Translations under genes and position numbers: made by a program | Origin: Clostridia bacterium | Lineage (GTDB): Bacteria; Bacillota; Clostridia; Peptostreptococcales; Acidaminobacteraceae | DNA: 64,000 nucleotides | Reading direction: 5' to 3' | Assembly (NCBI GenBank): GCA_018399635.1 | Contig: JAGYOH010000011.1 | Coordinates: 1 to 64,000 of the forward strand | Notes under the pieces: model-generated | Seen by the model: the letters and a program-made list of their open reading frames with translations, nothing else | What the model was told of the DNA's origin: nothing | The model's database searches: none | Part shown: piece by piece, positions 1-64,000 of the stretch | Position numbering within the stretch: position 1 is the stretch's first letter | Layout: every line of letters starts with the position of its first letter

Positions 1-34
1 GTTAACAATAATGTTAGCGGCTTTTTGTTTTTTT
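1..34 (+). terminator. 3' half of a likely terminator of the upstream gene
   Basis: The first ~20 bases read like the 3' arm of a palindrome centred on GTTAAC at the window edge, followed by two T-rich runs. A small internal stem TAACA/TGTTA is also visible. The 5' arm would lie outside the window, so this is inference. Confidence 0.35.
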
Positions 35-36
35 GT

Positions 37-42
37 TATAAT
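37..42 (+). promoter_or_regulatory. Sigma-A-type -10 element upstream of aroB
   Basis: A perfect TATAAT lies 18 bases upstream of the aroB ATG, with a strong AAAAAGGAG ribosome-binding site between them. No convincing -35 is visible at 16-18 bp, so the promoter rests on the -10 and its position. Confidence 0.45.
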
Positions 43-60
43 GGTTAAAAAGGAGCGATT

Positions 61-1008
61 ATGGAAAACATTCAAGTAAAGTCTCTTGCGGGAGACTATG
101 AAATTCTGTTTAAAAAATTCCAGATCATGCCTGAGGATTTCATCATCACGGACACCAATCTGGTCAAGGTTCTGGGTGCCCCCTTGGAAGACCATGAGAG
201 AAAACTGGTTTTTGAACCCGGGGAAGTATCCAAGAACATCGACAGCGTGCTGAGAATCGTCAATCGTCTGCAAGCTCTCAATTTTTCCAAAACCCAGGGA
301 ATCATCGCCCTTGGCGGGGGTGTGATCGGCGACATGACAGGGTTTGCTGCGGGCATTTTCAAACGGGGAATTCCCTATGTCCAAGTCCCCACCACCCTGC
401 TTGCCATGGTGGACAGCTCGGTGGGCGGTAAAACCGGGGTGAACCACCGGGGTCAGAAGAATTTTCTAGGACAGATCCATCCCCCTGAGAGGGTGATCAT
501 CGATACTGATTTTCTGAAGGTTCTGCCTGAGGAGGAAATGGCCAACGGCTATGGGGAAATCATCAAATATGCCCTCCTGGATCTGGAATTTTTCGAGGCT
601 CTAAAAAAGAAGCCCTCCATGACGGCTGTCATCGCCCACTGCCTGAGAATCAAAAAACGGTACGTGGAAGCGGATGAATTCGACGAAGGAGCAAGGATGC
701 ATCTCAATCTGGGGCACAGCTACGGCCATATCATCGAGTCGCGCTACGGGGTCAGGCACGGCATTGCCGTCCTTTACGGCATCGAAATCATCATCAAAAG
801 GTACGGGGACAGGGAGCTTCTCGAGAATTTCTACCGTCTGGTCAGACGCTTCGACATCGTGCTTGACAGGACCTTCGACCCGGCAGAACTGGAGGCTTAT
901 TTATTTGAAGATAAAAAAGTGCGGGACGGGCACCTGAATCTGGTGGTCCCGAAGGGAATCGGCGATATTGGAATCCTCAGTGTCAGAGAGAAGGGGAGTG
1001 ACAGATAG
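61..1008 (+). CDS. aroB: 3-dehydroquinate synthase
   Basis: Cyclises DAHP to 3-dehydroquinate, the second step of the shikimate pathway, in the cytoplasm using NAD and a divalent metal. Visible family motifs are GGGVIGDMTGFAAG (about residues 85-98, NAD binding), DSSVGGKTGVN (about 117-127), KNFLGQIHPP and the metal-binding LGHSYGHIIE near residue 217. The 315 residues are shorter than the usual ~350, mainly at the N-terminus, but all catalytic blocks are there. The start ATG follows a good AGGAG. It stands alone, without other aro genes, and the next gene begins directly after its stop codon. Confidence 0.93.
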   Translation: MENIQVKSLAGDYEILFKKFQIMPEDFIITDTNLVKVLGAPLEDHERKLVFEPGEVSKNIDSVLRIVNRLQALNFSKTQGIIALGGGVIGDMTGFAAGIFKRGIPYVQVPTTLLAMVDSSVGGKTGVNHRGQKNFLGQIHPPERVIIDTDFLKVLPEEEMANGYGEIIKYALLDLEFFEALKKKPSMTAVIAHCLRIKKRYVEADEFDEGARMHLNLGHSYGHIIESRYGVRHGIAVLYGIEIIIKRYGDRELLENFYRLVRRFDIVLDRTFDPAELEAYLFEDKKVRDGHLNLVVPKGIGDIGILSVREKGSDR

Positions 1009-1455
1009 ATGGTAATCGGTGCCTTGATCGCCCTGATGGCAGGGGTTTTCATTTCCGTCCAGGGAAGCCTCAATGCCATGGTGGGGACCCAGGCGAGTGT
1101 CGGTGCCGTAATCAGTCTTCCGGTGCTGGTCCAGGTGGTGATTTATTCGCTTTGGGTCACCTTGAGCAAGGGGTTCCGGTCTGAAGTGCTTGAGATTTTT
1201 GAAATGAACTACGGCATCTATCTTCTGATCATCTCGGCGATTCTGGGAATCGGCATCATGGTGACCATGACCCTGAGTTTCATGAAGATAGGGCCCCTTC
1301 TGGCCCTGGCCCTGGTGGTTTTTTCCCAGCTGGGGATTTCCCTGGTCATTGAACACTTCGGTTACTTCGGCACACCGGTGACCCCGGTTTCCTGGATCCG
1401 GCTGGCAGGCCTGGCACTGATGCTGCTGGGAACCTTTCTTTTTGCCCAAAAATAA
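1009..1455 (+). CDS. YdcZ/DUF606-type small transporter of the DMT superfamily
   Basis: A very hydrophobic 148-residue protein with about five predicted membrane segments. The opening, with GALIALMAGVFISVQGSLNA, and the final LAGLALMLLGTFLFAQK are typical of the YdcZ (DUF606) half-size members of the drug/metabolite transporter superfamily, which often act as dimers. The substrate is unknown. It begins immediately after the aroB stop, with a GGGGAG ribosome-binding site inside the aroB end, so the two are probably co-transcribed. Whether it moves an aromatic metabolite is open. Confidence 0.75.
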   Translation: MVIGALIALMAGVFISVQGSLNAMVGTQASVGAVISLPVLVQVVIYSLWVTLSKGFRSEVLEIFEMNYGIYLLIISAILGIGIMVTMTLSFMKIGPLLALALVVFSQLGISLVIEHFGYFGTPVTPVSWIRLAGLALMLLGTFLFAQK

Positions 1456-1525
1456 TCACGGATTAAAGGTACAACTCTGAATAATTATGTATAATTGAAG
1501 TAGTAGAAATCTGGGAGGAGAAACC

Positions 1526-2350
1526 TTGAGTATATTTCTTGAAATCATTCAAAATATCCGAATCATCGATATTTTTGATATCGCCATCGTCGCCTACGTT
1601 TTTTACAAGCTCCTGATGCTGATGCGGGAGACCAGGGCGGAGCAGCTGATCAAAGGAATCATTGTGCTTCTGGTTGCCTCAAAGCTCAGCGAATGGGCCA
1701 AGCTCTACATGATTCACTTCATCCTGTCCAATACCCTGACCCTCGGGCTGGTGGCCCTCATCATCGTCTTCCAGCCGGAACTCAGAAGGGCTCTTGAATA
1801 TATCGGCAGAAGCAAGGTCTTTTCAAAGTCCATCAGTGAAATCATCGCCCAGGAGGCCGTGGATGTCATTGACGAAATCGCCCTGGCCATCGCCCATCTT
1901 TCCAAGCACAAGGTCGGCGCCCTTATTGTTCTGGAGAGGGAAATCGGACTCAATGACATCATCCAGACCGGGACGGAGCTGGACTCGAAGGTGGTCAGTG
2001 AGTTGATCGTCAATATCTTCACCCCCAAGGCCCCGCTCCACGATGGCGCCATCGTCATCAGAAAGGACCGGCTCATGGCGGCGGGCTGCCTGCTGCCCCT
2101 GACCAGCAATACCGATGTCAACAAGGAACTGGGGACCCGGCATCGTGCGGCCATGGGAATGATTGAGAATTCCGACGCCGTCGTCATCGCGGTAAGCGAG
2201 GAGACGGGGATTATTTCCGTCGCCATCGACGGCAGATTAAGACGCTATCTCGACGTCGTTTCCACCGGCAATATTTTGAAGGAAGCGATGATTGAAAACT
2301 ATAACCGAGGAATCAATCTGAAAAAATGGTGGGTTAAAAATGAAGAATAA
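1526..2350 (+). CDS. cdaA: Diadenylate cyclase CdaA
   Basis: Membrane-anchored enzyme that condenses two ATP to the second messenger c-di-AMP. Three N-terminal transmembrane segments (about residues 10-95) precede the DAC domain, whose catalytic motifs PLHDGAIVI (about 170-178) and GTRHRAAMG (about 203-211) are intact. The length of 274 aa is normal. The start is TTG after GGGAGGAG. A TATAAT at 1490-1495 lies upstream. It overlaps cdaR by 11 bases, the usual operon partner that modulates cyclase activity. c-di-AMP controls potassium and osmolyte balance in Firmicutes. Confidence 0.95.
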   Translation: MSIFLEIIQNIRIIDIFDIAIVAYVFYKLLMLMRETRAEQLIKGIIVLLVASKLSEWAKLYMIHFILSNTLTLGLVALIIVFQPELRRALEYIGRSKVFSKSISEIIAQEAVDVIDEIALAIAHLSKHKVGALIVLEREIGLNDIIQTGTELDSKVVSELIVNIFTPKAPLHDGAIVIRKDRLMAAGCLLPLTSNTDVNKELGTRHRAAMGMIENSDAVVIAVSEETGIISVAIDGRLRRYLDVVSTGNILKEAMIENYNRGINLKKWWVKNEE

Positions 2351-3584
2351 CCGGGACAGGAAGCCATCGAGAATCACCCAAAATACCACTGCAAAGATCA
2401 TTTCCTTGATTTTTGCCATCGTTTTCTGGACCTATGTGATGGATCAGGTGAATCCTGAAATGACCAAGGATTTCAACAATGTCGCAGTGGCTGTCATCGG
2501 CGTGGAGGATCTTGAAAACCAGGGGCTGGTGATGCTGGGCAAGGAGGATTATTCCGTCGGAGTGTCGGTGCGCGGTCGACGGAGTGACATCATCGGTTTT
2601 GACAAGGAGGACTTGAAACTATCAGCGGATATTACCGGCTATTCTCCGGGAATCAACACGATTCCCATCGAGAAAACCAGTTTGATAGAAAGTGTCAGCA
2701 TCACCAACCTGACCAAGCCGGACATCAAGGTCGAACTCGACCGTCTGATCAGTCTGCCCAAGCCGGTGGTGGTGGAAGAAGTCGGGACGGTGACGCCGGG
2801 TTATCAACTCAGCGATATCAATCAATCCAAGGCAGAAGTCATTGTCAGAGGGGCTGAAAGCTTTGTCAGCCGTGTGGCGGCGGTCCGGGGCATGATCAGC
2901 ATCAATGAAATCACGGAGGATTTCAAGACCGAGGTTTCCTTGATTCCCGTCGATTTTGAAGACAATGAAGTCAGGGGGGTCACCCTGTCGGCCTACAGCA
3001 TGGAGGTGAGCTACGAAGCTTTCAGGATGAAGACCCTGCCGCTTGTGGCGGTCTTCGAGGGTCAGGTCGATGAGAATCACCTGCTCACCGAGGTCCAGAT
3101 CAAACCTGTGAGCGTGGTGGCCAGGGGCAAGCCGGCAACCATCGAAGCCCTCAAGGAACTCACCCTTGCCTCCCTGGATATTACGGGAGTCACTGAAGAT
3201 TTTGAATATGAGGTCGCCGTCGACCTGCCTCAGGGGGTCAGCCTGCCCTATAGCGCCAACCAGGTCAAGGTTGCCGGCAGGGTGGAGCTCATCGAGACCA
3301 AGGAGATGGTCTTTGACCTCGGAGAGATCGCCATGGTCAATCTCCCAGAAAATTTTGTCGTCAATATCCTTGATACGGCACAGGAGATCCGTGTGATATT
3401 GAGGGATACGGGTGACAATCTCAACGCAATCAATCGCGCCGATCTGGAACTGGTGCTGGATCTGTCGGGCCTTGAGCCCGGAGACCAGGCCCCGGAACTG
3501 GGTCTGAACCTGGACATGGCGGTTCACGAATACCGGTTGAGCCAGGACAGTCTGGCGATTGAACTTGTCGAAGCCGAGGAATAG
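2340..3584 (+). CDS. cdaR: CdaR, YbbR-domain regulator of CdaA
   Basis: One N-terminal transmembrane helix (about residues 17-37, ending in FWTYVMDQVNPE) is followed by an extracellular region of roughly four YbbR repeats rich in short beta strands. The 414 aa fit a four-repeat CdaR. It binds and modulates the diadenylate cyclase encoded just upstream, with which it overlaps. In most Firmicutes glmM follows directly; here a 7.3-kb block coding for 2-oxoacid catabolism separates cdaR from glmM. Confidence 0.9.
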   Translation: MKNNRDRKPSRITQNTTAKIISLIFAIVFWTYVMDQVNPEMTKDFNNVAVAVIGVEDLENQGLVMLGKEDYSVGVSVRGRRSDIIGFDKEDLKLSADITGYSPGINTIPIEKTSLIESVSITNLTKPDIKVELDRLISLPKPVVVEEVGTVTPGYQLSDINQSKAEVIVRGAESFVSRVAAVRGMISINEITEDFKTEVSLIPVDFEDNEVRGVTLSAYSMEVSYEAFRMKTLPLVAVFEGQVDENHLLTEVQIKPVSVVARGKPATIEALKELTLASLDITGVTEDFEYEVAVDLPQGVSLPYSANQVKVAGRVELIETKEMVFDLGEIAMVNLPENFVVNILDTAQEIRVILRDTGDNLNAINRADLELVLDLSGLEPGDQAPELGLNLDMAVHEYRLSQDSLAIELVEAEE

Positions 3585-3593
3585 AGGATTTTC

Positions 3594-5447
3594 ATGAAAA
3601 GAGAGATCGAGCTGTTCGTCAATTCCACCTATGACGGGATGATTGCCGTGAACGAGGAGGGAATCATCACCCTCTTCAACAAGGCGGCGGAAAAATTGAC
3701 CAGGATTCCAGCCGGGGAGGCCCTGGGCCGCCCGGTTGAGTCGGTGATCACCTATACGCGTCTGCCCCATATTCTGAAAACCGGCGAGTCCGAGCTCAAC
3801 CGAAGACAACCCATGGGTGATGTGGAAATCATCACCAACCGGATGCCGGTCCTGGATGAAGCCGGCAGCATCGTAGGCGCCATAGCCGTTTTCAGAGATA
3901 TCACCGATGTGGTCACCCTGGCTGAAGAGATCACGGACCTCAAGGAGATCCGGGGGATGCTCGAGGCGATTTTCGATGCCACCCAGGATGCCATTTCCGT
4001 GGTGGACAGCGAGGGCTACGGGGTGATGATCAACCCGGCCTACACCCGGATCACGGGATTCACGGAAAGGGATGTCATCGGCAAGGAATGCACCGTGGAT
4101 CTGATGGAGGGGGACAGTGTCCATCTCAAGGTCATCAGAACGGGGAAGCCTGTCAAAAATGCCCGACTCTCCGTCGGCATCAACCGCAAGGAGGTCATCG
4201 TGGATGCGGCCCCCATCGTGGTAGGCGGCAAGCTTGCGGGCAGCGTGGCGGTGATCCACGACCTGTCGGAAATCAAGGCCCTCAGCCTGGAGCTTGATCA
4301 GGCCAAGCGGATCATCAGAAATCTCGAGGCAAAATACACCTTTGACGACATCAAGGGTTCGGATATGAATATCACCAGTGCGATTGAAAAGGCCAAGCTG
4401 GCCGCCAGCACCCCGGCTACGGTGATCATCAGGGGGGAGAGCGGGACGGGGAAGGAACTCGTGGCCCATGCCATCCATAACGGCAGTCCTCGAATGAATT
4501 CTCAGTTCATCAGGGTCAATTGTGCGGCGATTGCAGAAAATCTGATGGAAAGCGAGCTTTTCGGATACGAGGGAGGCGCCTTTACCGGAGCCCTCAAGGG
4601 GGGCAAGACCGGCTACTTCGAAATGGCCCATGGGGGAACTGTTTTCCTCGATGAAATTGCTGAAATCACCCTGAGCGCCCAGGCCAAACTGCTCAGAGTC
4701 CTGCAGGAACGGGAAATCGTCCGGGTGGGAGGCACCAAGGCCATCCGAGTGGATGTCAGAATCATCACCGCCACCAACGCCGATCTTGAGGACCTCGTGG
4801 AAAGGGGCCTTTTCAGGAAAGACCTCTACTATCGGCTCAATGTGTTGCCGATTCATATGCCGCCCCTGAGGGACCACCTGGGGGATATCGACGAACTGGC
4901 AAACTTCATGATCAAAAAATTCAACCAGGATTATGGTCGCCATGTCTTCGAGATATCCCGGGATGTGCTGGAAATCCTCAAAAAATATCACTGGCCGGGG
5001 AATATCAGGGAGCTGGAAAACTACATCGGCCGGGCCATGATCAATGTGAAGCTTGGAGAAAAAACCCTTGAGAAACATCATCTTCCCCCCATTCTGCTGG
5101 CGGATAAAGGAATCAGAGGGGGCATGGTGGATTTGTCCGAGCTGCTTGGGGCGGAACACCATTTTGAGTTGACCCTCCAGGAGATGCTGGCCAGGGCGGA
5201 GAAGAAGTATCTCCAAGGGGTGTTGAAGAAAAACGAATTCAACCGTTCTCAAACGGCCAGGGCTTTGGGGATTTCTCTGAGGAGTCTGTATTATAAAATT
5301 GAAAAACACGGGATTGTAGGGTGCACGATATGCGCATGTGATTCACCTGTTGCATGCAATAAATTGCATGCAACAAAATGCACTCAAGGGATAAGGGTTA
5401 TCATCTGGAGCCGGATGATCCCCGCAGGCCTTGCAAACAAAGACTAA
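3594..5447 (+). CDS. PAS-containing sigma-54-dependent transcriptional activator
   Basis: Bacterial enhancer-binding protein, BkdR-like in context. Two PAS sensor domains (about residues 5-115 and 122-230) precede a sigma-54 AAA+ domain with Walker A GESGTGKE (about 281-288), the sigma-54 contact loop GAFTGA (about 328-333) and Walker B GGTVFLDEIAE. A Fis-type helix-turn-helix lies at about 548-575. After the normal end of this domain the frame continues for ~41 residues with five cysteines, and this tail DNA carries palindromes that look like the activator's own binding sites. It probably senses a metabolite through its PAS domains and drives the downstream ptb operon from the -24/-12 promoter at 5464-5480. 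Confidence 0.92.
   Translation: MKREIELFVNSTYDGMIAVNEEGIITLFNKAAEKLTRIPAGEALGRPVESVITYTRLPHILKTGESELNRRQPMGDVEIITNRMPVLDEAGSIVGAIAVFRDITDVVTLAEEITDLKEIRGMLEAIFDATQDAISVVDSEGYGVMINPAYTRITGFTERDVIGKECTVDLMEGDSVHLKVIRTGKPVKNARLSVGINRKEVIVDAAPIVVGGKLAGSVAVIHDLSEIKALSLELDQAKRIIRNLEAKYTFDDIKGSDMNITSAIEKAKLAASTPATVIIRGESGTGKELVAHAIHNGSPRMNSQFIRVNCAAIAENLMESELFGYEGGAFTGALKGGKTGYFEMAHGGTVFLDEIAEITLSAQAKLLRVLQEREIVRVGGTKAIRVDVRIITATNADLEDLVERGLFRKDLYYRLNVLPIHMPPLRDHLGDIDELANFMIKKFNQDYGRHVFEISRDVLEILKKYHWPGNIRELENYIGRAMINVKLGEKTLEKHHLPPILLADKGIRGGMVDLSELLGAEHHFELTLQEMLARAEKKYLQGVLKKNEFNRSQTARALGISLRSLYYKIEKHGIVGCTICACDSPVACNKLHATKCTQGIRVIIWSRMIPAGLANKD
5349..5374. promoter_or_regulatory. Tandem palindrome, candidate upstream activator site for the sigma-54 regulator
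   Basis: Two identical 10-bp palindromes TTGCATGCAA (5350-5359 and 5364-5373) form a larger 12+2+12 inverted repeat. Shorter palindromes GTGCAC (5321-5326) and ATGCGCAT (5330-5337) lie just upstream. The pair sits ~100 bp before the -24 element, the usual enhancer distance for a sigma-54 activator, and inside the 3' end of the activator gene. Confidence 0.7.
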
Positions 5448-5490
5448 AAGCAAGAGCGATGTTTTGGCATAGCTCTTGCTTTTATTATGG
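5446..5490 (+). terminator. Rho-independent terminator of the activator gene, overlapping the ptb promoter
   Basis: A perfect 12-bp stem, AAAAGCAAGAGC (5446-5457) with GCTCTTGCTTTT (5472-5483), closes a 14-base loop and runs into a T-rich stretch. It begins on the activator's stop codon. Its 3' arm contains the -12 element of the sigma-54 promoter. Confidence 0.8.
5464..5480 (+). promoter_or_regulatory. Sigma-54 (-24/-12) promoter of the ptb-buk-VOR operon
   Basis: TTGGCATAGCTCTTGCT matches the consensus TGGCAC-N5-TTGCW, with the invariant GG (5466-5467) and GC (5478-5479) at the correct 10-base separation. Predicted transcription would start near 5491, leaving a ~33-base leader before ptb. 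A sigma-54 activator gene lies directly upstream. Confidence 0.85.
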
Positions 5491-5523
5491 GTAGAAGAAA
5501 ATATTTTTAGGGAGTGGTGAGTT

Positions 5524-6429
5524 ATGATCAAAAGTTTTGACGACGTTCTCAAAATCGCCAGAGAACGGGGTCCGAAGAAAATCACGGTAGCCTGCGCCCA
5601 GGACGCCGATGTGCTCAAGGCAGTCGACAATGCCTATTCTGAAGGAATCATAGAGGCGGTGCTTATCGGGGATCTTGAAAAGATCGAGGCCATTGCCAGG
5701 GAAGAAGCCATCGACCTTGGCAATTTCGAATTGATGGATGTCGTGGATCCCGCCGAGGCTTCCCTCAAGGCGGTCCAACTGGTGTCTGAAGGAAAGGCCT
5801 CCTGCGTGATGAAGGGTCTGGTGGATACCGCCGTCATTCTCAAGGCCGTCCTCAATAAAGAAGTGGGACTTCGAACCGGGAATGTCCTGAGTCATGTGGC
5901 GGTCTTTGATGTGCCCTCCTATCACAAACTCCTCATGGTTTCCGATGCGGCCATGATCATCGCCCCGGATCTGGAAACCAAGAAACAGATCATTGAGAAT
6001 TCCCTCATGGTGTCACGGGCTCTCGATATCGAGGAAGCCAAGGTGGGGATCATCACCGCCAAGGAAAAAGTCAACCCGAAAATGCCGGCCACTGTCGACG
6101 CCCAGGCGCTGGTGGACATGAATCTCAGAGGAGAAATCAAGGGCTGCATCGTGGGAGGACCCTTTGCCCTGGACAACGCGGTTTCAAAGGAAGCGGCCAG
6201 GATCAAGGGCATCGACCATCCCGTGGCAGGGGATGTGGACATCGCCATCTGTCCCACCATCGAGGCGGGCAATGTGCTTTACAAGGCCTTGTCCTTCCTG
6301 TGCGAAGCCAAGAGCGCCGGCATCATCGTGGGAGCGGCCGCACCGGTGATCCTGACTTCAAGGGCCGACTCAGAGGAAGCCAAACTGAATTCCATTGCCT
6401 TGAGTGTCTTGATGGCAGCGAAAATGTAA
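5524..6429 (+). CDS. ptb: Phosphate butyryltransferase (phosphotransbutyrylase)
   Basis: Converts butyryl-CoA, or a branched acyl-CoA, plus phosphate into acyl-phosphate and CoA. The 301-aa sequence is of the PTA_PTB family and ends in the typical GAAAPVILTSRADS block. It is the first gene behind the sigma-54 promoter and is 12 bases from buk. With the VOR-type enzyme downstream, isobutyryl-CoA and similar branched acyl-CoAs are likely physiological substrates (inference); no butyryl-CoA synthesis genes are nearby. Confidence 0.93.
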   Translation: MIKSFDDVLKIARERGPKKITVACAQDADVLKAVDNAYSEGIIEAVLIGDLEKIEAIAREEAIDLGNFELMDVVDPAEASLKAVQLVSEGKASCVMKGLVDTAVILKAVLNKEVGLRTGNVLSHVAVFDVPSYHKLLMVSDAAMIIAPDLETKKQIIENSLMVSRALDIEEAKVGIITAKEKVNPKMPATVDAQALVDMNLRGEIKGCIVGGPFALDNAVSKEAARIKGIDHPVAGDVDIAICPTIEAGNVLYKALSFLCEAKSAGIIVGAAAPVILTSRADSEEAKLNSIALSVLMAAKM

Positions 6430-6441
6430 AGGAGATCGAAT

Positions 6442-7515
6442 ATGACGACTTTTAGAATACTGGCGATCAATCCGGGTTCCACCTCGACCAAGATCGCAAT
6501 CTATGACAATGAAAAGGAGGTCTTTGAAACCACTTTGAGACATCCTGCCGAGGAAATCAACAAGTACCGCAATATCATCGACCAGCTGGATTTCAGGAGA
6601 GACGTCATTCTGAACACCCTCAATGAGCAGGGGATCAATCTGACGAAGCTCAGTGCGGTTTCCGGCCGGGGGGGGCTTCTCAAGCCCATGGCCGGTGGAA
6701 CCTATGAAGTCAATGACAGGATGATCGAGGATTTGAAAGCCGGGAAAATGGGGGAACACGCCTCGAATCTCGGGGGGATTCTCGCCCATGAAATCGCCTC
6801 CAAGCTCAACCTGCCCGCCTATATCGTCGACCCCGTGGTGGTGGATGAGATGCATGAAGTGGCCAGGATTTCAGGCATGCCGGAACTGCCCCGCATCAGT
6901 ATTTTCCACGCTTTGAATCAAAAGGCCGTGGCGAGAAGAGGGGCCAGGGAACTGGGCAAGGCCTATGAGGCATGCAATCTGCTGGTCGCCCATATGGGCG
7001 GAGGCGTCTCCGTGGGGGTCCATGAAAAGGGCAAGGTCATCGATGTCAACAATGCCCTTGACGGCGAGGGGCCCTTTTCTCCGGAGCGCACCGGAGGCGT
7101 TCCCAACGGAGGCCTGGTCAAAATGTGTTTTTCCGGTGACTACACCATGGATGAAATCAAGCGAAAGCTCAAGGGACTGGGCGGTCTTGTGGCCTACCTG
7201 GGCACCAACGACGGCCGGGAAGTCCAGGAGATGATCCTCTCCGGAGACAAGAATGCCGAGCTGGTCTACAAGGCCATGGCCTATCAGATCGGCAAGGAAA
7301 TCGGGTCGGGGGCGGCTGTCCTGAAGGGCCAGGTGGACGCCATTATCCTCACGGGGGGCATCGCCTACGACGAGGTTTTCGTGGGATGGATCCGGGAGTA
7401 TGTCGACTTTATCGGCAAGGTGCTGGTCTATCCCGGTGAGGATGAAATGAGCGCCTTGGCTCTGGGCGGTCTCAGGGTGCTCAAGGGAGAAGAAGACGCC
7501 CAAATTTATGAATAA
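6442..7515 (+). CDS. buk: Butyrate (branched-chain fatty acid) kinase
   Basis: Acetokinase-family enzyme that moves the phosphate of acyl-phosphate to ADP, giving ATP and a free acid. The N-terminal phosphate-binding motif [13 protein letters not shown] (about residues 10-22), [10 protein letters not shown] near residue 183 and ILTGGIAYD near residue 300 are all present. Length of 357 aa is normal. It follows ptb with a good AGGAGAT site and overlaps the next frame slightly. The pair forms the substrate-level phosphorylation step of the operon. Confidence 0.93.
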
Positions 7516-7525
7516 AGGTGAAAAA

Positions 7526-8200
7526 ATGTTGGATGATCGACGCATCAGAATCATCATCGGCCATTACGGCAGCGGCAAGACTGAATTCAGTGTGAATTAC
7601 GCGGTCAAGCTGGCTGAAATGGGATACAAGGTAGCCCTTTCCGATCTCGACATTGTCAATCCCTATTTTCGCTCCAGGGAGAAGGCGGCTTTTCTGGAGG
7701 AGAAGGGCATCCGGGTGATCAGCTCTTCCCTGGGCCATAACTTTTCTCTGGATCTGCCGGCGATTTCTTCTGAAATCGTGGGACCTATTCAGGATCCGGA
7801 ATCCCAGGTGATTCTGGATGTGGGAGGCAACTCGGTCGGCGCCAAGGTGCTGGCGAAATTTTATGAGGATATTATCGACAAGGAGTATGACATGCTCTGC
7901 GTCGTTAATACAAATAGGACTGAGACCCGGACCGTGGAGGGCATCCTGTACCACGTGCGCTCCATCGAGGAGGTTTCCCAGTTGAAGGTGACGGGACTCG
8001 TCAACAACACCCATCTGCTCAGGGAAACGACTCTTGAAACGGTCCTCGAAGCCCAGAAAATCATCGAAGAGGCCTCACAAGAACTTGCTATTCCCATCAA
8101 ATACATCAGTACCATCGAATCGGTGGCGAAGGAGCTGCCCGAAGGTCTCGAGGGAGAGGTTTTTCCCATCAGGATGTATATGAGGGATGTCTGGATGTAA
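7526..8200 (+). CDS. P-loop NTPase of unknown role in the 2-oxoacid oxidation operon
   Basis: About 224 residues with a SIMIBI/ParA-like fold. Walker A GHYGSGKTEFS starts near residue 9, a switch-like stretch DLDIVNPYFRSREK follows near residue 40, and LDVGGNSVGAKVL resembles Walker B. It lacks the deviant KGG Walker A of MinD/ParA. An upstream ATG at 7508 exists, but the ATG at 7526 has the better-spaced AAAGGTG site. It lies between buk and the ferredoxin-like subunit of the oxidoreductase, so it may help to assemble or activate that Fe-S enzyme. This is inference; the function is not known. Confidence 0.8.
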   Translation: MLDDRRIRIIIGHYGSGKTEFSVNYAVKLAEMGYKVALSDLDIVNPYFRSREKAAFLEEKGIRVISSSLGHNFSLDLPAISSEIVGPIQDPESQVILDVGGNSVGAKVLAKFYEDIIDKEYDMLCVVNTNRTETRTVEGILYHVRSIEEVSQLKVTGLVNNTHLLRETTLETVLEAQKIIEEASQELAIPIKYISTIESVAKELPEGLEGEVFPIRMYMRDVWM

Positions 8201-8223
8201 ATTTTAAATTAGGAGGGAAAAAA

Positions 8224-8439
8224 GTGGCAAAAGGAAAAGTTATTTTCAACGAGGACATCTGCAAAGGTTGTGCCTTATGCACCACCAACTGTCCGGTGAA
8301 CATCGTGGTTCTCGACACCTCGAGAATCAACCAGAAGGGGTATCACCCGGCGACACTCTCGGATCCGGAGCAATGCATCGGCTGTGCCAACTGCGCCATG
8401 ATGTGTCCGGATAACGTGATCACTGTAGAAAGATTCTAA
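8224..8439 (+). CDS. 2-oxoacid:ferredoxin oxidoreductase, delta (ferredoxin-like) subunit
   Basis: A 71-residue two-cluster ferredoxin with CKGCALCTTNCPVN and CIGCANCAMMCPDN, each a CX2CX2CX3CP ligand set. GTG start after AGGAGGG. It relays electrons from the thiamine-diphosphate site to external ferredoxin. Its place directly before the alpha subunit is the normal order for VorD/KorD-type genes. Confidence 0.9.
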   Translation: MAKGKVIFNEDICKGCALCTTNCPVNIVVLDTSRINQKGYHPATLSDPEQCIGCANCAMMCPDNVITVERF

Positions 8440-8459
8440 ATGAGGAGGGAATAGTTTAG

Positions 8460-9521
8460 ATGGCTAAAGTATTAATGAAAGGTAACGAGGCGATCGGAGC
8501 GGCGGCGATCAATGCCGGTTGCAGATATTTCTTCGGATACCCGATCACACCACAGAATGAACTGCCTGAATACATGTCGCGGGAACTGCCGAAGGTGGGC
8601 GGTGTATTCGTTCAGGCTGAATCGGAAGTTGCCGCCATCAACATGGTCTACGGAGCGGCGGGCTCCGGCGTGCGGGTGATGACCTCATCCTCATCTCCGG
8701 GAATCGCCCTCAAACAGGAAGGCATTTCCTATATCGCCGGTGCTGAGCTGCCGGCAGTCATTGTCAATATCGTGCGGGGGGGCCCGGGGCTCGGCAGCAT
8801 CCAGCCTTCACAGTCCGACTACAACCAATCCACCCGTGGCGGCGGTGACGGCGACTATCACCTCCTGGTCTATGCACCGGCCAATATCCAGGAGATGGTG
8901 GACCTGCTCCAGGAGGCCTTTGACAAGGCGGACTTCTACCGCAATCCGGTCATGGTGATGGGAGACGGAATGATCGGCCAGATGATGGAGCCGGTGGAGT
9001 TCAAGGAAAGACCCGAGGTCGACCTGCCTCCCAAGGACTGGGCGGCAACAGGTACGGAGGGCAAGAGAAAGCCCAATGTCATCAATTCCCTGTTCTTGAA
9101 GCCTGAGGAACTTGAGGACCACAATATCCGACTGACTGAAAAATACGACGCCATGAAGAAAAACGAGCAGCAATGGGAAACCTACAACATGGAAAAACCT
9201 GAAATCATCTGTGTGGCTTACGGGACCACGGCCCGTATTGTAAAAAGTGCCATCGACACCCTCAAGGCCGAGGGTATCGAGATTGGTTTGATCCGACCCA
9301 TCCTGGTCTGGCCCTTCCCGGAGAAAGCCTTCGTGGAACTGCCCGAGACCGCTAAAATGTTCCTGTCTGTAGAAATGAGCATGGGGCAGATGATCGACGA
9401 TATCAAGATCGTCAATCAGGGACGGTTGCCTGTAGAGTTCTACGGCAGGTCAGGCGGTATGATTCCATCGCCGGACGGCGTCGTTCAAAAGATCAGAGCC
9501 TTGCTTGGAGGTGCTAAATAA
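8460..9521 (+). CDS. vorB: 2-oxoacid:ferredoxin oxidoreductase, alpha subunit (VorB-like)
   Basis: Pyrimidine-binding subunit of the thiamine-diphosphate enzyme that oxidatively decarboxylates a 2-oxoacid to acyl-CoA with ferredoxin as acceptor. Family motifs include [20 protein letters not shown] and [12 protein letters not shown] at the N-terminus and the C-terminal [14 protein letters not shown]. At 353 aa it matches VorB (3-methyl-2-oxobutanoate) better than pyruvate enzymes, which are usually fused. The ptb-buk context supports branched-chain substrates, but 2-oxoglutarate-type KorA cannot be excluded from sequence alone. Confidence 0.88.
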
Positions 9522-10267
9522 TGGCTGTTGTATTCGAGAAAACAAAGGGACTTACGGAAAAAGAAACCCATTATTGTCCGGGGTGTACCCACGGAATCAT
9601 CCATCGACTCGTGGCTGAAGTGCTGGAGGAACTCGATGTCCTCGGAGAAACGGTTGGCGTGGCTCCGGTGGGATGTTCCGTGCTGGCTTACGAGTACTTC
9701 AACTGCGACATGCAGGAGGCGGCCCACGGCAGGGCTCCGGCGGTGGCCACAGGCATCAAAAGAGCGCTTCCTGACAAGGTGGTCTTCTCCTATCAGGGAG
9801 ACGGCGACCTGGCCTCCATCGGGACGGCGGAAATCGTCCATGTGGCCCATCGGGGTGAGAAAATCACCACGATTTTCGTCAACAATGCGATTTACGGCAT
9901 GACGGGAGGCCAGATGGCCCCCACGACCCTGATCGGTCAAAAGACCACCACTTCACCCCTGGGCCGTGATTCGAATCTCACAGGTTTCCCCTTGAGAATG
10001 TCTGAAATGCTGGCCACCATCGACGGGGCGGTCTTTGTTGAAAGAGTCTCTGTCCATAACCCGGCAGCCATCAGAAAAGCCAAGAAAGCCATCAAAAAAG
10101 CCTTTGAGGTTCAATTGGAGGGCAAAGGCTTCGGCATCGTTGAAGTCCTCTCCACCTGTCCCACCAACTGGGGCATGACACCGGTGAAGGCCCTGGGCTG
10201 GTTGGAGGAAAACATGATTCCATACTATCCTTTGGGAAATTTCAAATCACCTGAGGAGGCGAAATAA
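9521..10267 (+). CDS. 2-oxoacid:ferredoxin oxidoreductase, beta (thiamine-diphosphate) subunit
   Basis: Contains [13 protein letters not shown] near the N-terminus and the thiamine-diphosphate motif beginning GDGDLASIG and ending in [12 protein letters not shown] (about residues 90-130). 248 aa is normal for VorA/KorB. Its ATG overlaps the last base of the alpha-subunit stop, implying coupled translation. It supplies the cofactor-binding half of the active site of the heterotetramer. Confidence 0.9.
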
Positions 10268-10270
10268 ATC

Positions 10271-10810
10271 ATGAATGAAAAGTTTATTTTTGCAGGTTTC
10301 GGCGGGCAGGGTGTGATGCTGATGGGTCAGTTGATTACCTATGCCGGCATGTTTGAAGACCTGGAGGTTTCCTGGCTGCCCTCGTATGGACCGGAAATGC
10401 GCGGGGGTACGGCCAACTGCAGCGTGATCGTCTCGGACAAGGCAGTGGCTTCTCCCGTCATCAGCTTTGACGCCACCACCGCCGTGGTGATGAACCTGCC
10501 CTCCATGGACAAGTTCGAGCAGGAGGTTGAAAAGGGCGGCAAACTCTTTGTCAACAGCTCCCTGATTGAAAGAAAATCAGAGCGGGAGGACATCGACGTC
10601 TACTACATCAACGCCAACGAGGTCGCCAATGAGCTGGGCAATGCCAAGGCTGCCAATATGGTGATGCTGGGAGCGATTCTGGAAGTCACCAAGGTGGTGA
10701 CGCCTGAATCGGTGCTCAAGGCCCTGGCCAAGATCTTCGGGACGGCCAAGGCCCATCTGATTCCCCTCAACGAGGAGGCCCTCAAACGGGGGGCTGAACT
10801 GGTTAAATAA
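10271..10810 (+). CDS. 2-oxoacid:ferredoxin oxidoreductase, gamma subunit
   Basis: A 179-residue protein starting with the typical GFGGQGVMLMGQLI motif and followed by GPEMRGGTANCSVIVS, the CoA-binding gamma domain of this enzyme family. It is three bases behind the beta subunit and is the last gene before a strong terminator, completing the delta-alpha-beta-gamma set. Confidence 0.9.
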   Translation: MNEKFIFAGFGGQGVMLMGQLITYAGMFEDLEVSWLPSYGPEMRGGTANCSVIVSDKAVASPVISFDATTAVVMNLPSMDKFEQEVEKGGKLFVNSSLIERKSEREDIDVYYINANEVANELGNAKAANMVMLGAILEVTKVVTPESVLKALAKIFGTAKAHLIPLNEEALKRGAELVK

Positions 10811-10823
10811 TCCAGAATTTACG

Positions 10824-10855
10824 AAGACCGACTCCCACAGGGTCGGTCTTTTTTG
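10824..10855 (+). terminator. Rho-independent terminator of the ptb-VOR operon
   Basis: Perfect 9-bp stem AAGACCGAC (10824-10832) / GTCGGTCTT (10842-10850) followed by a run of T residues, 13 bases after the gamma-subunit stop. Confidence 0.88.
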
Positions 10856-10856
10856 T

Positions 10857-10862
10857 TATAAT
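10857..10862 (+). promoter_or_regulatory. Possible -10 element for glmM
   Basis: TATAAT directly after the terminator T-run, 63 bases upstream of glmM. No clear -35 hexamer, since that position falls inside the terminator stem. Confidence 0.35.
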
Positions 10863-10924
10863 CAAAAGTAGTGAATATCAGATGAAGGGTATCCACAGCA
10901 GGGATATCGAGCGGAGGATGAGAC

Positions 10925-12280
10925 ATGGGAAAATTATTCGGGACCGATGGGGTCAGAGGGATCGCCAATCTCGAGCTGACCAATGCATTGGCCTATGATC
11001 TGGGTTTTTTTGGGGCCCGGGTGCTGACTGAACAACTCAGGGGAAAACGGGCGAGAATTCTGGTGGGCAGGGATACCCGCTTGTCAGGAGACATGCTTGA
11101 AAATGCACTGATTGCAGGAATACTGGCCTCCGGCAGTGATGCCGTCAAGGCGGGAGTCATCCCCACGCCGGGAATCGCCTATCTTGTCAGGGAGGAGGGC
11201 TTCGATGCCGGAGTGATGATTTCCGCCTCCCACAATTCCTTCGAATACAACGGGATCAAGTTTTTCAACGGGGACGGTCTCAAGCTTTCCGATGAGGTGG
11301 AGGCCGCCATCGAGGAAGAGATTCTTCAACCGGACAAGGCGGCAGAACCCCTGACCGGAGAATTTCTTGGCAGCTTGTCCGAGGATCCGGCTTTGAAATA
11401 CAAGTATCTCGAGCATGTCAAAGGCCTGGCCCACGAAGGCTACGGGGCTTATGAATTCGCCATCGACACCGCCAATGGGGCGGTCTACGAACTTGCCCCG
11501 GAACTCTTCCGGAGCCTGGGCGCCAGGGTCCATGTGCTCCACGACGGGCCCGACGGCGTCAATATCAATCATGACTGCGGGTCGACCCATCTCGAGTCCC
11601 TCAGGGACTATGTGACGGCCCATGACCTGGACTTCGGTCTGGCCTTTGACGGGGATGCCGACCGGCTTCTGGCGGTGGACCATACCGGAGAACTGGTGGA
11701 CGGGGACAAGATCATGATGATCCTGGCCAACCAGATGAAGACCAGGAATGAACTGGCCAAGAATGCCGTGGTGGTGACGGTGATGAGCAATATCGGTTTC
11801 CATAAAGCCATGAAGGAAAGTGAAGTGGCGGTGGAGGTCACCCGGGTGGGAGACCGCTATGTGCTGGAAAAAATGCTTGAAAAGGAATACGCCATCGGCG
11901 GGGAGCAGTCGGGACATATCATCTTCCTTGAGCACAACACCACGGGGGATGGTCTTTTGACCGGGGTCAAGCTCATCAATGCCCTCATCGATTCAGGCAG
12001 CAGCTTGAGACAGCTCTCACAGAAAATGAAAACCTTTCCCCAGGTGTTGAAAAACGCCCGGATCAATCCTGAAAACATGGGCCGTTACGACCAGCATCTG
12101 GCCATCAATCGGCGGATCAAGGAGATTGAAGAAAAAATGGCGGGATCCGGCAGGATTCTCATCCGGCCGTCGGGAACGGAGCCCCTGATCCGGGTGATGC
12201 TGGAGGGGGAGGACCTCGAAGAGCTCAATCAGTACGCCGGTGAGCTCGTGGCCCTTTTTGAAGAAGAACTCAGGAAGTAA
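10925..12280 (+). CDS. glmM: Phosphoglucosamine mutase
   Basis: Interconverts glucosamine-6-phosphate and glucosamine-1-phosphate for peptidoglycan precursor synthesis. The catalytic phosphoserine loop ISASHNSFEYNGIK (near residue 100), the metal-binding FDGDADR (near 240), the sugar-binding GGEQSGHI and the phosphate-binding RPSGTEPLIRVM near the C-terminus are all present. 451 aa is normal. It begins with GKLFGTDGVRGIAN, the family signature. It precedes glmS, so the two successive steps of UDP-GlcNAc synthesis lie together. Confidence 0.96.
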   Translation: MGKLFGTDGVRGIANLELTNALAYDLGFFGARVLTEQLRGKRARILVGRDTRLSGDMLENALIAGILASGSDAVKAGVIPTPGIAYLVREEGFDAGVMISASHNSFEYNGIKFFNGDGLKLSDEVEAAIEEEILQPDKAAEPLTGEFLGSLSEDPALKYKYLEHVKGLAHEGYGAYEFAIDTANGAVYELAPELFRSLGARVHVLHDGPDGVNINHDCGSTHLESLRDYVTAHDLDFGLAFDGDADRLLAVDHTGELVDGDKIMMILANQMKTRNELAKNAVVVTVMSNIGFHKAMKESEVAVEVTRVGDRYVLEKMLEKEYAIGGEQSGHIIFLEHNTTGDGLLTGVKLINALIDSGSSLRQLSQKMKTFPQVLKNARINPENMGRYDQHLAINRRIKEIEEKMAGSGRILIRPSGTEPLIRVMLEGEDLEELNQYAGELVALFEEELRK

Positions 12281-12329
12281 AGATAGAAGCGATTGGGACT
12301 GAACAGTCAATGGGAAGGAGGTTGCTTGA

Positions 12330-12478
12330 AGCGCCAGAACTGCCCGGGCGGCAGTTGACGAGGATGAGGTTTATCGAAAATTCGGCGGATGCCTCACGGC
12401 CCCCCTTGGTCGTCAAGGATGGACAAAACCGGGAAGTGATTTCCGGGACAAAATCCCTCCGATAAAGGGCTCGGTCCA
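12330..12478 (+). ncRNA. glmS ribozyme (GlcN6P-activated self-cleaving riboswitch)
   Basis: The leader of glmS carries the conserved core: AAGCGCCAGAACTG at 12329-12342 with the cleavage site before the G at ~12331, then CAGTTGACGAGGATGAGG (12352-12369), TTTATCGAAAATTCGGCGG and ATGCCTCACGGC, which build the double pseudoknot. A downstream P3-like stem CCGGGAA/TTCCCGG follows at about 12429-12446. When glucosamine-6-phosphate is abundant it acts as cofactor for cleavage, and the downstream mRNA is degraded. Confidence 0.93.
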
Positions 12479-12506
12479 ATTGAAAAAAATAATTGGAGGC
12501 TAGAAA

Positions 12507-14336
12507 ATGTGTGGCATAGTAGGTTATATCGGAGACAAAGAAGCCCTGCCGGTCCTGATGGACGGGCTGAAACGTTTGGAATACAGAGGGTATGATTCTG
12601 CAGGCATCGCTTATTTCAGAGACGGTGCCCTGGAAGTCAAAAAATGCAAGGGTCATCTCAGTTGCCTGGAGCCCTTGATCAAGGATTCCGGCATCAACTC
12701 AAAGGCGGGAATCGGTCATACCCGATGGGCGACCCACGGGGAGCCCAACGATATCAACGCCCACCCCCATATCAGTTACAAGGGCTCGATTGCCGTGATC
12801 CACAACGGCATCATCGAGAATTACATGAAACTCAAGGACTGGCTCTTCGAGGTCCACGGGATCACCTTCGTTTCTGAAACCGACACGGAGGTCATCGCCC
12901 ATCTGATCGAGCATTTTTACGAGGGAGATCTGCTGGAGGCGGTTTACAAGGCCGTCGACAAGATGGAGGGCGCCTATGCCCTGGGGGTGCTGTGCAACAG
13001 TGAACCGGACAAGCTCATTGCGGTGAGGAAGGATTCCCCGCTGATCGTCGGCATCGGCGAGGGGGAGAATTTTCTCGCCTCCGATATTCCGGCACTCCTG
13101 AAATACACCCGCAACACCTACCTCATCGAAAACGACGAGGTGGTGGTCCTCACCAAGGACGACATCACCATTTATGACGAGCTCAAGCAAAGGGTTTCCC
13201 GGGAAATATTCCGGGTGGACTGGGACGTGGCCTCCGCCGAGAAGGAAGGCTTCGAACATTTCACCATCAAGGAGATCCATGAACAGCCCAAGGGAATCAC
13301 GGATACCCTGAACCGGCGGCTCCTGGGAGACAATGAGATTCTTCTGGACGGCATCAAACTGGGAAAAGAGGACCTGGAAAAAATCGACCGCATCTACATC
13401 GTGGCCTGCGGCACCGCCTATCACGCGGGGCTGGTGGGAAAATACGCCATTGAAAAATTCGCCAGGATTCCGGTTCTGGTGGATGTGGCCTCGGAGTTTC
13501 GCTACAAGGACCCCTTTGTGGACTCCAAAACCCTCTTCATCGCCATCTCCCAGTCGGGGGAGACCATCGACACCCTTTCCGCCCTCAGAGAAGCCAAGAG
13601 GAGGGGCGCCCGGATTCTCAGCGTGGTCAATGTGGTGGGAAGTTCTGTGGCAAGGGATTCCGATGATGTCTTCTACACCTGGGCGGGACCGGAGATCGGC
13701 GTGGCCTCTACAAAGGCCTACACGACCCAGTTGATCGCCCTCTACCTCATCGCCCTCCATATGGCGAAGAATCTCGGGACCATGGATTCTGAAGCCTATG
13801 ATGAGGTGATTGACGGACTGAGACAGCTTCCCGGGAAGGTGAAGCGGATTCTTGAGAATGAAGACCAGGTGAAGGCCATCGCGGCTCAGCAGTTCAACAA
13901 CGAAAACATCTTTTTCATCGGAAGGACCCTGGATTTCGACAGCGCCCTGGAAGCCTCGTTGAAGCTCAAGGAAATCAGCTATATCAATTCCTTCGCCATC
14001 CAGGCGGGGGAACTCAAACACGGTACCATCGCCCTGGTCCAGGAGGATACCCTGGTCGTCACCATCGCCACCCAGGACAAGCTCTATGAAAAGACCCTTT
14101 CCAACATCCGGGAGGTGAAGGCTCGGGGGGCCTACGTGCTGGCGGTGGCCAAGGAAAGCAACCGGGAGATTCTCAAGGTGGCGGATGAAGTGATTTTTGT
14201 TCCCGAGGCATCGGATCACCTGATGCCGGTGCTCAGCATCATTCCCCTGCAGCTCTTTGCCTACTACGTTTCCCTGGCCAGGGGCAACGATGTCGACAAG
14301 CCCAGGAATCTGGCGAAATCCGTGACGGTGGAATAA
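12507..14336 (+). CDS. glmS: Glutamine-fructose-6-phosphate aminotransferase (isomerizing)
   Basis: Makes glucosamine-6-phosphate from fructose-6-phosphate and glutamine. The N-terminal Cys2 nucleophile (MCGIVGYIGD) starts the class II glutaminase domain (residues 1 to ~220), with GHTRWATHGEPN near 70. Two SIS isomerase domains follow (about 285-425 and 455-590), and the protein ends in the invariant NLAKSVTVE. 609 aa is typical. TTGGAGG precedes the ATG. Expression is set by the ribozyme in its leader. Confidence 0.97.
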   Translation: MCGIVGYIGDKEALPVLMDGLKRLEYRGYDSAGIAYFRDGALEVKKCKGHLSCLEPLIKDSGINSKAGIGHTRWATHGEPNDINAHPHISYKGSIAVIHNGIIENYMKLKDWLFEVHGITFVSETDTEVIAHLIEHFYEGDLLEAVYKAVDKMEGAYALGVLCNSEPDKLIAVRKDSPLIVGIGEGENFLASDIPALLKYTRNTYLIENDEVVVLTKDDITIYDELKQRVSREIFRVDWDVASAEKEGFEHFTIKEIHEQPKGITDTLNRRLLGDNEILLDGIKLGKEDLEKIDRIYIVACGTAYHAGLVGKYAIEKFARIPVLVDVASEFRYKDPFVDSKTLFIAISQSGETIDTLSALREAKRRGARILSVVNVVGSSVARDSDDVFYTWAGPEIGVASTKAYTTQLIALYLIALHMAKNLGTMDSEAYDEVIDGLRQLPGKVKRILENEDQVKAIAAQQFNNENIFFIGRTLDFDSALEASLKLKEISYINSFAIQAGELKHGTIALVQEDTLVVTIATQDKLYEKTLSNIREVKARGAYVLAVAKESNREILKVADEVIFVPEASDHLMPVLSIIPLQLFAYYVSLARGNDVDKPRNLAKSVTVE

Positions 14337-14384
14337 TGGGCTCTTGACGGAGACTGGTTTCAAGAGAACCTGCCCAGGGGAGGG

Positions 14385-14407
14385 AAAGCCCCTTGAAGGG
14401 GCTTTTT
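14385..14407 (+). terminator. Rho-independent terminator after glmS
   Basis: Stem AAAGCCCC (14385-14392) / GGGGCTTT (14398-14405) with loop TTGAA and a short T-run. A second, weaker stem CTCTTGA/TCAAGAG lies just upstream. The remaining ~120 bases before plsC show no other structure. Confidence 0.8.
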
Positions 14408-14530
14408 CGGCTAGACAGGATGGCGCCAGAAGGAGTGGACAAAAGCCCGTCGGCATCGGTCTGATCCCGGTGCCGGCATAGGGCGGAAATCATTTCCCCC
14501 CGGCTTGATTGAACTTTGAGGAGGAAAACC

Positions 14531-15247
14531 ATGATCAGAAATATCATCTGGTATCTGTACTGGGGTCTGAGTCTGCTGGTCTATATCCCGGCCATGATCA
14601 GGGGTCAGGGATACGTGAAACGGGGAGAGGTCTCAAGGGCCAGGCAGCTGGCTTTTCACAAGGCCAAGGGTTGGTCCCGGAATCTATTGAAGCTGGCTGG
14701 GGGAAGAACTGAAATCAGGGGTCTGGAAAATCTCCCTCCCGAGGACGCCTTTTTGTTGGTGGCCAATCACCAGAGCAATTTTGACATCCCCCTGCTTCTG
14801 GCGGAAATCCCTCTTCCCATTGCCTTCATCGCCAAGATCGAGACCCGGAAAATCCCCCTTGTCAGCCAGTGGATGACCTTCATGGGGTGTCTTTTCATGG
14901 ATCGGGAGGATTTCAGGCAGTCCGTTGGCATTATCAACGAGGCCTCGAAGAAGATGGCCCAGGGATACAACTATGTGATTTTTCCCGAAGGAACCCGGAG
15001 TCCTGACGGCCGGCTCGGGGATTTCAAGGCGGGCAGCATCAAGATGGCTCTGAAGGCCAAAAGACCGATTCTTCCCGTCACCATCGACGGCTCCATCAAA
15101 ATGATGAAAAAAGGTGAAAAAGGCATCCATCCCGGCAGGGTGGTGCTGACCATCCACCCCCCCATCACGCCGGAAGAGGAGATTTTCAAGGAGACCGCCA
15201 ACCTGATGGCTGAAATCAAAACCAGGATTGAAAGCGCCCTTTCCTAG
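14531..15247 (+). CDS. plsC: 1-acyl-sn-glycerol-3-phosphate acyltransferase
   Basis: Membrane-bound enzyme that acylates lysophosphatidic acid to phosphatidic acid. One N-terminal hydrophobic segment (about residues 5-25), the HX4D catalytic motif NHQSNFD (near 78-84) and the substrate motif FPEGTRSPDG (near 150) identify the family. The start is the ATG after GAGGAGGAAAACC; an earlier in-frame TTG overlaps that ribosome-binding site and is unlikely. 238 aa is normal. It is last before a convergent gene. Confidence 0.9.
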   Translation: MIRNIIWYLYWGLSLLVYIPAMIRGQGYVKRGEVSRARQLAFHKAKGWSRNLLKLAGGRTEIRGLENLPPEDAFLLVANHQSNFDIPLLLAEIPLPIAFIAKIETRKIPLVSQWMTFMGCLFMDREDFRQSVGIINEASKKMAQGYNYVIFPEGTRSPDGRLGDFKAGSIKMALKAKRPILPVTIDGSIKMMKKGEKGIHPGRVVLTIHPPITPEEEIFKETANLMAEIKTRIESALS

Positions 15248-15254
15248 GGGGACT

Positions 15255-15767
15255 TCAATCCTGGTTTCTCAAGTAGGCCAGATACAGTTTCTCCTCCTCG
15301 GGATCGGTTGAATCCGTCAGCAGGTGTTCGACCTGATAGCTCAGGTGAGGGTAGGATTTCAGCAGCAGTCTCTTGAGTTGCTTGAATTTGAGGATTTCGT
15401 CGGAGAAGAAGAGATGGTCCCCCTCCAGGGTGAAAATGTGGATCACGTGAAAGAGTTTGAAACGGACCACTTCCCGGGTGTAGTATATGCTCCTGATCTG
15501 ATGTTTTTCGTACCGGTAGGGTCTGCCGCGGAAGAGGCCTTCGATGCCCCCGGGGTCGACGGTGATGGCATAGGATTTCAGAAAGCGGATCCTTTGGAGG
15601 TAGAAGCTCCTGACGGCAAAGAAAAGTATCGTGAACACGGCGAAGAAGACCAGTTGCCACCGCAGGCGCAAGGAACTGGTATAGAGGATGTACAGGCCGT
15701 AGCCCTCAGTGAAGATGAAGAAAAAATAGCCGCCCCGATAGTATTTGTAGGGGTATTCGAAGCGCAT
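15255..15767 (-). CDS. Small membrane protein with a PH-like cytosolic domain, unknown function
   Basis: 170 residues on the minus strand. An aromatic-rich N-terminus is followed by two closely spaced hydrophobic segments (about residues 12-32 and 38-55), then a mainly beta-strand region with ITVDPGGIEGLFRGRPYRY that resembles bacterial PH / YdbS-like membrane domains. AGAGGTGATT precedes the ATG. Hydrophobic pattern and codon use favour this strand over the overlapping plus-strand frame at 15324-15782. It converges on plsC with 7 bases between the stops. Function not known. Confidence 0.7.
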   Translation of the reverse strand: MRFEYPYKYYRGGYFFFIFTEGYGLYILYTSSLRLRWQLVFFAVFTILFFAVRSFYLQRIRFLKSYAITVDPGGIEGLFRGRPYRYEKHQIRSIYYTREVVRFKLFHVIHIFTLEGDHLFFSDEILKFKQLKRLLLKSYPHLSYQVEHLLTDSTDPEEEKLYLAYLRNQD

Positions 15768-15859
15768 GGAATCACCTCTTGAATTTCACCCTTTTCATTG
15801 ATTTTATACCCGCCTTCTGATACCATGAACAAAGACTATTCAACTTAAAGGAGTTAATC

Positions 15860-16603
15860 ATGGAAAATTCAGTATTGGCAAAGGTCAACGGCAAGGAAAT
15901 CACCCAGCAGGACGTGGATTTTTTTTTGAACACCCTGGGGCCGGAGCAAGCCGCCCAGTTCGGCAGCCCTGAAGGCATGCAGCAGCTGTTGCAGGAAATC
16001 ATCAACCAGGAACTCTTGTACTTTGAAGCCGTCGAGGACCGGCTCAGCGAGACCAAGGCCTTCGAGGAAGAACTTGAAAGACTGAAGGGACACATCCTCA
16101 AGACCCTCAAAATCAGAGAAATCTTCGAGGCCATCGATGTCACCGACGATGAGGTGGAGGAATACTACGGGGCCAACCAGGCCCGGTATCAAAAGCCCGC
16201 CCAGGTCAAGGCATCCCATATTCTGGTCAAGTCAGAGGAAGAGGGTCAGGACGTCCTCAAGCGACTCGAAGCGGGAGAAGGCTTCGATGAAGTGGCCATG
16301 GCGGTTTCCACTTGTCCCTCCAGGGAAAAGGGCGGAGATCTGGGCTATTTCGGCAAGGGGCAGATGGTGCCGGAGTTCGAAGAAGCCGCCTTCAATCTGT
16401 CAGTCGGCCAGATGAGCGGCCTCGTCAAGACACAGTTCGGCTTCCACGTGATTCAGTTGACGGACAAAAAAGAGCCGGAAACCACGGCCCTGGAAGAAAT
16501 CAAACCTCGGATCGAGCATGAAATCGTCACTCGAAAGCAGGCCCAGGCCTATCAGGACAAGGTCAATGCTCTCAGGGCCAAGTACCCGGTAGAGACCTAC
16601 TAA
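15860..16603 (+). CDS. Peptidyl-prolyl cis-trans isomerase, parvulin type (PpiC/PrsA-like, cytosolic)
   Basis: 247 aa. An N-terminal SurA/PrsA-like helical region starting LAKVNGKEITQQDVDFFL is followed by a parvulin domain (about residues 115-205) with KASHILVKSEEEG, GGDLGYFGKGQMVPEFEEAAF and TQFGFHVIQL. There is no signal peptide or lipobox, unlike secreted PrsA, so it is probably a cytoplasmic foldase. It has its own AAGGAG site and a terminator directly at its stop. Confidence 0.88.
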   Translation: MENSVLAKVNGKEITQQDVDFFLNTLGPEQAAQFGSPEGMQQLLQEIINQELLYFEAVEDRLSETKAFEEELERLKGHILKTLKIREIFEAIDVTDDEVEEYYGANQARYQKPAQVKASHILVKSEEEGQDVLKRLEAGEGFDEVAMAVSTCPSREKGGDLGYFGKGQMVPEFEEAAFNLSVGQMSGLVKTQFGFHVIQLTDKKEPETTALEEIKPRIEHEIVTRKQAQAYQDKVNALRAKYPVETY

Positions 16604-16627
16604 ACCTCTCTTTGAGAGGTTTTTTTA
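16602..16627 (+). terminator. Rho-independent terminator after the parvulin gene
   Basis: Stem AAACCTCTC (16602-16610) / GAGAGGTTT (16614-16622) with a TTT loop and a run of Ts. It starts within the stop codon of the parvulin gene. Confidence 0.85.
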
Positions 16628-16630
16628 TGC

Positions 16631-16636
16631 TATAAT
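16631..16636 (+). promoter_or_regulatory. Likely -10 element for the yhaM-histidine kinase-regulator transcript
   Basis: TATAAT lies 24 bases before the yhaM ATG and right after the preceding terminator. The -35 position falls in the terminator stem and is poor. Confidence 0.45.
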
Positions 16637-16660
16637 CTAGAGAGAGCCAAGGAGGGAATT

Positions 16661-17608
16661 ATGGAAAATATTTTTATCAAGGATTTTGAAGCAGGCCAGC
16701 GCATCGTGGGTTTTTATATCATCAAGGGCTATAACTTGAAAACCTCCAGCAACAACAAAAGGTATCTGGACCTGACCCTGATGGACAAAACCGGGGAGGT
16801 CAACGGAAAAATATGGGGCGTCGACGACGAGGTGGTGAAGGATTACAAGGCCGGTCTGGTGGTCAAAATCGAGGGGGATGTGACCCTGTGGAACAACACG
16901 ATGCAACTCAAGGTCGTCAGACATCGCCCGGCCGGCGAGGAGGACGGCATCGACATCAAGGACTTTGTACCGGCGGCCCCCATTGAGGCCAAAGAGATGT
17001 ATGACAGAGTGCTGGCCTACGGGGAAAAGATCGAGGACGATGAGATACGGGGGCTGGTTCGACGGATTTATGACGAATACCGGGAGAAACTCCTCTACTA
17101 TCCCGCGGCGAAAATGCACCACCATGCGATTTATGCAGGACTCCTCTACCATGTGCTGAGAATGCTGATGGCGGGTGAAAAGCTCAGCGAGGTCTATCCG
17201 GTAAACCGGGACCTGCTCTATGCCGGAATCATGCTTCATGACATTGAAAAAATCAACGAAATGGATGCCGATGACATGGGAATCGTCGGGGAGTACACCC
17301 GGGACGGCCAGCTCCTCGGACATATCATCCAGGGCATTATCAAGATCGACCACGTCGGCCGGGAGATTCCCATGAAGGATGAGAAAATCAAGCTCATCCA
17401 GCATATGATCCTTTCCCACCACTATGAACCCGAGTACGGGTCACCTAAAAGACCCATGATTCCCGAGGCGGAGCTCCTCCATTACATCGATATGATCGAT
17501 GCCAGGATGTACGATATGACCAAGGTTCTGGGGACTCTTGGCGAGGGTGAGTTTTCGGAGCCGGTCTTCGTTCTCGACAGGCGGCGCCTGTACAAGGCCA
17601 CTTTTTAG
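16661..17608 (+). CDS. yhaM: 3'-5' exoribonuclease YhaM family (OB-fold plus HD domain)
   Basis: 315 aa. An N-terminal OB-fold (about residues 15-95, with LDLTLMDKTGEVNGKIWG) binds nucleic acid; a central HD phosphohydrolase domain (about 145-290) carries KMHHHAIYAGLLYH, LHDIEKI and HMILSHHYEPEYGSPKRP, the metal-binding histidines of YhaM. YhaM trims 3' ends of RNA in Gram-positive bacteria. It is followed after 6 bases by the histidine kinase, so the three genes probably form one transcript, although they are functionally unrelated. Confidence 0.9.
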   Translation: MENIFIKDFEAGQRIVGFYIIKGYNLKTSSNNKRYLDLTLMDKTGEVNGKIWGVDDEVVKDYKAGLVVKIEGDVTLWNNTMQLKVVRHRPAGEEDGIDIKDFVPAAPIEAKEMYDRVLAYGEKIEDDEIRGLVRRIYDEYREKLLYYPAAKMHHHAIYAGLLYHVLRMLMAGEKLSEVYPVNRDLLYAGIMLHDIEKINEMDADDMGIVGEYTRDGQLLGHIIQGIIKIDHVGREIPMKDEKIKLIQHMILSHHYEPEYGSPKRPMIPEAELLHYIDMIDARMYDMTKVLGTLGEGEFSEPVFVLDRRRLYKATF

Positions 17609-17614
17609 CCCGTC

Positions 17615-18880
17615 ATGAGGGACAAACGGTTTTTATACGGACTCCTGGTGGTCAACATCAGCTCCCTGCTGTATTTTGACATCCTCATCGCGGATTTCAG
17701 GATCACCTTCGCCATCATCACCATGGGGGCCTTCCTGTATCTCTACCGACGACCCAATCCGGTCTTGACCGGTGTGGTGGTGGGGATCACCATCTACCTC
17801 CTTCAACTGATTTTCGTCATCGTCAGGGGGGGATCCCTGGAGAACATGGGCTACGGCTTCATCCCGGAGATTTTCTTTTATGTGGTCTATGCCATCATCT
17901 TCTATTTCGGCATCTACAAACCGCGGACGGAGGATCTCGAGAAGATGTTCCTCATCGCCGTCACCGGGGATTTTTCCGCCAATTTTTTCGAGGTCGTCCT
18001 CCGGATCAATTTTTTCCATCAGGATTTTCTGCCCTCTCAGTTTTTCATCCTCTTTCTAGTGGCCCTGGTACGCAGTCTGATTCTGGTCCTGATTCTCAAG
18101 GGCGCCCGGCTTTACCGCCTGCTCCTCTTGAAGGAGGAGCACGAGAGCCGATACCAGAGGCTGCTGCACATGATCATGCTCCTGAAGGATGAGATGTACT
18201 GGCTGGAAAAAAACAAGGCCAAGATTGAAGAGAGCATGACGGAAGCCTATCAGCTTTTCGAGTGGCTCAAGGATTCGGGGCGGCCGGAGCTTGCCCGGAA
18301 GGCCCTTCGGGTCGCCAGCGATGTCCATGAAATCAAAAAGGAATATGACCTGTTGACGAGGGGATTCAAAGAAGTGACCGACGAGAGCCTTGAGGTGAAC
18401 CAGATGAAGTTCTCTCATATGCTCAAAATCCTCAAGAACACCATGAACTACGAGATCGGCGACCTCGACATCGTCATTGACCTTGAGTACGCCTATTCGG
18501 AGGACTTCACCACGGCCCGTCACTATGAACTGATGTCCGTCCTCCGCAATCTGATTTCCAACAGCATCGACGCCCTGGAGGGGATCAAAAACGGCAGAAT
18601 TCAGGTGGCCCATCGGAAGGTCGAGGGCCGGCATCATTTCCTGGTCAGCGACAACGGTGCCGGCATCGATGCCCGCAGGCTCAAGGAGATTTTCAGCGCG
18701 GGCTATTCTACGAAAATCGATTACGCCTCAGGTGAAATCAACCGGGGACTGGGCCTGAGTCTGGTCAAGGAAATCGTTGAAAAGCGGCTGAGGGGCACCA
18801 TTGCGGCTTCTTCGGAAAAGGGCGGGGGGGCCCGGTTTGAAGTGATCATCAGAAGTGAAGATATCGAGGTGGAAAAATGA
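17615..18880 (+). CDS. Sensor histidine kinase, GlnK (YcbA)-like
   Basis: 421 aa. Five to six N-terminal transmembrane segments (about residues 5-185) act as sensor, followed by a coiled-coil dimerisation region with a probable phospho-acceptor His238 (DVHEIKKEYD) and a GHKL ATPase domain with N-box NLISNSIDALEG (about 312-323), DNGAGIDARR and GLGLSLVKEIVE. The layout and the adjacent YcbB-type regulator and AGCS symporter match the B. subtilis GlnK-GlnL system, which responds to glutamine. The ligand here is inferred from that neighbourhood. It overlaps the regulator by 4 bases. Confidence 0.87.
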   Translation: MRDKRFLYGLLVVNISSLLYFDILIADFRITFAIITMGAFLYLYRRPNPVLTGVVVGITIYLLQLIFVIVRGGSLENMGYGFIPEIFFYVVYAIIFYFGIYKPRTEDLEKMFLIAVTGDFSANFFEVVLRINFFHQDFLPSQFFILFLVALVRSLILVLILKGARLYRLLLLKEEHESRYQRLLHMIMLLKDEMYWLEKNKAKIEESMTEAYQLFEWLKDSGRPELARKALRVASDVHEIKKEYDLLTRGFKEVTDESLEVNQMKFSHMLKILKNTMNYEIGDLDIVIDLEYAYSEDFTTARHYELMSVLRNLISNSIDALEGIKNGRIQVAHRKVEGRHHFLVSDNGAGIDARRLKEIFSAGYSTKIDYASGEINRGLGLSLVKEIVEKRLRGTIAASSEKGGGARFEVIIRSEDIEVEK

Positions 18881-19704
18881 AGATCTATATCGTTGACGAT
18901 GACAACAACATCACGAGAATCCTGGAGCAGATCATCACCGACAAGCGGATCGGCAATATCGTCGGCATCACCAATGATTCCCAGAAGGCCATCGATGAAA
19001 TCAGGAGTCTCAACCCGGATATCGTCATTGTGGATCTTTTGATGCCCCATGTGGACGGCATCGGCCTTATCGAAGAAATCACCGCCTACAATGAGCAAAT
19101 CAAGATTCTGATGATTTCCCAGGTGACTTCCAAGGAAATGATCACCAAGGCCTATGAGAAGGGGGCCTCCTTTTACATCAACAAACCCATCAATGCCGTG
19201 GAGGTGCTCAATGTTCTGGCGGAGATCGTCAACTACATGGAGGCGGACAAGCGGCTGAAAATCATCCGGAACGTCTTCGATTTCCAGGGGATGGAGGCCC
19301 TGGACAGCGATACCATGATGGACCAGATCAGCGGGGTTCTGAAGAAGATCGGCATCGTGAGAAGCGCGGCCTCGGAGGAAATCTACAAGGTGGTGTCCTA
19401 CATGGTGACCCATCCTTCTGAGGTGCGGGAACTCTCCGTCAAGGAAATCTGCCAGGTATTCACCCCAAACCCCAAAATCCTGGAACAGAAGATTCGAAGG
19501 GCGGCTTCCATGGGACTGGAAAATCTCTCCTATCTGGGGGTCGAGGACAATCTCAACGAGGTTTTTCTGGAATATGCCAATACCCTCTACCATTTCAAAG
19601 AGGTGAAGAAGGAGATGGATTTCATCCGGGGACATTCCGGGGACCGGGGCAAGGTGAACCTGCGCAAATTTTTGGAGGGGCTGACCTATTACGTCCGGCT
19701 GTAG
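18877..19704 (+). CDS. Response regulator with YcbB/GlnL-type DNA-binding domain
   Basis: 275 aa. Receiver domain (residues 1 to ~120) with acidic pocket DDD at 7-9, phospho-acceptor Asp53 (IVIVDLLMPHVDG) and Lys near 103 (INKPIN). The C-terminal half contains a helical domain ending in FLEGLTYYVRL, typical of the YcbB/GlnL family. It overlaps its kinase and lies directly before the AGCS symporter gene, whose upstream region holds a 6-4-6 direct repeat like the GlnL box layout. It probably controls that symporter (inference). Confidence 0.88.
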   Translation: MKIYIVDDDNNITRILEQIITDKRIGNIVGITNDSQKAIDEIRSLNPDIVIVDLLMPHVDGIGLIEEITAYNEQIKILMISQVTSKEMITKAYEKGASFYINKPINAVEVLNVLAEIVNYMEADKRLKIIRNVFDFQGMEALDSDTMMDQISGVLKKIGIVRSAASEEIYKVVSYMVTHPSEVRELSVKEICQVFTPNPKILEQKIRRAASMGLENLSYLGVEDNLNEVFLEYANTLYHFKEVKKEMDFIRGHSGDRGKVNLRKFLEGLTYYVRL

Positions 19705-19724
19705 GATACTTTCGTTATACATAG

Positions 19725-19740
19725 TGAAACTTTTTGAAAC
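19725..19740 (+). promoter_or_regulatory. Direct repeat TGAAAC-N4-TGAAAC, candidate response-regulator site
   Basis: Two TGAAAC copies (19725-19730, 19735-19740) are spaced by TTTT, one helical turn centre to centre. B. subtilis GlnL binds a 6-N4-6 direct repeat of a different hexamer, so the spacing, not the sequence, is what matches. It lies 56 bases before the symporter start. Confidence 0.45.
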
Positions 19741-19743
19741 CCG

Positions 19744-19794
19744 CCCTTTAGAATAAAGGTGTAACGTGTACTTATTCTAAAGGGGGTTTTTTTT
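19744..19794 (+). promoter_or_regulatory. Terminator-like hairpin over the symporter ribosome-binding site (attenuator or operon terminator)
   Basis: A perfect 13-bp stem CCCTTTAGAATAA (19744-19756) / TTATTCTAAAGGG (19772-19784) with a 15-base loop is followed by GG and eight Ts ending one base before the symporter ATG. The 3' arm contains the AAAGGGGG ribosome-binding site. So it has terminator shape, and when folded it would also hide the translation start. Confidence 0.75.
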
Positions 19795-19795
19795 A

Positions 19796-21187
19796 ATGGA
19801 TGCATTGATGAATCTGATCGGCGCGGTCAACAGCTTCGCCTGGGGCGGCATCATGATCTTCTTCCTGGTCGGAACGGGAATCGTGCTGACCTTCGGAACC
19901 AGAGTGGTGCAGTACAGGAAAATAGGCTATGCCTTCAAGCTGCTCTTCTCCAAGTCGGAAAGCGATGATGGAGACATCACGCCTTTCCAGGCGCTGATGA
20001 CCTCATTGGCGGCAACCATCGGCACAGGCAACATCGCCGGTGTGGCCGGCGCCATCGCAGCGGGCGGTCCTGGAGCGGTTTTCTGGATGTGGGTCACCGC
20101 GGCCTTTGGCGGCGCCACGAAATTCGCAGAGGCCTTCCTGGCCATCAAGTACCGGGTCACCAATGAAAAGGGTGAAAAATCAGGCGGACCCATGTACTAC
20201 ATCAAGAAGGGCATGGAAGAAACCTACGGCGGCAGCTGGGGCTGGTTGGGATGGCTCTTCGCCTTCTTCGCCACCATCGCGGCCTTCGGTATCGGGAACA
20301 TGGTTCAATCGAATTCCGTAGCGGCTTCAGTCGAGTCTTCCATCGGCCTTTCGCCCTACATCACTGGAGCCATCATCGCAGTGGCTACCGGGGCGGTCAT
20401 CCTCGGCGGCATCAAATCCATCGGCAAGGCAGCGGAAAAAATTGTTCCCGCCATGGCAGTGATCTACGTGGCTGGTGCACTTTTCATCATTTTCAGCAAT
20501 TTTTCAGGAGTCCCCGGTGTCTTTGACATGATTTTCAGCAATGCTTTCAATGCCAAGGCAGTGGGCGGCGGCTTGCTGGGAACCGTCATTCGTTTTGGTG
20601 TGGCACGGGGGGTCTTCTCCAATGAAGCCGGTCTAGGCTCGGCGCCGATCGCCCATGCGGCCTCTAAAACCAACGATCCTGTCAAGCAGGGCATGATTGC
20701 TTCCCTGGGAGCATTCCTGGATACCATCGTGGTTTGTACCATGACGGCCCTGGTCATCCTGCTTTCCGGTTACGTCACCATCGATGCAGGCACCGGTCTG
20801 ATGTCGATCAAAGACGGTCTGGGCGGTGCGGCTCTGACGACCCAGGCCTTCGATTCGGCCTTCCCGGGAGTCGGGGGATTCATCGTGACCTTCGGCCTCA
20901 TCTTCTTCGCCTTCTCGACGATTCTGGGCTGGTACTACTACGGCTCGAAATCCCTGGAGTACATCGCCGGCGTGAAAGCGGTGGAGTACTACAAATACAT
21001 CTGGGTGGCTCTGGCCTTCTTCGGCGCCATCTACAAGGTGGACCTGGTATGGTCCTTGTCGGATACCTTCAACGGTCTGATGGCCATCCCCAACCTGATC
21101 GGCCTGCTGGCCCTGAGTCCTGTCATCTTCAAGCTGCTCAAGCAGGATGAGATCAAGAGCAAGGAAAAAGAGAAGAAAATGGCCTAA
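19796..21187 (+). CDS. Sodium:alanine/glycine/glutamine symporter, AGCS family
   Basis: 463 aa with about 10-11 transmembrane segments. Family motifs include TFGTRVVQYRKIGYAFK, TSLAATIGTGNIAGVAGAIAAGG, GGPMYYIKKGMEETYGG and the FSNEAGLGSAPIAHAA block near residue 275. Takes up small neutral amino acids with sodium. Its place behind a GlnK/GlnL-like system parallels B. subtilis glnT, suggesting glutamine or alanine as substrate. Expression is probably also set by the hairpin that covers its ribosome-binding site. Confidence 0.93.
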   Translation: MDALMNLIGAVNSFAWGGIMIFFLVGTGIVLTFGTRVVQYRKIGYAFKLLFSKSESDDGDITPFQALMTSLAATIGTGNIAGVAGAIAAGGPGAVFWMWVTAAFGGATKFAEAFLAIKYRVTNEKGEKSGGPMYYIKKGMEETYGGSWGWLGWLFAFFATIAAFGIGNMVQSNSVAASVESSIGLSPYITGAIIAVATGAVILGGIKSIGKAAEKIVPAMAVIYVAGALFIIFSNFSGVPGVFDMIFSNAFNAKAVGGGLLGTVIRFGVARGVFSNEAGLGSAPIAHAASKTNDPVKQGMIASLGAFLDTIVVCTMTALVILLSGYVTIDAGTGLMSIKDGLGGAALTTQAFDSAFPGVGGFIVTFGLIFFAFSTILGWYYYGSKSLEYIAGVKAVEYYKYIWVALAFFGAIYKVDLVWSLSDTFNGLMAIPNLIGLLALSPVIFKLLKQDEIKSKEKEKKMA

Positions 21188-21215
21188 AGTGGCCTCAAGT
21201 TGCAGACAGAGAGAA

Positions 21216-21247
21216 AAAGGAGCATATCGAATTCGATATGCTCCTTT
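21216..21247. terminator. Bidirectional terminator between convergent genes
   Basis: Perfect 32-bp palindrome centred on an EcoRI-like GAATTC, with AAAGGAGCATATCG and its complement as arms. A T-run follows on the minus strand (five As at 21214-21218 on plus) and a shorter one on plus. It serves the symporter and the SEC-C gene. Confidence 0.85.
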
Positions 21248-21259
21248 GATATTCCGGCT

Positions 21260-21796
21260 TCAGTCTGCTGTTTCCGCGGCCCTGTCGGCGGCCTCATCCT
21301 TGGCCAGACAGCATTTCTTGTATTTTTTGCTGCTGCCGCAATGGCAGGGGTCGTTGCGACCGGGACGGTCTTCCTTTTTGATCATCACCGATTGGCGGAA
21401 GTCGTTTTTGATGCTCTTTCTGGTCTCTTTTGAAAGAAGGGTTTCCCAGGCATTCAAATTGTACAGCCACTTCGCCTTGGCGTCATGCATGTTGTAGTAG
21501 AGGGCCTCCAGGTCGATTTCCCCTTCGATGGGGGTATCGGTTTCCAGGGATTCAAGAGCCAGCGGATGCTTCAAAGAAGAGTTGATGCCGTCGAGAAAGC
21601 CGGTGAAGGTGGTTTCTTCGACTTTGAAGGTCTCACTCAGACTGCTGATGGAGCCTTTGAGGGTCAAGGCTTCGTTTTCCAGGATCTCCTTGTAGATGGC
21701 GGTTTCCTTATCGAGGTATTCCTTCCAGAAGGCATTGTACTGGTCCTGGGTCATTTCCCTCTGGGTGATGCTTTTCCAGATTTCATAGGGTTTCAT
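21260..21796 (-). CDS. SEC-C motif protein of unknown function
   Basis: 178 aa. A largely helical N-terminal two-thirds is followed by a C-terminal SEC-C zinc motif, GRNDPCHCGSSKKYKKCC (near residues 148-165), the metal site also found at the end of SecA and in YecA-type proteins. The ATG at 21796 has GAGGTG upstream; a GTG nine bases earlier overlaps that site. The stop converges on the AGCS symporter. The SEC-C motif suggests binding to SecA, ribosomes or a protein partner, but the function is unknown. Confidence 0.8.
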   Translation of the reverse strand: MKPYEIWKSITQREMTQDQYNAFWKEYLDKETAIYKEILENEALTLKGSISSLSETFKVEETTFTGFLDGINSSLKHPLALESLETDTPIEGEIDLEALYYNMHDAKAKWLYNLNAWETLLSKETRKSIKNDFRQSVMIKKEDRPGRNDPCHCGSSKKYKKCCLAKDEAADRAAETAD

Positions 21797-21811
21797 TTCG
21801 GGCACCTCACT

Positions 21812-22411
21812 TTAGAATAGGGTGTAAAGCAGTGGCACAAGAAAGGGGACGACGGCGGTCAGAATCAGACCGTTCACGAAGGCCACCAGGGCCGTGTGGG
21901 GGTCGGTGTTCTTTGAAATGATGGGCAGGGTGGTGTCCATGGAGGTGGCGCCGGCAGGGCCGATGGCACTGAGGTAATTGAGTTTGACGGCGATGACGGG
22001 CACCATCAGGAAGGTCAGCAATTCTCTGAAAACGTTGGATAAAAAGGCGATGGAACCCAGCTCCGCGTTGCCGATGTTGGTGAGGATGATGCCGGAAAGG
22101 GAATACCAGCCAAAGCCTGCGGCGATGGCCAGGCCCTCGCCCGGACGCATGGCAAACAAGAGGGCGGTGAGAAGGCCGCCGGTGAGACTTCCGATGATGA
22201 TGGACAGGGTGACCAGCAGCACGCTGAAGATCTTATCCTTGATTCCCTTGAAAACGGAACGATTCGATCCGATATCGAGTCCAACAAAGAAGAGCAGGAA
22301 GCCCAGGGTGACCTGGATCAGAAGATCGAGGTTGGCTACGATGGGATTGTCGTTGAAGAGGACCCCATACAGGATTCCCAGGGAAACGGTGATGACAACC
22401 AACAGGCTCAT
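21812..22411 (-). CDS. LysO/DUF340-type exporter, C-terminal part
   Basis: 199 aa, about six transmembrane segments, with FVGLDIGSNRSVFKGIK and AAGFGWYSLSGIILTNIG, the conserved DUF340 (LysO) region, and TSMDTTLPIISKNT. LysO of E. coli exports lysine as one ~300-aa protein. Here the same content is spread over two genes that overlap by four bases, so both are probably needed for one transporter. The substrate is inferred from the family. Confidence 0.82.
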   Translation of the reverse strand: MSLLVVITVSLGILYGVLFNDNPIVANLDLLIQVTLGFLLFFVGLDIGSNRSVFKGIKDKIFSVLLVTLSIIIGSLTGGLLTALLFAMRPGEGLAIAAGFGWYSLSGIILTNIGNAELGSIAFLSNVFRELLTFLMVPVIAVKLNYLSAIGPAGATSMDTTLPIISKNTDPHTALVAFVNGLILTAVVPFLVPLLYTLF

Positions 22412-22686
22412 GAGGTTTTCCTCCTGAAGATCTTGGTGGCGATGAAAATCGCAAGGACGCTGAAAATCACGCTCAAAAGGCCGTACATGAAGGACTTGAG
22501 GCCGATCAGACTGAGGTTGTCGACAATATCGGGATTGGATCCCACGGAGACCCCCATGAAAAAAAGAAGAAGCGTCAGACCCAGCAACTGCAGGTTGGAG
22601 ACGGCTTTTTTAAGGGATTCACGCCATTTGAGAAAAAATCCCAGAACACCTCCGAGGGTGACGGCGACAAATATGACCCACATCAT
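22408..22686 (-). CDS. LysO/DUF340-type exporter, N-terminal part
   Basis: 92 aa with three transmembrane segments and LFFMGVSVGSNPDI, which matches the GVDIGSN motif in its partner and marks the two halves as internal repeats of the LysO fold. GGAGG precedes tandem ATG codons at 22686 and 22683. The stop overlaps the start of the C-terminal gene as TCATGAG on the plus strand, so translation is coupled. No stop-to-frameshift signature is seen, so this is a natural split rather than a broken gene. Confidence 0.8.
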   Translation of the reverse strand: MMWVIFVAVTLGGVLGFFLKWRESLKKAVSNLQLLGLTLLLFFMGVSVGSNPDIVDNLSLIGLKSFMYGLLSVIFSVLAIFIATKIFRRKTS

Positions 22687-23046
22687 GAAACCTCCTTAAA
22701 GGGGACAATCTATCTAGGAGTGTATCATCTTTTCTTCGGGGCTGTCAATTGTTTGAATGGCATCCACTCAAACCAGGGGTTTGACGTGGGACTTCCGGCA
22801 GATGACGGCCAAGGCGGGCTGCTTCTTTTAGCGGCGACCGGGTCCGCTTCCCTGAGCCAGGACAAGTCCTGTTTCAAAGCCGGCAGCATGTTGAACACGG
22901 CTTGTCGTCAAAGGCCCCGTCGGACACAGGAGAATCACCAGGGTTCACACGGACCGAGTCCCATGGTGTCGCAGAAAAGGGTATTCTCAGCGAAGGCTGA
23001 TAAAGGGGATGAAGTTTGTTATAATATACTTCAGGGAGTGTGATTT
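22687..23046. other. 360-bp gap without a supported gene; possible structured RNA
   Basis: No reading frame here looks coding on either strand. The G+C is as high as in genes. Nested pairing is visible: GACAAG (22861-22866) with CTTGTC (22901-22906) enclosing GTTTCAA/TTGAAC (22871-22877, 22891-22896), and GTTTGAATGG/CCACTCAAAC at 22751-22773. I could not match it to the lysine riboswitch, SRP RNA, 6S, tmRNA, RNase P or a tRNA. The last 30 bases hold the promoter of the next gene. Confidence 0.35.
23020..23025 (+). promoter_or_regulatory. -10 element for the HAD phosphatase gene
   Basis: TATAAT 21 bases upstream of the ATG, with CAGGGAG ribosome-binding site between. The -35 is weak. Confidence 0.45.
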
Positions 23047-23907
23047 ATGGCCAAGATTTTTGTGACGGATCTCGATGGGACCCTGCTGACCAGGGAAGCG
23101 ACCCTCAGCGAGACCTCGAGACGGTTGATTATGGATCTGCTGGACCGGGGGGTTCATTTCACAGTGGCGAGTGCAAGGAGTCTGGATGCCATCCGCCTGG
23201 TGTTGAAGGACCTGCCCCTCAGGGTCCCGGTGATTGAATTCAACGGGGCCTATATTTCAGATTACCACAGCGGAGAGAAGTTGCTCATCCAGTCGATCCC
23301 CGGGCAGTTCAACGAAGAGATTTTTAAGGTTTTCCAGAGGCATGGGGTCCAGATGGCGGTGACCACCCATGAAGGCGACCTGGACTATCTGACGGTGGAC
23401 ACGAAGAAGGCCGGGCCCTGTCTGATGAACTGGATCAACTTCAGAAAAAGCCACGGGGACGGCAGAATCATCGATACCCCCCAAGTCGACCGGGTGCTTG
23501 GTCAACGCATCGTGGTTTTCAATGCCATCGATGAGGCCAAAAGAATCGGGAAACTCCATGACGAGCTGGTGGAGATCTTCGGCAGCCGGCTGGAAATCCA
23601 CCAGATGAAGGGGACCTATGATGACTGCTACTGGCTCAACGTCGCCAGCCCTCTGGGAACCAAGGGCCATGCCCTGAAAATCCTCAAAGAAGAGTTTTTC
23701 AACCCCGGTGACGTCCTTTATGCCTTCGGGGACAATGAAAACGACGTGGCCATGTTTGAGGTGGCGGACTATCCCGTTGCCTTGAAAAACAGCATTCCGA
23801 GACTCAAGTCGTTGGCCACGGAGGAAATTGGGTATCACTATACCGATAGCGTTGCCAGATACATTTGGGAAGCCATGGAGGGTGACGATGATCAAAAAAA
23901 TCGATGA
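23047..23907 (+). CDS. HAD-superfamily phosphatase, Cof/YidA type
   Basis: 286 aa. Motif I DLDGTLLT (residues ~7-14) with nucleophilic Asp, motif II TVASARSLDAIR, and motifs III/IV KGHALKIL and FGDNENDVAMFEVADYPVALKN near the C-terminus identify the C2B-capped Cof subfamily. Such enzymes dephosphorylate sugar phosphates or cofactors such as FMN or pyridoxal phosphate; the substrate is not predictable. The last 20 bases overlap the next gene. Confidence 0.88.
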   Translation: MAKIFVTDLDGTLLTREATLSETSRRLIMDLLDRGVHFTVASARSLDAIRLVLKDLPLRVPVIEFNGAYISDYHSGEKLLIQSIPGQFNEEIFKVFQRHGVQMAVTTHEGDLDYLTVDTKKAGPCLMNWINFRKSHGDGRIIDTPQVDRVLGQRIVVFNAIDEAKRIGKLHDELVEIFGSRLEIHQMKGTYDDCYWLNVASPLGTKGHALKILKEEFFNPGDVLYAFGDNENDVAMFEVADYPVALKNSIPRLKSLATEEIGYHYTDSVARYIWEAMEGDDDQKNR

Positions 23908-24952
23908 GAGAAACACCATGTTTGCCAGAATGTCCTGGTCGGACCAGGGTCCCGCTGCCAGGGATTTTTACCAGAGGCATCCTGAGAAAAAAGCGATTGA
24001 CGATGAATTGAAAACCCTGCCGAATCTTTCCGAGGAGGGGACGGCGACCTACGACCCCATCAATTCCAGGATTGCCGACAGTCTTTTTCGTCTCATTGCC
24101 GACCTGCGGCCCCTGGCCACAGGGGAGGTGATCCGGCAGCCACAAAAGATCGATCCGGCCAGCGCTACCCGAAAGCTCAAGGCCCTGGCCAGTCACTTCG
24201 GGGCGGATCTTGTGGGGATTGCCCGAATGAAGGACTATCACTACTACTCCCATCGGGGGCGTCATGAGGAAGACTACGGCGATCCCACCACCCCCCACCA
24301 TGCCTACGGCATTGTCTTTGCGGTGGCCATGGACCGGGATTTCATCAACCGGGCCCCCCAGCTGGAACAGACGGTGGAAACCACCAGAGGCTATCTCAAC
24401 GCCGGGATGACCGGCATGGTCCTGAGTTATTTCCTGAGAGAAATCGGTTACGAGGCCAGAAACCACATGGATGGCAATTATCTGCTGGTGGCACCCCTGG
24501 TGGCCCGGGACGCCGGCCTGGGGGAGATCGGCCGCATGGGAATCCTGATGACCAAGCCCTACGGACCCAGGGTCCGACTCGGGGTGGTGACGACAAATCT
24601 TGAACTGATTCCGGATGAGCCGGAGCCATTCGGAATCGTCGAATTCTGTGAAATCTGCAACAAATGCGCCCTGACCTGTCCCGGCAAGGCGATTCCCTCA
24701 GGCCCCAGAGGTGAAATAGAGGGAGTCCGGCGGTGGCAGATCGATCAGGAGAAATGCTACAGGGTCTGGCGCAATATCGGCACGGACTGCGGGGTGTGCC
24801 TGTCCACCTGCCCCTTTTCCCAGGAGGTGGATCAAAAAAGCGTCGAAGCCATGAAGGGGAATCCGCTTGTCATGAGGGAAATCCTGAAACGACATGAGGA
24901 AAAATACGGCGTCCGCTGTTACCATAAAGAACCGATGCCGCTGATGAAATAG
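23888..24952 (+). CDS. Reductive-dehalogenase-like corrinoid/iron-sulfur protein (cytosolic)
   Basis: 354 aa. The middle (about residues 85-245) resembles the cobamide-binding core of RdhA, in particular APLVARDAGLGEIGRMGILM and YGPRVRLGVVTTNLE. Two [4Fe-4S] sites follow: CEICNKCALTCP (CX2CX2CX3CP) and a distal CY...CGVCLSTCP, the RdhA arrangement. There is no Tat signal and no RdhB anchor, and it is shorter than respiratory RdhA (~450-500 aa). The epoxyqueuosine reductase QueG is a related alternative, but the block GEIGRMGILMTKPYGPRVR followed by this cluster order is closer to RdhA. The start ATG overlaps the HAD gene and has GGAGG upstream. Substrate unknown. Confidence 0.72.
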   Translation: MIKKIDERNTMFARMSWSDQGPAARDFYQRHPEKKAIDDELKTLPNLSEEGTATYDPINSRIADSLFRLIADLRPLATGEVIRQPQKIDPASATRKLKALASHFGADLVGIARMKDYHYYSHRGRHEEDYGDPTTPHHAYGIVFAVAMDRDFINRAPQLEQTVETTRGYLNAGMTGMVLSYFLREIGYEARNHMDGNYLLVAPLVARDAGLGEIGRMGILMTKPYGPRVRLGVVTTNLELIPDEPEPFGIVEFCEICNKCALTCPGKAIPSGPRGEIEGVRRWQIDQEKCYRVWRNIGTDCGVCLSTCPFSQEVDQKSVEAMKGNPLVMREILKRHEEKYGVRCYHKEPMPLMK

Positions 24953-24963
24953 GAGGGATTATT

Positions 24964-26181
24964 ATGAAATTAGAAGGAAAAGTCCTGATTGCCCAAGGCG
25001 GGGGACCAACGGCGGTGATCAACCAGTCCCTGGTCGGAGCCACCCTGGAAGCCAGAAAGTTCGCCCAGATCACCAAGATCTACGGGGCGGTCAAGGGTGT
25101 TGAAGGAATCGTCAATGAAAATTTTCTGGACCTGACCAAGGAGACCACCAACAATCTCGAGAAGGTGGCCGTCACCCCCTCCTCAGCCCTGCTCTCCACC
25201 CGGGTCAAACCCGACGACAAGTACTGCAAGGAAATGTTCAAGGTGATGCAGGCCCATGATATTCGCTATTTTTTCTATATCGGCGGCAATGATTCCTCCG
25301 ATACGGTCCGCATTATCAATGAAAACGCCCTTCGCGCCAACTATGAGTTTCGCGCCATCCACATTCCCAAGACCATAGACAATGATCTGGTCATCAATGA
25401 CCATACGCCGGGCTACGGCAGTGCCGCCCGTTTTGTCGCCCAGGCTTTTTCCGGTGTCAATCTGGACAACCGGGCCATGGGCGGGGTGTATATCGGCGTG
25501 GTGATGGGCCGGCATGCCGGATTTTTGACAGCGGCTTCCGCCCTGGGACAGAAGTATCCCGACGACGGCCCCCATCTGATCTACCTGCCGGAGAGGACCT
25601 TCGACGTGGATGATTTTTTGATGGATGTCAAAAAAGTCTACGACAAACTGGGCCGGTGCGTGGTGGCGGTGTCGGAGGGAGTCCAGGACAAGGAGGGGAT
25701 GCCGATTCTGGCCAAGCTCAAGGGAGAGCTTGAACAGGACCACCACGGCAATCTCCAGTTGTCCGGCACCGGAGCCCTTGGGGACCTCCTGGCGGAGACC
25801 ATCAAGAAGAGACTCGCTATTTCCAGGGTGCGTTCGGATACCTTCGGCTATCTCCAGCGGTCCTACCTCGGCGTGGTTTCCGACGTGGACCAGCAGGAAG
25901 CCCGGGAGGTGGGGGAAAAGGCCGCCCAGTTCGCCCTGTGGAACAATGTGGACGGCTCCATCGTCATCAAACGGACAGGTTATTACTCTGTGGATTATTC
26001 CCTTGAGCCCCTGGCCAACATCGCGGCCAAGACCAAGCACATGGCGGATGAGTTCATCAATCCCCAGGGGAACGGCGTCACGGATGCCTTCAAGTTCTAC
26101 TTGAGGCCCCTCCTGGGTTCCGGCTTCAATACCCCTCATCGGCTGAGGGCGCCCATGGCGGAAAAAATACTAAATAAATAA
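24964..26181 (+). CDS. 6-phosphofructokinase, probably pyrophosphate-dependent
   Basis: 405 aa, larger than the 320-aa ATP enzyme. PFK motifs: QGGGPTAVINQSLVG at the N-terminus, IGGNDSSDTV (about 100-109) in place of GGDGS, PKTIDNDL (about 136-143) with catalytic Asp, and MGRHAGFLTAASAL. The GGND form is found in clostridial and spirochaetal long PFKs, many of which use diphosphate, so PPi dependence is likely but not proven. It phosphorylates fructose-6-phosphate in glycolysis, reversibly if PPi-linked. AGGAGGG ribosome-binding site; 11 bases after the previous gene. Confidence 0.85.
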   Translation: MKLEGKVLIAQGGGPTAVINQSLVGATLEARKFAQITKIYGAVKGVEGIVNENFLDLTKETTNNLEKVAVTPSSALLSTRVKPDDKYCKEMFKVMQAHDIRYFFYIGGNDSSDTVRIINENALRANYEFRAIHIPKTIDNDLVINDHTPGYGSAARFVAQAFSGVNLDNRAMGGVYIGVVMGRHAGFLTAASALGQKYPDDGPHLIYLPERTFDVDDFLMDVKKVYDKLGRCVVAVSEGVQDKEGMPILAKLKGELEQDHHGNLQLSGTGALGDLLAETIKKRLAISRVRSDTFGYLQRSYLGVVSDVDQQEAREVGEKAAQFALWNNVDGSIVIKRTGYYSVDYSLEPLANIAAKTKHMADEFINPQGNGVTDAFKFYLRPLLGSGFNTPHRLRAPMAEKILNK

Positions 26182-26194
26182 GAAGAGGTGGATT

Positions 26195-27142
26195 ATGATT
26201 CTACTGTTTAATCAGCTCAACATGGTTGCCAACAGCATCATCGTATTGATCATTCTGATCCTGTTGTCAAGCATCATACTTTCTTTTGTGATCCGGTCCC
26301 AGTACAAAAAGCTCCTGGGGGATCTGGAGGATCCCCAGCACCGGGAGAGTCACGCCTTCTATCACGATATGCTCAATCGGATGGTGAAGGAATACAAGGA
26401 GGTCCTGGAGACGAAGAGCCAGGACATCAACACCTTTGCCCTGGTGGACAAGTTCTACCACAATGATTTGAAATGGGTGGAGCTGGGTCAGAAGTTCATC
26501 GCCAGGGCCAGCGCCCTGATGATCGTCCTCGGTCTGCTGGGGACCTTCTACGGCCTGACTCTTTCCATCGGGGAACTGGTGAACCTGCTGTCCCAGACCG
26601 GTACGGAAATCGTCAGTGACGTTACCTCCATCACCGACGGCCTCATCAGTTCCGTCGAGGGGATGAGCGTCGCCTTCATCACCTCCCTTTTCGGCATCGG
26701 ATCCTCGGTGATCATCACCATACTCAACATCCTGTTCAATCTCGAGAATGTCAGGGATTCCGTGCTGCTTTCCATGGAGGAGTATCTTGACAACGTCCTC
26801 AATGTGAAGAGCCAGGGGGATATTTTCGAATCCTCCATGGCGGTGCTGGCGGAGTCCATGGAAAGAAACTTCATCCAGCTGACCCAGATCATCAAGGAAC
26901 AGCTTCACGATTCCACGGAGGGGCTGATCCAGGCCTCGGAGACCTTCAAGCAGTCCATGGAGAAATTTGACCAGTCCTTGAACCGCTTTGAGGAAAACAC
27001 CCGGGACTTCTCGGAATTCAACTATCATTTGAAGACCAATATCCAGAGAATGAATGTCAGCTTCGACGACTTGAATTCAGGACTCAAAAGCAATACGGAA
27101 GAGATGAGAATGCTGGCAAAGGACCTGGTCAACAAAGAATAA
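26195..27142 (+). CDS. MotA/TolQ/ExbB-family proton-channel protein, ZorA-like
   Basis: 315 aa. A first transmembrane helix (about residues 10-35), a cytosolic stretch, then two helices around GLLGTFYGLTLSIGEL (about 115-135) and EGMSVAFITSLFGIGSSVI (about 155-180), the MotA/ExbB core as in ZorA. The C-terminal ~110 residues form a helical coiled-coil tail, much shorter than in Zorya ZorA. It lies 18 bases before its OmpA/MotB partner, with which it should form an ion-driven stator-like complex. What it drives is unknown. Confidence 0.82.
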   Translation: MILLFNQLNMVANSIIVLIILILLSSIILSFVIRSQYKKLLGDLEDPQHRESHAFYHDMLNRMVKEYKEVLETKSQDINTFALVDKFYHNDLKWVELGQKFIARASALMIVLGLLGTFYGLTLSIGELVNLLSQTGTEIVSDVTSITDGLISSVEGMSVAFITSLFGIGSSVIITILNILFNLENVRDSVLLSMEEYLDNVLNVKSQGDIFESSMAVLAESMERNFIQLTQIIKEQLHDSTEGLIQASETFKQSMEKFDQSLNRFEENTRDFSEFNYHLKTNIQRMNVSFDDLNSGLKSNTEEMRMLAKDLVNKE

Positions 27143-27160
27143 ACCCCTAGGAGGCTATGT

Positions 27161-28093
27161 ATGAGAAGAAGACGCAACCCTGAAACTGAAGAAAATTTCT
27201 GGCCCTCCTTTACGGATATGATTTCCACCATTGCCTTGATCCTGTTCTTTTTGATGCTCATCGCCTACATCAACAACATCATCACCGGCAAGAATCTGGA
27301 GTATGCCAAGCAGCAGCTGGTGGATTCCCAGTTGAAGCTCGAGGAGAGTCGAGCGGAAATCTCCCAGGCCGAGAAGCAATTGAGGCTCCTTGAAGATGAC
27401 CTCGACAAGACCATGGCTGAGGTGGAAATCGGAGAAATCGCCCTGAAGCTGTCTGAAGAGGAAATCGACAAGCAAAGAGAAATCATTGCCGAAAGCAATC
27501 AGGAACTCGGTGATTTGAGGAGCAAGCTTGAAGGGATCGCGGTCCTCAGGCTCTCCCTGCTGGAAGCCGTGAAGGCCTCCATTGAAGAAAATCTGGGAGG
27601 GACTGCGGCGAGTGGCGAGGAGCTGGTGAGTATCGCCGACAACGGCAACATCGTCATCAATGAATCCCTGGTCTTTGCCTACGATTCCTTCACCATCATC
27701 CCCGAGGGAAAACCCCTTCTCGACCGCCTGGCCGATGCCTTTGAAAAAGTCCTCGACGACAGCGAGATCCGGTCTTCCATTGATGCCATCAATATTCAGG
27801 GGCATACGGATGAACGGGGCAGTGCCGAATACAACCGGGAGCTTTCATCGAAGCGGGCCTACACCGTGGTGAACTATCTTTTGAATTCCAACACCGATCT
27901 GGAAAGCAAGTACGGCGCGTACTTTGCGGCCAGTGGTTTTTCTGAATTCAGACCCCTCAGCGAGGGAACCACCACCGAAGACTATGCCATGAACCGGAGA
28001 ATTGAAATTTCCGTCATCTTGAAGGATGCCAACGTACAGAATATCATCGATGAGTATTTGATGGAATCCCTGGAAATTTTTGATGAAGAATAG
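27161..28093 (+). CDS. OmpA/MotB-family protein, ZorB-like
   Basis: 310 aa. A short Arg-rich N-terminus leads to FWPSFTDMISTIALILFFLM, a single transmembrane helix with the MotB/ZorB-type Asp at its start (about residue 20). A long coiled coil (about 45-130) and a C-terminal OmpA-like peptidoglycan-binding domain follow, with FAYDSFTIIPEGKPLLDRLA, IQGHTDERGSAEYN and NRRIEISV. With the upstream channel protein it forms a complete MotA-MotB-like pair anchored to the cell wall. No flagellar or ZorC/ZorD genes are nearby. Confidence 0.85.
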   Translation: MRRRRNPETEENFWPSFTDMISTIALILFFLMLIAYINNIITGKNLEYAKQQLVDSQLKLEESRAEISQAEKQLRLLEDDLDKTMAEVEIGEIALKLSEEEIDKQREIIAESNQELGDLRSKLEGIAVLRLSLLEAVKASIEENLGGTAASGEELVSIADNGNIVINESLVFAYDSFTIIPEGKPLLDRLADAFEKVLDDSEIRSSIDAINIQGHTDERGSAEYNRELSSKRAYTVVNYLLNSNTDLESKYGAYFAASGFSEFRPLSEGTTTEDYAMNRRIEISVILKDANVQNIIDEYLMESLEIFDEE

Positions 28094-28105
28094 GAGGATG
28101 AGATC

Positions 28106-28573
28106 ATGATCAAGATTGGTGAAAAAGTGGCGGATTTCACTCTGGAGGCCACCATCGGCTACGAGGTGTCCCTGAGTGATTTTGCCGGAAAAAAAGTGGT
28201 GCTGTATTTTTATCCCAAGGACAACACCCCTGGATGAACCACCGAGGCCTCTGAGTTCAGAGAGCTAAAGGAATCCTTCGATGCCCTGGATGTGGTCATC
28301 CTGGGAATCAGCAAGGACAGCATGACGTCCCATTTCAAGTTTGCCCAGAAACTGGACCTGAATTTCCACCTCCTCAGCGATCCCGATAAGAAGGTCCATG
28401 AGGCCTTCGGGGTCATCAAGGAAAAGAAACTTTACGGAAAGATTTCTCTGGGTACGGAGCGGTCCACCTTTGTGATGGATGAAAACCGTGTCCTGATCAA
28501 GGAATATCGCAAAGTCAAGGCCAAGGGCCATGCCCGGGAGGTCTTGAAGGATTTAAGGGAGTTGTCGGATTGA
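28106..28573 (+). CDS. prxU: Selenocysteine peroxiredoxin, Bcp/PrxQ family, in-frame UGA
   Basis: 155 residues when the TGA at 28235-28237 (codon 44) is read as selenocysteine. The site falls exactly on the peroxidatic residue, giving TPGUTTEASEFRE where Bcp proteins have TPGCT. Upstream FYPKDN and downstream ISKDSMTSHFKFAQKL, HLLSDPDKKVHEAFGV and RSTFVMDENRVL are all in the same frame and family-typical. A SECIS-like hairpin follows the UGA. No cysteine is left in the protein, so it would be a 1-Sec enzyme relying on an external thiol. AGGAGG precedes the ATG. Peroxide detoxification in an anaerobe is the likely role. Confidence 0.9.
28235..28266 (+). promoter_or_regulatory. Selenocysteine UGA and bacterial SECIS hairpin of prxU
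   Basis: The TGA at 28235-28237 is followed by stem CTCTG (28249-28253) / CAGAG (28258-28262) with loop AGTT, extended by GC/GC with one bulged A. The apical loop is ~17 bases after the UGA, within the range for bacterial SECIS elements, which bind SelB. Confidence 0.7.
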
Positions 28574-29199
28574 AACATTTTATCGTGGGGCTGCTCCTCA
28601 CCCTGTTCATTCTGGGTACCGTGGTGGAGATCTACACCTTCAACCAGGGTTATTATCTGGAAGCATTTGAAAAATACCAGGTCTACGACCGGACGGACCT
28701 GCCCAGGGAGGGGGTGGACCATGCTTCCTCGAGGATCATCGCCTACCTCAGGGGAGACCTTGAATCTCTGGATATCCTCTTCGAGGGAGAAAGGGTTTTC
28801 AATGACAGAGAGCTTGAGCACATGGTGGATGTGAAGGCCATATTCACCGCCATGGGATGGCTCAAGAACATCGCGGTGCTGTTGGCGGTCCTGATTCTGA
28901 TCGGGTCCGGAAAACCGGCCTTGCTGTGGCTTGGCTTCAGAGATGCCCTGATGATTTCCCTGGGAACGGGCCTGCTGCTGCTTTTTTTGATCAGCAGGGA
29001 CTTCACGGGAGCCTTCATCAGATTTCACGAGATTTTTTTCACCAATGATTTATGGATCCTCGACCCCCGAAGGGATCGATTGATTCAGATGCTTCCCGAA
29101 GGGTTCTTCATGGATATGGCCACGGCCATAGTCATCACTTATCTGTCCATTGTGATCCCTCTCGGCATATTTGGAATGATCAAGCACAAAAAATCCTAG
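28570..29199 (+). CDS. TIGR01906 (DUF1461) integral membrane protein, unknown function
   Basis: 209 aa with a TTG start overlapping the prxU stop and AGGGAG upstream. Four transmembrane segments are visible: near residues 5-22, about 96-116, about 120-138, and about 180-200. An external loop contains YLRGDLESLD and the characteristic FNDRELEHMVDVKAIF, and another holds FTNDLWILDPRRDRLIQMLPEGFF, both signatures of TIGR01906. The family is common in Firmicutes and has no known function. Overlap with prxU implies co-translation. Confidence 0.85.
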   Translation: MKHFIVGLLLTLFILGTVVEIYTFNQGYYLEAFEKYQVYDRTDLPREGVDHASSRIIAYLRGDLESLDILFEGERVFNDRELEHMVDVKAIFTAMGWLKNIAVLLAVLILIGSGKPALLWLGFRDALMISLGTGLLLLFLISRDFTGAFIRFHEIFFTNDLWILDPRRDRLIQMLPEGFFMDMATAIVITYLSIVIPLGIFGMIKHKKS

Positions 29200-29216
29200 G
29201 CGCCTGGGATTTTTTG
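29188..29216 (+). terminator. Terminator after the TIGR01906 gene
   Basis: Stem AAAAAATCCTAGG pairs with CCTGGGATTTTTT (29188-29200 / 29203-29215; one T-G pair) around GC, giving a near-symmetric structure ending in six Ts. It begins in the last codons of the gene and could work in both directions. Confidence 0.75.
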
Positions 29217-29231
29217 TCTGGGGAGGTCCTT

Positions 29232-32200
29232 ATGATTCGCGTAATAGCAGGCATAGACACTCTGAACAAAGAAAAGTACCTTTCCGGGAAGATTCTTGAG
29301 GACGAAGCCCTCCAGGAGGGGCCTGTTTTTGTGATTGTCCCGGAACAGTATACCCTCAACATGGAAAAGCAGTTGATCGACCTTCTTGACCTCAAGGGCA
29401 TGATGGGGATCGAGGTCATGAGTTTTTCGAGGCTGATCGCCAAGGTGACCAACAATCTGAATCTGAGGGATCAGATCCCCCTGACGGCTCTTGGCAGAAA
29501 ACTCCTCATCAAACGGATCATCCAGAAGAAGACCCGGGATCTCAAGGTCTACTACAAGAGCGGAGACAAGTTCGGTCTTATCGATGAATTCGAGGAGCTG
29601 GTCAGCTCCCTCAGAGAGGAGAGGATCTCCTCATCAGACCTCAGGGCCTTCAAGGACCGGCTTCCCGAAGGGGTCTATCTCAGGCACAAGATTGAAGACC
29701 TGCTGCTGGTCTACCACGCCTATGAGGAGGAGGTGGCCAGGGGATTTTTGGATGAGTTTCTCAGGGACCAGCTTTTTTTTGAAAACCTGGACCTGATCCA
29801 CCATCTCGAGGAGGCGAGGGTCTACATCCTCAAGTTCAGCGGCTTTTCAAAAAGAGAACTGGATTTCATCGCCAATCTGGAGGCTTCGACCCGGGGAGTC
29901 ACCATCGGTCTTGATTATTATCAGGCCTATCAGGAGGGGGTCATGGATTTTACCCGGGATACGCTGGACCGGCTGCGGAGGGTGTTTCCGGCCTTGATTC
30001 TCGAGGAATTCACAGAGCCCCCCAGTCCCTGGATGAACTACGCCCTGGCCATCGGCGGCTATCGGCAGCCCACCTTCGAAGTCCCCTTGAGGGTGGCGGC
30101 CAGTGAGAACCTGTACGCAGAGTGTGAGTTCGTGGTGTCGGAAATCCACCGGCTGATCCGGGAGGAGGGGGTGGCCCCTCGGGATATCGGCGTGATGCTC
30201 ACGGACTTCGAGGGCTATCACGGTGTGATCACCCGGGAGTTCAGAAGATATCAAATCCCCCTGATCGTGGATGAAAAGCGCTCCATCAAGGACACGAGCC
30301 TGGTCAAGGCCATCATGGCCCTCCTCAAATTCTACGAGCGAAATTTTGAGAGCGCCTATCTTTTTGAATACCTCAAGTTGACGGTTTCCCTGGAAAGGAT
30401 GCCTCTGGTGGACACCCTTGAGAACCGGGTGCTGGAGCGGGGAATTGATCATGAGGAGTGGCTGGAGCCCTATGAGGAGGAGGCTCTGGAGGACCTGAGG
30501 GTGAGGATGATCAAGCCCCTCATGGCCCAGAAGAAATCCTTCAAGGGAAGAATGAAGATCGAGGACTTCACCCGGGCTCTGATGGAATTGCTCAAGACTT
30601 TGAAAATCCGTGAGTTGGTGGAGGAGGAGAAGACCTTTCTCAAGGCCCATGACCGCTTTGATGAGATTCTGATCACCACCCAGGCCTGGAATGCTTTTTT
30701 GCAGATTCTTGACCAGATCGCCCTGGCGACGGGGGACAGCGGAGTGACCCTGAAGGATTTCATCGAGTATCTGAGATTCGCCCTGGAGGACGAAAAGGTG
30801 GGAATCATTCCCTCAGTCAACAACGGGGTGGAAGTCGGGGTTCTGGGAAGGACGGTCCCCGCCTCGAAGTCCCACCTGTTTTTGCTGGGGATGGTGGAGG
30901 GGAATCTTCCCAAGGACCCCACCAGGTCGAGCCTCCTCAGTGAAACGGACAAGGCCCAGTTCATGGCCTACGGATTCGACCTTCACAACGATGCCGTCTT
31001 TTTCCAAAAGAAAGAAATTTATGACATCACCGCCCTCTTCTGCAAGAGCGTCGGAGAGGTCACCGCCACCTATACGAGAAGCGACCTTGACGGCCAGACC
31101 CTCAAACCGTCCTTTTATATTGAACGACTCCTGTCCCTGGCCGCCAGCCCTGTCAGGCTGTCCGCCACGGAGATTGAAGGGAAACACACCAGGAATCTCC
31201 TGCTGCACCGGGAATCTTTGAAAATCAATACCATCCGGGTGCTGCGGGAAATCAAGGAGGGGCGGAGGGTGCCTGCTCTTTGGGGGGGAATTCTATGGGC
31301 CCTGTACCACAAGGACCCTGAAACCTACTCAGAAGCTCTGAAAAGGGTCTTCTACAGCAATCAGGCGGATCCGATTTCCGTCTACGCCCACCAGCAGGTG
31401 CTGAAAACCTCCATCACCCAGCTTGAAAAGTACGCCCAGTGCCCCTTCAGCCACTATGCCCGCTACAACCTCAGGCTCAAGGAACGCCGGGAGTTCAAGG
31501 TGCGGATGCCGGATCTGGGCAATGTCTATCATGAAGTCTTCCAGAGGGCCATCGGAGACATGATCGAAAAGCGGCCCCTGAAGGGTATTCCGGACTATCT
31601 CGAGGAGGTGCTGTCCGATCCCCGCTACCGGATGTTCAAGAAAAAACAGGCCAATCAGTACCTGGTGAAGAAAACCTCAGCCGTTTCCCAAAGGGTGCTG
31701 GAGAATCTCATCGACTACTATGACCGGAGTGAGTTCAAGCCGCTTCTGGTGGAGATGCCCTTTGAAGAAGAGGGCGAATTCAAGCCGGTCACCGTGGCTA
31801 TCGATGAAGGCCAGGCGGTGATGATTCAGGGGAAAATCGACCGGGTGGACCTCTACCGGGATTCCGGGGGAAAAAGCTACTGCAATATCGTGGACTACAA
31901 ATCAGGCACCAAGGGACTGTCCCTCGGCCGGGTGGTCAAGGGGACTGAATTCCAGCTGGCGGTCTATCTTCTGGCGAGTCTGATCAATGCCGGAACCATC
32001 ACCCGGGGGGAACTGCTGCCCAGCGGAGTTTTCTATTATCCGCTGAAGGAGGTTTTCGAGGAGATGGGGGGCAAGTCCGAGGAGGAAATGAAGGCCGTGG
32101 ATGAAAACCGGTTCAGGATGGAGGGTCTCTTGCTGGATGACCTGACGGTCCTCGGGAAAATGGATCTTGACCTGGAAGAGACGAAAAAATCCCGCTTTCT

Positions 32201-32498
32201 TCCCGTGGCTTTGAAGAAGGACATGACCCTGACGTCGAGGAGCACCGCCCTGAGTCGGGAGGGCTTTGACCGCCTCCTTGAAATCACCAGGGAGAATATC
32301 CGGCAGACCGGCAGGTCGATCCTGGAGGGGGACCACCGGGTAGCCCCCCTGGAAAGCGGACAAAACAGGGCCTGCCAGTATTGTGATTACGCTTCGGTAT
32401 GCAAGTTCGATCCCCGGTTCAAGGACAACGACTATCGAAGCGAGGATTTTCCATCAAATGATGAGGTGTTGAAGGCCTTGAGGGGGGAAGAGGAGTGA
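29232..32498 (+). CDS. addB: ATP-dependent helicase/nuclease AddAB, subunit B
   Basis: 1088 aa. Partner of AddA in processing double-strand breaks for recombination. The N-terminus (PVFVIVPEQYTLNMEKQLI) and the C-terminal RecB-type nuclease domain with IVDYKSGTKG (near residue 890) are clear. The four Fe-S cysteines are visible: one in YAQCPFSHYARY and three in CQYCDYASVCKF close to the end. The N-terminal Walker A of other AddB proteins (GRSGSGKT) is not recognisable; the position reads AGIDTLNKEKY. The start is the ATG after GGGAGG, not the longer upstream frame. It overlaps addA by 4 bases. Confidence 0.92.
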   Translation: MIRVIAGIDTLNKEKYLSGKILEDEALQEGPVFVIVPEQYTLNMEKQLIDLLDLKGMMGIEVMSFSRLIAKVTNNLNLRDQIPLTALGRKLLIKRIIQKKTRDLKVYYKSGDKFGLIDEFEELVSSLREERISSSDLRAFKDRLPEGVYLRHKIEDLLLVYHAYEEEVARGFLDEFLRDQLFFENLDLIHHLEEARVYILKFSGFSKRELDFIANLEASTRGVTIGLDYYQAYQEGVMDFTRDTLDRLRRVFPALILEEFTEPPSPWMNYALAIGGYRQPTFEVPLRVAASENLYAECEFVVSEIHRLIREEGVAPRDIGVMLTDFEGYHGVITREFRRYQIPLIVDEKRSIKDTSLVKAIMALLKFYERNFESAYLFEYLKLTVSLERMPLVDTLENRVLERGIDHEEWLEPYEEEALEDLRVRMIKPLMAQKKSFKGRMKIEDFTRALMELLKTLKIRELVEEEKTFLKAHDRFDEILITTQAWNAFLQILDQIALATGDSGVTLKDFIEYLRFALEDEKVGIIPSVNNGVEVGVLGRTVPASKSHLFLLGMVEGNLPKDPTRSSLLSETDKAQFMAYGFDLHNDAVFFQKKEIYDITALFCKSVGEVTATYTRSDLDGQTLKPSFYIERLLSLAASPVRLSATEIEGKHTRNLLLHRESLKINTIRVLREIKEGRRVPALWGGILWALYHKDPETYSEALKRVFYSNQADPISVYAHQQVLKTSITQLEKYAQCPFSHYARYNLRLKERREFKVRMPDLGNVYHEVFQRAIGDMIEKRPLKGIPDYLEEVLSDPRYRMFKKKQANQYLVKKTSAVSQRVLENLIDYYDRSEFKPLLVEMPFEEEGEFKPVTVAIDEGQAVMIQGKIDRVDLYRDSGGKSYCNIVDYKSGTKGLSLGRVVKGTEFQLAVYLLASLINAGTITRGELLPSGVFYYPLKEVFEEMGGKSEEEMKAVDENRFRMEGLLLDDLTVLGKMDLDLEETKKSRFLPVALKKDMTLTSRSTALSREGFDRLLEITRENIRQTGRSILEGDHRVAPLESGQNRACQYCDYASVCKFDPRFKDNDYRSEDFPSNDEVLKALRGEEE

Positions 32499-35400
32499 AA
32501 TGGAGTCCTGAACAACGAAGGGCCATCGACGGCCGTGATTCGAACATCCTGGTCTCGGCTGCCGCAGGTTCTGGAAAAACCGCCGTCCTCACCGGGCGGA
32601 TCCTCGATCTGATGAAAAGCGAGAACCTCGACATCGACCGGTTTCTAGTCTTCACCTTCAGCCGTGGGGCGGCGAAGGAGATGAAGGAGCGACTGTACAA
32701 AAGCCTGGTTGAGGGCTTGAGGGCCGAGGAAAACAAGGGGTTCTACCAAAGGCAGCTGCTCAAGATCAACCAGGCCAGAATCACCACGATACACGCCTTT
32801 TGCAACGAGGTGATCAAGGAGCATTTTTACAAGGTGGGTATGGACCCGGACTATCGCATCGGTGAGGAAAGGGATTTCCATGAAATCAAGGATGAGGTCC
32901 TTGACGGGATCATGGAAAAGGCCTATGGGGAAAACGACCCCGGCTTCATCACCCTTGTGGAAATCTATGGCGGCAACCGCGGGGACCGTGAATTGAGAAG
33001 GATCATCCTGGAAACCCACCAGAAGCTGCAGGCTCTTCCTTATCTTGAGGCGTGGCGGGAAAAGGCCGCTCTGCAGGGGAGACAGGATGAGTTCTGGCTT
33101 GAGGCCTTCGTCAGTTACCTGAGGGAGAGGTTGGACCAGGCCCGCCGGATCAATGAAGGGGGGCTGCGCTACATCGAGGCCGTCGGCGCCGGTGAGGTCT
33201 TGAGGGACTTTTTCGAGGCCGAGGGTCGGATGATCCAGTCCCTGGGGGAAAACCTCGATCCGGAAAATCTTGATTTCGAGGTGAGCTTCAGCCGGTATCC
33301 CACGGTAAAGGACCTTGAGGAGGAGGAAAAAGAGACCCTCAAGCATATCCGGGACGCCTATAAAAATATTCTGATGGGACTCAAAAAAGACTATTTCGGC
33401 AGCAATCCCTATACAAGACAGATGGTGGAATTCGATATCCAGCATGAGCGGGTCATGGCCCTCATCGACTTGATTTTTGAGTTTCATGAGGCCCTCATCC
33501 ACCACAAGAAGAAGGAAAATATGCTTGAGTTTGCGGATCTTGAACATTTTTCTCTGGAAATCCTCAAGGAGGAGGGAATCCGCAACTATTATCAGGAGCG
33601 GTTCGACTATGTTTTCGTGGACGAGTACCAGGATTCCAATCTGATCCAGGAGGAGATCATCAACCGCATCTCCCGTAGCAGGAACCTTTTCATGGTGGGG
33701 GACCTGAAACAGAGCATCTACCGTTTCAGACTGGCCCGGCCGGAGATTTTCCGGGACAAGTACAAGCGGTATCAGGCTCTTGAGGACCCCGCCAACCAGA
33801 AAATCGACCTGAACAAGAATTTCAGGAGCGGGAAGAATATTCTCAGCTTCATCAACTACATCTTCCATGATTTCATGGCGGAGGATTTCGGCGGCATCGA
33901 TTACGATGAAGCCTCCCGACTCTATCCGGGCCTTGAAGCCCAGGGGGCGGAGGAGGCGCCGCCGGTGGAAATCGACTTGATCAGGATTCCTGAAGGTCCT
34001 GTCGCCAAGGAGGATATCGAGGTTTTCGAAATCGCCAGCAGGGTGAAGGCCCTGCATCAGGAGGGGATTCCCTATTCCGACATGGTGGTCCTGATGCGGT
34101 CGCCGACCTCCTATGTGGAGAGCTTCAACAGGATCTTCACCCACTTCGAGATTCCGGTCTTTCTTGAATCCACCACCGAGTTCATGGAGAGCCTGGAGGT
34201 CGCCTTGATTCTCAACATGCTGAGGGTCCTGGACAATCCCAAGCAGGATATTCCCCTGGCAAGCCTGCTGAGAAGTCCCCTCTACGGCTTTGACGACGAG
34301 GACCTGTACCAGGTGAGAAAGCAGAACCCGGGACAGGAATATTTTCATGAGTGTCTTCTGGAGGGGGAATTCGAGGAAACTCTGGGCCGGAAGGTAGCGG
34401 CCTTCAAGGAGGACATCCGGTATCTCAGAGAAATCAGTCGATTCGTACCGATGGATGAACTGGTCTGGGAAATTTTCACCACCTACCATTTCCAGGAATT
34501 TTTCATGGGGCTTACCGGGGGGGACCAGCGGATCGGCAACGTGAGAAAGCTGATGGACCTGGGAAGCCGCTATCAGGAACAAGGTTCCGCCAGTCTCAGC
34601 GATTTCAACCGCTATATGACGGTTTTGAAGGAAAAGCAGCTCAAGATCCAAAGTGCCAGGGTGGTGGGGGAGGACTCGGATCTGGTCCGCCTGATGAGCG
34701 TCCATAAAAGCAAGGGTCTGGAATTTCCAGTGGTGATTTATGCCGGTCTCGGGAAACGCTTCAACCGGCAGGAATTCAACGATGCCCTGCTCTTCCACAA
34801 TGAATGGGGCCTGGTTTCCCGGTATTATGATCTGGATTTCAAAGGGAAAAAGGCCACCTTTCACCGGGATGTCCTGGTGAACCGGCTCAAGGGGGAGACC
34901 GCCGAGGAGGAACTTCGGATTCTTTACGTCGCCCTGACCCGGGCCAGGGAGCGGCTGGTGATTCTGGGCGGGGTCCGGGCCAACCAACTGGATAAGAAAA
35001 TGAGGTTCTGGCAATCGGGAATCCATCTCAAGGGCATCAGGGACCAGGACACCCCTCTGGACTGGCTCATGTACAACCTTTATCTTGACAAAAACAGCCA
35101 GCCTCCTCAGAAAAGAGTCCGGGTCATCGAGAGGGACCGGCAGGAGTACGAAGGGCTTCTTGGCCAAAAGAGCCACGATTCCCTGGAAGCCTTTGAGGGC
35201 TATCTGAGGGATGAGGTGATGAGGGAGGATGAGGATCTGGCCCTGCCTGAGGAGTTTGCGGTGAGGCCGGAGGCCATCCAGGCCAAAATGGCGGTCACGG
35301 CCCTGGCCCATGAGACCCTTGAACCCGGTGAGGGGGTGGCCATGAGCTATCCGGATGATTTTCTTCGCCTCAAAAATGCGAGAAGCCCTCAGGAAATCGG

Positions 35401-35878
35401 CATCGAGATCCACCGCCTGGTGGAGTTCATCGATGACAAGAGGGTCAGGACTTCGGAGGATTTCATGGCCCAGGTCAAAACCCTCCAAAAAAGAAAAATC
35501 CTCTCAGAGGATTTGGAGTCGGCATATGATCTGGATCAGGTATACGGTTTCTTCACGGGTCCTCTGGGAAGGCGGCTGGCCCGGGCGGACCGGGTCTACC
35601 GGGAAAGGCCCTTTGTTCTCAGGGATGAATCCCTTCAAGGAGCCCTGATCCAGGGGGTCATCGACCTCTTTTTTGTGGAAGAGGGGGAAGCGGTGCTGGT
35701 GGATTTCAAATCCGATTTTGTGACCGAAACGGACTACGGCCGGTATCTCGAGGCCTACCAGAAGCAACTGTCCTATTATCAGAGAGCCATAGAAACCCTG
35801 ACAGGGCTCAGGGTGAAGGAAAGCTACATTCATTTTTTCAAGATCAATCGAAGTCTTCTGATCTTCCCCTCCTCCTGA
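32495..35878 (+). CDS. addA: ATP-dependent helicase/nuclease AddAB, subunit A
   Basis: 1127 aa UvrD/Rep-type 3'-5' helicase with a C-terminal nuclease. Motif I SAAAGSGKTAVLTGRI (about residues 21-36), motif II DYVFVDEYQDSN (about 370-381), VGDLKQSIYRFR, SVHKSKGLEFPVVIYAG and LYVALTRARERLVILGG are intact. The nuclease catalytic residues lie in AVLVDFKSDFVTE near residue 1070. AddAB degrades broken DNA ends until a Chi-like site and then loads RecA. The last 35 bases overlap the convergent EamA gene. Confidence 0.95.
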   Translation: MKWSPEQRRAIDGRDSNILVSAAAGSGKTAVLTGRILDLMKSENLDIDRFLVFTFSRGAAKEMKERLYKSLVEGLRAEENKGFYQRQLLKINQARITTIHAFCNEVIKEHFYKVGMDPDYRIGEERDFHEIKDEVLDGIMEKAYGENDPGFITLVEIYGGNRGDRELRRIILETHQKLQALPYLEAWREKAALQGRQDEFWLEAFVSYLRERLDQARRINEGGLRYIEAVGAGEVLRDFFEAEGRMIQSLGENLDPENLDFEVSFSRYPTVKDLEEEEKETLKHIRDAYKNILMGLKKDYFGSNPYTRQMVEFDIQHERVMALIDLIFEFHEALIHHKKKENMLEFADLEHFSLEILKEEGIRNYYQERFDYVFVDEYQDSNLIQEEIINRISRSRNLFMVGDLKQSIYRFRLARPEIFRDKYKRYQALEDPANQKIDLNKNFRSGKNILSFINYIFHDFMAEDFGGIDYDEASRLYPGLEAQGAEEAPPVEIDLIRIPEGPVAKEDIEVFEIASRVKALHQEGIPYSDMVVLMRSPTSYVESFNRIFTHFEIPVFLESTTEFMESLEVALILNMLRVLDNPKQDIPLASLLRSPLYGFDDEDLYQVRKQNPGQEYFHECLLEGEFEETLGRKVAAFKEDIRYLREISRFVPMDELVWEIFTTYHFQEFFMGLTGGDQRIGNVRKLMDLGSRYQEQGSASLSDFNRYMTVLKEKQLKIQSARVVGEDSDLVRLMSVHKSKGLEFPVVIYAGLGKRFNRQEFNDALLFHNEWGLVSRYYDLDFKGKKATFHRDVLVNRLKGETAEEELRILYVALTRARERLVILGGVRANQLDKKMRFWQSGIHLKGIRDQDTPLDWLMYNLYLDKNSQPPQKRVRVIERDRQEYEGLLGQKSHDSLEAFEGYLRDEVMREDEDLALPEEFAVRPEAIQAKMAVTALAHETLEPGEGVAMSYPDDFLRLKNARSPQEIGIEIHRLVEFIDDKRVRTSEDFMAQVKTLQKRKILSEDLESAYDLDQVYGFFTGPLGRRLARADRVYRERPFVLRDESLQGALIQGVIDLFFVEEGEAVLVDFKSDFVTETDYGRYLEAYQKQLSYYQRAIETLTGLRVKESYIHFFKINRSLLIFPSS

Positions 35879-36734
35879 GGAAGCCCACCTTGTAGAGCAG
35901 GGCCGCCACAATCAGGAGTCCTCCTAGAAACTGAAGGGGGACCAGGCCCTCCTTGAAGAGGAGATAGGCCCAGAGGGTGGCCAGAATGGGTTCCCCCAGG
36001 ATGGCGATGGAGACCAGATGGGGATCCACTGCCTTGAGGGACAGATTGAAGAGACTGTGGCCCAGGAGGGTGGGCACGGCGGCGAGGCCCAGAAAAACAC
36101 AGGCGTCGGAGAGGGGATAACTGAATACCCGGGCCTTGAAGAAGAAGCTCAGGAAAAGCAGGGTGAAAAAGGCCGTGGCATAGGCCAGGTAGGTATAGGT
36201 CGGATTGGAAATCCGTTGTCGGATTTTTGCGCCGATGACCAGATAGACGGCGACGAAAAAGGCGCCCAGAATCGCCATGAGGTCCCCCTTGGGGTTGAGG
36301 CTCAGGGTCGAAAGACTGTTGTAGATGATCAGGGTGGAGCCTGTCAGGGCGATCAGGGTGCTGACCACGGATTTTAAGGCCACGGTCTCCCTCAAGACGA
36401 TGCCGCTGATCAGCAGAATGAACATGGGGTGGAGATTGACCAGGATGGTGGCATTGGCCACAGAGGTGTTCTGGAGGGCGTCGATCCAGGCCCAGAAGTG
36501 AAGTCCGAGAAAAAATCCGGACAACAGATTGAGACCCAGGGTGGCTTTGGAGAGGGATCTTCCTTCATGAATCACCCGCTTCAAGGTGAAGGGGGTCAGG
36601 AGAAGGATGGTGTAGAGCATGCGGTTTGCGGCAATCACCAGGGAGGAGGACTCGGCGTACCGGGTCATGATGGGAGAGAGTGAAATGGAGAAAATGCCCA
36701 GGGCAATGAGATAATAATACTTTTTGGTGTTCAT
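35844..36734 (-). CDS. EamA-family (DMT superfamily) permease
   Basis: 296 aa with ten transmembrane segments in two EamA repeats, for example ALGIFSISLSPIMTRYAESS at the start and LGEPILATLWAYLLFKEGL near the C-terminus, both family hallmarks. The true start is the ATG at 36734 after GGGGGT; the longer minus frame that runs upstream over psuK is not coding. It is divergent from psuK-psuG with overlapping promoter elements, which hints at a role with nucleosides, but the substrate is not known. Its 3' end overlaps addA by 35 bases. Confidence 0.85.
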   Translation of the reverse strand: MNTKKYYYLIALGIFSISLSPIMTRYAESSSLVIAANRMLYTILLLTPFTLKRVIHEGRSLSKATLGLNLLSGFFLGLHFWAWIDALQNTSVANATILVNLHPMFILLISGIVLRETVALKSVVSTLIALTGSTLIIYNSLSTLSLNPKGDLMAILGAFFVAVYLVIGAKIRQRISNPTYTYLAYATAFFTLLFLSFFFKARVFSYPLSDACVFLGLAAVPTLLGHSLFNLSLKAVDPHLVSIAILGEPILATLWAYLLFKEGLVPLQFLGGLLIVAALLYKVGFLRRRGRSEDFD

Positions 36735-36752
36735 GATCAACCCCCAATGCTT

Positions 36753-36767
36753 TATAATGATATTATA
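36753..36767. promoter_or_regulatory. Overlapping divergent -10 elements between EamA gene and psuK
   Basis: TATAAT on plus (36753-36758) and TATAAT on minus (plus-strand ATTATA 36762-36767) lie nose to nose in the 51-base divergent spacer. -35 elements are weak for both. Confidence 0.45.
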
Positions 36768-36785
36768 AACTTTCAGGAGGATACT

Positions 36786-37631
36786 TTGGAAAAAATATTG
36801 ATTTTTGGCGGTGTCAACACGGATATTCTGGCAAAATCCGAGGACTCCTTCATGCTCAAGGACTCCAATGTGGGTGTTGTACGCTCCCTGGTGGGTGGCG
36901 TGGGAAGAAATATCGCGGTTTCCCTCACCCGGCTGGGCTATGAGGTGGACCTGGTCACCGTGGTCCCGGCCAGCCCCTTCGGTGAGATGATCATGGCGGA
37001 TCTCGCCAGTCGCCATGTCGGGACCGGCCTGGTCCGAAGAGGGGACTTTTCCGATTCGATCTATGTCGCCCTCGAGGATTATCGGGGGGAGATGGTGGGG
37101 GCGGTGAACCATATGAAGAACCTGGAGGCCCTCGACCCTGAGTATCTCAAGTCCCTGTCGCTGAAGGGAAAGGACTACGATCTGCTGGTCTGCGACACCA
37201 ATATCACCCAGGAGGCCCTGGCCTGGGTCGTGGCTCTGGCGGACAGGCCCTGTCTGGCCCTGGAGGGGGTATCCAATCACAAGGTGCTCAAGGCCAAGCC
37301 TTTTTTGTCCCACATCGACCTGCTGAAAATCAATGAGGGGGAGGCCCTCAGTCTGACCGGCTGCGACACCCCCGAGGAGGCCCTTAAGAGCTTGATTCGG
37401 CAGGGGGTCGGGGAGGTTCACATCACCCTGGGACCCAGGGGGGCCCTGGGAGGGGATGTCCGGCACATCCTTCACAGTCCCGCCCTGCCCCTCAAGGCGA
37501 TCCAGAGTGTCAACCAGGCCGGAGACAACTACTTTGCCGGTGTGATTCACGGGATCCTGAAGGGACTCACTCTTGAAGAAAAAATCCTTCATGGCCAGAC
37601 CCTGGCTGTGAAAAGAATGATGGAGGGTTAA
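36786..37631 (+). CDS. psuK: Pseudouridine kinase (PfkB family)
   Basis: 281 aa from a TTG start following AGGAGG. PfkB-type sugar kinase: N-terminal IFGGVNTDILAKSE, glycine-rich SLVGGVGRNIAVSLTRLG (about residues 31-48) and the C-terminal anion hole / catalytic base region VNQAGDNYFAGVIHG (Asp near 248). PfkB kinases are hard to assign alone; here the immediate neighbour psuG (one base apart) and the VGGVGRNIA motif point to pseudouridine. It phosphorylates pseudouridine from RNA turnover at the 5' position. Confidence 0.85.
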   Translation: MEKILIFGGVNTDILAKSEDSFMLKDSNVGVVRSLVGGVGRNIAVSLTRLGYEVDLVTVVPASPFGEMIMADLASRHVGTGLVRRGDFSDSIYVALEDYRGEMVGAVNHMKNLEALDPEYLKSLSLKGKDYDLLVCDTNITQEALAWVVALADRPCLALEGVSNHKVLKAKPFLSHIDLLKINEGEALSLTGCDTPEEALKSLIRQGVGEVHITLGPRGALGGDVRHILHSPALPLKAIQSVNQAGDNYFAGVIHGILKGLTLEEKILHGQTLAVKRMMEG

Positions 37632-37632
37632 A

Positions 37633-38547
37633 ATGATCAAGGATAAAATGAAAATCCACCCCGAGGTGGCCAGGGCCCTCAAGGAGGGCCGACCGGTGGT
37701 CGCCCTGGAGTCGACGATTATTTCCCACGGGATGCCCTATCCTGAGAATATTGAAACGGCAAGAGCGCTTGAGCATATCATCAGAGAAAACGGCGGCATC
37801 CCCGCCACCATCGCCATCATCGAGGGGGTCGCCAAAATCGGACTGACCCCCGAAGAAATGGCCTTCATGGCGGTTTCAAAAGACATCCTCAAGGTGAGCC
37901 GGCGGGATCTGCCGGAGGTTCTGGGCCTGGGAAAAAACGGCGCCACCACCGTGGCGGGGACCATGATTCTGGCGGACCTGGCGGGGATCAGGGTGTTTGC
38001 CACCGGCGGCATCGGCGGGGTCCACCGGGGCTACGACAAGGTCCTGGATATTTCCCAGGATCTCGAGGAGCTCTCACGCACCAATGTGGCCGTGGTTTGC
38101 GCCGGGGTGAAGTCGATTCTGGATATCAGAAGCACTCTGGAATACCTTGAGACTAAAAGCGTCCCTGTCTACGTCTATCAAAGCAGGGAATTCCCGGCCT
38201 TCTATTCCAGAAAAAGCGGCATTCCCTGGGATTTCGAGGTGGCGGACCTGGCGGACCTGGCCACGATTCTCAAAACCAAATGGGATCTCGGCTTTGATGG
38301 CGGGGTGGTCCTGGCGAATCCGATTCCTGCGGCATCAGAGCTGGATTTCGAGATGATGAACGACCTCATCATCGAGGCGTTGAAAAAAGCCGGGGACCTG
38401 GGTATCGAAGGGAAGGCCATGACCCCCTTCCTCCTGGATGAGGTCAAGTCCCTTACCCGGGGGGACAGTCTGAAGGCCAATATCGCTTTAGTGGCCAACA
38501 ATGCCCTGGTGGCCACGCAACTGGCTGTGGCCCTGGCAAAAAAATAA
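37633..38547 (+). CDS. psuG: Pseudouridine-5'-phosphate glycosidase
   Basis: 304 aa. Cleaves pseudouridine 5'-phosphate to uracil and ribose-5-phosphate. Family blocks: [17 protein letters not shown] near residue 23, [55 protein letters not shown] (catalytic Lys and metal region) and [14 protein letters not shown]. The ATG sits two bases after the psuK stop. The ribose-5-phosphate formed can enter the pentose pathway through the transketolase encoded next. Confidence 0.95.
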
Positions 38548-38575
38548 TTTCAAAGAAAAGACATGGAGGGATCAA

Positions 38576-40555
38576 ATGAATTTGCAGGACAAAAGAGCCA
38601 TTGAAACCATCCGGTTTCTGGCCATCGACGCCATCAACCAGGCCAACAGCGGTCATCCCGGTCTGCCCATGGGGACGGCCACCATGGCCTTCGCCCTATG
38701 GAAGGAATTTCTCAAGACCACGAAGGAAAACCCCGATTGGATCGACCGGGACCGCTTTGTCCTTTCGGCGGGGCATGGTTCCATGCTCCTCTACGGCCTG
38801 CTCCACCTCTTCGGCTATCCCGTGAGTCTGGCGGATCTCAAAAAATTCAGACAGTTGGGATCCATTACGCCGGGACACCCTGAATACGGGATGACCCCCG
38901 GGGTGGAAACCACCACGGGTCCCCTTGGACAGGGTTTTGCCAATGCCGTGGGCATGGCCATGGCGGAGAGCCGCCTGAGATCACAATTCAAAGAGGACCT
39001 CATCGGTCACTACACCTATGTGATTGCAGGAGATGGGGATCTGATGGAGGGGATCAGTTCAGAGGCGTCATCCCTGGCCGGGCACCTGGGTCTGGGCAGA
39101 CTCATCGTGCTTTACGACGACAATCATATCACCATTGACGGGGAAACCGCCATCACCTTCACCGAGGATGTCTCCGCCCGTTATGAGGCCTATGGCTGGC
39201 AGGTCGTTGAAGTCGCCGACGGCGAGGACTACGACGGCATCGTCAAGGCCATTGAAAAGGCCAGGGAGGAGACTTCGAGGCCCACCCTGATCCGCGTCAA
39301 GACCGTGATCGGCTACGGCAGTCCCAAAAATGCAGGAAAATCTTCAGCCCACGGGTCCCCCCTCGGTCTGGAGGAAGCCGCCCTTGTCAAGGAGGCCTTC
39401 GGATGGGATCCGGGGAAAACCTTCCATGTACCGGAGGAAGTCACCCGCTACATGGCCGGGATCATTGAAGAGAAGCGGCGGGCTTACATGACCTGGGAAG
39501 GCAACCGTGAGGGTCTGAAGCAGGCGGATCCCGACCGCCTCAAGGCCCTGGAAGCTTTTTATGAAATGACGATTCCGGAAAAACTCCTGGAGGACGATAT
39601 CCTTTGGGCGGAACTTTCCAAAAGGGATGCCACGAGGAACACCGGGGGCAGAATGATCAACGCCCTGTCCCAGGAGCTGCCGAATCTCATGGGAGGGAGC
39701 GCCGACCTCAACGGCTCCACCAAGACCTATCTGAAGAACCGGGGAGACTTTACCGCGGGGGACCACTCCGGCAACAATCTCTTTTTCGGAGTCAGGGAGC
39801 ATGCCATGGCCGGAATTCTCAACGGCATCGCCCTGCACGGCGGGTTCAGAGCCTACGGAGCCACCTTCCTCAGTTTTGCCGATTACATGAAGCCCTCGAT
39901 CCGACTGTCGGCCTTGATGAAAATCCAGGTGGTCTATGTTTTCACCCACGACAGTATCGGCGTCGGAGAGGACGGCCCCACCCACCAGCCCATCGAGCAG
40001 GTGGCCATGCTCAGAAGCATTCCGGGCCTCAAGGTCTTCAGACCTGCCGATGGCAAGGAAACGGGAATCGCCTGGGTAGAGGCCTTGAAATATCAGGGCC
40101 CCAGCGCCATTATCCTGACCAGACAGAGCGTTCCCTGCCTGGAGGGCGTCAACAAGACCGCCCATTACGGCGCCTATATCCTCAAAAAGGAGGGAGGCGT
40201 CAAGCCGGACCTGATTCTCATGGCGACGGGTTCCGAGGTACAGCTTGCCCTGGATGTGGCCAAGGCCCTGGAGGGATTCAATGTGGCCGCCAGGGTGGTG
40301 AGCATGACTTCCTGGGACCACTTCCTGAGCCAGCCCGAGGCCTATCAGGAGGAGGTATTGCCTGCCAGGATCAAAAAAAGGGTTTCCATTGAAGCCCTCA
40401 GCACCTTCGGCTGGCATCGATTCCTCGGCTTTGAGGGACTTGCCCTGGGTCTGGATACCTTTGGAGAATCCGGGGAGGCGGGGATGCTCTTTGAACACTT
40501 TGGTTTCACCACGGAAAAGATTCTTTCGAAGGTCTTGAAATACCTGGATATTTGA
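38576..40555 (+). CDS. tkt: Transketolase
   Basis: 659 aa thiamine-diphosphate enzyme of the non-oxidative pentose-phosphate pathway. Motifs: [20 protein letters not shown] (about residues 24-43), [41 protein letters not shown] (about 150-170), [11 protein letters not shown] and [18 protein letters not shown] (about 458-475). The start is the ATG after TGGAGGG rather than the frame extension into psuG. A terminator follows. Confidence 0.96.
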
Positions 40556-40558
40556 TTG

Positions 40559-40588
40559 AAAACCCCACGGTGACGTGGGGTTTTTAGG
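40559..40588 (+). terminator. Rho-independent terminator after transketolase
   Basis: Perfect 11-bp stem AAAACCCCACG (40559-40569) / CGTGGGGTTTT (40574-40584), GTGA loop, T-run. Confidence 0.9.
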
Positions 40589-40596
40589 GTGAGCGG

Positions 40597-40624
40597 TTAA
40601 CTTTTGTTTTTCCCGTGGTATAAT
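40597..40624 (+). promoter_or_regulatory. Sigma-A promoter of the acpS-alr-mazEF operon
   Basis: TTAACT (40597-40602) and TATAAT (40619-40624) with a 16-bp spacer, 40 bases before the acpS start and just after the transketolase terminator. Confidence 0.65.
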
Positions 40625-40664
40625 GGTTTCGAGCAAGAAAAGGGACGGGGGTGCTGAATTGATC

Positions 40665-41048
40665 ATGGGCATAGGAACCGACCTCATCGAGATTCCCCGC
40701 ATCGAGGCCGCCGTGAAGAAAAACGACGCCTTCCTGGGACGTGTTTTCACTCCCCTGGAAATCGGGTACTTCAGAGACAGGAAGGACCATTATCCTTCCC
40801 TGGCGGGGACCTTTGCCGGCAAGGAAGCGGTATCGAAGGTTCTAGGGACCGGATTCCGCCGGATGAAATGGACGGATATCGAAATATTGAGGGATGAAAA
40901 AGGCAAGCCCTATGTGGTTCTTGCCGGGGGAGCCCTAGCCATCGCTGAGGAACTGGGGATTGAGAGGATACTGGTTTCCCTCTCCCATTCCAGGGACAAC
41001 GCCCTGGCCACGGCCATCGGGGTGTCAAAAGAGAAAGGGGATTGTTGA
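40665..41048 (+). CDS. acpS: Holo-[acyl-carrier-protein] synthase
   Basis: About 127 aa. Transfers 4'-phosphopantetheine from CoA to ACP. Motifs GIGTDLIEIPRIE at the N-terminus (Mg-binding Asp) and FAGKEAVSKVLGTGF near residue 53 define AcpS. A longer frame from 40623 would start inside the -10 element, so it is rejected; the TTG at 40659 with the GGGACGGGGG site is an equally possible start, two codons upstream. It overlaps alr by one base, the same neighbourhood as in Bacillus. Confidence 0.93.
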   Translation: MGIGTDLIEIPRIEAAVKKNDAFLGRVFTPLEIGYFRDRKDHYPSLAGTFAGKEAVSKVLGTGFRRMKWTDIEILRDEKGKPYVVLAGGALAIAEELGIERILVSLSHSRDNALATAIGVSKEKGDC

Positions 41049-42196
41049 TGTCGAGACCGGTATGGCTGGAGGTCAATTTAGACCATCTGGCCCACAACAT
41101 ACAGGAAGTCAAACGAGTAGTGGAGGGAAGGGCCCTGATCACCGCGGTGATCAAGGCGGATGGCTACGGCCACGGGGCGGTGGCCATCGGCAGGACCCTG
41201 CTTGACAACGGGGCGGACCGCTTTGCGGTGGCCACCCTTTCAGAGGCGGTGGAGCTCAGGGAGGCCTTCCCCGAGGTGGAGATTCTGGTTCTGGGCTATA
41301 CCCCGGAGGAGGACTTCCCTCTGGCTGAAAAACGGGCCATCACCCTGACCCTTTATGATTTTCAACAGGCGCTTTTCCTGGTGGACCAGCATCCCCGGAT
41401 CAAGGTCCACCTCAAGGTGGACACGGGGATGAGTCGTCTCGGTTTCAGACCCGACGACCCCCTGCTGATGAAGACCGCCACCCTCGAGGGACTGAAGATT
41501 GAAGGCATCTACACCCACTTCGCCAAAGCCGATGAAGAGGATCCCACCTTCACCATGATGCAGATCGAGAGGTTCAATCTGGTCCTCAGACGATTGGAGG
41601 CCCTGGGGGTGGACATTCCCATCAAACATGTGGCCAACAGCGCCGGCATCATCCAGTTTCCCATGGTGCGCTATGATTACGACATGGTGAGGGCCGGCAT
41701 CATGCTCTACGGGCTCTACCCCTCCAGGGAGGTGGACCGGGAGCAGATCAGGCTCAAACCCGTCATGGCCCTCAAGGCCAAGGCTTCTCTGGTGAAAACC
41801 ATCCGGAAAGGGGACGGGGTCAGTTACGGCCTGACCTATGTCGCTTCCGAAGACCGGCAGATCGTCACCCTGCCCCTGGGCTATGCCGACGGACTGACCC
41901 GGATGCTCACCGGGAAGGGACAGATTTCATTCAAGGGAGAACGCCGGGACATCATCGGCAGGATCTGCATGGACCAGTGTGTTGCCGACGGTGAGGGCCT
42001 GGCCATTCAACGGGGGGATACCGTGGAGGTCTTCGGAGAGGAGATTGCCGTGGAGGAAATCGCCGATGCCCTCGGCACCATCAATTATGAAATCGTCTGC
42101 ATGATGTCCAAAAGGATTCCCCGGGTATACCTCAAGGACGGCAAGCCGGTCAAAACCGTAGACTATATTGAAAAACTGTCTCAGATCACGAGATAG
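41048..42196 (+). CDS. alr: Alanine racemase
   Basis: 382 aa fold-type III PLP enzyme making D-alanine for peptidoglycan. PLP lysine Lys36 in AVIKADGYGHGAVAIG; catalytic Tyr region GVSYGLTYVA near residue 262; KVHLKVDTGMSRLGF and GRICMDQCVAD also match. The ATG after AAAGGGG overlaps the acpS stop by one base, so the two are translationally coupled; the TTG six bases upstream is less well placed. Confidence 0.95.
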   Translation: MSRPVWLEVNLDHLAHNIQEVKRVVEGRALITAVIKADGYGHGAVAIGRTLLDNGADRFAVATLSEAVELREAFPEVEILVLGYTPEEDFPLAEKRAITLTLYDFQQALFLVDQHPRIKVHLKVDTGMSRLGFRPDDPLLMKTATLEGLKIEGIYTHFAKADEEDPTFTMMQIERFNLVLRRLEALGVDIPIKHVANSAGIIQFPMVRYDYDMVRAGIMLYGLYPSREVDREQIRLKPVMALKAKASLVKTIRKGDGVSYGLTYVASEDRQIVTLPLGYADGLTRMLTGKGQISFKGERRDIIGRICMDQCVADGEGLAIQRGDTVEVFGEEIAVEEIADALGTINYEIVCMMSKRIPRVYLKDGKPVKTVDYIEKLSQITR

Positions 42197-42211
42197 TCGA
42201 GGAGGTTAACC

Positions 42212-42436
42212 ATGGTATTTTTCAAAATGCCCTTGACCTATTTGGAGAAAGTCGACAAAGCTTATCAGGAACAGGCCTATTACCACTCAGAGGAGGTCAG
42301 CGAGGCGCTGATCGCCGGCTACGAGCAGATGGCGGCTCTCAACCGGGAGTACTCGGAATTCGGATTGTTTGTCGACATGGATGGCTTGCGGACCTATGAG
42401 GCCTGTATTCCAGGTGATGATCAGGATGAAAATTAA
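42212..42436 (+). CDS. EndoAI/MazE-type antitoxin (divergent)
   Basis: 74 aa between alr and the MazF gene, the exact place of ndoAI in B. subtilis. The N-terminal part ([31 protein letters not shown]) would be the ribbon-helix-helix but is short and lacks an obvious DNA-binding beta strand. The C-terminal [16 protein letters not shown] resembles the toxin-binding tail of EndoAI. GAGGTT precedes the ATG. It overlaps the toxin by 11 bases. Identification rests mostly on context. Confidence 0.72.
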
Positions 42437-42794
42437 GAGAGGCGACGTCCTCCTGGTGGACCTCAACCCGGTGGTGGGTTCGGAGCAGGGGGGATCGAGG
42501 CCGGTCCTGGTGATTCAGAATGACATCGGCAATAAATATTCCCCCACCATCATCGTTGCCGCCATCACTGCCTGTGTGACGAAAACCGGGATGCCCACCC
42601 ACGTGCTGATCAGTCAGGAGATCGCCGGCCTTTCCCGGGAATCCCTCGTGCTCACCGAGCAGATCCGCACCATTGATAAAAAAAGAGTGATACAGAAGAT
42701 CGGCACCCTGCCCGATGAACTCATGGTCATGGTGGACAAGGCCCTCTTTATCAGTCTGGGACTCTTCAAAAAGGAGATGAATCATGAAGTTTAA
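42426..42794 (+). CDS. ndoA: MazF/EndoA-type mRNA endonuclease toxin
   Basis: 122 aa. [19 protein letters not shown] and [15 protein letters not shown] (residues 2-35), then THVLIS and [15 protein letters not shown], are the MazF/PemK fold motifs; the catalytic Arg and Thr of the family are in place. It cuts single-stranded mRNA at short motifs. The ATG at 42426 has AGGTGAT at proper distance; the ATG at 42417 is too close to it. Linked to alr and acpS as in Bacillus, where EndoA is part of a chromosomal toxin-antitoxin pair. Confidence 0.93.
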
Positions 42795-43224
42795 GCCATT
42801 GTTACTGATTTTCGGGCTGATGGTATTCCTGGGCGGTTTCCTGGTTTTCGGGGACACCGGCAGCGAGGATCCCCTGATCACCCTCAGTTACCTGGAAATG
42901 AGACTCAGAGAATGGGCGCCTTCAAGCAGTGAAGGGTCGGGGGAGAAGGACGTCTTTGAGGTGATCGAGGTCCAGGAGGGCGATAGGCTCACCCTGGGTC
43001 AAGGGACAGAGGTGATTCTCAGAGCGGGGGAGGCCAAGGCCTTTGTGACCCCCAAGGGAGGCCTTGCCGATGTGACTGCGGGCAAGGACATCGGTTTGGA
43101 TGAAATGATTCCTTTGAATCATCATCTCATCAATCCCGTCGCTGACGGCAGAGGGTTCATCTTCATGAGTCAGTCCTGGATCATGATCAAAGGAACCCAT
43201 ACGCTTTCTGAAACTATCCGCTAA
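42784..43224 (+). CDS. Secreted or membrane-anchored protein of unknown function
   Basis: 146 aa. A signal peptide or anchor (residues 1-22, [21 protein letters not shown]) is followed by a short low-complexity stretch ([10 protein letters not shown], ~47-56) and an extracellular, strand-rich domain containing [23 protein letters not shown] in broken form and [18 protein letters not shown] at the end. It resembles small exported proteins found near cell-wall genes in Clostridia. It overlaps mazF by 11 bases, so it is in the same operon and leads to the glycosyltransferase. Function unknown. Confidence 0.72.
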
Positions 43225-43234
43225 GGGGTCCTCT

Positions 43235-43966
43235 ATGAGATTTTCCCACATCGATATCATGGATATTCCGGTTTACAACAAAAGCGCTGAGGAAGCCTTC
43301 AAGGTTTTTATCAGGTTTTCCAAGGAGAACCGGGTGAGGACCCTTTATACCCCCAACACCGAAATGGTCATGATGGCCCAGAGAGATCCTGAATTCAAGG
43401 AGATTCTCAAGAGCTCCGATCTCAACCTGCCCGACGGCATCGGACTCAAGCTCTACGCCAGGATCCACGGATTGAGCCTGAAGGAAAAAATCGCCGGGGT
43501 CGAGTTCATGGAAAGAATTCTGAGTTATTGTGAAAAGACGGAGTTGAAAATTTACATACTGGGCGGAGCTGAAGGAGTTCCGGAAACCGCCGGTCGCCTG
43601 ATTCAGAAGAAGTACCCCCATATCAAGGTGGTGGGGACCCATCACGGCTATTTTTCCAAGGAAGAGGAACCCTATGTGACCGATGCCATCAACGAGGCTT
43701 CTCCCAACATCATTTTTGTGGGCCTCGGAGCGCCGAGGCAGGAAAAATGGATCCATCACCACAAGAGGCTTCTGGATGCCGAGGTGGTGATGGGGGTGGG
43801 CGGCAGCATTGATATTTTCGCCCAGAAGGCCAGAAGGGCCCCCCGGATTTTCATCACCCTCGGGCTCGAGTGGCTGTACCGGCTTGTGAAGCAGCCGACC
43901 CGGATCAGACGCATGCTCCTCCTGCCTAGATTTGTCATCATCGCGCTTTATCAACGATTCTTTTGA
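43235..43966 (+). CDS. WecG/TagA/CpsF-family glycosyltransferase
   Basis: 243 aa GT26 enzyme. Motifs: TPNTEMVMMAQRDPEF near residue 38, LNLPDGIGLKLYAR (about 63-76), the phosphate-binding ILGGAEGV, and IIFVGLGAPRQEKWIHHH (about 152-169), with a C-terminal RAPRIFITLGLEWLYRL membrane-association segment. TagA adds ManNAc to undecaprenyl-PP-GlcNAc at the start of wall teichoic acid synthesis; relatives act on other wall glycans. No tag genes are near, so the exact acceptor is open. Confidence 0.92.
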   Translation: MRFSHIDIMDIPVYNKSAEEAFKVFIRFSKENRVRTLYTPNTEMVMMAQRDPEFKEILKSSDLNLPDGIGLKLYARIHGLSLKEKIAGVEFMERILSYCEKTELKIYILGGAEGVPETAGRLIQKKYPHIKVVGTHHGYFSKEEEPYVTDAINEASPNIIFVGLGAPRQEKWIHHHKRLLDAEVVMGVGGSIDIFAQKARRAPRIFITLGLEWLYRLVKQPTRIRRMLLLPRFVIIALYQRFF

Positions 43967-44040
43967 TGGTTGATGGGGGGCGGTTTTTTTTTAAGGGGGC
44001 TGCAATGGGGTATGAAGAGGATTGAGAGAGGAGTGATGGC

Positions 44041-46425
44041 ATGGAAAGATTCCGTTTGACCGAGGACCAGCTGTACAAGGTTTGTGATTGTCGTTCCTTT
44101 GACTTTCAGACCACAGAGGATCTGACACCGCTGCAGGGGATCATCGGCCAGGACCGGGCGGTGAAGGCCTTGGATTTCGGGTTGAAAATTGAAAAAGGCG
44201 GTTACAACATATATGTTTCCGGGGGCTGGGGAACCGGCCGCAAAAGCTATGTCAATCTCATCACGGAAACCATGGCCGTCAAGAAGGACAAGGGGAAGGA
44301 CTGGGTCTATGTCAATAATTTTGAAAACCCCTACAGTCCCAAGGCGATTTATCTGGAGGGCGGAGAGGCCAGGGTCCTGGAGAAGCTCATGGAGCGGAGT
44401 TTGAGATTGATCAAGAAACAGATCAAGGAGGCCTTTGCTTCCAGGGACTATGAAAGCTCCAAGGCCATGCTCATGGAGGCCTACCACAAGAAAACCCAGG
44501 AAATCATCGAGAATCTCAATGAAATCGGCAAGAGGTTCGGCTTTGTCTTCAGCCATAATGAACAGGGACTGGTCAGTGTTCCCTTGAAGGAAGACGGCAG
44601 TCCCATGACGGAAAAGGAATACAAGAATATCTCTGAGGAGGAATACGGCCGCCTCAAAAACAATTCCAGCACCCTGGGGATCGAGGCGGTGGATTATTTC
44701 AATCTGCTGAGAAGTGAAGAGGAAAAGCTGACGGGCAAGGTCAGGAATCTGGATGAAAGCATCGCCAGGAAAATCGTGACCTTCAATATCGAGAGCATGG
44801 AAAAGAAACTCCATCTCAACCCGGGTCTCGAGACCTTCTTGAAGGATTTCGGCAAGGACATCATCGACCATCTGGACCGGTTCAGGGTGGACAAGGAGGA
44901 GACCCAGAGCAACAACCCCCTCTTGATGCTGGCCCAGAGCACCGATGAGAATTTCTTTGACCGTTATCAAATCAATCTGCTCATCGACAACGGGGCCAAG
45001 GAAACCGCCCCGGTGGTCTTTGAATCCAATCCCACCTATTACAATCTTCTGGGCGCCGTGGAATACCGCAATGAGATGGGGGTCATGAAGACGGATTTCA
45101 CCCAGATCAAGCCGGGGGCTCTTCATGAAGCCAACGGGGGCTATCTGATTCTCGAGGCCAAGGAGCTTTTATCGGCCCCCTTCGCCTGGCAGGCCCTGAA
45201 ACGGGCCCTCCTCACCGGCAGGCTCCACATCGAGAGCCTGGGCAAGCATTCCGGTGCCATCATGACCACCACCCTCAAACCGGAGCCCATCCCGGTGGAT
45301 GTGAAGGTGATTCTCATCGGGGACTACTACATTTACAGCCTGCTCCATGAATACGATGAGGAGTTCGGCAAACTTTTCAGAATCATGGCGGACTTCGACA
45401 GTGAAATGAATCGGGACGATGACAACGTGATGCGGTTCGCCCGCTTCATCGCCACCCACTGTGAAAAGGAGAATCTGCTGCCCTTTGACAAGGGCGCCGT
45501 GGGTCGGATCGTGGAGTACAGCGCCCGACTGGCGGACCAGAAGGACAAACTGACGGCCCGGTTCAACAAGATCGTGGCCATCCTCATTGAAGCCGACCAG
45601 TGGGCCCGGATCTACGGGGATGAGGTGGTTTCAGAAAAACATATAGAAAAAACCCTCCATGAGATCAACCAAAGGACCAACAAGGTGGAGGAAAAGGTGT
45701 TGGAAATGTTTGAATCCAACGATTACCTCCTGGAGGTGGCTGGTGAAAAGGTGGGGGAAATCAACGGCCTTGCGGTGCTCGGTACGGGTCAGTACACCTT
45801 CGGGAAGCCCTCCAAAATCACCGTCTCCTCCTACCGGGGCAAGGCGGGAATCATCAATATCGAGCGTGAAGTGAAGACCAGTGGCAGCATCCATGACAAG
45901 GGTGTGATGATTCTGACCGGCTACATGGGTTATCAGTACGCCCAGGACAAACCCCTGGCCCTGTCGGCCAGCATTGTTTTCGAGCAGCTCTACAGCGGGG
46001 TCGACGGCGACAGTGCCTCGAGCACGGAGCTCTACGCCCTCTTGTCGAGTATCGCCGGAATCCCTGTCAGGCAGGGAATCGCGGTGACGGGGTCCATCAA
46101 CCAGCGGGGCCGGATACAACCCATCGGAGGGGTCAATGAAAAAATCGAGGGTTTTTTCAAGGTCTGTAAAATGAAGGGTCTCACCGGAGACCAGGGGGTG
46201 ATCATCCCCCATCAGAACGTGAAGAACCTGATGCTTTCAGAGGAGGTTCTTCAGGCGGTGATCGCCAGAGACTTCCACGTCTATGCGGTGAAGCACATCG
46301 ATGAGGGCATCGAGATCCTCACGGGACTCAAGGCGGGGGACATTCATACCAAGGGGACCGTCCATTACCTGGTGAATGAGCGGTTGAAGGATTTGGCAAA
46401 AAACAAGGATGAAGCCGGAGATTGA
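44041..46425 (+). CDS. ATP-binding Lon-family protease (LonB/LonH-like)
   Basis: 794 aa. An N-terminal ATPase region with GIIGQDRAVKALDFGLKI and a variant Walker A, GGWGTGRKS (near residues 60-68), Walker B-like GALHEANGGYLILEAKELL (about 360), then a C-terminal Lon peptidase domain with catalytic Ser in GDSASSTELYALLSSIAGIP (near 657) and Lys in IGGVNEKIEGFF (near 701). It is not the classical soluble Lon; it belongs to the group with a long helical insertion inside the ATPase domain. Probably degrades damaged or regulatory proteins. A terminator follows its end. Confidence 0.88.
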   Translation: MERFRLTEDQLYKVCDCRSFDFQTTEDLTPLQGIIGQDRAVKALDFGLKIEKGGYNIYVSGGWGTGRKSYVNLITETMAVKKDKGKDWVYVNNFENPYSPKAIYLEGGEARVLEKLMERSLRLIKKQIKEAFASRDYESSKAMLMEAYHKKTQEIIENLNEIGKRFGFVFSHNEQGLVSVPLKEDGSPMTEKEYKNISEEEYGRLKNNSSTLGIEAVDYFNLLRSEEEKLTGKVRNLDESIARKIVTFNIESMEKKLHLNPGLETFLKDFGKDIIDHLDRFRVDKEETQSNNPLLMLAQSTDENFFDRYQINLLIDNGAKETAPVVFESNPTYYNLLGAVEYRNEMGVMKTDFTQIKPGALHEANGGYLILEAKELLSAPFAWQALKRALLTGRLHIESLGKHSGAIMTTTLKPEPIPVDVKVILIGDYYIYSLLHEYDEEFGKLFRIMADFDSEMNRDDDNVMRFARFIATHCEKENLLPFDKGAVGRIVEYSARLADQKDKLTARFNKIVAILIEADQWARIYGDEVVSEKHIEKTLHEINQRTNKVEEKVLEMFESNDYLLEVAGEKVGEINGLAVLGTGQYTFGKPSKITVSSYRGKAGIINIEREVKTSGSIHDKGVMILTGYMGYQYAQDKPLALSASIVFEQLYSGVDGDSASSTELYALLSSIAGIPVRQGIAVTGSINQRGRIQPIGGVNEKIEGFFKVCKMKGLTGDQGVIIPHQNVKNLMLSEEVLQAVIARDFHVYAVKHIDEGIEILTGLKAGDIHTKGTVHYLVNERLKDLAKNKDEAGD

Positions 46426-46446
46426 CCGGCTTCATCTTCATTTTTT
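46408..46446. terminator. Terminator between convergent lon-like gene and folate cyclo-ligase gene
   Basis: Perfect 11-bp stem GATGAAGCCGG (46408-46418) / CCGGCTTCATC (46426-46436) with a 7-base loop, then TTCATTTTTT. It overlaps the last codons of the protease gene. On the other strand the A-rich flank is weaker. Confidence 0.82.
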
Positions 46447-47007
46447 GAAGGTCAGTATGCGGCTTTCGGTGACGAGATGGTCCACGGGAAGGTCATAGCG
46501 GTCCCTGGGGACCTCCTCCACCACCTGCAGATCAAAGCCGATGGCGATCTTGAGGACCTTGTCCCCGGTCACGGCGAAGAGCCGGTCATAAAAACCGCCC
46601 CCGTAGCCGATGCGGTATCCCGTGAGGTCAAAAACCACCCCCGGAGTGATGACCACGTCCAGACTCAGGGGGGACAGAATGAGGGAGGGATTCTCGACAG
46701 GCTCCAGGATTCCGAATCCGGAGGGTTCGAGATCCTCGTGGGAGGTGTAGGGGTAGAGCTGCATGGTCTTTTGTTTCAGGTCGACCCGTGGGATGACCAC
46801 CCTGCAGCCCAGGGTCTTGAGATAGTCGATCAGGGGCCTGGTCCGGACTTCCTTGCCGAAGTCGATGAAAATCATCACGGACTTTCCCGTGAGGGCTTCT
46901 TCAAAGGATTTGAGGTTCTCCAGGATGGCCATGGATTTTTCAGTGATCGCTTCCGGTTGGAGCTGATTCCGGCGGTATAAAATTTCCCTGCGCCATTTCT
47001 TTTTCAT
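46438..47007 (-). CDS. 5-formyltetrahydrofolate cyclo-ligase
   Basis: 189 aa. Converts 5-formyl-THF and ATP to 5,10-methenyl-THF, recycling folate. N-terminal RREILYRRNQL, central VVIPRVD and the C-terminal ATP-binding block VFDLTGYRIGYGGGFYDRLF (about 131-150) are standard. The ATG at 47007 follows GGAGG at 5 bases; the frame can be extended to a TTG inside that site, which is unlikely. It is divergent from ftsE. Confidence 0.93.
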   Translation of the reverse strand: MKKKWRREILYRRNQLQPEAITEKSMAILENLKSFEEALTGKSVMIFIDFGKEVRTRPLIDYLKTLGCRVVIPRVDLKQKTMQLYPYTSHEDLEPSGFGILEPVENPSLILSPLSLDVVITPGVVFDLTGYRIGYGGGFYDRLFAVTGDKVLKIAIGFDLQVVEEVPRDRYDLPVDHLVTESRILTFKK

Positions 47008-47032
47008 TATTGCCTCCAATTTGCCATTTTCC

Positions 47033-47067
47033 TTGTGTTTACGCTTTCAAAAACATTATAATATAAT
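47033..47067 (+). promoter_or_regulatory. Promoter region of ftsEX operon
   Basis: Two overlapping TATAAT elements (47057-47062, 47062-47067) with candidate -35 boxes TTGTGT (47033-47038) and TTTACG (47038-47043), each at 18 bp. ftsE starts 31 bases after, behind TAGGAGAG. Confidence 0.6.
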
Positions 47068-47097
47068 AGAGTGCTCGACCTAGGAGAGATATAAAAC

Positions 47098-47772
47098 ATG
47101 ATAACATTAAACGGGGTTACAAAACAATATCCGGGAGGAAGTCTTGCCCTTGACAATATCGATCTTCACATTGAAAAAGGGGAATTTGTTTTTGTCGTGG
47201 GACAGAGCGGCGCTGGAAAATCCACCTTTGTGAAGCTGATTTTGAAGGAAGAAAATCCCTCGAAGGGAAAGGTCGTCATTGACGGAACGGATCTGGGACA
47301 GCTTCATCGTCGAAGAGTTCCCTACCTCAGAAGAAAGATGGGCGTCGTTTTTCAGGATTTCAGACTCCTGCCCAAGAAGACGGTCTATGAAAATGTGGCC
47401 TACTCCATGGAAATCATCGGAGCCAGGCCCAAGGAAGTCCGAAAAAGAGTGCCTCTGATTCTCAGCATGGTGGGGCTTTCCCAGTGTACGAAAAAATACC
47501 CGGAGCAACTGTCCGGCGGTGAACAGCAACGGGTCTCCATTGCCAGGGCCATGATCAACAATCCGCCCCTGCTCATTGCCGATGAACCCACCGGCAACCT
47601 GGACCCTGAAACCTCCTGGGAGATCATGCGGCTGCTCAAACAGTTCAATGGCAACGGAACAACGGTCATCATGGCGACCCATGACCAGAATATCGTCGAT
47701 GCCATGAAAATGAGGGTGGTCCAACTGGAAAACGGCCGCATCATCCGGGATGAGAGCAAGGGGGGCTACTAG
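47098..47772 (+). CDS. ftsE: Cell-division ATP-binding protein FtsE
   Basis: 224 aa ABC ATPase. Walker A GQSGAGKSTFVKLIL (about residues 36-50), Q-loop GVVFQDFRLL, signature LSGGEQQRVSIARA (about 139-152) and Walker B LLIADEPTGNLD. The N-terminus MITLNGVTKQYPGG is typical FtsE. Powers FtsX to activate a periplasmic or extracellular peptidoglycan hydrolase at the septum. Followed without a gap by ftsX. Confidence 0.96.
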   Translation: MITLNGVTKQYPGGSLALDNIDLHIEKGEFVFVVGQSGAGKSTFVKLILKEENPSKGKVVIDGTDLGQLHRRRVPYLRRKMGVVFQDFRLLPKKTVYENVAYSMEIIGARPKEVRKRVPLILSMVGLSQCTKKYPEQLSGGEQQRVSIARAMINNPPLLIADEPTGNLDPETSWEIMRLLKQFNGNGTTVIMATHDQNIVDAMKMRVVQLENGRIIRDESKGGY

Positions 47773-48657
47773 ATGAGAAGTTATTCAATCAAGGAAACCT
47801 TCCAGAGCCTTTTCAGAAATCACTTGATGTCCATCGCCTCCATTACCACGGTGGCCGCCTCCTTGCTGATTCTGGGCATCATCATGAGCCTGATCATCAA
47901 TATCAACTCTTTTTCCGAGGGGATCAGACATCAGTTTGATTCCATCAGCGTTTATGTGGCCGAGGGACTGACTCAAGAGGAAATCATGGCTCTGGGACAG
48001 GAAATCGAGGCCATAGAGGGGGTTCACAGCATTGTCTATGAAACCCAGGACCAGGCCCTTGAGAACATGCGCATCGATTTCGACGAGTATGCCTATCTGC
48101 TCGACGGACTGGAGTACAATCCCTTTCCCAACAGCTATATCGTGAATCTCGAGAGCATCGGTTTCGCCGACCAGGTGGTCCGGAAAATGACGACACTCCG
48201 GGGAATCGAGGAAATCAAGTTCTACAAGGATCTGGTGAACCAGATCATCGACCTCACCAGTTATGTCAGAAACATCGGCCTGGTCCTGACCCTGTTTCTT
48301 GCCGGTATCGCCACCTTCATCATCAACAATACCATCAAGCTGACCATCAATGCCCGTCGAACGGAAATATCCATCATGAAATACGTGGGGGCGACCAGCT
48401 GGTATATCCGCTGGCCCTTCATTCTGGAAGGGACCGTGCTGGGTCTGGTGGGCTCTCTCATCGCCACAGGCCTGGTCTACCTGATTTACAACTACAGTTT
48501 CAACCTGTTCACCAGCCAGTTCTATGTGGTCTTTGCGGCCTATATCCTCAACGTTGAAACCATCGTCGGCGAAATCCTGTCCCTCAATATCCTCATCGGC
48601 GCGGGAATCGGCGCCCTGGGTTCCATGATGTCGATCCGTCGATATCTGAACGTGTAG
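47773..48657 (+). CDS. ftsX: Cell-division membrane protein FtsX
   Basis: 294 aa. Four transmembrane segments (about residues 22-45, 170-190, 215-240, 260-285) and a large extracellular loop between the first two, which binds the hydrolase. N-terminal SIKETFQSLFRNHLMSIASITTVAASL and ARRTEISIMKYVGATSWYIRWPF are FtsX signatures. It adjoins ftsE directly, and the hydrolase gene follows. Confidence 0.95.
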   Translation: MRSYSIKETFQSLFRNHLMSIASITTVAASLLILGIIMSLIININSFSEGIRHQFDSISVYVAEGLTQEEIMALGQEIEAIEGVHSIVYETQDQALENMRIDFDEYAYLLDGLEYNPFPNSYIVNLESIGFADQVVRKMTTLRGIEEIKFYKDLVNQIIDLTSYVRNIGLVLTLFLAGIATFIINNTIKLTINARRTEISIMKYVGATSWYIRWPFILEGTVLGLVGSLIATGLVYLIYNYSFNLFTSQFYVVFAAYILNVETIVGEILSLNILIGAGIGALGSMMSIRRYLNV

Positions 48658-48666
48658 GTGATGACG

Positions 48667-49797
48667 ATGACAAAGCGAAAAACAATTTCAATCCTCCTGG
48701 TCCTGGTCCTGCTGGCCTCCTCCTTTGCCATGGCCAGCAGCGAGATCCAGTACCGGGAAGATGAATTGCAAAAGGTCCAGGAAAGCATCAAAGCCCTCGA
48801 CAGCGCCATCAGGGAAAAGGAGACCAGCAAGAAACAGATTGTCAATGACGTCAACGCCCTCAACAATTCCATCAGGAATCTGGACAATGAAATCACCACC
48901 CTCGATGACGAGATTGCCGGTTATGAGGAGGAAATCCGACTCAAGGAGATTGAACTTGAAAATACTGAAACCACCCTTGAAGAGAAAAAGGAGATTTTCT
49001 ATGAACGTCTCCGGGTGATGTACAAATCGAAAAATGTAGGCTACTTCGAGATCGTATTCGGGGCCAGGGACTTTGAAGACCTGTTGACCCGCATCGACAT
49101 GATCCGGCTGCTGGTGGCCCACGATACCGACCTCATAGAAGTTCTGGGGGAGGAAATCAGTCACATGGAGGCCTTGAAGACGGAGCTTGAAGCAGCCAAG
49201 GTGAGCCTCGAGTCCACCAAGGACGAACTGAAGGTCAAACAGGGACGTCTCAACGAGGATGTCGGCGTCCTGGAGACCAAAAAGATTCAGCTCAACAAGG
49301 ATCTGCAGGCCCTGGAAAGCCAGGTGGACCGGTTGAACAGTGACGCCGATCAGCTGACCAGCATCATCGCCAACCTGAAACTGCAGGAAATCTATGTGGG
49401 AGGCGAAATGGCCTGGCCGGCTCCCGGCGTGTATCGCATCACCTCCCCCTTCGGCTATCGGATCCATCCCATTCTCAATATCAGAAAACTCCACACGGGA
49501 GTCGATATCGGAACGCCTTCAGGGACCACCATCGTGGCGGCTCAAAGCGGCGATGTCATTTATTCTGACTGGTACGGGGGTTATGGTCTGGTGGTCATGA
49601 TCGACCATGGGGGAGGCATTGTGACCCTCTACGGCCACAATTCAAAACTCCTGGTCAAGGTCGGCCAGACAGTGACAAAGGGAGATCCCATCTCCCTGAG
49701 CGGGACCACCGGTCTCTCTACGGGACCCCATCTTCACTTCGAGGTCAGGGTCGACGGCGACTACGTCGACCCCCTCACCTATGTGACAGCAAATTAG
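48667..49797 (+). CDS. Murein hydrolase (M23/LytM) with coiled coil, EnvC/PcsB-like FtsEX partner
   Basis: 376 aa. Signal peptide (about residues 1-24, ending ASSFAMASS), a long coiled coil (about 28-240) and a C-terminal LytM endopeptidase domain with zinc ligands in KLHTGVDIGTPSG (near 277-289) and GPHLHFEVRVDG near the end. The complete HxxxD and HxH set suggests it is an active enzyme rather than a degenerate activator like EnvC. ATG 48667 has AGGTG at 6 bases. Placement after ftsEX marks it as the hydrolase they control. Confidence 0.9.
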   Translation: MTKRKTISILLVLVLLASSFAMASSEIQYREDELQKVQESIKALDSAIREKETSKKQIVNDVNALNNSIRNLDNEITTLDDEIAGYEEEIRLKEIELENTETTLEEKKEIFYERLRVMYKSKNVGYFEIVFGARDFEDLLTRIDMIRLLVAHDTDLIEVLGEEISHMEALKTELEAAKVSLESTKDELKVKQGRLNEDVGVLETKKIQLNKDLQALESQVDRLNSDADQLTSIIANLKLQEIYVGGEMAWPAPGVYRITSPFGYRIHPILNIRKLHTGVDIGTPSGTTIVAAQSGDVIYSDWYGGYGLVVMIDHGGGIVTLYGHNSKLLVKVGQTVTKGDPISLSGTTGLSTGPHLHFEVRVDGDYVDPLTYVTAN

Positions 49798-49812
49798 AGG
49801 AATGGTGAAACT

Positions 49813-51036
49813 ATGAAGAGAAGCAGACTCTTGATCCTGATAATGGTGGTTGCCATTTTTGTCAGCTTCAGTACGTTTATCGTCAGCAATTTCGTCCAGT
49901 TGAAAATAGACGACAAGGTTCTGGTGAGTGCAAGCCGTTATGACGAGCTTCAAGCCCTCGAGAATCGATTTGCCAAGGTGCTTTACCTTGAGGAGTATAT
50001 CGAAGACCATTTTTACCGTGAAATCGATGATATTCCCTTCGACGACTACCTGTTCAAGGGTGTTTTTGAGGCCATTGACGATCCCTACTCGGTATATATG
50101 ACCCGGGAGGAGTACCAGGCCTTCAAGGAAATCAACAGCGGCACCTACAGCGGCATCGGAGTGACCGTCACCGAAGGTGAGGACCATATCGTGACAGTGG
50201 TTTCCCCCATCGAAGGGACTCCCGGCGAGGCGGCGGGCCTCATGCCTGGAGACCGGATCGTGAAGGTGGACGGCATCGACATCCGGGGGGAATCCCTGGA
50301 CTATGCCGTATCCCTCATCAAGGGGGAGGAGGGTACCGACGTGTCCCTGACCATCGACAGGGAGGATACGGAAATTTTCACCGTGACCATCACCCGGGCC
50401 GTCGTCGTGACCAAGTCCGTCATTTTCGAGGCCTTGGAGGAGAATCTGGGTTATTTGAGGATCACCACCTTCGACGACAAGTCCTACAGTGAGTTCGAGG
50501 CCGCCATCAATGAGTTGATGTCCGCCGGCGTCTCCGGCCTGGTCATCGATTTGAGAAACAACCCCGGGGGCTCCCTCAACGAGGTGGTGAAGATCGCCGA
50601 CCTGCTCCTGGGAGAGCAGATCATCGTCTACACCCAGGACAGGGAAGGCAACAAGGACGTCGAGAGGTCCGACAGGAGTCGTGTCGACCTTCCCCTGGTG
50701 GTTTTGACAAACCGGGGAAGTGCCAGTGCCTCGGAAATCCTGACGGCGGCCATCCAGGACAGCAACTCGGGGGTGGTGGTGGGAGAGACCACCTTCGGCA
50801 AGGGCGTGGTGCAGATTTCAGTACCCTTGAGGGATGGCAGCGCTTTCAAGCTCACCATCAGTGAGTATTTCACCCCCAACGGGGTAAATATACACGGCGT
50901 AGGGATCGAGCCGGATATCAATCTTGAAGACATCGAAGCCCAGGGATATGATTTGGAAGAATCCGAAGATGGTGTCCTGGATTTTGCCACAGACTATTTA
51001 ACCACCATCACCCAAGGAGCCGATCATGATCATTAG
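49813..51036 (+). CDS. ctpA: C-terminal processing peptidase (S41), CtpA-like
   Basis: 407 aa. N-terminal membrane anchor (about residues 5-27), a PDZ domain (about 105-190, with GIGVTVTEGEDHIVTVVSPIEG split over strands) and the S41 protease core with DLRNNPGGSLNEVVKIADLLL, the Ser in TNRGSASASEIL (near 301) and the Lys in GETTFGKGVVQ (near 326). Processes exported proteins at the cell surface. It follows the FtsEX hydrolase, so it may trim or regulate that enzyme (inference). Confidence 0.94.
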   Translation: MKRSRLLILIMVVAIFVSFSTFIVSNFVQLKIDDKVLVSASRYDELQALENRFAKVLYLEEYIEDHFYREIDDIPFDDYLFKGVFEAIDDPYSVYMTREEYQAFKEINSGTYSGIGVTVTEGEDHIVTVVSPIEGTPGEAAGLMPGDRIVKVDGIDIRGESLDYAVSLIKGEEGTDVSLTIDREDTEIFTVTITRAVVVTKSVIFEALEENLGYLRITTFDDKSYSEFEAAINELMSAGVSGLVIDLRNNPGGSLNEVVKIADLLLGEQIIVYTQDREGNKDVERSDRSRVDLPLVVLTNRGSASASEILTAAIQDSNSGVVVGETTFGKGVVQISVPLRDGSAFKLTISEYFTPNGVNIHGVGIEPDINLEDIEAQGYDLEESEDGVLDFATDYLTTITQGADHDH

Positions 51037-51565
51037 AAAAGCGAGCGTCTATGACGCTTCAGGTGTCGCCAAAGTCCACTACGAAATGTTCCTCAGGACC
51101 TATTCCCAGATTTATCCTGAGGATGTGATGGGAAAGGTCGATTATGAAAAGACCAAGAAGAAATGGTACAAGATTCTGGCGGAGGAGAACGATGTCCTGG
51201 TGGCGGAGGCCAGCGACGGCAGAATCGTCGGCTTCGTCAAGGGCCGTCCCGTGGAGGACAAGGCCTATGACAGTGAGATTTCCGCCATTTTCGTCCTGGA
51301 CAAGTATCAGAATTCAGGTCTTGGCAAGGACCTGTTTTTCGGCTGTCTCAGGGAACTGACTCAAAGCAAGTGCGCCAGCACCATCGTGTGGTGCAACAAG
51401 GACAACCCTTCGGTGAATTTCTACGAGTCCATCGGCGGCGAGATTTTTGAAACCAAAATCGATCGGATCGGTGACCGGGATTATGTGATCCTGGGTTTCA
51501 AGTGGGACAATATCAATGCCATCATCAGCACCTACAGTCGGGAGGATTTTGATGAAGAACAGTAA
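51026..51565 (+). CDS. GNAT-family N-acetyltransferase
   Basis: 179 aa. N-terminal IRKASVYDASGVAKVHYEMF, the acetyl-CoA pyrophosphate loop around LDKYQNSGLGKDLFFGCL (about 90-107) and the C-terminal WCNKDNPSVNFYESIGGEIFE are GNAT motifs A and B. Substrate unknown. It overlaps ctpA by 11 bases and the next gene by 14, placing it inside the envelope operon. Confidence 0.88.
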   Translation: MIIRKASVYDASGVAKVHYEMFLRTYSQIYPEDVMGKVDYEKTKKKWYKILAEENDVLVAEASDGRIVGFVKGRPVEDKAYDSEISAIFVLDKYQNSGLGKDLFFGCLRELTQSKCASTIVWCNKDNPSVNFYESIGGEIFETKIDRIGDRDYVILGFKWDNINAIISTYSREDFDEEQ

Positions 51566-52652
51566 AATTCCCTACATCCGATGGCTGCCCCTGATCCTGA
51601 TCGGAATCATTTTCTACAAATCCCTGAACAGCCTCGATGCCATCAAGAGTTTCGTCAATCTGGTCATCAGCGTCCTGGTCCCCCTGATCTGGGCCATGGT
51701 CATCGCCTATATCGTTCATCCGGCGGTCAAGAGACTTGAATCCCTGCCGAGAATCAACCGCACCTACAGCATCGCCATCGTTTACCTGGTCTTGCTGGGC
51801 CTGATCATCACCCTCGGCGTCGTGGTGGTGCCCCGGCTGGTGCTGAACATCACGGAACTGGTGAATCGCCTGCCACAGCTCATCGTGACCCTCGAGACTT
51901 TTCTGGCGGACAGCATAGCGAGTCTCAAGAACTACAGCTTTTCCCAGTACATCGATTTTACGGCGGTGGACGAATACATCAGTCATATCAGCGGTATCTT
52001 CGACACCTTCATCACCACCCTGCTGGATTCCGTCCTCGGCTTCGGCTCAGGGGTCTTCAAGTTCTTCATGGGGCTGATCATTTCCATCTACATCCTCAAG
52101 GACAAGGAAGCCTTCGGCAGAGGCATCAAACGGTTCATGTACGCGAGTTTTTCAAAGGAGACCACGACCTATCTGCTGGAGCTTTTCCGGGATTCCGACC
52201 GGATCTTCTCAAGCTACATCATCGGGAAGCTTCTGGATTCCGTCATCGTCGGCGTCATCGCCTTTCTGGGGTTCAATGTCCTGGGCACCCCCTATACCCT
52301 CCTCCTGGCCATGATCATCGGGGTCACCAACATGATTCCCTATTTCGGACCCTTTATCGGGGCGGTTCCGGTCACCATCATCATTCTGTTTTTTGATCCG
52401 ATTCTGGCCGTCTGGAGCGTCCTGTTCATCTTCATCCTGCAGCAGCTGGACGGCTACGTCATCGGGCCCAAGATTCTGGGACAGTCCATGGGGATGTCTC
52501 CCTTCTGGATCATCCTGGCCATTCTCATCGGCGGTGGTCTCTTCGGACTCCTGGGAATGCTCGTGGGGGTCCCGGTGATGGCCATCGTCAGGAATGTGGC
52601 CATCAAGAGCATCAACCACAAACTCGATGAAAAAGAGATAACCGTCACATGA
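51552..52652 (+). CDS. AI-2E family transporter (PerM/YtvI-like permease)
   Basis: 366 aa, about eight transmembrane segments. Two are near the N-terminus, then a helical external region, then a hydrophobic half with GFGSGVFKFFMGLIISIYILKD in broken form, GVTNMIPYFGPFIGAVPVTII and QQLDGYVIGPKILGQSMGM, the signature of the family. Members exchange ions or small organic solutes; the AI-2 role applies only to a few. ATG 51552 follows GGGAGGA and overlaps the acetyltransferase gene. A terminator follows. Confidence 0.9.
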   Translation: MKNSKIPYIRWLPLILIGIIFYKSLNSLDAIKSFVNLVISVLVPLIWAMVIAYIVHPAVKRLESLPRINRTYSIAIVYLVLLGLIITLGVVVVPRLVLNITELVNRLPQLIVTLETFLADSIASLKNYSFSQYIDFTAVDEYISHISGIFDTFITTLLDSVLGFGSGVFKFFMGLIISIYILKDKEAFGRGIKRFMYASFSKETTTYLLELFRDSDRIFSSYIIGKLLDSVIVGVIAFLGFNVLGTPYTLLLAMIIGVTNMIPYFGPFIGAVPVTIIILFFDPILAVWSVLFIFILQQLDGYVIGPKILGQSMGMSPFWIILAILIGGGLFGLLGMLVGVPVMAIVRNVAIKSINHKLDEKEITVT

Positions 52653-52655
52653 TGG

Positions 52656-52685
52656 ACAGCCTTCTGAAGGGCTGTTCTGTTTTTT
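52656..52685 (+). terminator. Terminator after the AI-2E permease gene
   Basis: Stem ACAGCCTT (52656-52663) / AGGGCTGT (52668-52675) with a CTGA loop, one G-T pair, followed by TCTG and six Ts. Confidence 0.75.
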
Positions 52686-52686
52686 C

Positions 52687-52716
52687 TTGAAAAAGCAGGG
52701 GAGAAACGTGTATAAT
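52687..52716 (+). promoter_or_regulatory. Sigma-A promoter of uvrBA
   Basis: TTGAAA (52687-52692), 18-bp spacer, TATAAT (52711-52716), right after the preceding terminator and 29 bases before uvrB. Confidence 0.75.
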
Positions 52717-52721
52717 AAAGT

Positions 52722-52735
52722 AAAACATACGTTCG
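52722..52735 (+). promoter_or_regulatory. LexA (SOS) box upstream of uvrB
   Basis: AAAACATACGTTCG matches the Gram-positive LexA site CGAAC-N4-GTTCG at all but the first two bases, including the central ATAC. It covers the likely transcription start of uvrB, a place where LexA would block transcription. Confidence 0.7.
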
Positions 52736-52744
52736 GGAGTTGAC

Positions 52745-54730
52745 ATGAATCGATTTATCGTAAAATCAGACTATACCCCTCAGGGGGACCAGCCCGGAGC
52801 GATTGAGGCGCTGGTGGAATCCCTGGATGGGGGCAACCGTTTCCAGACCCTGCTGGGGGTCACGGGATCCGGTAAAACCTATACCGTGGCCAAGGTGATT
52901 GAAAGGGTGCAGCGACCGACCCTGGTCATCGCCCACAACAAGACCCTTGCGGCGCAACTGGCTGCGGAATTCAAGGAGTTCTTCCCGGACAACGCCGTGG
53001 AGTTCTTCGTGAGTTATTATGATTATTATCAGCCTGAAGCCTATATACCGGGGGCGGATCTTTTTATTGAAAAGGACGCCTCTATCAACGATGAGATCGA
53101 CAAGTTGAGGCATAGCGCCACCACGGCGATTTTCGACCGCCGGGATGTGATCATCGTGGCTTCGGTTTCCTGCATCTACGGTCTGGGAGACCCGGTGGAT
53201 TACAAGAACCTCGTCATTTCACTGAGAAAAGGCATGGAAAAACCGCGGAACGAAATCCTCAAAAAACTCGTGGAGATCCAGTACACCCGCAATGATATGG
53301 ATTTCAGCCGGGGCACCTTCAGGGTGCGGGGGGATACGGTGGAGATTTTTCCGGCAAACAGCAGTGAAAACGCCATCCGGGTGGAGCTCTTTGGCGATGA
53401 AATCGACCGCATTTCAGAAATCAATGTCCTCACGGGAGAAATCCTGGGTCTCAGGGACCATGTGGCGATTTTTCCCGCCTCCCACTATGTGACCCAGGAG
53501 GACAAGCTTGAGCGGGCCATCGAGGTCATCGAGGAGGAACTTCTCGAGCGGATCGCCTATTTCAAGGACCAGGGGAAGCTTCTGGAGGCTCAGAGAATCG
53601 AGCAGCGGACCCGCTACGACATTGAAATGCTCAGAGAAGTCGGATTCTGTCAGGGCATTGAAAATTACTCAAGAATCATTTCCCAGCGGGCACCGGGTTC
53701 GAGACCCTTTACCCTGATCGACTACTTTCCCGAGGATTTTCTTCTTGTGGTGGACGAGTCCCATGTGACCCTGCCCCAGGTCAGGGGGATGTTCGGGGGA
53801 GATTTTTCAAGAAAGAAGAATCTTGTCGAGTATGGATTCAGACTGCCATCGGCCTATGACAACCGGCCCCTCAATTTCAACGAGTTCGAGGGACTGATTC
53901 CGCAGGCGGTCTTCGTCAGCGCCACCCCGGGGCCCTACGAAAAAGCGCATTCAACCCTCGTCGCCGAGCAGATCATCCGTCCCACGGGACTCCTGGATCC
54001 TGAAATAGAGGTGCGGGGGGTCAAGGGACAGATCGACGATCTCTACGGCGAAATCGTGACAAGGGCCAGGAAAAATGAGCGGGTCCTCATCACCACCCTC
54101 ACCAAGCGGATGGCGGAGGACCTGACGGATTACCTCAAGTCCTACGAGGTCAGGGTGCAGTACATGCACTCGGACATCGATACCCTGGAGCGGATGAAAA
54201 TCATCCGGGACCTCAGGCTTGGAGAATTCGACGTCCTGGTGGGCATCAATCTGCTGAGGGAGGGGCTTGATCTGCCTGAGGTCTCCCTGGTGGCCATCCT
54301 CGATGCCGACAAGGAGGGCTTCCTGCGCTCCGACACCTCCTTGATCCAGACCATAGGCCGGGCGGCCCGGCATCAGGAGGGGAAGGTCATCATGTACGCC
54401 GACAAGATCACCCCTTCCATGCAGTTCGCTCTCGATGAAACCAACCGCAGAAGAGCCATCCAGCAGGCCTACAATGAGAAAAACGGCATCACCCCCACCA
54501 CCATTGTCAAGGAGATTCGAGGCATCATCGAGGCCACCAGGGCGGCCGAGGAGTTCGAGACCTACAAATCCGGTGAAAAGGTGATGAGTCAGAAGGAAAT
54601 CAAGAACAAACTCCGGGAATATGAACTCAAGATGTTTGAGGCCTCTACCAAGCTCGAGTTTGAAAAGGCCATTGAATATCGCGATATCATCAATCGACTA
54701 AAAAAACAATTGAGGGGTCAACATGAATAA
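52745..54730 (+). CDS. uvrB: Excinuclease ABC subunit B
   Basis: 661 aa DNA-repair helicase-like protein that verifies damage and hands it to UvrC. Walker [17 protein letters not shown] (about residues 38-53), the beta-hairpin region [21 protein letters not shown] in broken form near 91, [11 protein letters not shown] (about 335) and [25 protein letters not shown] split over motif V/VI are standard. The C-terminal UVR domain ([21 protein letters not shown]) binds UvrC. GGGAGT precedes the ATG. It overlaps uvrA by 8 bases. Confidence 0.97.
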
Positions 54731-57548
54731 TACCATCTATGTCAAAGGGGCACAGGAGCACAATCTCAAGAAGGTGGACGTGAGAATTCCCCGGGACCGG
54801 TTCGTGGTGGTCACGGGTCTGAGTGGTTCGGGAAAGTCCTCCCTGGCCTTCGATACCATCTACGCCGAGGGGCAGCGTCGTTATGTGGAAAGTCTGTCTT
54901 CCTACGCCCGGCAGTTTCTGGGGCAGATGGAGAAGCCCAATGTCGAGTTCATCGAAGGACTTTCACCGGCCATCTCCATCGACCAGAAGACCACCAACCG
55001 CAATCCCCGGTCCACCGTGGGAACGGTGACGGAAATCTACGATTATCTGAGACTCCTCTATGCCAGAGCCGGGACGCCCCACTGCCCCGTCTGCGGGGAA
55101 GTGATCGAGTCCACCACCCTGGACCAGATCGTGGATCAGGTGATGGGTCTTCCTGCGGGAACGAAGCTCCAGGTGATCGCACCGGTCATCCGGGGGAAAA
55201 AGGGCACCCACAAGAACGAAATCACGCGACTCATCAAGCAGGGCTACCTGCGGGCCCGGATAGACGGGGAAAGACTTGAACTGGACGAAAACATCGAACT
55301 GGATAAGAATAAAAAGCATGATATCGAAATCATCATCGACCGGCTGGTGATCAAGGAGGGCATCGAGTCCCGCCTCAGTGATTCGGTGGAGGCCAGCCTG
55401 AAACTTTCCGAAGGCTCGGTGATCATCCACCGCCTCGATGGGGGAGAGACCCTCTACAATACGAAATTCGCCTGTCCCATCCACGGGGCGGGAATCAGTG
55501 AGATGGAACCCAGAATGTTCAGTTTCAACGCCCCCTATGGGGCCTGTGACCACTGCAAGGGAATCGGATACCTCCAGGAGGTGGATCCGGAACTGGTCAT
55601 CCCCAGTCCGGAGCTTTCGGTGAATGAGGGCGCCATCGCCCCCTTCATCAATACCACCGAGGGGACCTATTACCACCAGATGATCCGGTCTCTTCTGAAG
55701 GATTTCGAGGTGGATGAGGCTACACCGGTGAACAAGATGCCCGAGAAGCTGATTGACGAACTCCTCAACGGGACCGGTGAAAGAAAAATCCGTTTCCACT
55801 ACGAGTCGAAATACGGCGGCAGCCGGGAATTCTACGCCCCCTTTGAAGGGGTGGTGAAAAACCTGGAGCGCCGTTACCACGAAACCAACAGCGATTACAT
55901 CAAGGAAAAAATCGAGGATTTCATGAGTTTCGTGCCCTGCTCCTCCTGTCACGGGAAAAAACTCAAGGATGAGGTGCTGGCGGTGACGGTGGGGGGGCTC
56001 AACATCCATGATCTGACAGACCTGCCGGTGAGGGATGCCTTGAAATTCTTTGAAAATCTCGAACTCTCGGCGACCAGACGGCAGATTGCCGACCAGATCA
56101 TCAGGGAAATCCTGGGACGGTTGAACTTTCTCAAAAACGTGGGTCTGGATTATCTGACCCTTTCCAGGTCGGCAGGCACGCTTTCCGGCGGAGAATCCCA
56201 GAGAATCCGCCTGGCGACCCAGATCGGCTCAGGCCTCGTCGGGGTCCTCTACATTCTGGACGAGCCCAGCATCGGACTGCATCAAAAGGACAACCGCAAG
56301 CTCCTCGACGCCCTTCGCAGACTGACGGATATCGGCAATACCCTCATCGTGGTGGAGCACGATACGGAAACCATAGAAAGTGCGGATTTCATCGTGGATG
56401 TGGGGCCGGGAGCCGGCGCCCAGGGTGGAGAAATCGTGGTGGCGGGATCCTACCAGGATGTCATCGATTGTGAAAGATCCATCACTGGAGACTACCTTTC
56501 CGGCCGCAGGACCATCGAGATACCGGCAGAGCGAAAGCGGCCCAATGGCAAATTCCTTGAAATCATCGGGGCCGGGCAGAACAATCTCAAGGGTGTGGAC
56601 GTGAAGGTTCCTTTGGGGATATTCACCTGTGTCACCGGGGTTTCCGGTTCCGGCAAAAGCTCTTTGATCAACGAAATTCTTTTCAAGGGCACCTATGTGG
56701 CGATCAACAAGCGCAGCCGACTGCGACCCGGAAAATTTCGGGAGCTCAAGGGGACCGAGTACATCGACAAGGTCATCGACATCGACCAGTCCCCCATCGG
56801 CCGGACCCCTAGAAGCAATCCCGCCACCTATACGGGGGTCTTCGACCCGATTCGGGACCTCTTCGCCCGGATGCCTGAATCCAAGGTCCGGGGCTATAAA
56901 AAGGGCCGGTTCAGTTTCAATGTCAAGGGGGGCCGGTGCGAGGCCTGCAACGGGGACGGCATCAACCGGATCGAGATGCATTTCCTGCCCGACGTTTACG
57001 TCCAGTGCGAGGTCTGCAAGGGGAAACGCTACAACCGGGAGACCCTTGAGGTGAAATACAAGGGGAAGAACATTTCCCAGGTGCTGGACATGACAGTGGA
57101 GGAGGCCCTGGTCTTCTTTGAGAATATTCCCAAGATCAGCGCCAAGCTGGTCACCCTCAAGGAGGTGGGACTGGGCTATGTCAAACTGGGACAGCCCTCC
57201 ACCCAGCTTTCCGGGGGAGAAGCCCAGAGAATCAAGCTGGCTACGGAGCTCAGCAAGCGGAGCACCGGCAAGACCCTTTATATTCTCGATGAGCCCACCA
57301 CGGGTCTGCATATGGCGGACGTCCACATGCTGATCGATGTGATCCACCGCCTGACAGAGGGGGGGAATACGGTGGTGATCATCGAGCACAATCTCGACGT
57401 GATCAAATCGGCGGATTATATCATCGATCTTGGTCCCGAGGGGGGAGACCGGGGCGGCGAGGTGGTGGCCCTGGGGACTCCGGAGGAAATCAGTGAACAT
57501 GCGACCTCCTTTACGGGGGAGTATCTGAAAAAGGTGCTTCACAAATGA
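54723..57548 (+). CDS. uvrA: Excinuclease ABC subunit A
   Basis: 941 aa tandem ABC ATPase that finds DNA lesions. First Walker [20 protein letters not shown] (about residues 31-49), zinc-finger cysteines [11 protein letters not shown] and [10 protein letters not shown], first signature [20 protein letters not shown] in part, second Walker [16 protein letters not shown] (about 639-653), the insertion-domain zinc site [11 protein letters not shown]...[10 protein letters not shown], and [21 protein letters not shown]. Normal length. Starts inside uvrB and ends with a terminator just before uvrC. Confidence 0.98.
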
Positions 57549-57558
57549 TGTGACTTTG

Positions 57559-57590
57559 GCCTTGTTTCGATCGGGAACAGGGCTTTTTTT
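57559..57590 (+). terminator. Hairpin with T-run between uvrA and uvrC
   Basis: A 10-bp stem from GCCTTGTTTC (57559-57568) and GGGAACAGGGC (57573-57583) with three G-T pairs and loop GATCG, followed by seven Ts and then directly the uvrC ribosome-binding site. It could partly uncouple uvrC from the SOS-controlled uvrBA transcript. Confidence 0.65.
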
Positions 57591-57600
57591 GGAGGTGATG

Positions 57601-59442
57601 GTGATCAATATCAAACCGAACATCGAAGAAATACTGGCGAAACTGCCGGCCACCCCCGGTGTCTATCTCATGAAGGATGCCTATGGGCGGATAATCTATG
57701 TCGGCAAATCCAAGCATTTGAAGAACCGGGTATCCTCCTACTTCAAAGGTTTCAACGGCCATTCACCCAAAACCCAGACCCTGGTGGTGAACATCGACGA
57801 CATTGAATACATCATCACCGATACCGAGGAAGAGGCCCTGGCCCTTGAATCCAATCTGATCAAGAGGCATCGTCCCAAGTTCAATGTCCTGCTCAAGGAC
57901 GACAAGCAATACCCTTATATCATGATCACCTATGAGGATGAGTTCCCCCGGGTGGTGAAGACGAGAAAGGTGAAAAATGACCGCAACAAGTACTTCGGCC
58001 CCTACAGCTCCAACTTCGCCGTCAACGAGACCCTCGAGATTCTCCACAAGATTTTTCCCATCAGAAAATGCAACCGGGATCTGTCCCGGGTCAAGCGGCC
58101 CTGTCTCAACTACCATATCCACCGGTGCATCGGCCCCTGTGTCCATGCCGACGAGGTCAGGGAGTCCTACCGGGAATTGATCCGAGAGATCGAGGTTTTT
58201 CTCAAGGGGAATCAAAGGAGTCTCATCAAGGCCATGAAGGAGGAGATGCAGGCGGCCTCTGAAGCCCTGGCCTTCGAAAAGGCCCTGGCACTCAGGGACA
58301 AGATCGCCGCCCTTGAATCCCTCACCATCGAGCAGAAGGTGGTCAACGCCCCGGGAATCGACCAGGATCTCATCGGGCTGGTGGAGGGGGACCAGGAGGT
58401 GGCCGTCACGGTATTCTTTGTCCGGGAGGGCAAGCTCATCGACCGGCAGAACTTTATTCTGGACAAGGGCATCGACAGTGATTACGGCGAAATCATCAGG
58501 AATTTCCTGCTGCAGTATTACACCGGGACCTCCTACCTGCCCAGGGAAATCATCCTGGAGGAAACCTTTCCCGAGATGGAAGCCGTGACCCGGATTCTCT
58601 CGAAAACGGGAGGGCGGTCGGTGATGATCACGGTGCCCAAGCAGGGCAACAAGAAAAAGCTTCTGGGTCTGGTCAAGGTCAACGGCAAGGATTATCTGGA
58701 CAAATACCTCCAGCAGCACCGGGGAAAAGAGGAGAAATACCGGCGCATCATCGACGAACTCAAGGGGCTGATCCCCATAGGGCCCGTGGAACGGATCGAA
58801 GCCTATGATATTTCAAACCTCTACGGGATTTACAACGTCGGCACCATGGTGGTCTATGAGAATGGCCAGAAGAAAAAGAACGACTACCGGAAGTTCAAGA
58901 TCAAATCCCATCAGAAAATCGATGATTACGCCTCCATGCGGGAGGTGCTGGACCGGCGGTTCTCAAGATTGATCGACGAATACTCCGAAGCTTCTTTTTC
59001 CCGGTGGCCGAATCTCATCCTCCTGGACGGGGGCAAGGGCCAGGTTTCCGTGGTGGAGGAGGTCATGGCCTCCTACGGCCTTGAAATCCCTGTCATCGGC
59101 ATGGTCAAGGACGACTTTCACCGCACCCGGGGTCTGATCCACAAGCAGCGGGAATATCCCTTGTCCGAATCCAGAGAGCTGTATGCCTTCATCTACGAGA
59201 TTCAGGAGGAGGTGCACCGCTTCGCCATTGATTATCACAAGACCCTGAGGGTCAAGGGGATGACGGAATCCTTCCTCGATGAGATCCAGGGGGTGGGGAA
59301 GGTGAAAAAAACCATCCTTTTGAAGCACTTCGAGAACCTGGCCGCCATCAAAAAAGCCACTCTTGAGGAATTGACGGCCATCCCGAAAATTGATGAAAGA
59401 ACGGCCCGGAACATCAAAAATTACTTTGAAAAAAACCAATAA
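57601..59442 (+). CDS. uvrC: Excinuclease ABC subunit C
   Basis: 613 aa. Makes the two incisions around a lesion. GIY-YIG nuclease at the N-terminus (GVYLMKDAYGRIIYVGKSKHLKNR in part, about residues 20-43), UVR domain (about 200-235, EALAFEKALALRDKIAALE), an RNase H-like domain with EAYDISNLYGIYNVG and LLLDGGKGQV, and C-terminal helix-hairpin-helix repeats (LDEIQGVGKVKKTILLKHF). The GTG at 57601 has GGAGG at 5 bases; the ATG just before and the longer frame to 57550 are less likely starts. Confidence 0.95.
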   Translation: MINIKPNIEEILAKLPATPGVYLMKDAYGRIIYVGKSKHLKNRVSSYFKGFNGHSPKTQTLVVNIDDIEYIITDTEEEALALESNLIKRHRPKFNVLLKDDKQYPYIMITYEDEFPRVVKTRKVKNDRNKYFGPYSSNFAVNETLEILHKIFPIRKCNRDLSRVKRPCLNYHIHRCIGPCVHADEVRESYRELIREIEVFLKGNQRSLIKAMKEEMQAASEALAFEKALALRDKIAALESLTIEQKVVNAPGIDQDLIGLVEGDQEVAVTVFFVREGKLIDRQNFILDKGIDSDYGEIIRNFLLQYYTGTSYLPREIILEETFPEMEAVTRILSKTGGRSVMITVPKQGNKKKLLGLVKVNGKDYLDKYLQQHRGKEEKYRRIIDELKGLIPIGPVERIEAYDISNLYGIYNVGTMVVYENGQKKKNDYRKFKIKSHQKIDDYASMREVLDRRFSRLIDEYSEASFSRWPNLILLDGGKGQVSVVEEVMASYGLEIPVIGMVKDDFHRTRGLIHKQREYPLSESRELYAFIYEIQEEVHRFAIDYHKTLRVKGMTESFLDEIQGVGKVKKTILLKHFENLAAIKKATLEELTAIPKIDERTARNIKNYFEKNQ

Positions 59443-59470
59443 GTGTTTTTGGTGACGGTGGGTTTAATGC

Positions 59471-59476
59471 TATAAT
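59471..59476 (+). promoter_or_regulatory. -10 element of the formate dehydrogenase operon
   Basis: TATAAT 32 bases before the first gene. A weak TTTGGT lies 17 bp upstream. The following GGGGGGAAAAGG serves as ribosome-binding site. Confidence 0.5.
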
Positions 59477-59508
59477 GATGTTAAGTTGTTTGACAGGGGG
59501 GAAAAGGA

Positions 59509-59985
59509 TTGCTGGAAAAAATCTTGACGGAAGAAAATTTTAGCGCCCTCGACGAACTTCTGGAGCGCTACAAGGGAGTTCCGGGACCATTGATGCCCTT
59601 GCTTCAGGGGGCTCAGGATATTTTTGGGGCGATTCCCGAGGAGGTCCAGAGTTACATTGCCGAAAAGGCCAATATACCGCTGGCGGAAATCTACGGGGTG
59701 GTCACCTTTTATTCACAATTCAGAATGGTGCCCAGGGGGGACCATGTCATCAGTGTCTGCCTGGGAACCGCCTGCTATGTGAAGGGGTCTCAGAATATCA
59801 TGGATAAAATCTCCCAGGCCATGGGCATCGGCATTGGCGAAACCTCCTCCGACGGGAAGTTCACCCTGGTGGGGACCCGGTGTATCGGGGCCTGCGGCCT
59901 GGCGCCGATTGTCACGGTGAATGATGATGTCTACGGCAAGGTCAAGGAATCCGAGATTCTGAAAATTCTCGAGAAATACAAATGA
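59509..59985 (+). CDS. NuoE/HndA-like [2Fe-2S] subunit
   Basis: 158 aa from a TTG start. Thioredoxin-like [2Fe-2S] protein as in complex I NuoE and the NADP-reducing hydrogenase HndA. An N-terminal helical domain (LMPLLQGAQDIFGAIPEEVQ) precedes the cluster ligands CLGTAC (about 84-89) and CIGAC (about 125-129). It passes electrons between the flavin subunit and the other clusters of the complex. Overlaps the upstream ATG of the next frame. Confidence 0.92.
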   Translation: MLEKILTEENFSALDELLERYKGVPGPLMPLLQGAQDIFGAIPEEVQSYIAEKANIPLAEIYGVVTFYSQFRMVPRGDHVISVCLGTACYVKGSQNIMDKISQAMGIGIGETSSDGKFTLVGTRCIGACGLAPIVTVNDDVYGKVKESEILKILEKYK

Positions 59986-59999
59986 CAGGGGGGCTGGCG

Positions 60000-60353
60000 G
60001 TGAAATCCTTTGAAGAATTGATGGCTCTGAAGGAACGGATTGGCCGGGAGGAAGCGACGGATGAGATCAAGATCATGGTGGGGATGGCGACCTGCGGTAT
60101 TTCAGCAGGGGCCAAGCCGGTGATGAAGGCCCTCATGGCCTTTGTGGAAGAGCAGGGCTTGAAGCAGGTCAAGGTGAAACAGACCGGCTGCATCGGCATC
60201 TGCCGTCTTGAGCCGATGTTTGAAATATTCGAACCCGGCGGCGAAAGAACCACCTATGTCGACATGACGCCCGAAAAGGCCGTCGAGGTGCTGGAGGCGC
60301 ATCTTCTCCATCATCACGTGATTGAAAAATACACCATCGGAGCCTACGATTAA
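60000..60353 (+). CDS. HndB-like [2Fe-2S] ferredoxin-domain subunit
   Basis: About 117 aa from a GTG after AGGGGGGCT. A thioredoxin-like ferredoxin with VGMATCGISAGAKPVMKAL (about residues 29-47) and KQTGCIGICRLEPMFEI, ending HHHVIEKYTIGAYD. Three cysteines are visible. The same gene occurs between the NuoE- and NuoF-like genes of Hnd-type hydrogenases. It also might act as an extra electron-carrying subunit of the present complex. An in-frame ATG at 59982 is an alternative start with no ribosome-binding site. Confidence 0.88.
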   Translation: MKSFEELMALKERIGREEATDEIKIMVGMATCGISAGAKPVMKALMAFVEEQGLKQVKVKQTGCIGICRLEPMFEIFEPGGERTTYVDMTPEKAVEVLEAHLLHHHVIEKYTIGAYD

Positions 60354-60365
60354 GGGGGGAATGGG

Positions 60366-61859
60366 TTGGATCAAAAGCACTCAGTTCTGGAAATGGACTA
60401 TATCAGAAAACAAGAGCGGATTGCTCTGAAAAACTGCGGACTCATCGATCCCGAGCGAATCGAGGAGTACATCCGATATGACGGCTACCAGGCCCTGGCC
60501 AAAGCGATTTTGCAGCTTGGTCCCGAGGGCGTCATCGAAGAGGTGGAAGCCTCGGGCCTGAGAGGACGGGGAGGGGCGGGCTTTCCCACCGGCAGGAAAT
60601 GGCGCAGCGGCTATCTGGCCAAGGGGAATGAAAAATTCATTATCTGCAATGCGGATGAAGGGGATCCCGGGGCCTTCATGGACCGGTCCATCCTGGAAGG
60701 AGACCCCCACAGTGTCATTGAAGCCATGACCATCGCCGCCTTTGCCATTGGTGCGACCAAGGGCTTTATTTACGTCAGGGCCGAGTATCCCATAGCGGTA
60801 AAAAGACTGCAGATCGCCATCGACCAGGCCCATGAGATGGGTTTTCTCGGGTCGGACATCTTCGGCTCGGGATTCGGGTTTGACATCGAACTCAGACTCG
60901 GCGCCGGCGCCTTTGTCTGCGGGGAGGCCAAGGCCCTCATCGCCTCCATTGAAGGCAAGCGGGGCATGCCTACCCCCAAGCCCCCGAGAACCAATGACAA
61001 GGGCTTGTGGTCAAAGCCCACCATTCTCAACAATGTGGAGACCTTCGCCAATATTCCCCCCATCATCAGAAACGGGGCAGGATGGTATGCGGCCATCGGC
61101 TCTGAAAAATCCAAGGGGACCAAGGTTTTCGCCCTGGGAGGGAAGATCAATCGGACGGGTCTTGTTGAAATCCCAATCGGCACCCCCTTGCGGGAGGTCA
61201 TTTTCGATATCGGCGGCGGCATACCCGGGGGCAAGAAATTCAAGGCGGTCCAGACCGGCGGTCCATCGGGAGGGTGCATTCCCACGGAGCATCTCGATGT
61301 GAAAATCGATTATGAATCCCTGCAGGACATCGGTTCCATGATGGGATCCGGGGGCATGATCGTCATGGATGAAGACAACTGCATGGTGGACATCGCCCGT
61401 TTCTTTCTGGAATTTTCAGTGGAGGAATCCTGCGGCAAGTGCACTCCCTGTCGGGAGGGCACCAAAAAAATGCTGGGCATCCTGGAAAAAATCACCTCAG
61501 GAGAAGGGGTCATGTCGGATCTCGACGACCTGGAGCGCCTCGGCCAGATCATCAAGGACACCTCCCTCTGCGGTCTCGGGAAAACGGCTCCGAATCCGGT
61601 GTTGTCCACCTTGAAGTATTTCAGAGACGAATATGAGGCCCATGTCAAGGACAAGACCTGTCCTGCCGGGGTCTGCAAGGCCCTGCTTCAGTACACCATC
61701 ACCGACAAGTGTATCGGCTGCGGTATCTGCAAGACGGTCTGTCCGGTCAGTTGTATCACCGGCAACAAGAAGGAAAAGCACGTCATCGATCCGTCGGCCT
61801 GTATCCGCTGCGGCGCCTGTCAAGAGGCCTGTCCCGTGGACGCCATCATCAAGAGATAG
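60366..61859 (+). CDS. NuoF/HndC-like NADH-binding flavoprotein subunit
   Basis: 497 aa from a TTG behind AGGGGGGA. FMN- and NADH-binding GLRGRGGAGFPTGRKW (about residues 64-79) and the CNADEGDPGAFMDRSILEG block, followed by a SLBB domain, the [4Fe-4S] motif ESCGKCTPCREGTKKML (about 356-372) and, at the C-terminus, two ferredoxin clusters CIGCGICKTVCPVSC and CIRCGACQEACPVD. The added C-terminal clusters are typical of electron-bifurcating complexes, in which the flavin links NAD(H) and ferredoxin. Confidence 0.94.
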   Translation: MDQKHSVLEMDYIRKQERIALKNCGLIDPERIEEYIRYDGYQALAKAILQLGPEGVIEEVEASGLRGRGGAGFPTGRKWRSGYLAKGNEKFIICNADEGDPGAFMDRSILEGDPHSVIEAMTIAAFAIGATKGFIYVRAEYPIAVKRLQIAIDQAHEMGFLGSDIFGSGFGFDIELRLGAGAFVCGEAKALIASIEGKRGMPTPKPPRTNDKGLWSKPTILNNVETFANIPPIIRNGAGWYAAIGSEKSKGTKVFALGGKINRTGLVEIPIGTPLREVIFDIGGGIPGGKKFKAVQTGGPSGGCIPTEHLDVKIDYESLQDIGSMMGSGGMIVMDEDNCMVDIARFFLEFSVEESCGKCTPCREGTKKMLGILEKITSGEGVMSDLDDLERLGQIIKDTSLCGLGKTAPNPVLSTLKYFRDEYEAHVKDKTCPAGVCKALLQYTITDKCIGCGICKTVCPVSCITGNKKEKHVIDPSACIRCGACQEACPVDAIIKR

Positions 61860-61870
61860 GGAGGGAGCAA

Positions 61871-64000
61871 ATGATCAAGTTAATTATCGACGGCGTTGCG
61901 GTGGAAGTTGAAAAAGGCACTTCCATTCTCGACGCGGCAAGATCGGTCAATATCAAAATACCGACCCTTTGTCACGATGATCGGCTCAAGCCCTCGGGCG
62001 CCTGCCGTATCTGCGGGGTCGAAATCGAAGGCTCAAGTGAACTGCAGGCCTCATGCACCACACCGGCCCGGGAGGGCATGGTGGTCCGCACCCAGAGTGA
62101 CCGGATCAGGGCTTCGAGAAAACAGCTGCTTGAGTTGATCTGGGAGGATCATCCCAATGAATGCCTGAGCTGTCAAAAGGCGGGGGAATGCGAACTTCAG
62201 GACCTGTGCTACGATTACGGCGTGGAGGCGGAGGGCTTCGCCCCCTTGAAGGTGCGGACCCCCCTGGAAGACTCCAATCCCTTTTATACCTTTGACAAGG
62301 ACAAGTGCATCCTGTGCGGCAAATGCGTCAGGGTCTGTGAAGAGCTCCAGGGTGAAAGCGCCATCCATTTTGTTCAAAGAGGGCATGAAACCGCCATATC
62401 CCATCCCTTCGAGAAGGGGATGGCTTATTCCACCTGTGTCAGCTGCGGCAACTGTGTCGAGGTCTGCCCCACCGCCGCCCTGATGCCCAAGACCGAAGAA
62501 AAGTTCCGGGTATGGGATATCGACAAAAAAGTCCGCACCACCTGTTCCTACTGTGGCGTCGGCTGCCAACTGGACCTGGTGGTCAAGGACAACAAGGTGG
62601 TCCGGGTGGATGCGGCCAGGGACGGCGAGAACGAAGGCATGCTCTGTGTGAAGGGCAAGTTCGGCTACAGCTTCCTCAGCCACGAAGACCGCCTGACCAC
62701 CCCTCTGATCCGGGAGGGGGATGGCTTCAGGGAAGCCTCCTGGGATGAGGCCCTGGACCTGGTGGCGGACAGAATGACGGGGATTTACAAGGCCCACGGT
62801 TCAGAGGCCTTTGCCGCCTTTGCTTCGGCAAGGTGTACCAATGAAGACAATTATGTCCTCCAGAAGATGGTCCGGGGGATTTTCAAGACCAACAACATCG
62901 ATCATTGCGCCCGCCTGTGACACAGCTCCACGGTTGCAGGTCTTGCAACCACACTCGGCAGCGGTGCCATGACCAACAGTATCAAAGAAGTGATCCACAA
63001 CGAAGTGATTTTCGTCATCGGCAGCAATACCACGGAGAACCACCCGGTAATCGGCGCCCTGATGCGTCGGGCGGTGAAGCAGGGGGCCAGGCTCATCGTT
63101 GCGGATCCCAGAAGAATCCCCCTGGCCAGGGACGCCCATATCTACCTGCCCATCCAACCCGGGACCAATGTGGCCCTCCTCAACGGGATGATCAAAACCA
63201 TCATCGAGGAAAAACTCTACAATGAGGACTTCATCCGGGAGAGGACCACGGATTTCAACGCCATGGCCGGGGCCCTGAAGGACTGTTCCGTCGCCAGATC
63301 GGCTGAAATCTGCCAGGTGCCGGAGGAGGACATCCGAAAGGCGGCCAGAATGTATGCGGCCACCCGACGCGGCGGCATCTATTACGCCATGGGCATCACC
63401 CAGCATACCAGCGGGACCGACGGGGTCTACAATGTGGCCAATCTGGCCATGATGACGGGGAACGTCGGTGTGGAATTCGCCGGTGTCAATCCCCTGAGGG
63501 GACAAAGCAATGTCCAGGGTTCCTGCGATCTCGGCGGACTGCCCGATGTCTATCCCGGCTACCAGAAGGTCACTGACGAAAAGGCCCGAAGGAAATTTGA
63601 AGATTTTTGGGGAGTCGAGGGTCTTTCCCCGGACCTGGGTCTGACCCTACCCAAAATGGTGGACCAAGCCCTTGAGGGAAAAATCAAGATGATTTACGTC
63701 ATGGGAGAAAACCCCATGGTTTCCGATCCTGATCTCAACCACTTTGAGGCGGCCATCGATGAGTTGGACTTTTTGGTGGTACAGGATATCTTCATGACAG
63801 AAACGGCCCTGAAGGCTGATGTGGTGCTTCCGGCGGCCGCCTTTGCTGAAAAGGACGGCAGCTTCACCAACACGGAAAGAAGGGTGCAACGGATTAGAAA
63901 GGCCCTGGATCCCCCGGGACAGGCCAAGGCCGACTGGTGGATCCTCAACGAGCTGATGAAGCGGATGGGTTACCACAACGCCTTTGAGACTCCTGAGGAG
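61871..64000 (+). CDS. fdhA: Formate dehydrogenase catalytic subunit with selenocysteine (partial, runs off the window)
   Basis: At least 710 residues. NuoG-like N-terminus: [2Fe-2S] cysteines 34, 45, 48 and 62, a His/Cys cluster around DHPNECLSCQKAGECELQ, and two [4Fe-4S] motifs CILCGKCVRVC and CVSCGNCVEVCP. Then the molybdopterin domain opens with CSYCGVGCQ. The TGA at 62918-62920 (codon 350) falls in DHCARLUHSSTVAGL, which matches E. coli FdhF, where Sec ligates the metal. The frame continues family-like past it (GSNTTENHP, MGITQHTSG, RGQSNVQGSCDLGGLPD, GENPMVSDPD) to the window end. The ATG follows GGGAGGGAG. Interconverts formate and CO2. Confidence 0.95.
62918..62950 (+). promoter_or_regulatory. 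Selenocysteine UGA and SECIS hairpin of fdhA
   Basis: After the TGA (62918-62920), the perfect 7-bp stem GGTTGCA (62932-62938) / TGCAACC (62944-62950) closes a GGTCT loop. This is nearly the same as the E. coli fdhF SECIS (GGTTGCAGGTCT), including its distance from the UGA. Confidence 0.9.

Follow-up and report, generated by a model that had tools for sequence, protein, structure and literature searches.

The AGCS symporter gene described here probably has an activator-dependent promoter of its own, and this promoter would lie inside a dyad that would terminate the transcript of the preceding glnKL genes and insulate the symporter from it. We regard the overlap of a terminator with an activator-dependent promoter as real: the parts are ordinary, and it is their arrangement that is unusual. 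The stretch of DNA that we analyzed, 64,000 nucleotides in all, is referred to below as the window, and its relevant features are the following.

17615–18880, + strand: glnK-type sensor kinase (HATPase_c/GHKL), overlapping the start of the regulator gene
18877–19704, + strand: GlnL-type response regulator, receiver and YcbB domain (PF08664, 93 bits)
19725–19740, + strand: tandem repeat TGAAACTTTTTGAAAC, i.e., TGAAAC-N4-TGAAAC, putative GlnL box at about −37 to −21, conserved in 14 loci
19744–19756, + strand: hairpin 5′ arm, sequence CCCTTTAGAATAA
19749–19754, + strand: putative −10 hexamer TAGAAT, 8 bp past the second repeat and within the 5′ arm
19757–19771, + strand: hairpin loop, 15 nt
19761–19764, + strand: predicted transcription start region, in the loop, 7–10 nt past the −10 hexamer
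19772–19784, + strand: hairpin 3′ arm, sequence TTATTCTAAAGGG
19779–19786, + strand: ribosome-binding site (RBS) AAAGGGGG, 9 nt ahead of the ATG, with a G run conserved in relatives
19787–19794, + strand: T8 tract of the terminator-shaped element, without counterpart in the congener
19796–21187, + strand: AGCS sodium:amino-acid symporter (PF01235, TIGR00835)

The gene beside the repeat had been described as a GlnL-type regulator, and the receiver-YcbB gene at 18877–19704 bears this out. PF00072 and PF08664 both score above cut-off in the regulator and HATPase_c is found in the neighboring kinase, giving the receiver-YcbB regulator adjoining a GHKL-type kinase that is typical of a GlnL-type (YcbB) system. 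The symporter is probably a glutamine/alanine carrier, and its start at 19796 is backed by ATGGAYGC, which is kept in relatives. Beyond the symporter, between it and a convergent SEC-C gene, is a perfect 14-bp palindrome (21216–21247) that is terminator-like on the − strand.

The hairpin is as the preliminary description had it, with a perfect 13-bp stem between the arms at 19744–19756 and 19772–19784, a T8 tract ending at 19794, the ATG at 19796, and an RBS that overlaps the 3′ arm. Outside the stem there is extra imperfect pairing of AAACCCG with GGTTT. The stable stem and the T tract immediately behind it are the marks of an intrinsic terminator. The fold of 19705–19820 has an energy of −27.8 kcal/mol (z −2.9), equaled by 1 of 200 shuffles. 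For a perfect stem of at least 13 bp with a loop of at most 20 nt and a tail rich in T, shuffling the window predicts 0.017 occurrences per 64 kb. When the promoter side was kept and the downstream side shuffled, a tailed duplex as strong appeared in 3 of 1000 shuffles. The hairpin is present in single copy in the 2.36-Mb genome and is not a repeated element.

Just upstream of the hairpin, at 19725–19740, lies the 6-N4-6 direct repeat that had been noted there. When the 91-nt gap that separates the regulator and symporter genes is shuffled, an exact repeat of this form appears 2% of the time; its conservation in relatives (see below) makes clear that it is real. TAGAAT matches the −10 consensus at 5 of 6 positions, the hexamer of the congener at 4 of 6, and we found no TTGACA-like −35 hexamer at the usual distance from TAGAAT and no sigma-70 promoter further upstream in the gap. 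The repeat covers the −35 region where a −35 hexamer is lacking, as expected for an activator-dependent promoter. Because the −10 hexamer is inside the 5′ arm, the symporter RNA should start in the loop, at 19761–19764, with a leader of ~33–35 nt that includes the RBS and lacks the 5′ arm. The preliminary description held that polymerase from any upstream promoter must pass through the hairpin, which overlooks a promoter inside the hairpin itself, with its conserved −10 hexamer in the 5′ arm. With a start in the loop, the symporter can be expressed without polymerase ever passing the hairpin, which resolves the paradox.

To see what is conserved, we compared 14 loci with the gene order kinase, YcbB regulator, AGCS symporter, in which the regulators are 35–83% identical. 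L003 and L032 are an identical congener sequence and were counted once; the L032 record is titled 'delta proteobacterium ML8_F1', its genes are closest to Clostridia, and it is probably a mislabeled metagenome-assembled genome. In all 14 loci the gap has the same order, with tandem [TC]G[AT]A[AG] repeats of 10-bp period (two or three copies per locus) followed by a −10-like hexamer 8 bp past the last six-base repeat, so a direct repeat of 10-bp period sits at the target promoter, as in a GlnL-type system. The −10 hexamer is TATAAT in L007, L008, and L033–L035 and TATACT, TACAAT, TAGACT, or TAACAT in other relatives. When the spacing was scored mechanically, the best −10 match was at 8 bp in the eight closest loci, some of them tied, and at 18 bp (8 + 10, one extra repeat) in L010, L011, L030, and L033, tied in the first three of these. 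L034 and L035 are divergent and mechanical scoring failed for them, so their −10 hexamers were assigned by eye and with the degenerate pattern.

The degenerate repeat and −10 pattern matches once per AGCS-linked locus and nowhere else on either strand of L001–L044, loci without a symporter included; roughly one match would be expected by chance. Since the loci counted are also those that supplied the pattern, this is a description and not an independent test. A stricter, exact pattern gave 5 matches in 41 genomes of the family, 4 of them at glnKL-AGCS loci, with 1 match for the reversed control. A stricter pattern searched across the order gave 5 matches among 394 genomes; a single genome accounts for two of these, one being the known locus. 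A family genome also has a lone occurrence of the repeat and −10 pattern, at G027:C1:29157-29186 (L061). The RBS is conserved as AAGGGGG in 5 of 5 sequences of the nearest group.

The hairpin behaves differently in the comparison of GlnKL-linked AGCS leaders that the preliminary description proposed: the repeat is kept in 14 of 14 loci, but the nearest relatives do not preserve the hairpin. The congener retains part of the arms (8 bp) and has lost the T tract, and no stem was seen in G003, G004, or G023. Across the relatives 62% of stem cells are paired, no measure of conserved structure exceeds what shuffles give, the stem has no covariation support, and the consensus fold is near zero in energy and differs from the hairpin. 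By these sequences the terminator shape is species-specific within the genus, and the hairpin could be incidental. In two relatives, L010 and L011, glnL is separated from the promoter by an ordinary terminator, which indicates that separate transcription units occur among them. L007 and L008 belong to another family; their promoter and start are enclosed by pairing arms with a T-rich stretch behind them, and a tailed duplex as strong was found in 9 of 1000 and 0 of 1000 shuffles, respectively. This suggests that the overlap of promoter and terminator arose more than once, though L007 and L008 are related to each other. The AAAGGGGG run is kept in the gap of L007 and L008, although both use another ribosome-binding site. 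We infer the terminator role of the hairpin from one to three such examples.

Next, we considered the regulator. Receiver domains dominated the fold search with the whole model, EutV ranking first in Foldseek, so a separate model of the YcbB output domain was built from 29 sequences (pLDDT 93.8). In VIA this model has just two clear matches, the free and the DNA-bound form of the Spo0A trans-activation domain, with Z 11.4 (2.7 Å, 108 residues) and 11.2 (2.7 Å, 103), the next entry having Z 4.1; among helical domains, Z values around 11 suggest a relationship and do not prove it. Foldseek places Spo0A chains in the first six positions, at weak E-values of 0.11 and worse. The model thus suggests a structural kinship between the YcbB output domain (19300–19701) and the DNA-binding domain of Spo0A. 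The two are in different Pfam families, YcbB and Spo0A_C; the structural match has only 12–14% identity, and no sequence match linking YcbB (PF08664) with Spo0A was found. Spo0A binds tandem boxes of 10-bp period near the −35 region of sigma-A promoters, a likeness to the tandem sites here that extends beyond the predicted fold. The sites of L034 and L035 resemble Spo0A boxes, and the L034 repeats contain TTTGTCGAAG, which includes the Spo0A box. No ANTAR domain was found in the output part of the regulator, which yields the YcbB domain only, and the reading as an ANTAR protein was rejected, the output model matching the Spo0A DNA-binding domain. With a Spo0A-like output fold, control of the symporter is most likely at the level of DNA and not of RNA.

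The explanation that we favor builds on what was seen directly, namely the anatomy of the region, the conservation of the repeat, −10 hexamer, and RBS, and the predicted Spo0A-like fold; the start site, binding, activation, and termination are what it adds. The symporter would have its own promoter, activated by the product of the GlnL-type regulator gene that precedes it. In its phosphorylated form this protein would occupy the 10-bp-period repeats at 19725–19740 in place of a −35 box and recruit sigma-A polymerase to the −10 hexamer TAGAAT at 19749–19754. The RNA would begin in the dyad loop with the RBS present and the 5′ arm absent, and its translation would need no leader switch. Both arms would be copied only by polymerase coming through from glnKL, so that the hairpin could form in read-through RNA alone, as an intrinsic terminator with a U8 end and a paired RBS. 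The dyad would in this way end the kinase-regulator transcript and insulate the symporter from read-through, making its expression dependent on the activator. RNA folding gives the RBS an unpaired probability of 0.11 in the read-through RNA versus 0.42 in the loop-started RNA, but the loop-started leader can also pair around the ATG, which counts against the promoter model.

The promoter could be as proposed while the dyad is a terminator that does not work, the strand of the RBS, TTATTCTAAAGGGGG, complementing the −10 region by chance and the T tract being chance as well. The 8-bp arms and missing T tract of the congener, the distant relatives with neither, and the stem's lack of covariation are what this would predict; we nevertheless think it improbable, since 13 perfect base pairs plus T8 are rare both per 64 kb and with the promoter held fixed, and a similar T-tailed arrangement recurs in two genomes of another family. 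It is hardly credible that the dyad is instead a DNA operator for a second regulator, flanking the start site. Its 13-bp arms are centered near the predicted start, but the dyad is unconserved and single-copy, and T8 suits a terminator better.

Two-layer control, by regulator binding plus attenuation or antitermination, had been proposed at the outset. Its first layer is well supported by the repeat, present at 14 of 14 AGCS-linked loci and at none without the symporter, but attenuation at the symporter hairpin is unlikely. In shape, the hairpin with its U tract and overlapping RBS would suit a ligand or protein that decides termination or RBS release on an RNA started upstream, yet we give this very little chance: the conserved −10 hexamer is within the 5′ arm, the hairpin is unconserved, no competing antiterminator was seen, no Rfam leader is present at the locus, no promoter-like site was found upstream in the gap, and the output fold of the regulator resembles Spo0A rather than ANTAR. 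A riboswitch or other known leader was rejected, as the Rfam search of the window returned only a glmS ribozyme elsewhere, an ordinary one (RF00234, 106.6 bits) at 12319–12470 between glmM-like and glmS genes. The preliminary description also named, as its alternative, a hairpin serving only as terminator of the kinase-regulator operon. This is the better reading of the hairpin, except that the mRNA would not be leaderless, its start being expected at 19761–19764; the interval of 19785–19796 named for such a start was too narrow, as any start in the loop removes the puzzle.

The closest known system is the control of glsA-glnT by GlnK-GlnL in B. subtilis, where Satomura in 2005 reportedly found a repeat TTTTGTN4TTTTGT with a footprint from −56 to −13. 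The two share a two-component pair with a YcbB-domain regulator, an AGCS target, and a 6-N4-6 direct repeat overlapping the −35 region. Unlike in B. subtilis, the symporter gene here immediately follows the pair, the repeat unit reads TGAAAC, and a terminator-shaped dyad encloses the promoter. Induction of B. subtilis glnT by glutamine occurs through GlnK-GlnL (PMC2743287). Like the intrinsic terminator of an upstream operon, the element has a stable stem and T8 right after the operon, but its 15-nt loop is long, its 5′ arm holds the −10 hexamer of the next gene, and its 3′ arm holds the RBS of that gene. With attenuators (leader terminators, ANTAR targets, riboswitches) it has in common a hairpin of terminator shape that immediately precedes a gene and whose 3′ arm includes the RBS; the difference is that transcription of the symporter itself should begin within that hairpin. 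We found no direct precedent for a promoter inside a terminator in the literature searched, which does not show that none exists.

It is possible, though doubtful, that the promoter within the terminator is a selected design that arose at least twice at glnKL-AGCS loci, in which output is set by where the polymerase comes from and a released polymerase might slide back and restart at the dyad promoter. The last step is modeled on in vitro work with E. coli in which polymerase was recycled from terminators to promoters close by (PMC6978380), and its relevance here is speculation. A hairpin that abuts a start codon, and is easily annotated as a riboswitch-like attenuator, can be the terminator of the upstream operon sharing its DNA with a promoter. 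The comparison also provides a testable rule for clostridial GlnL sites: TGAAAC-type repeats with a 10-bp period, 8 bp from the −10 hexamer.
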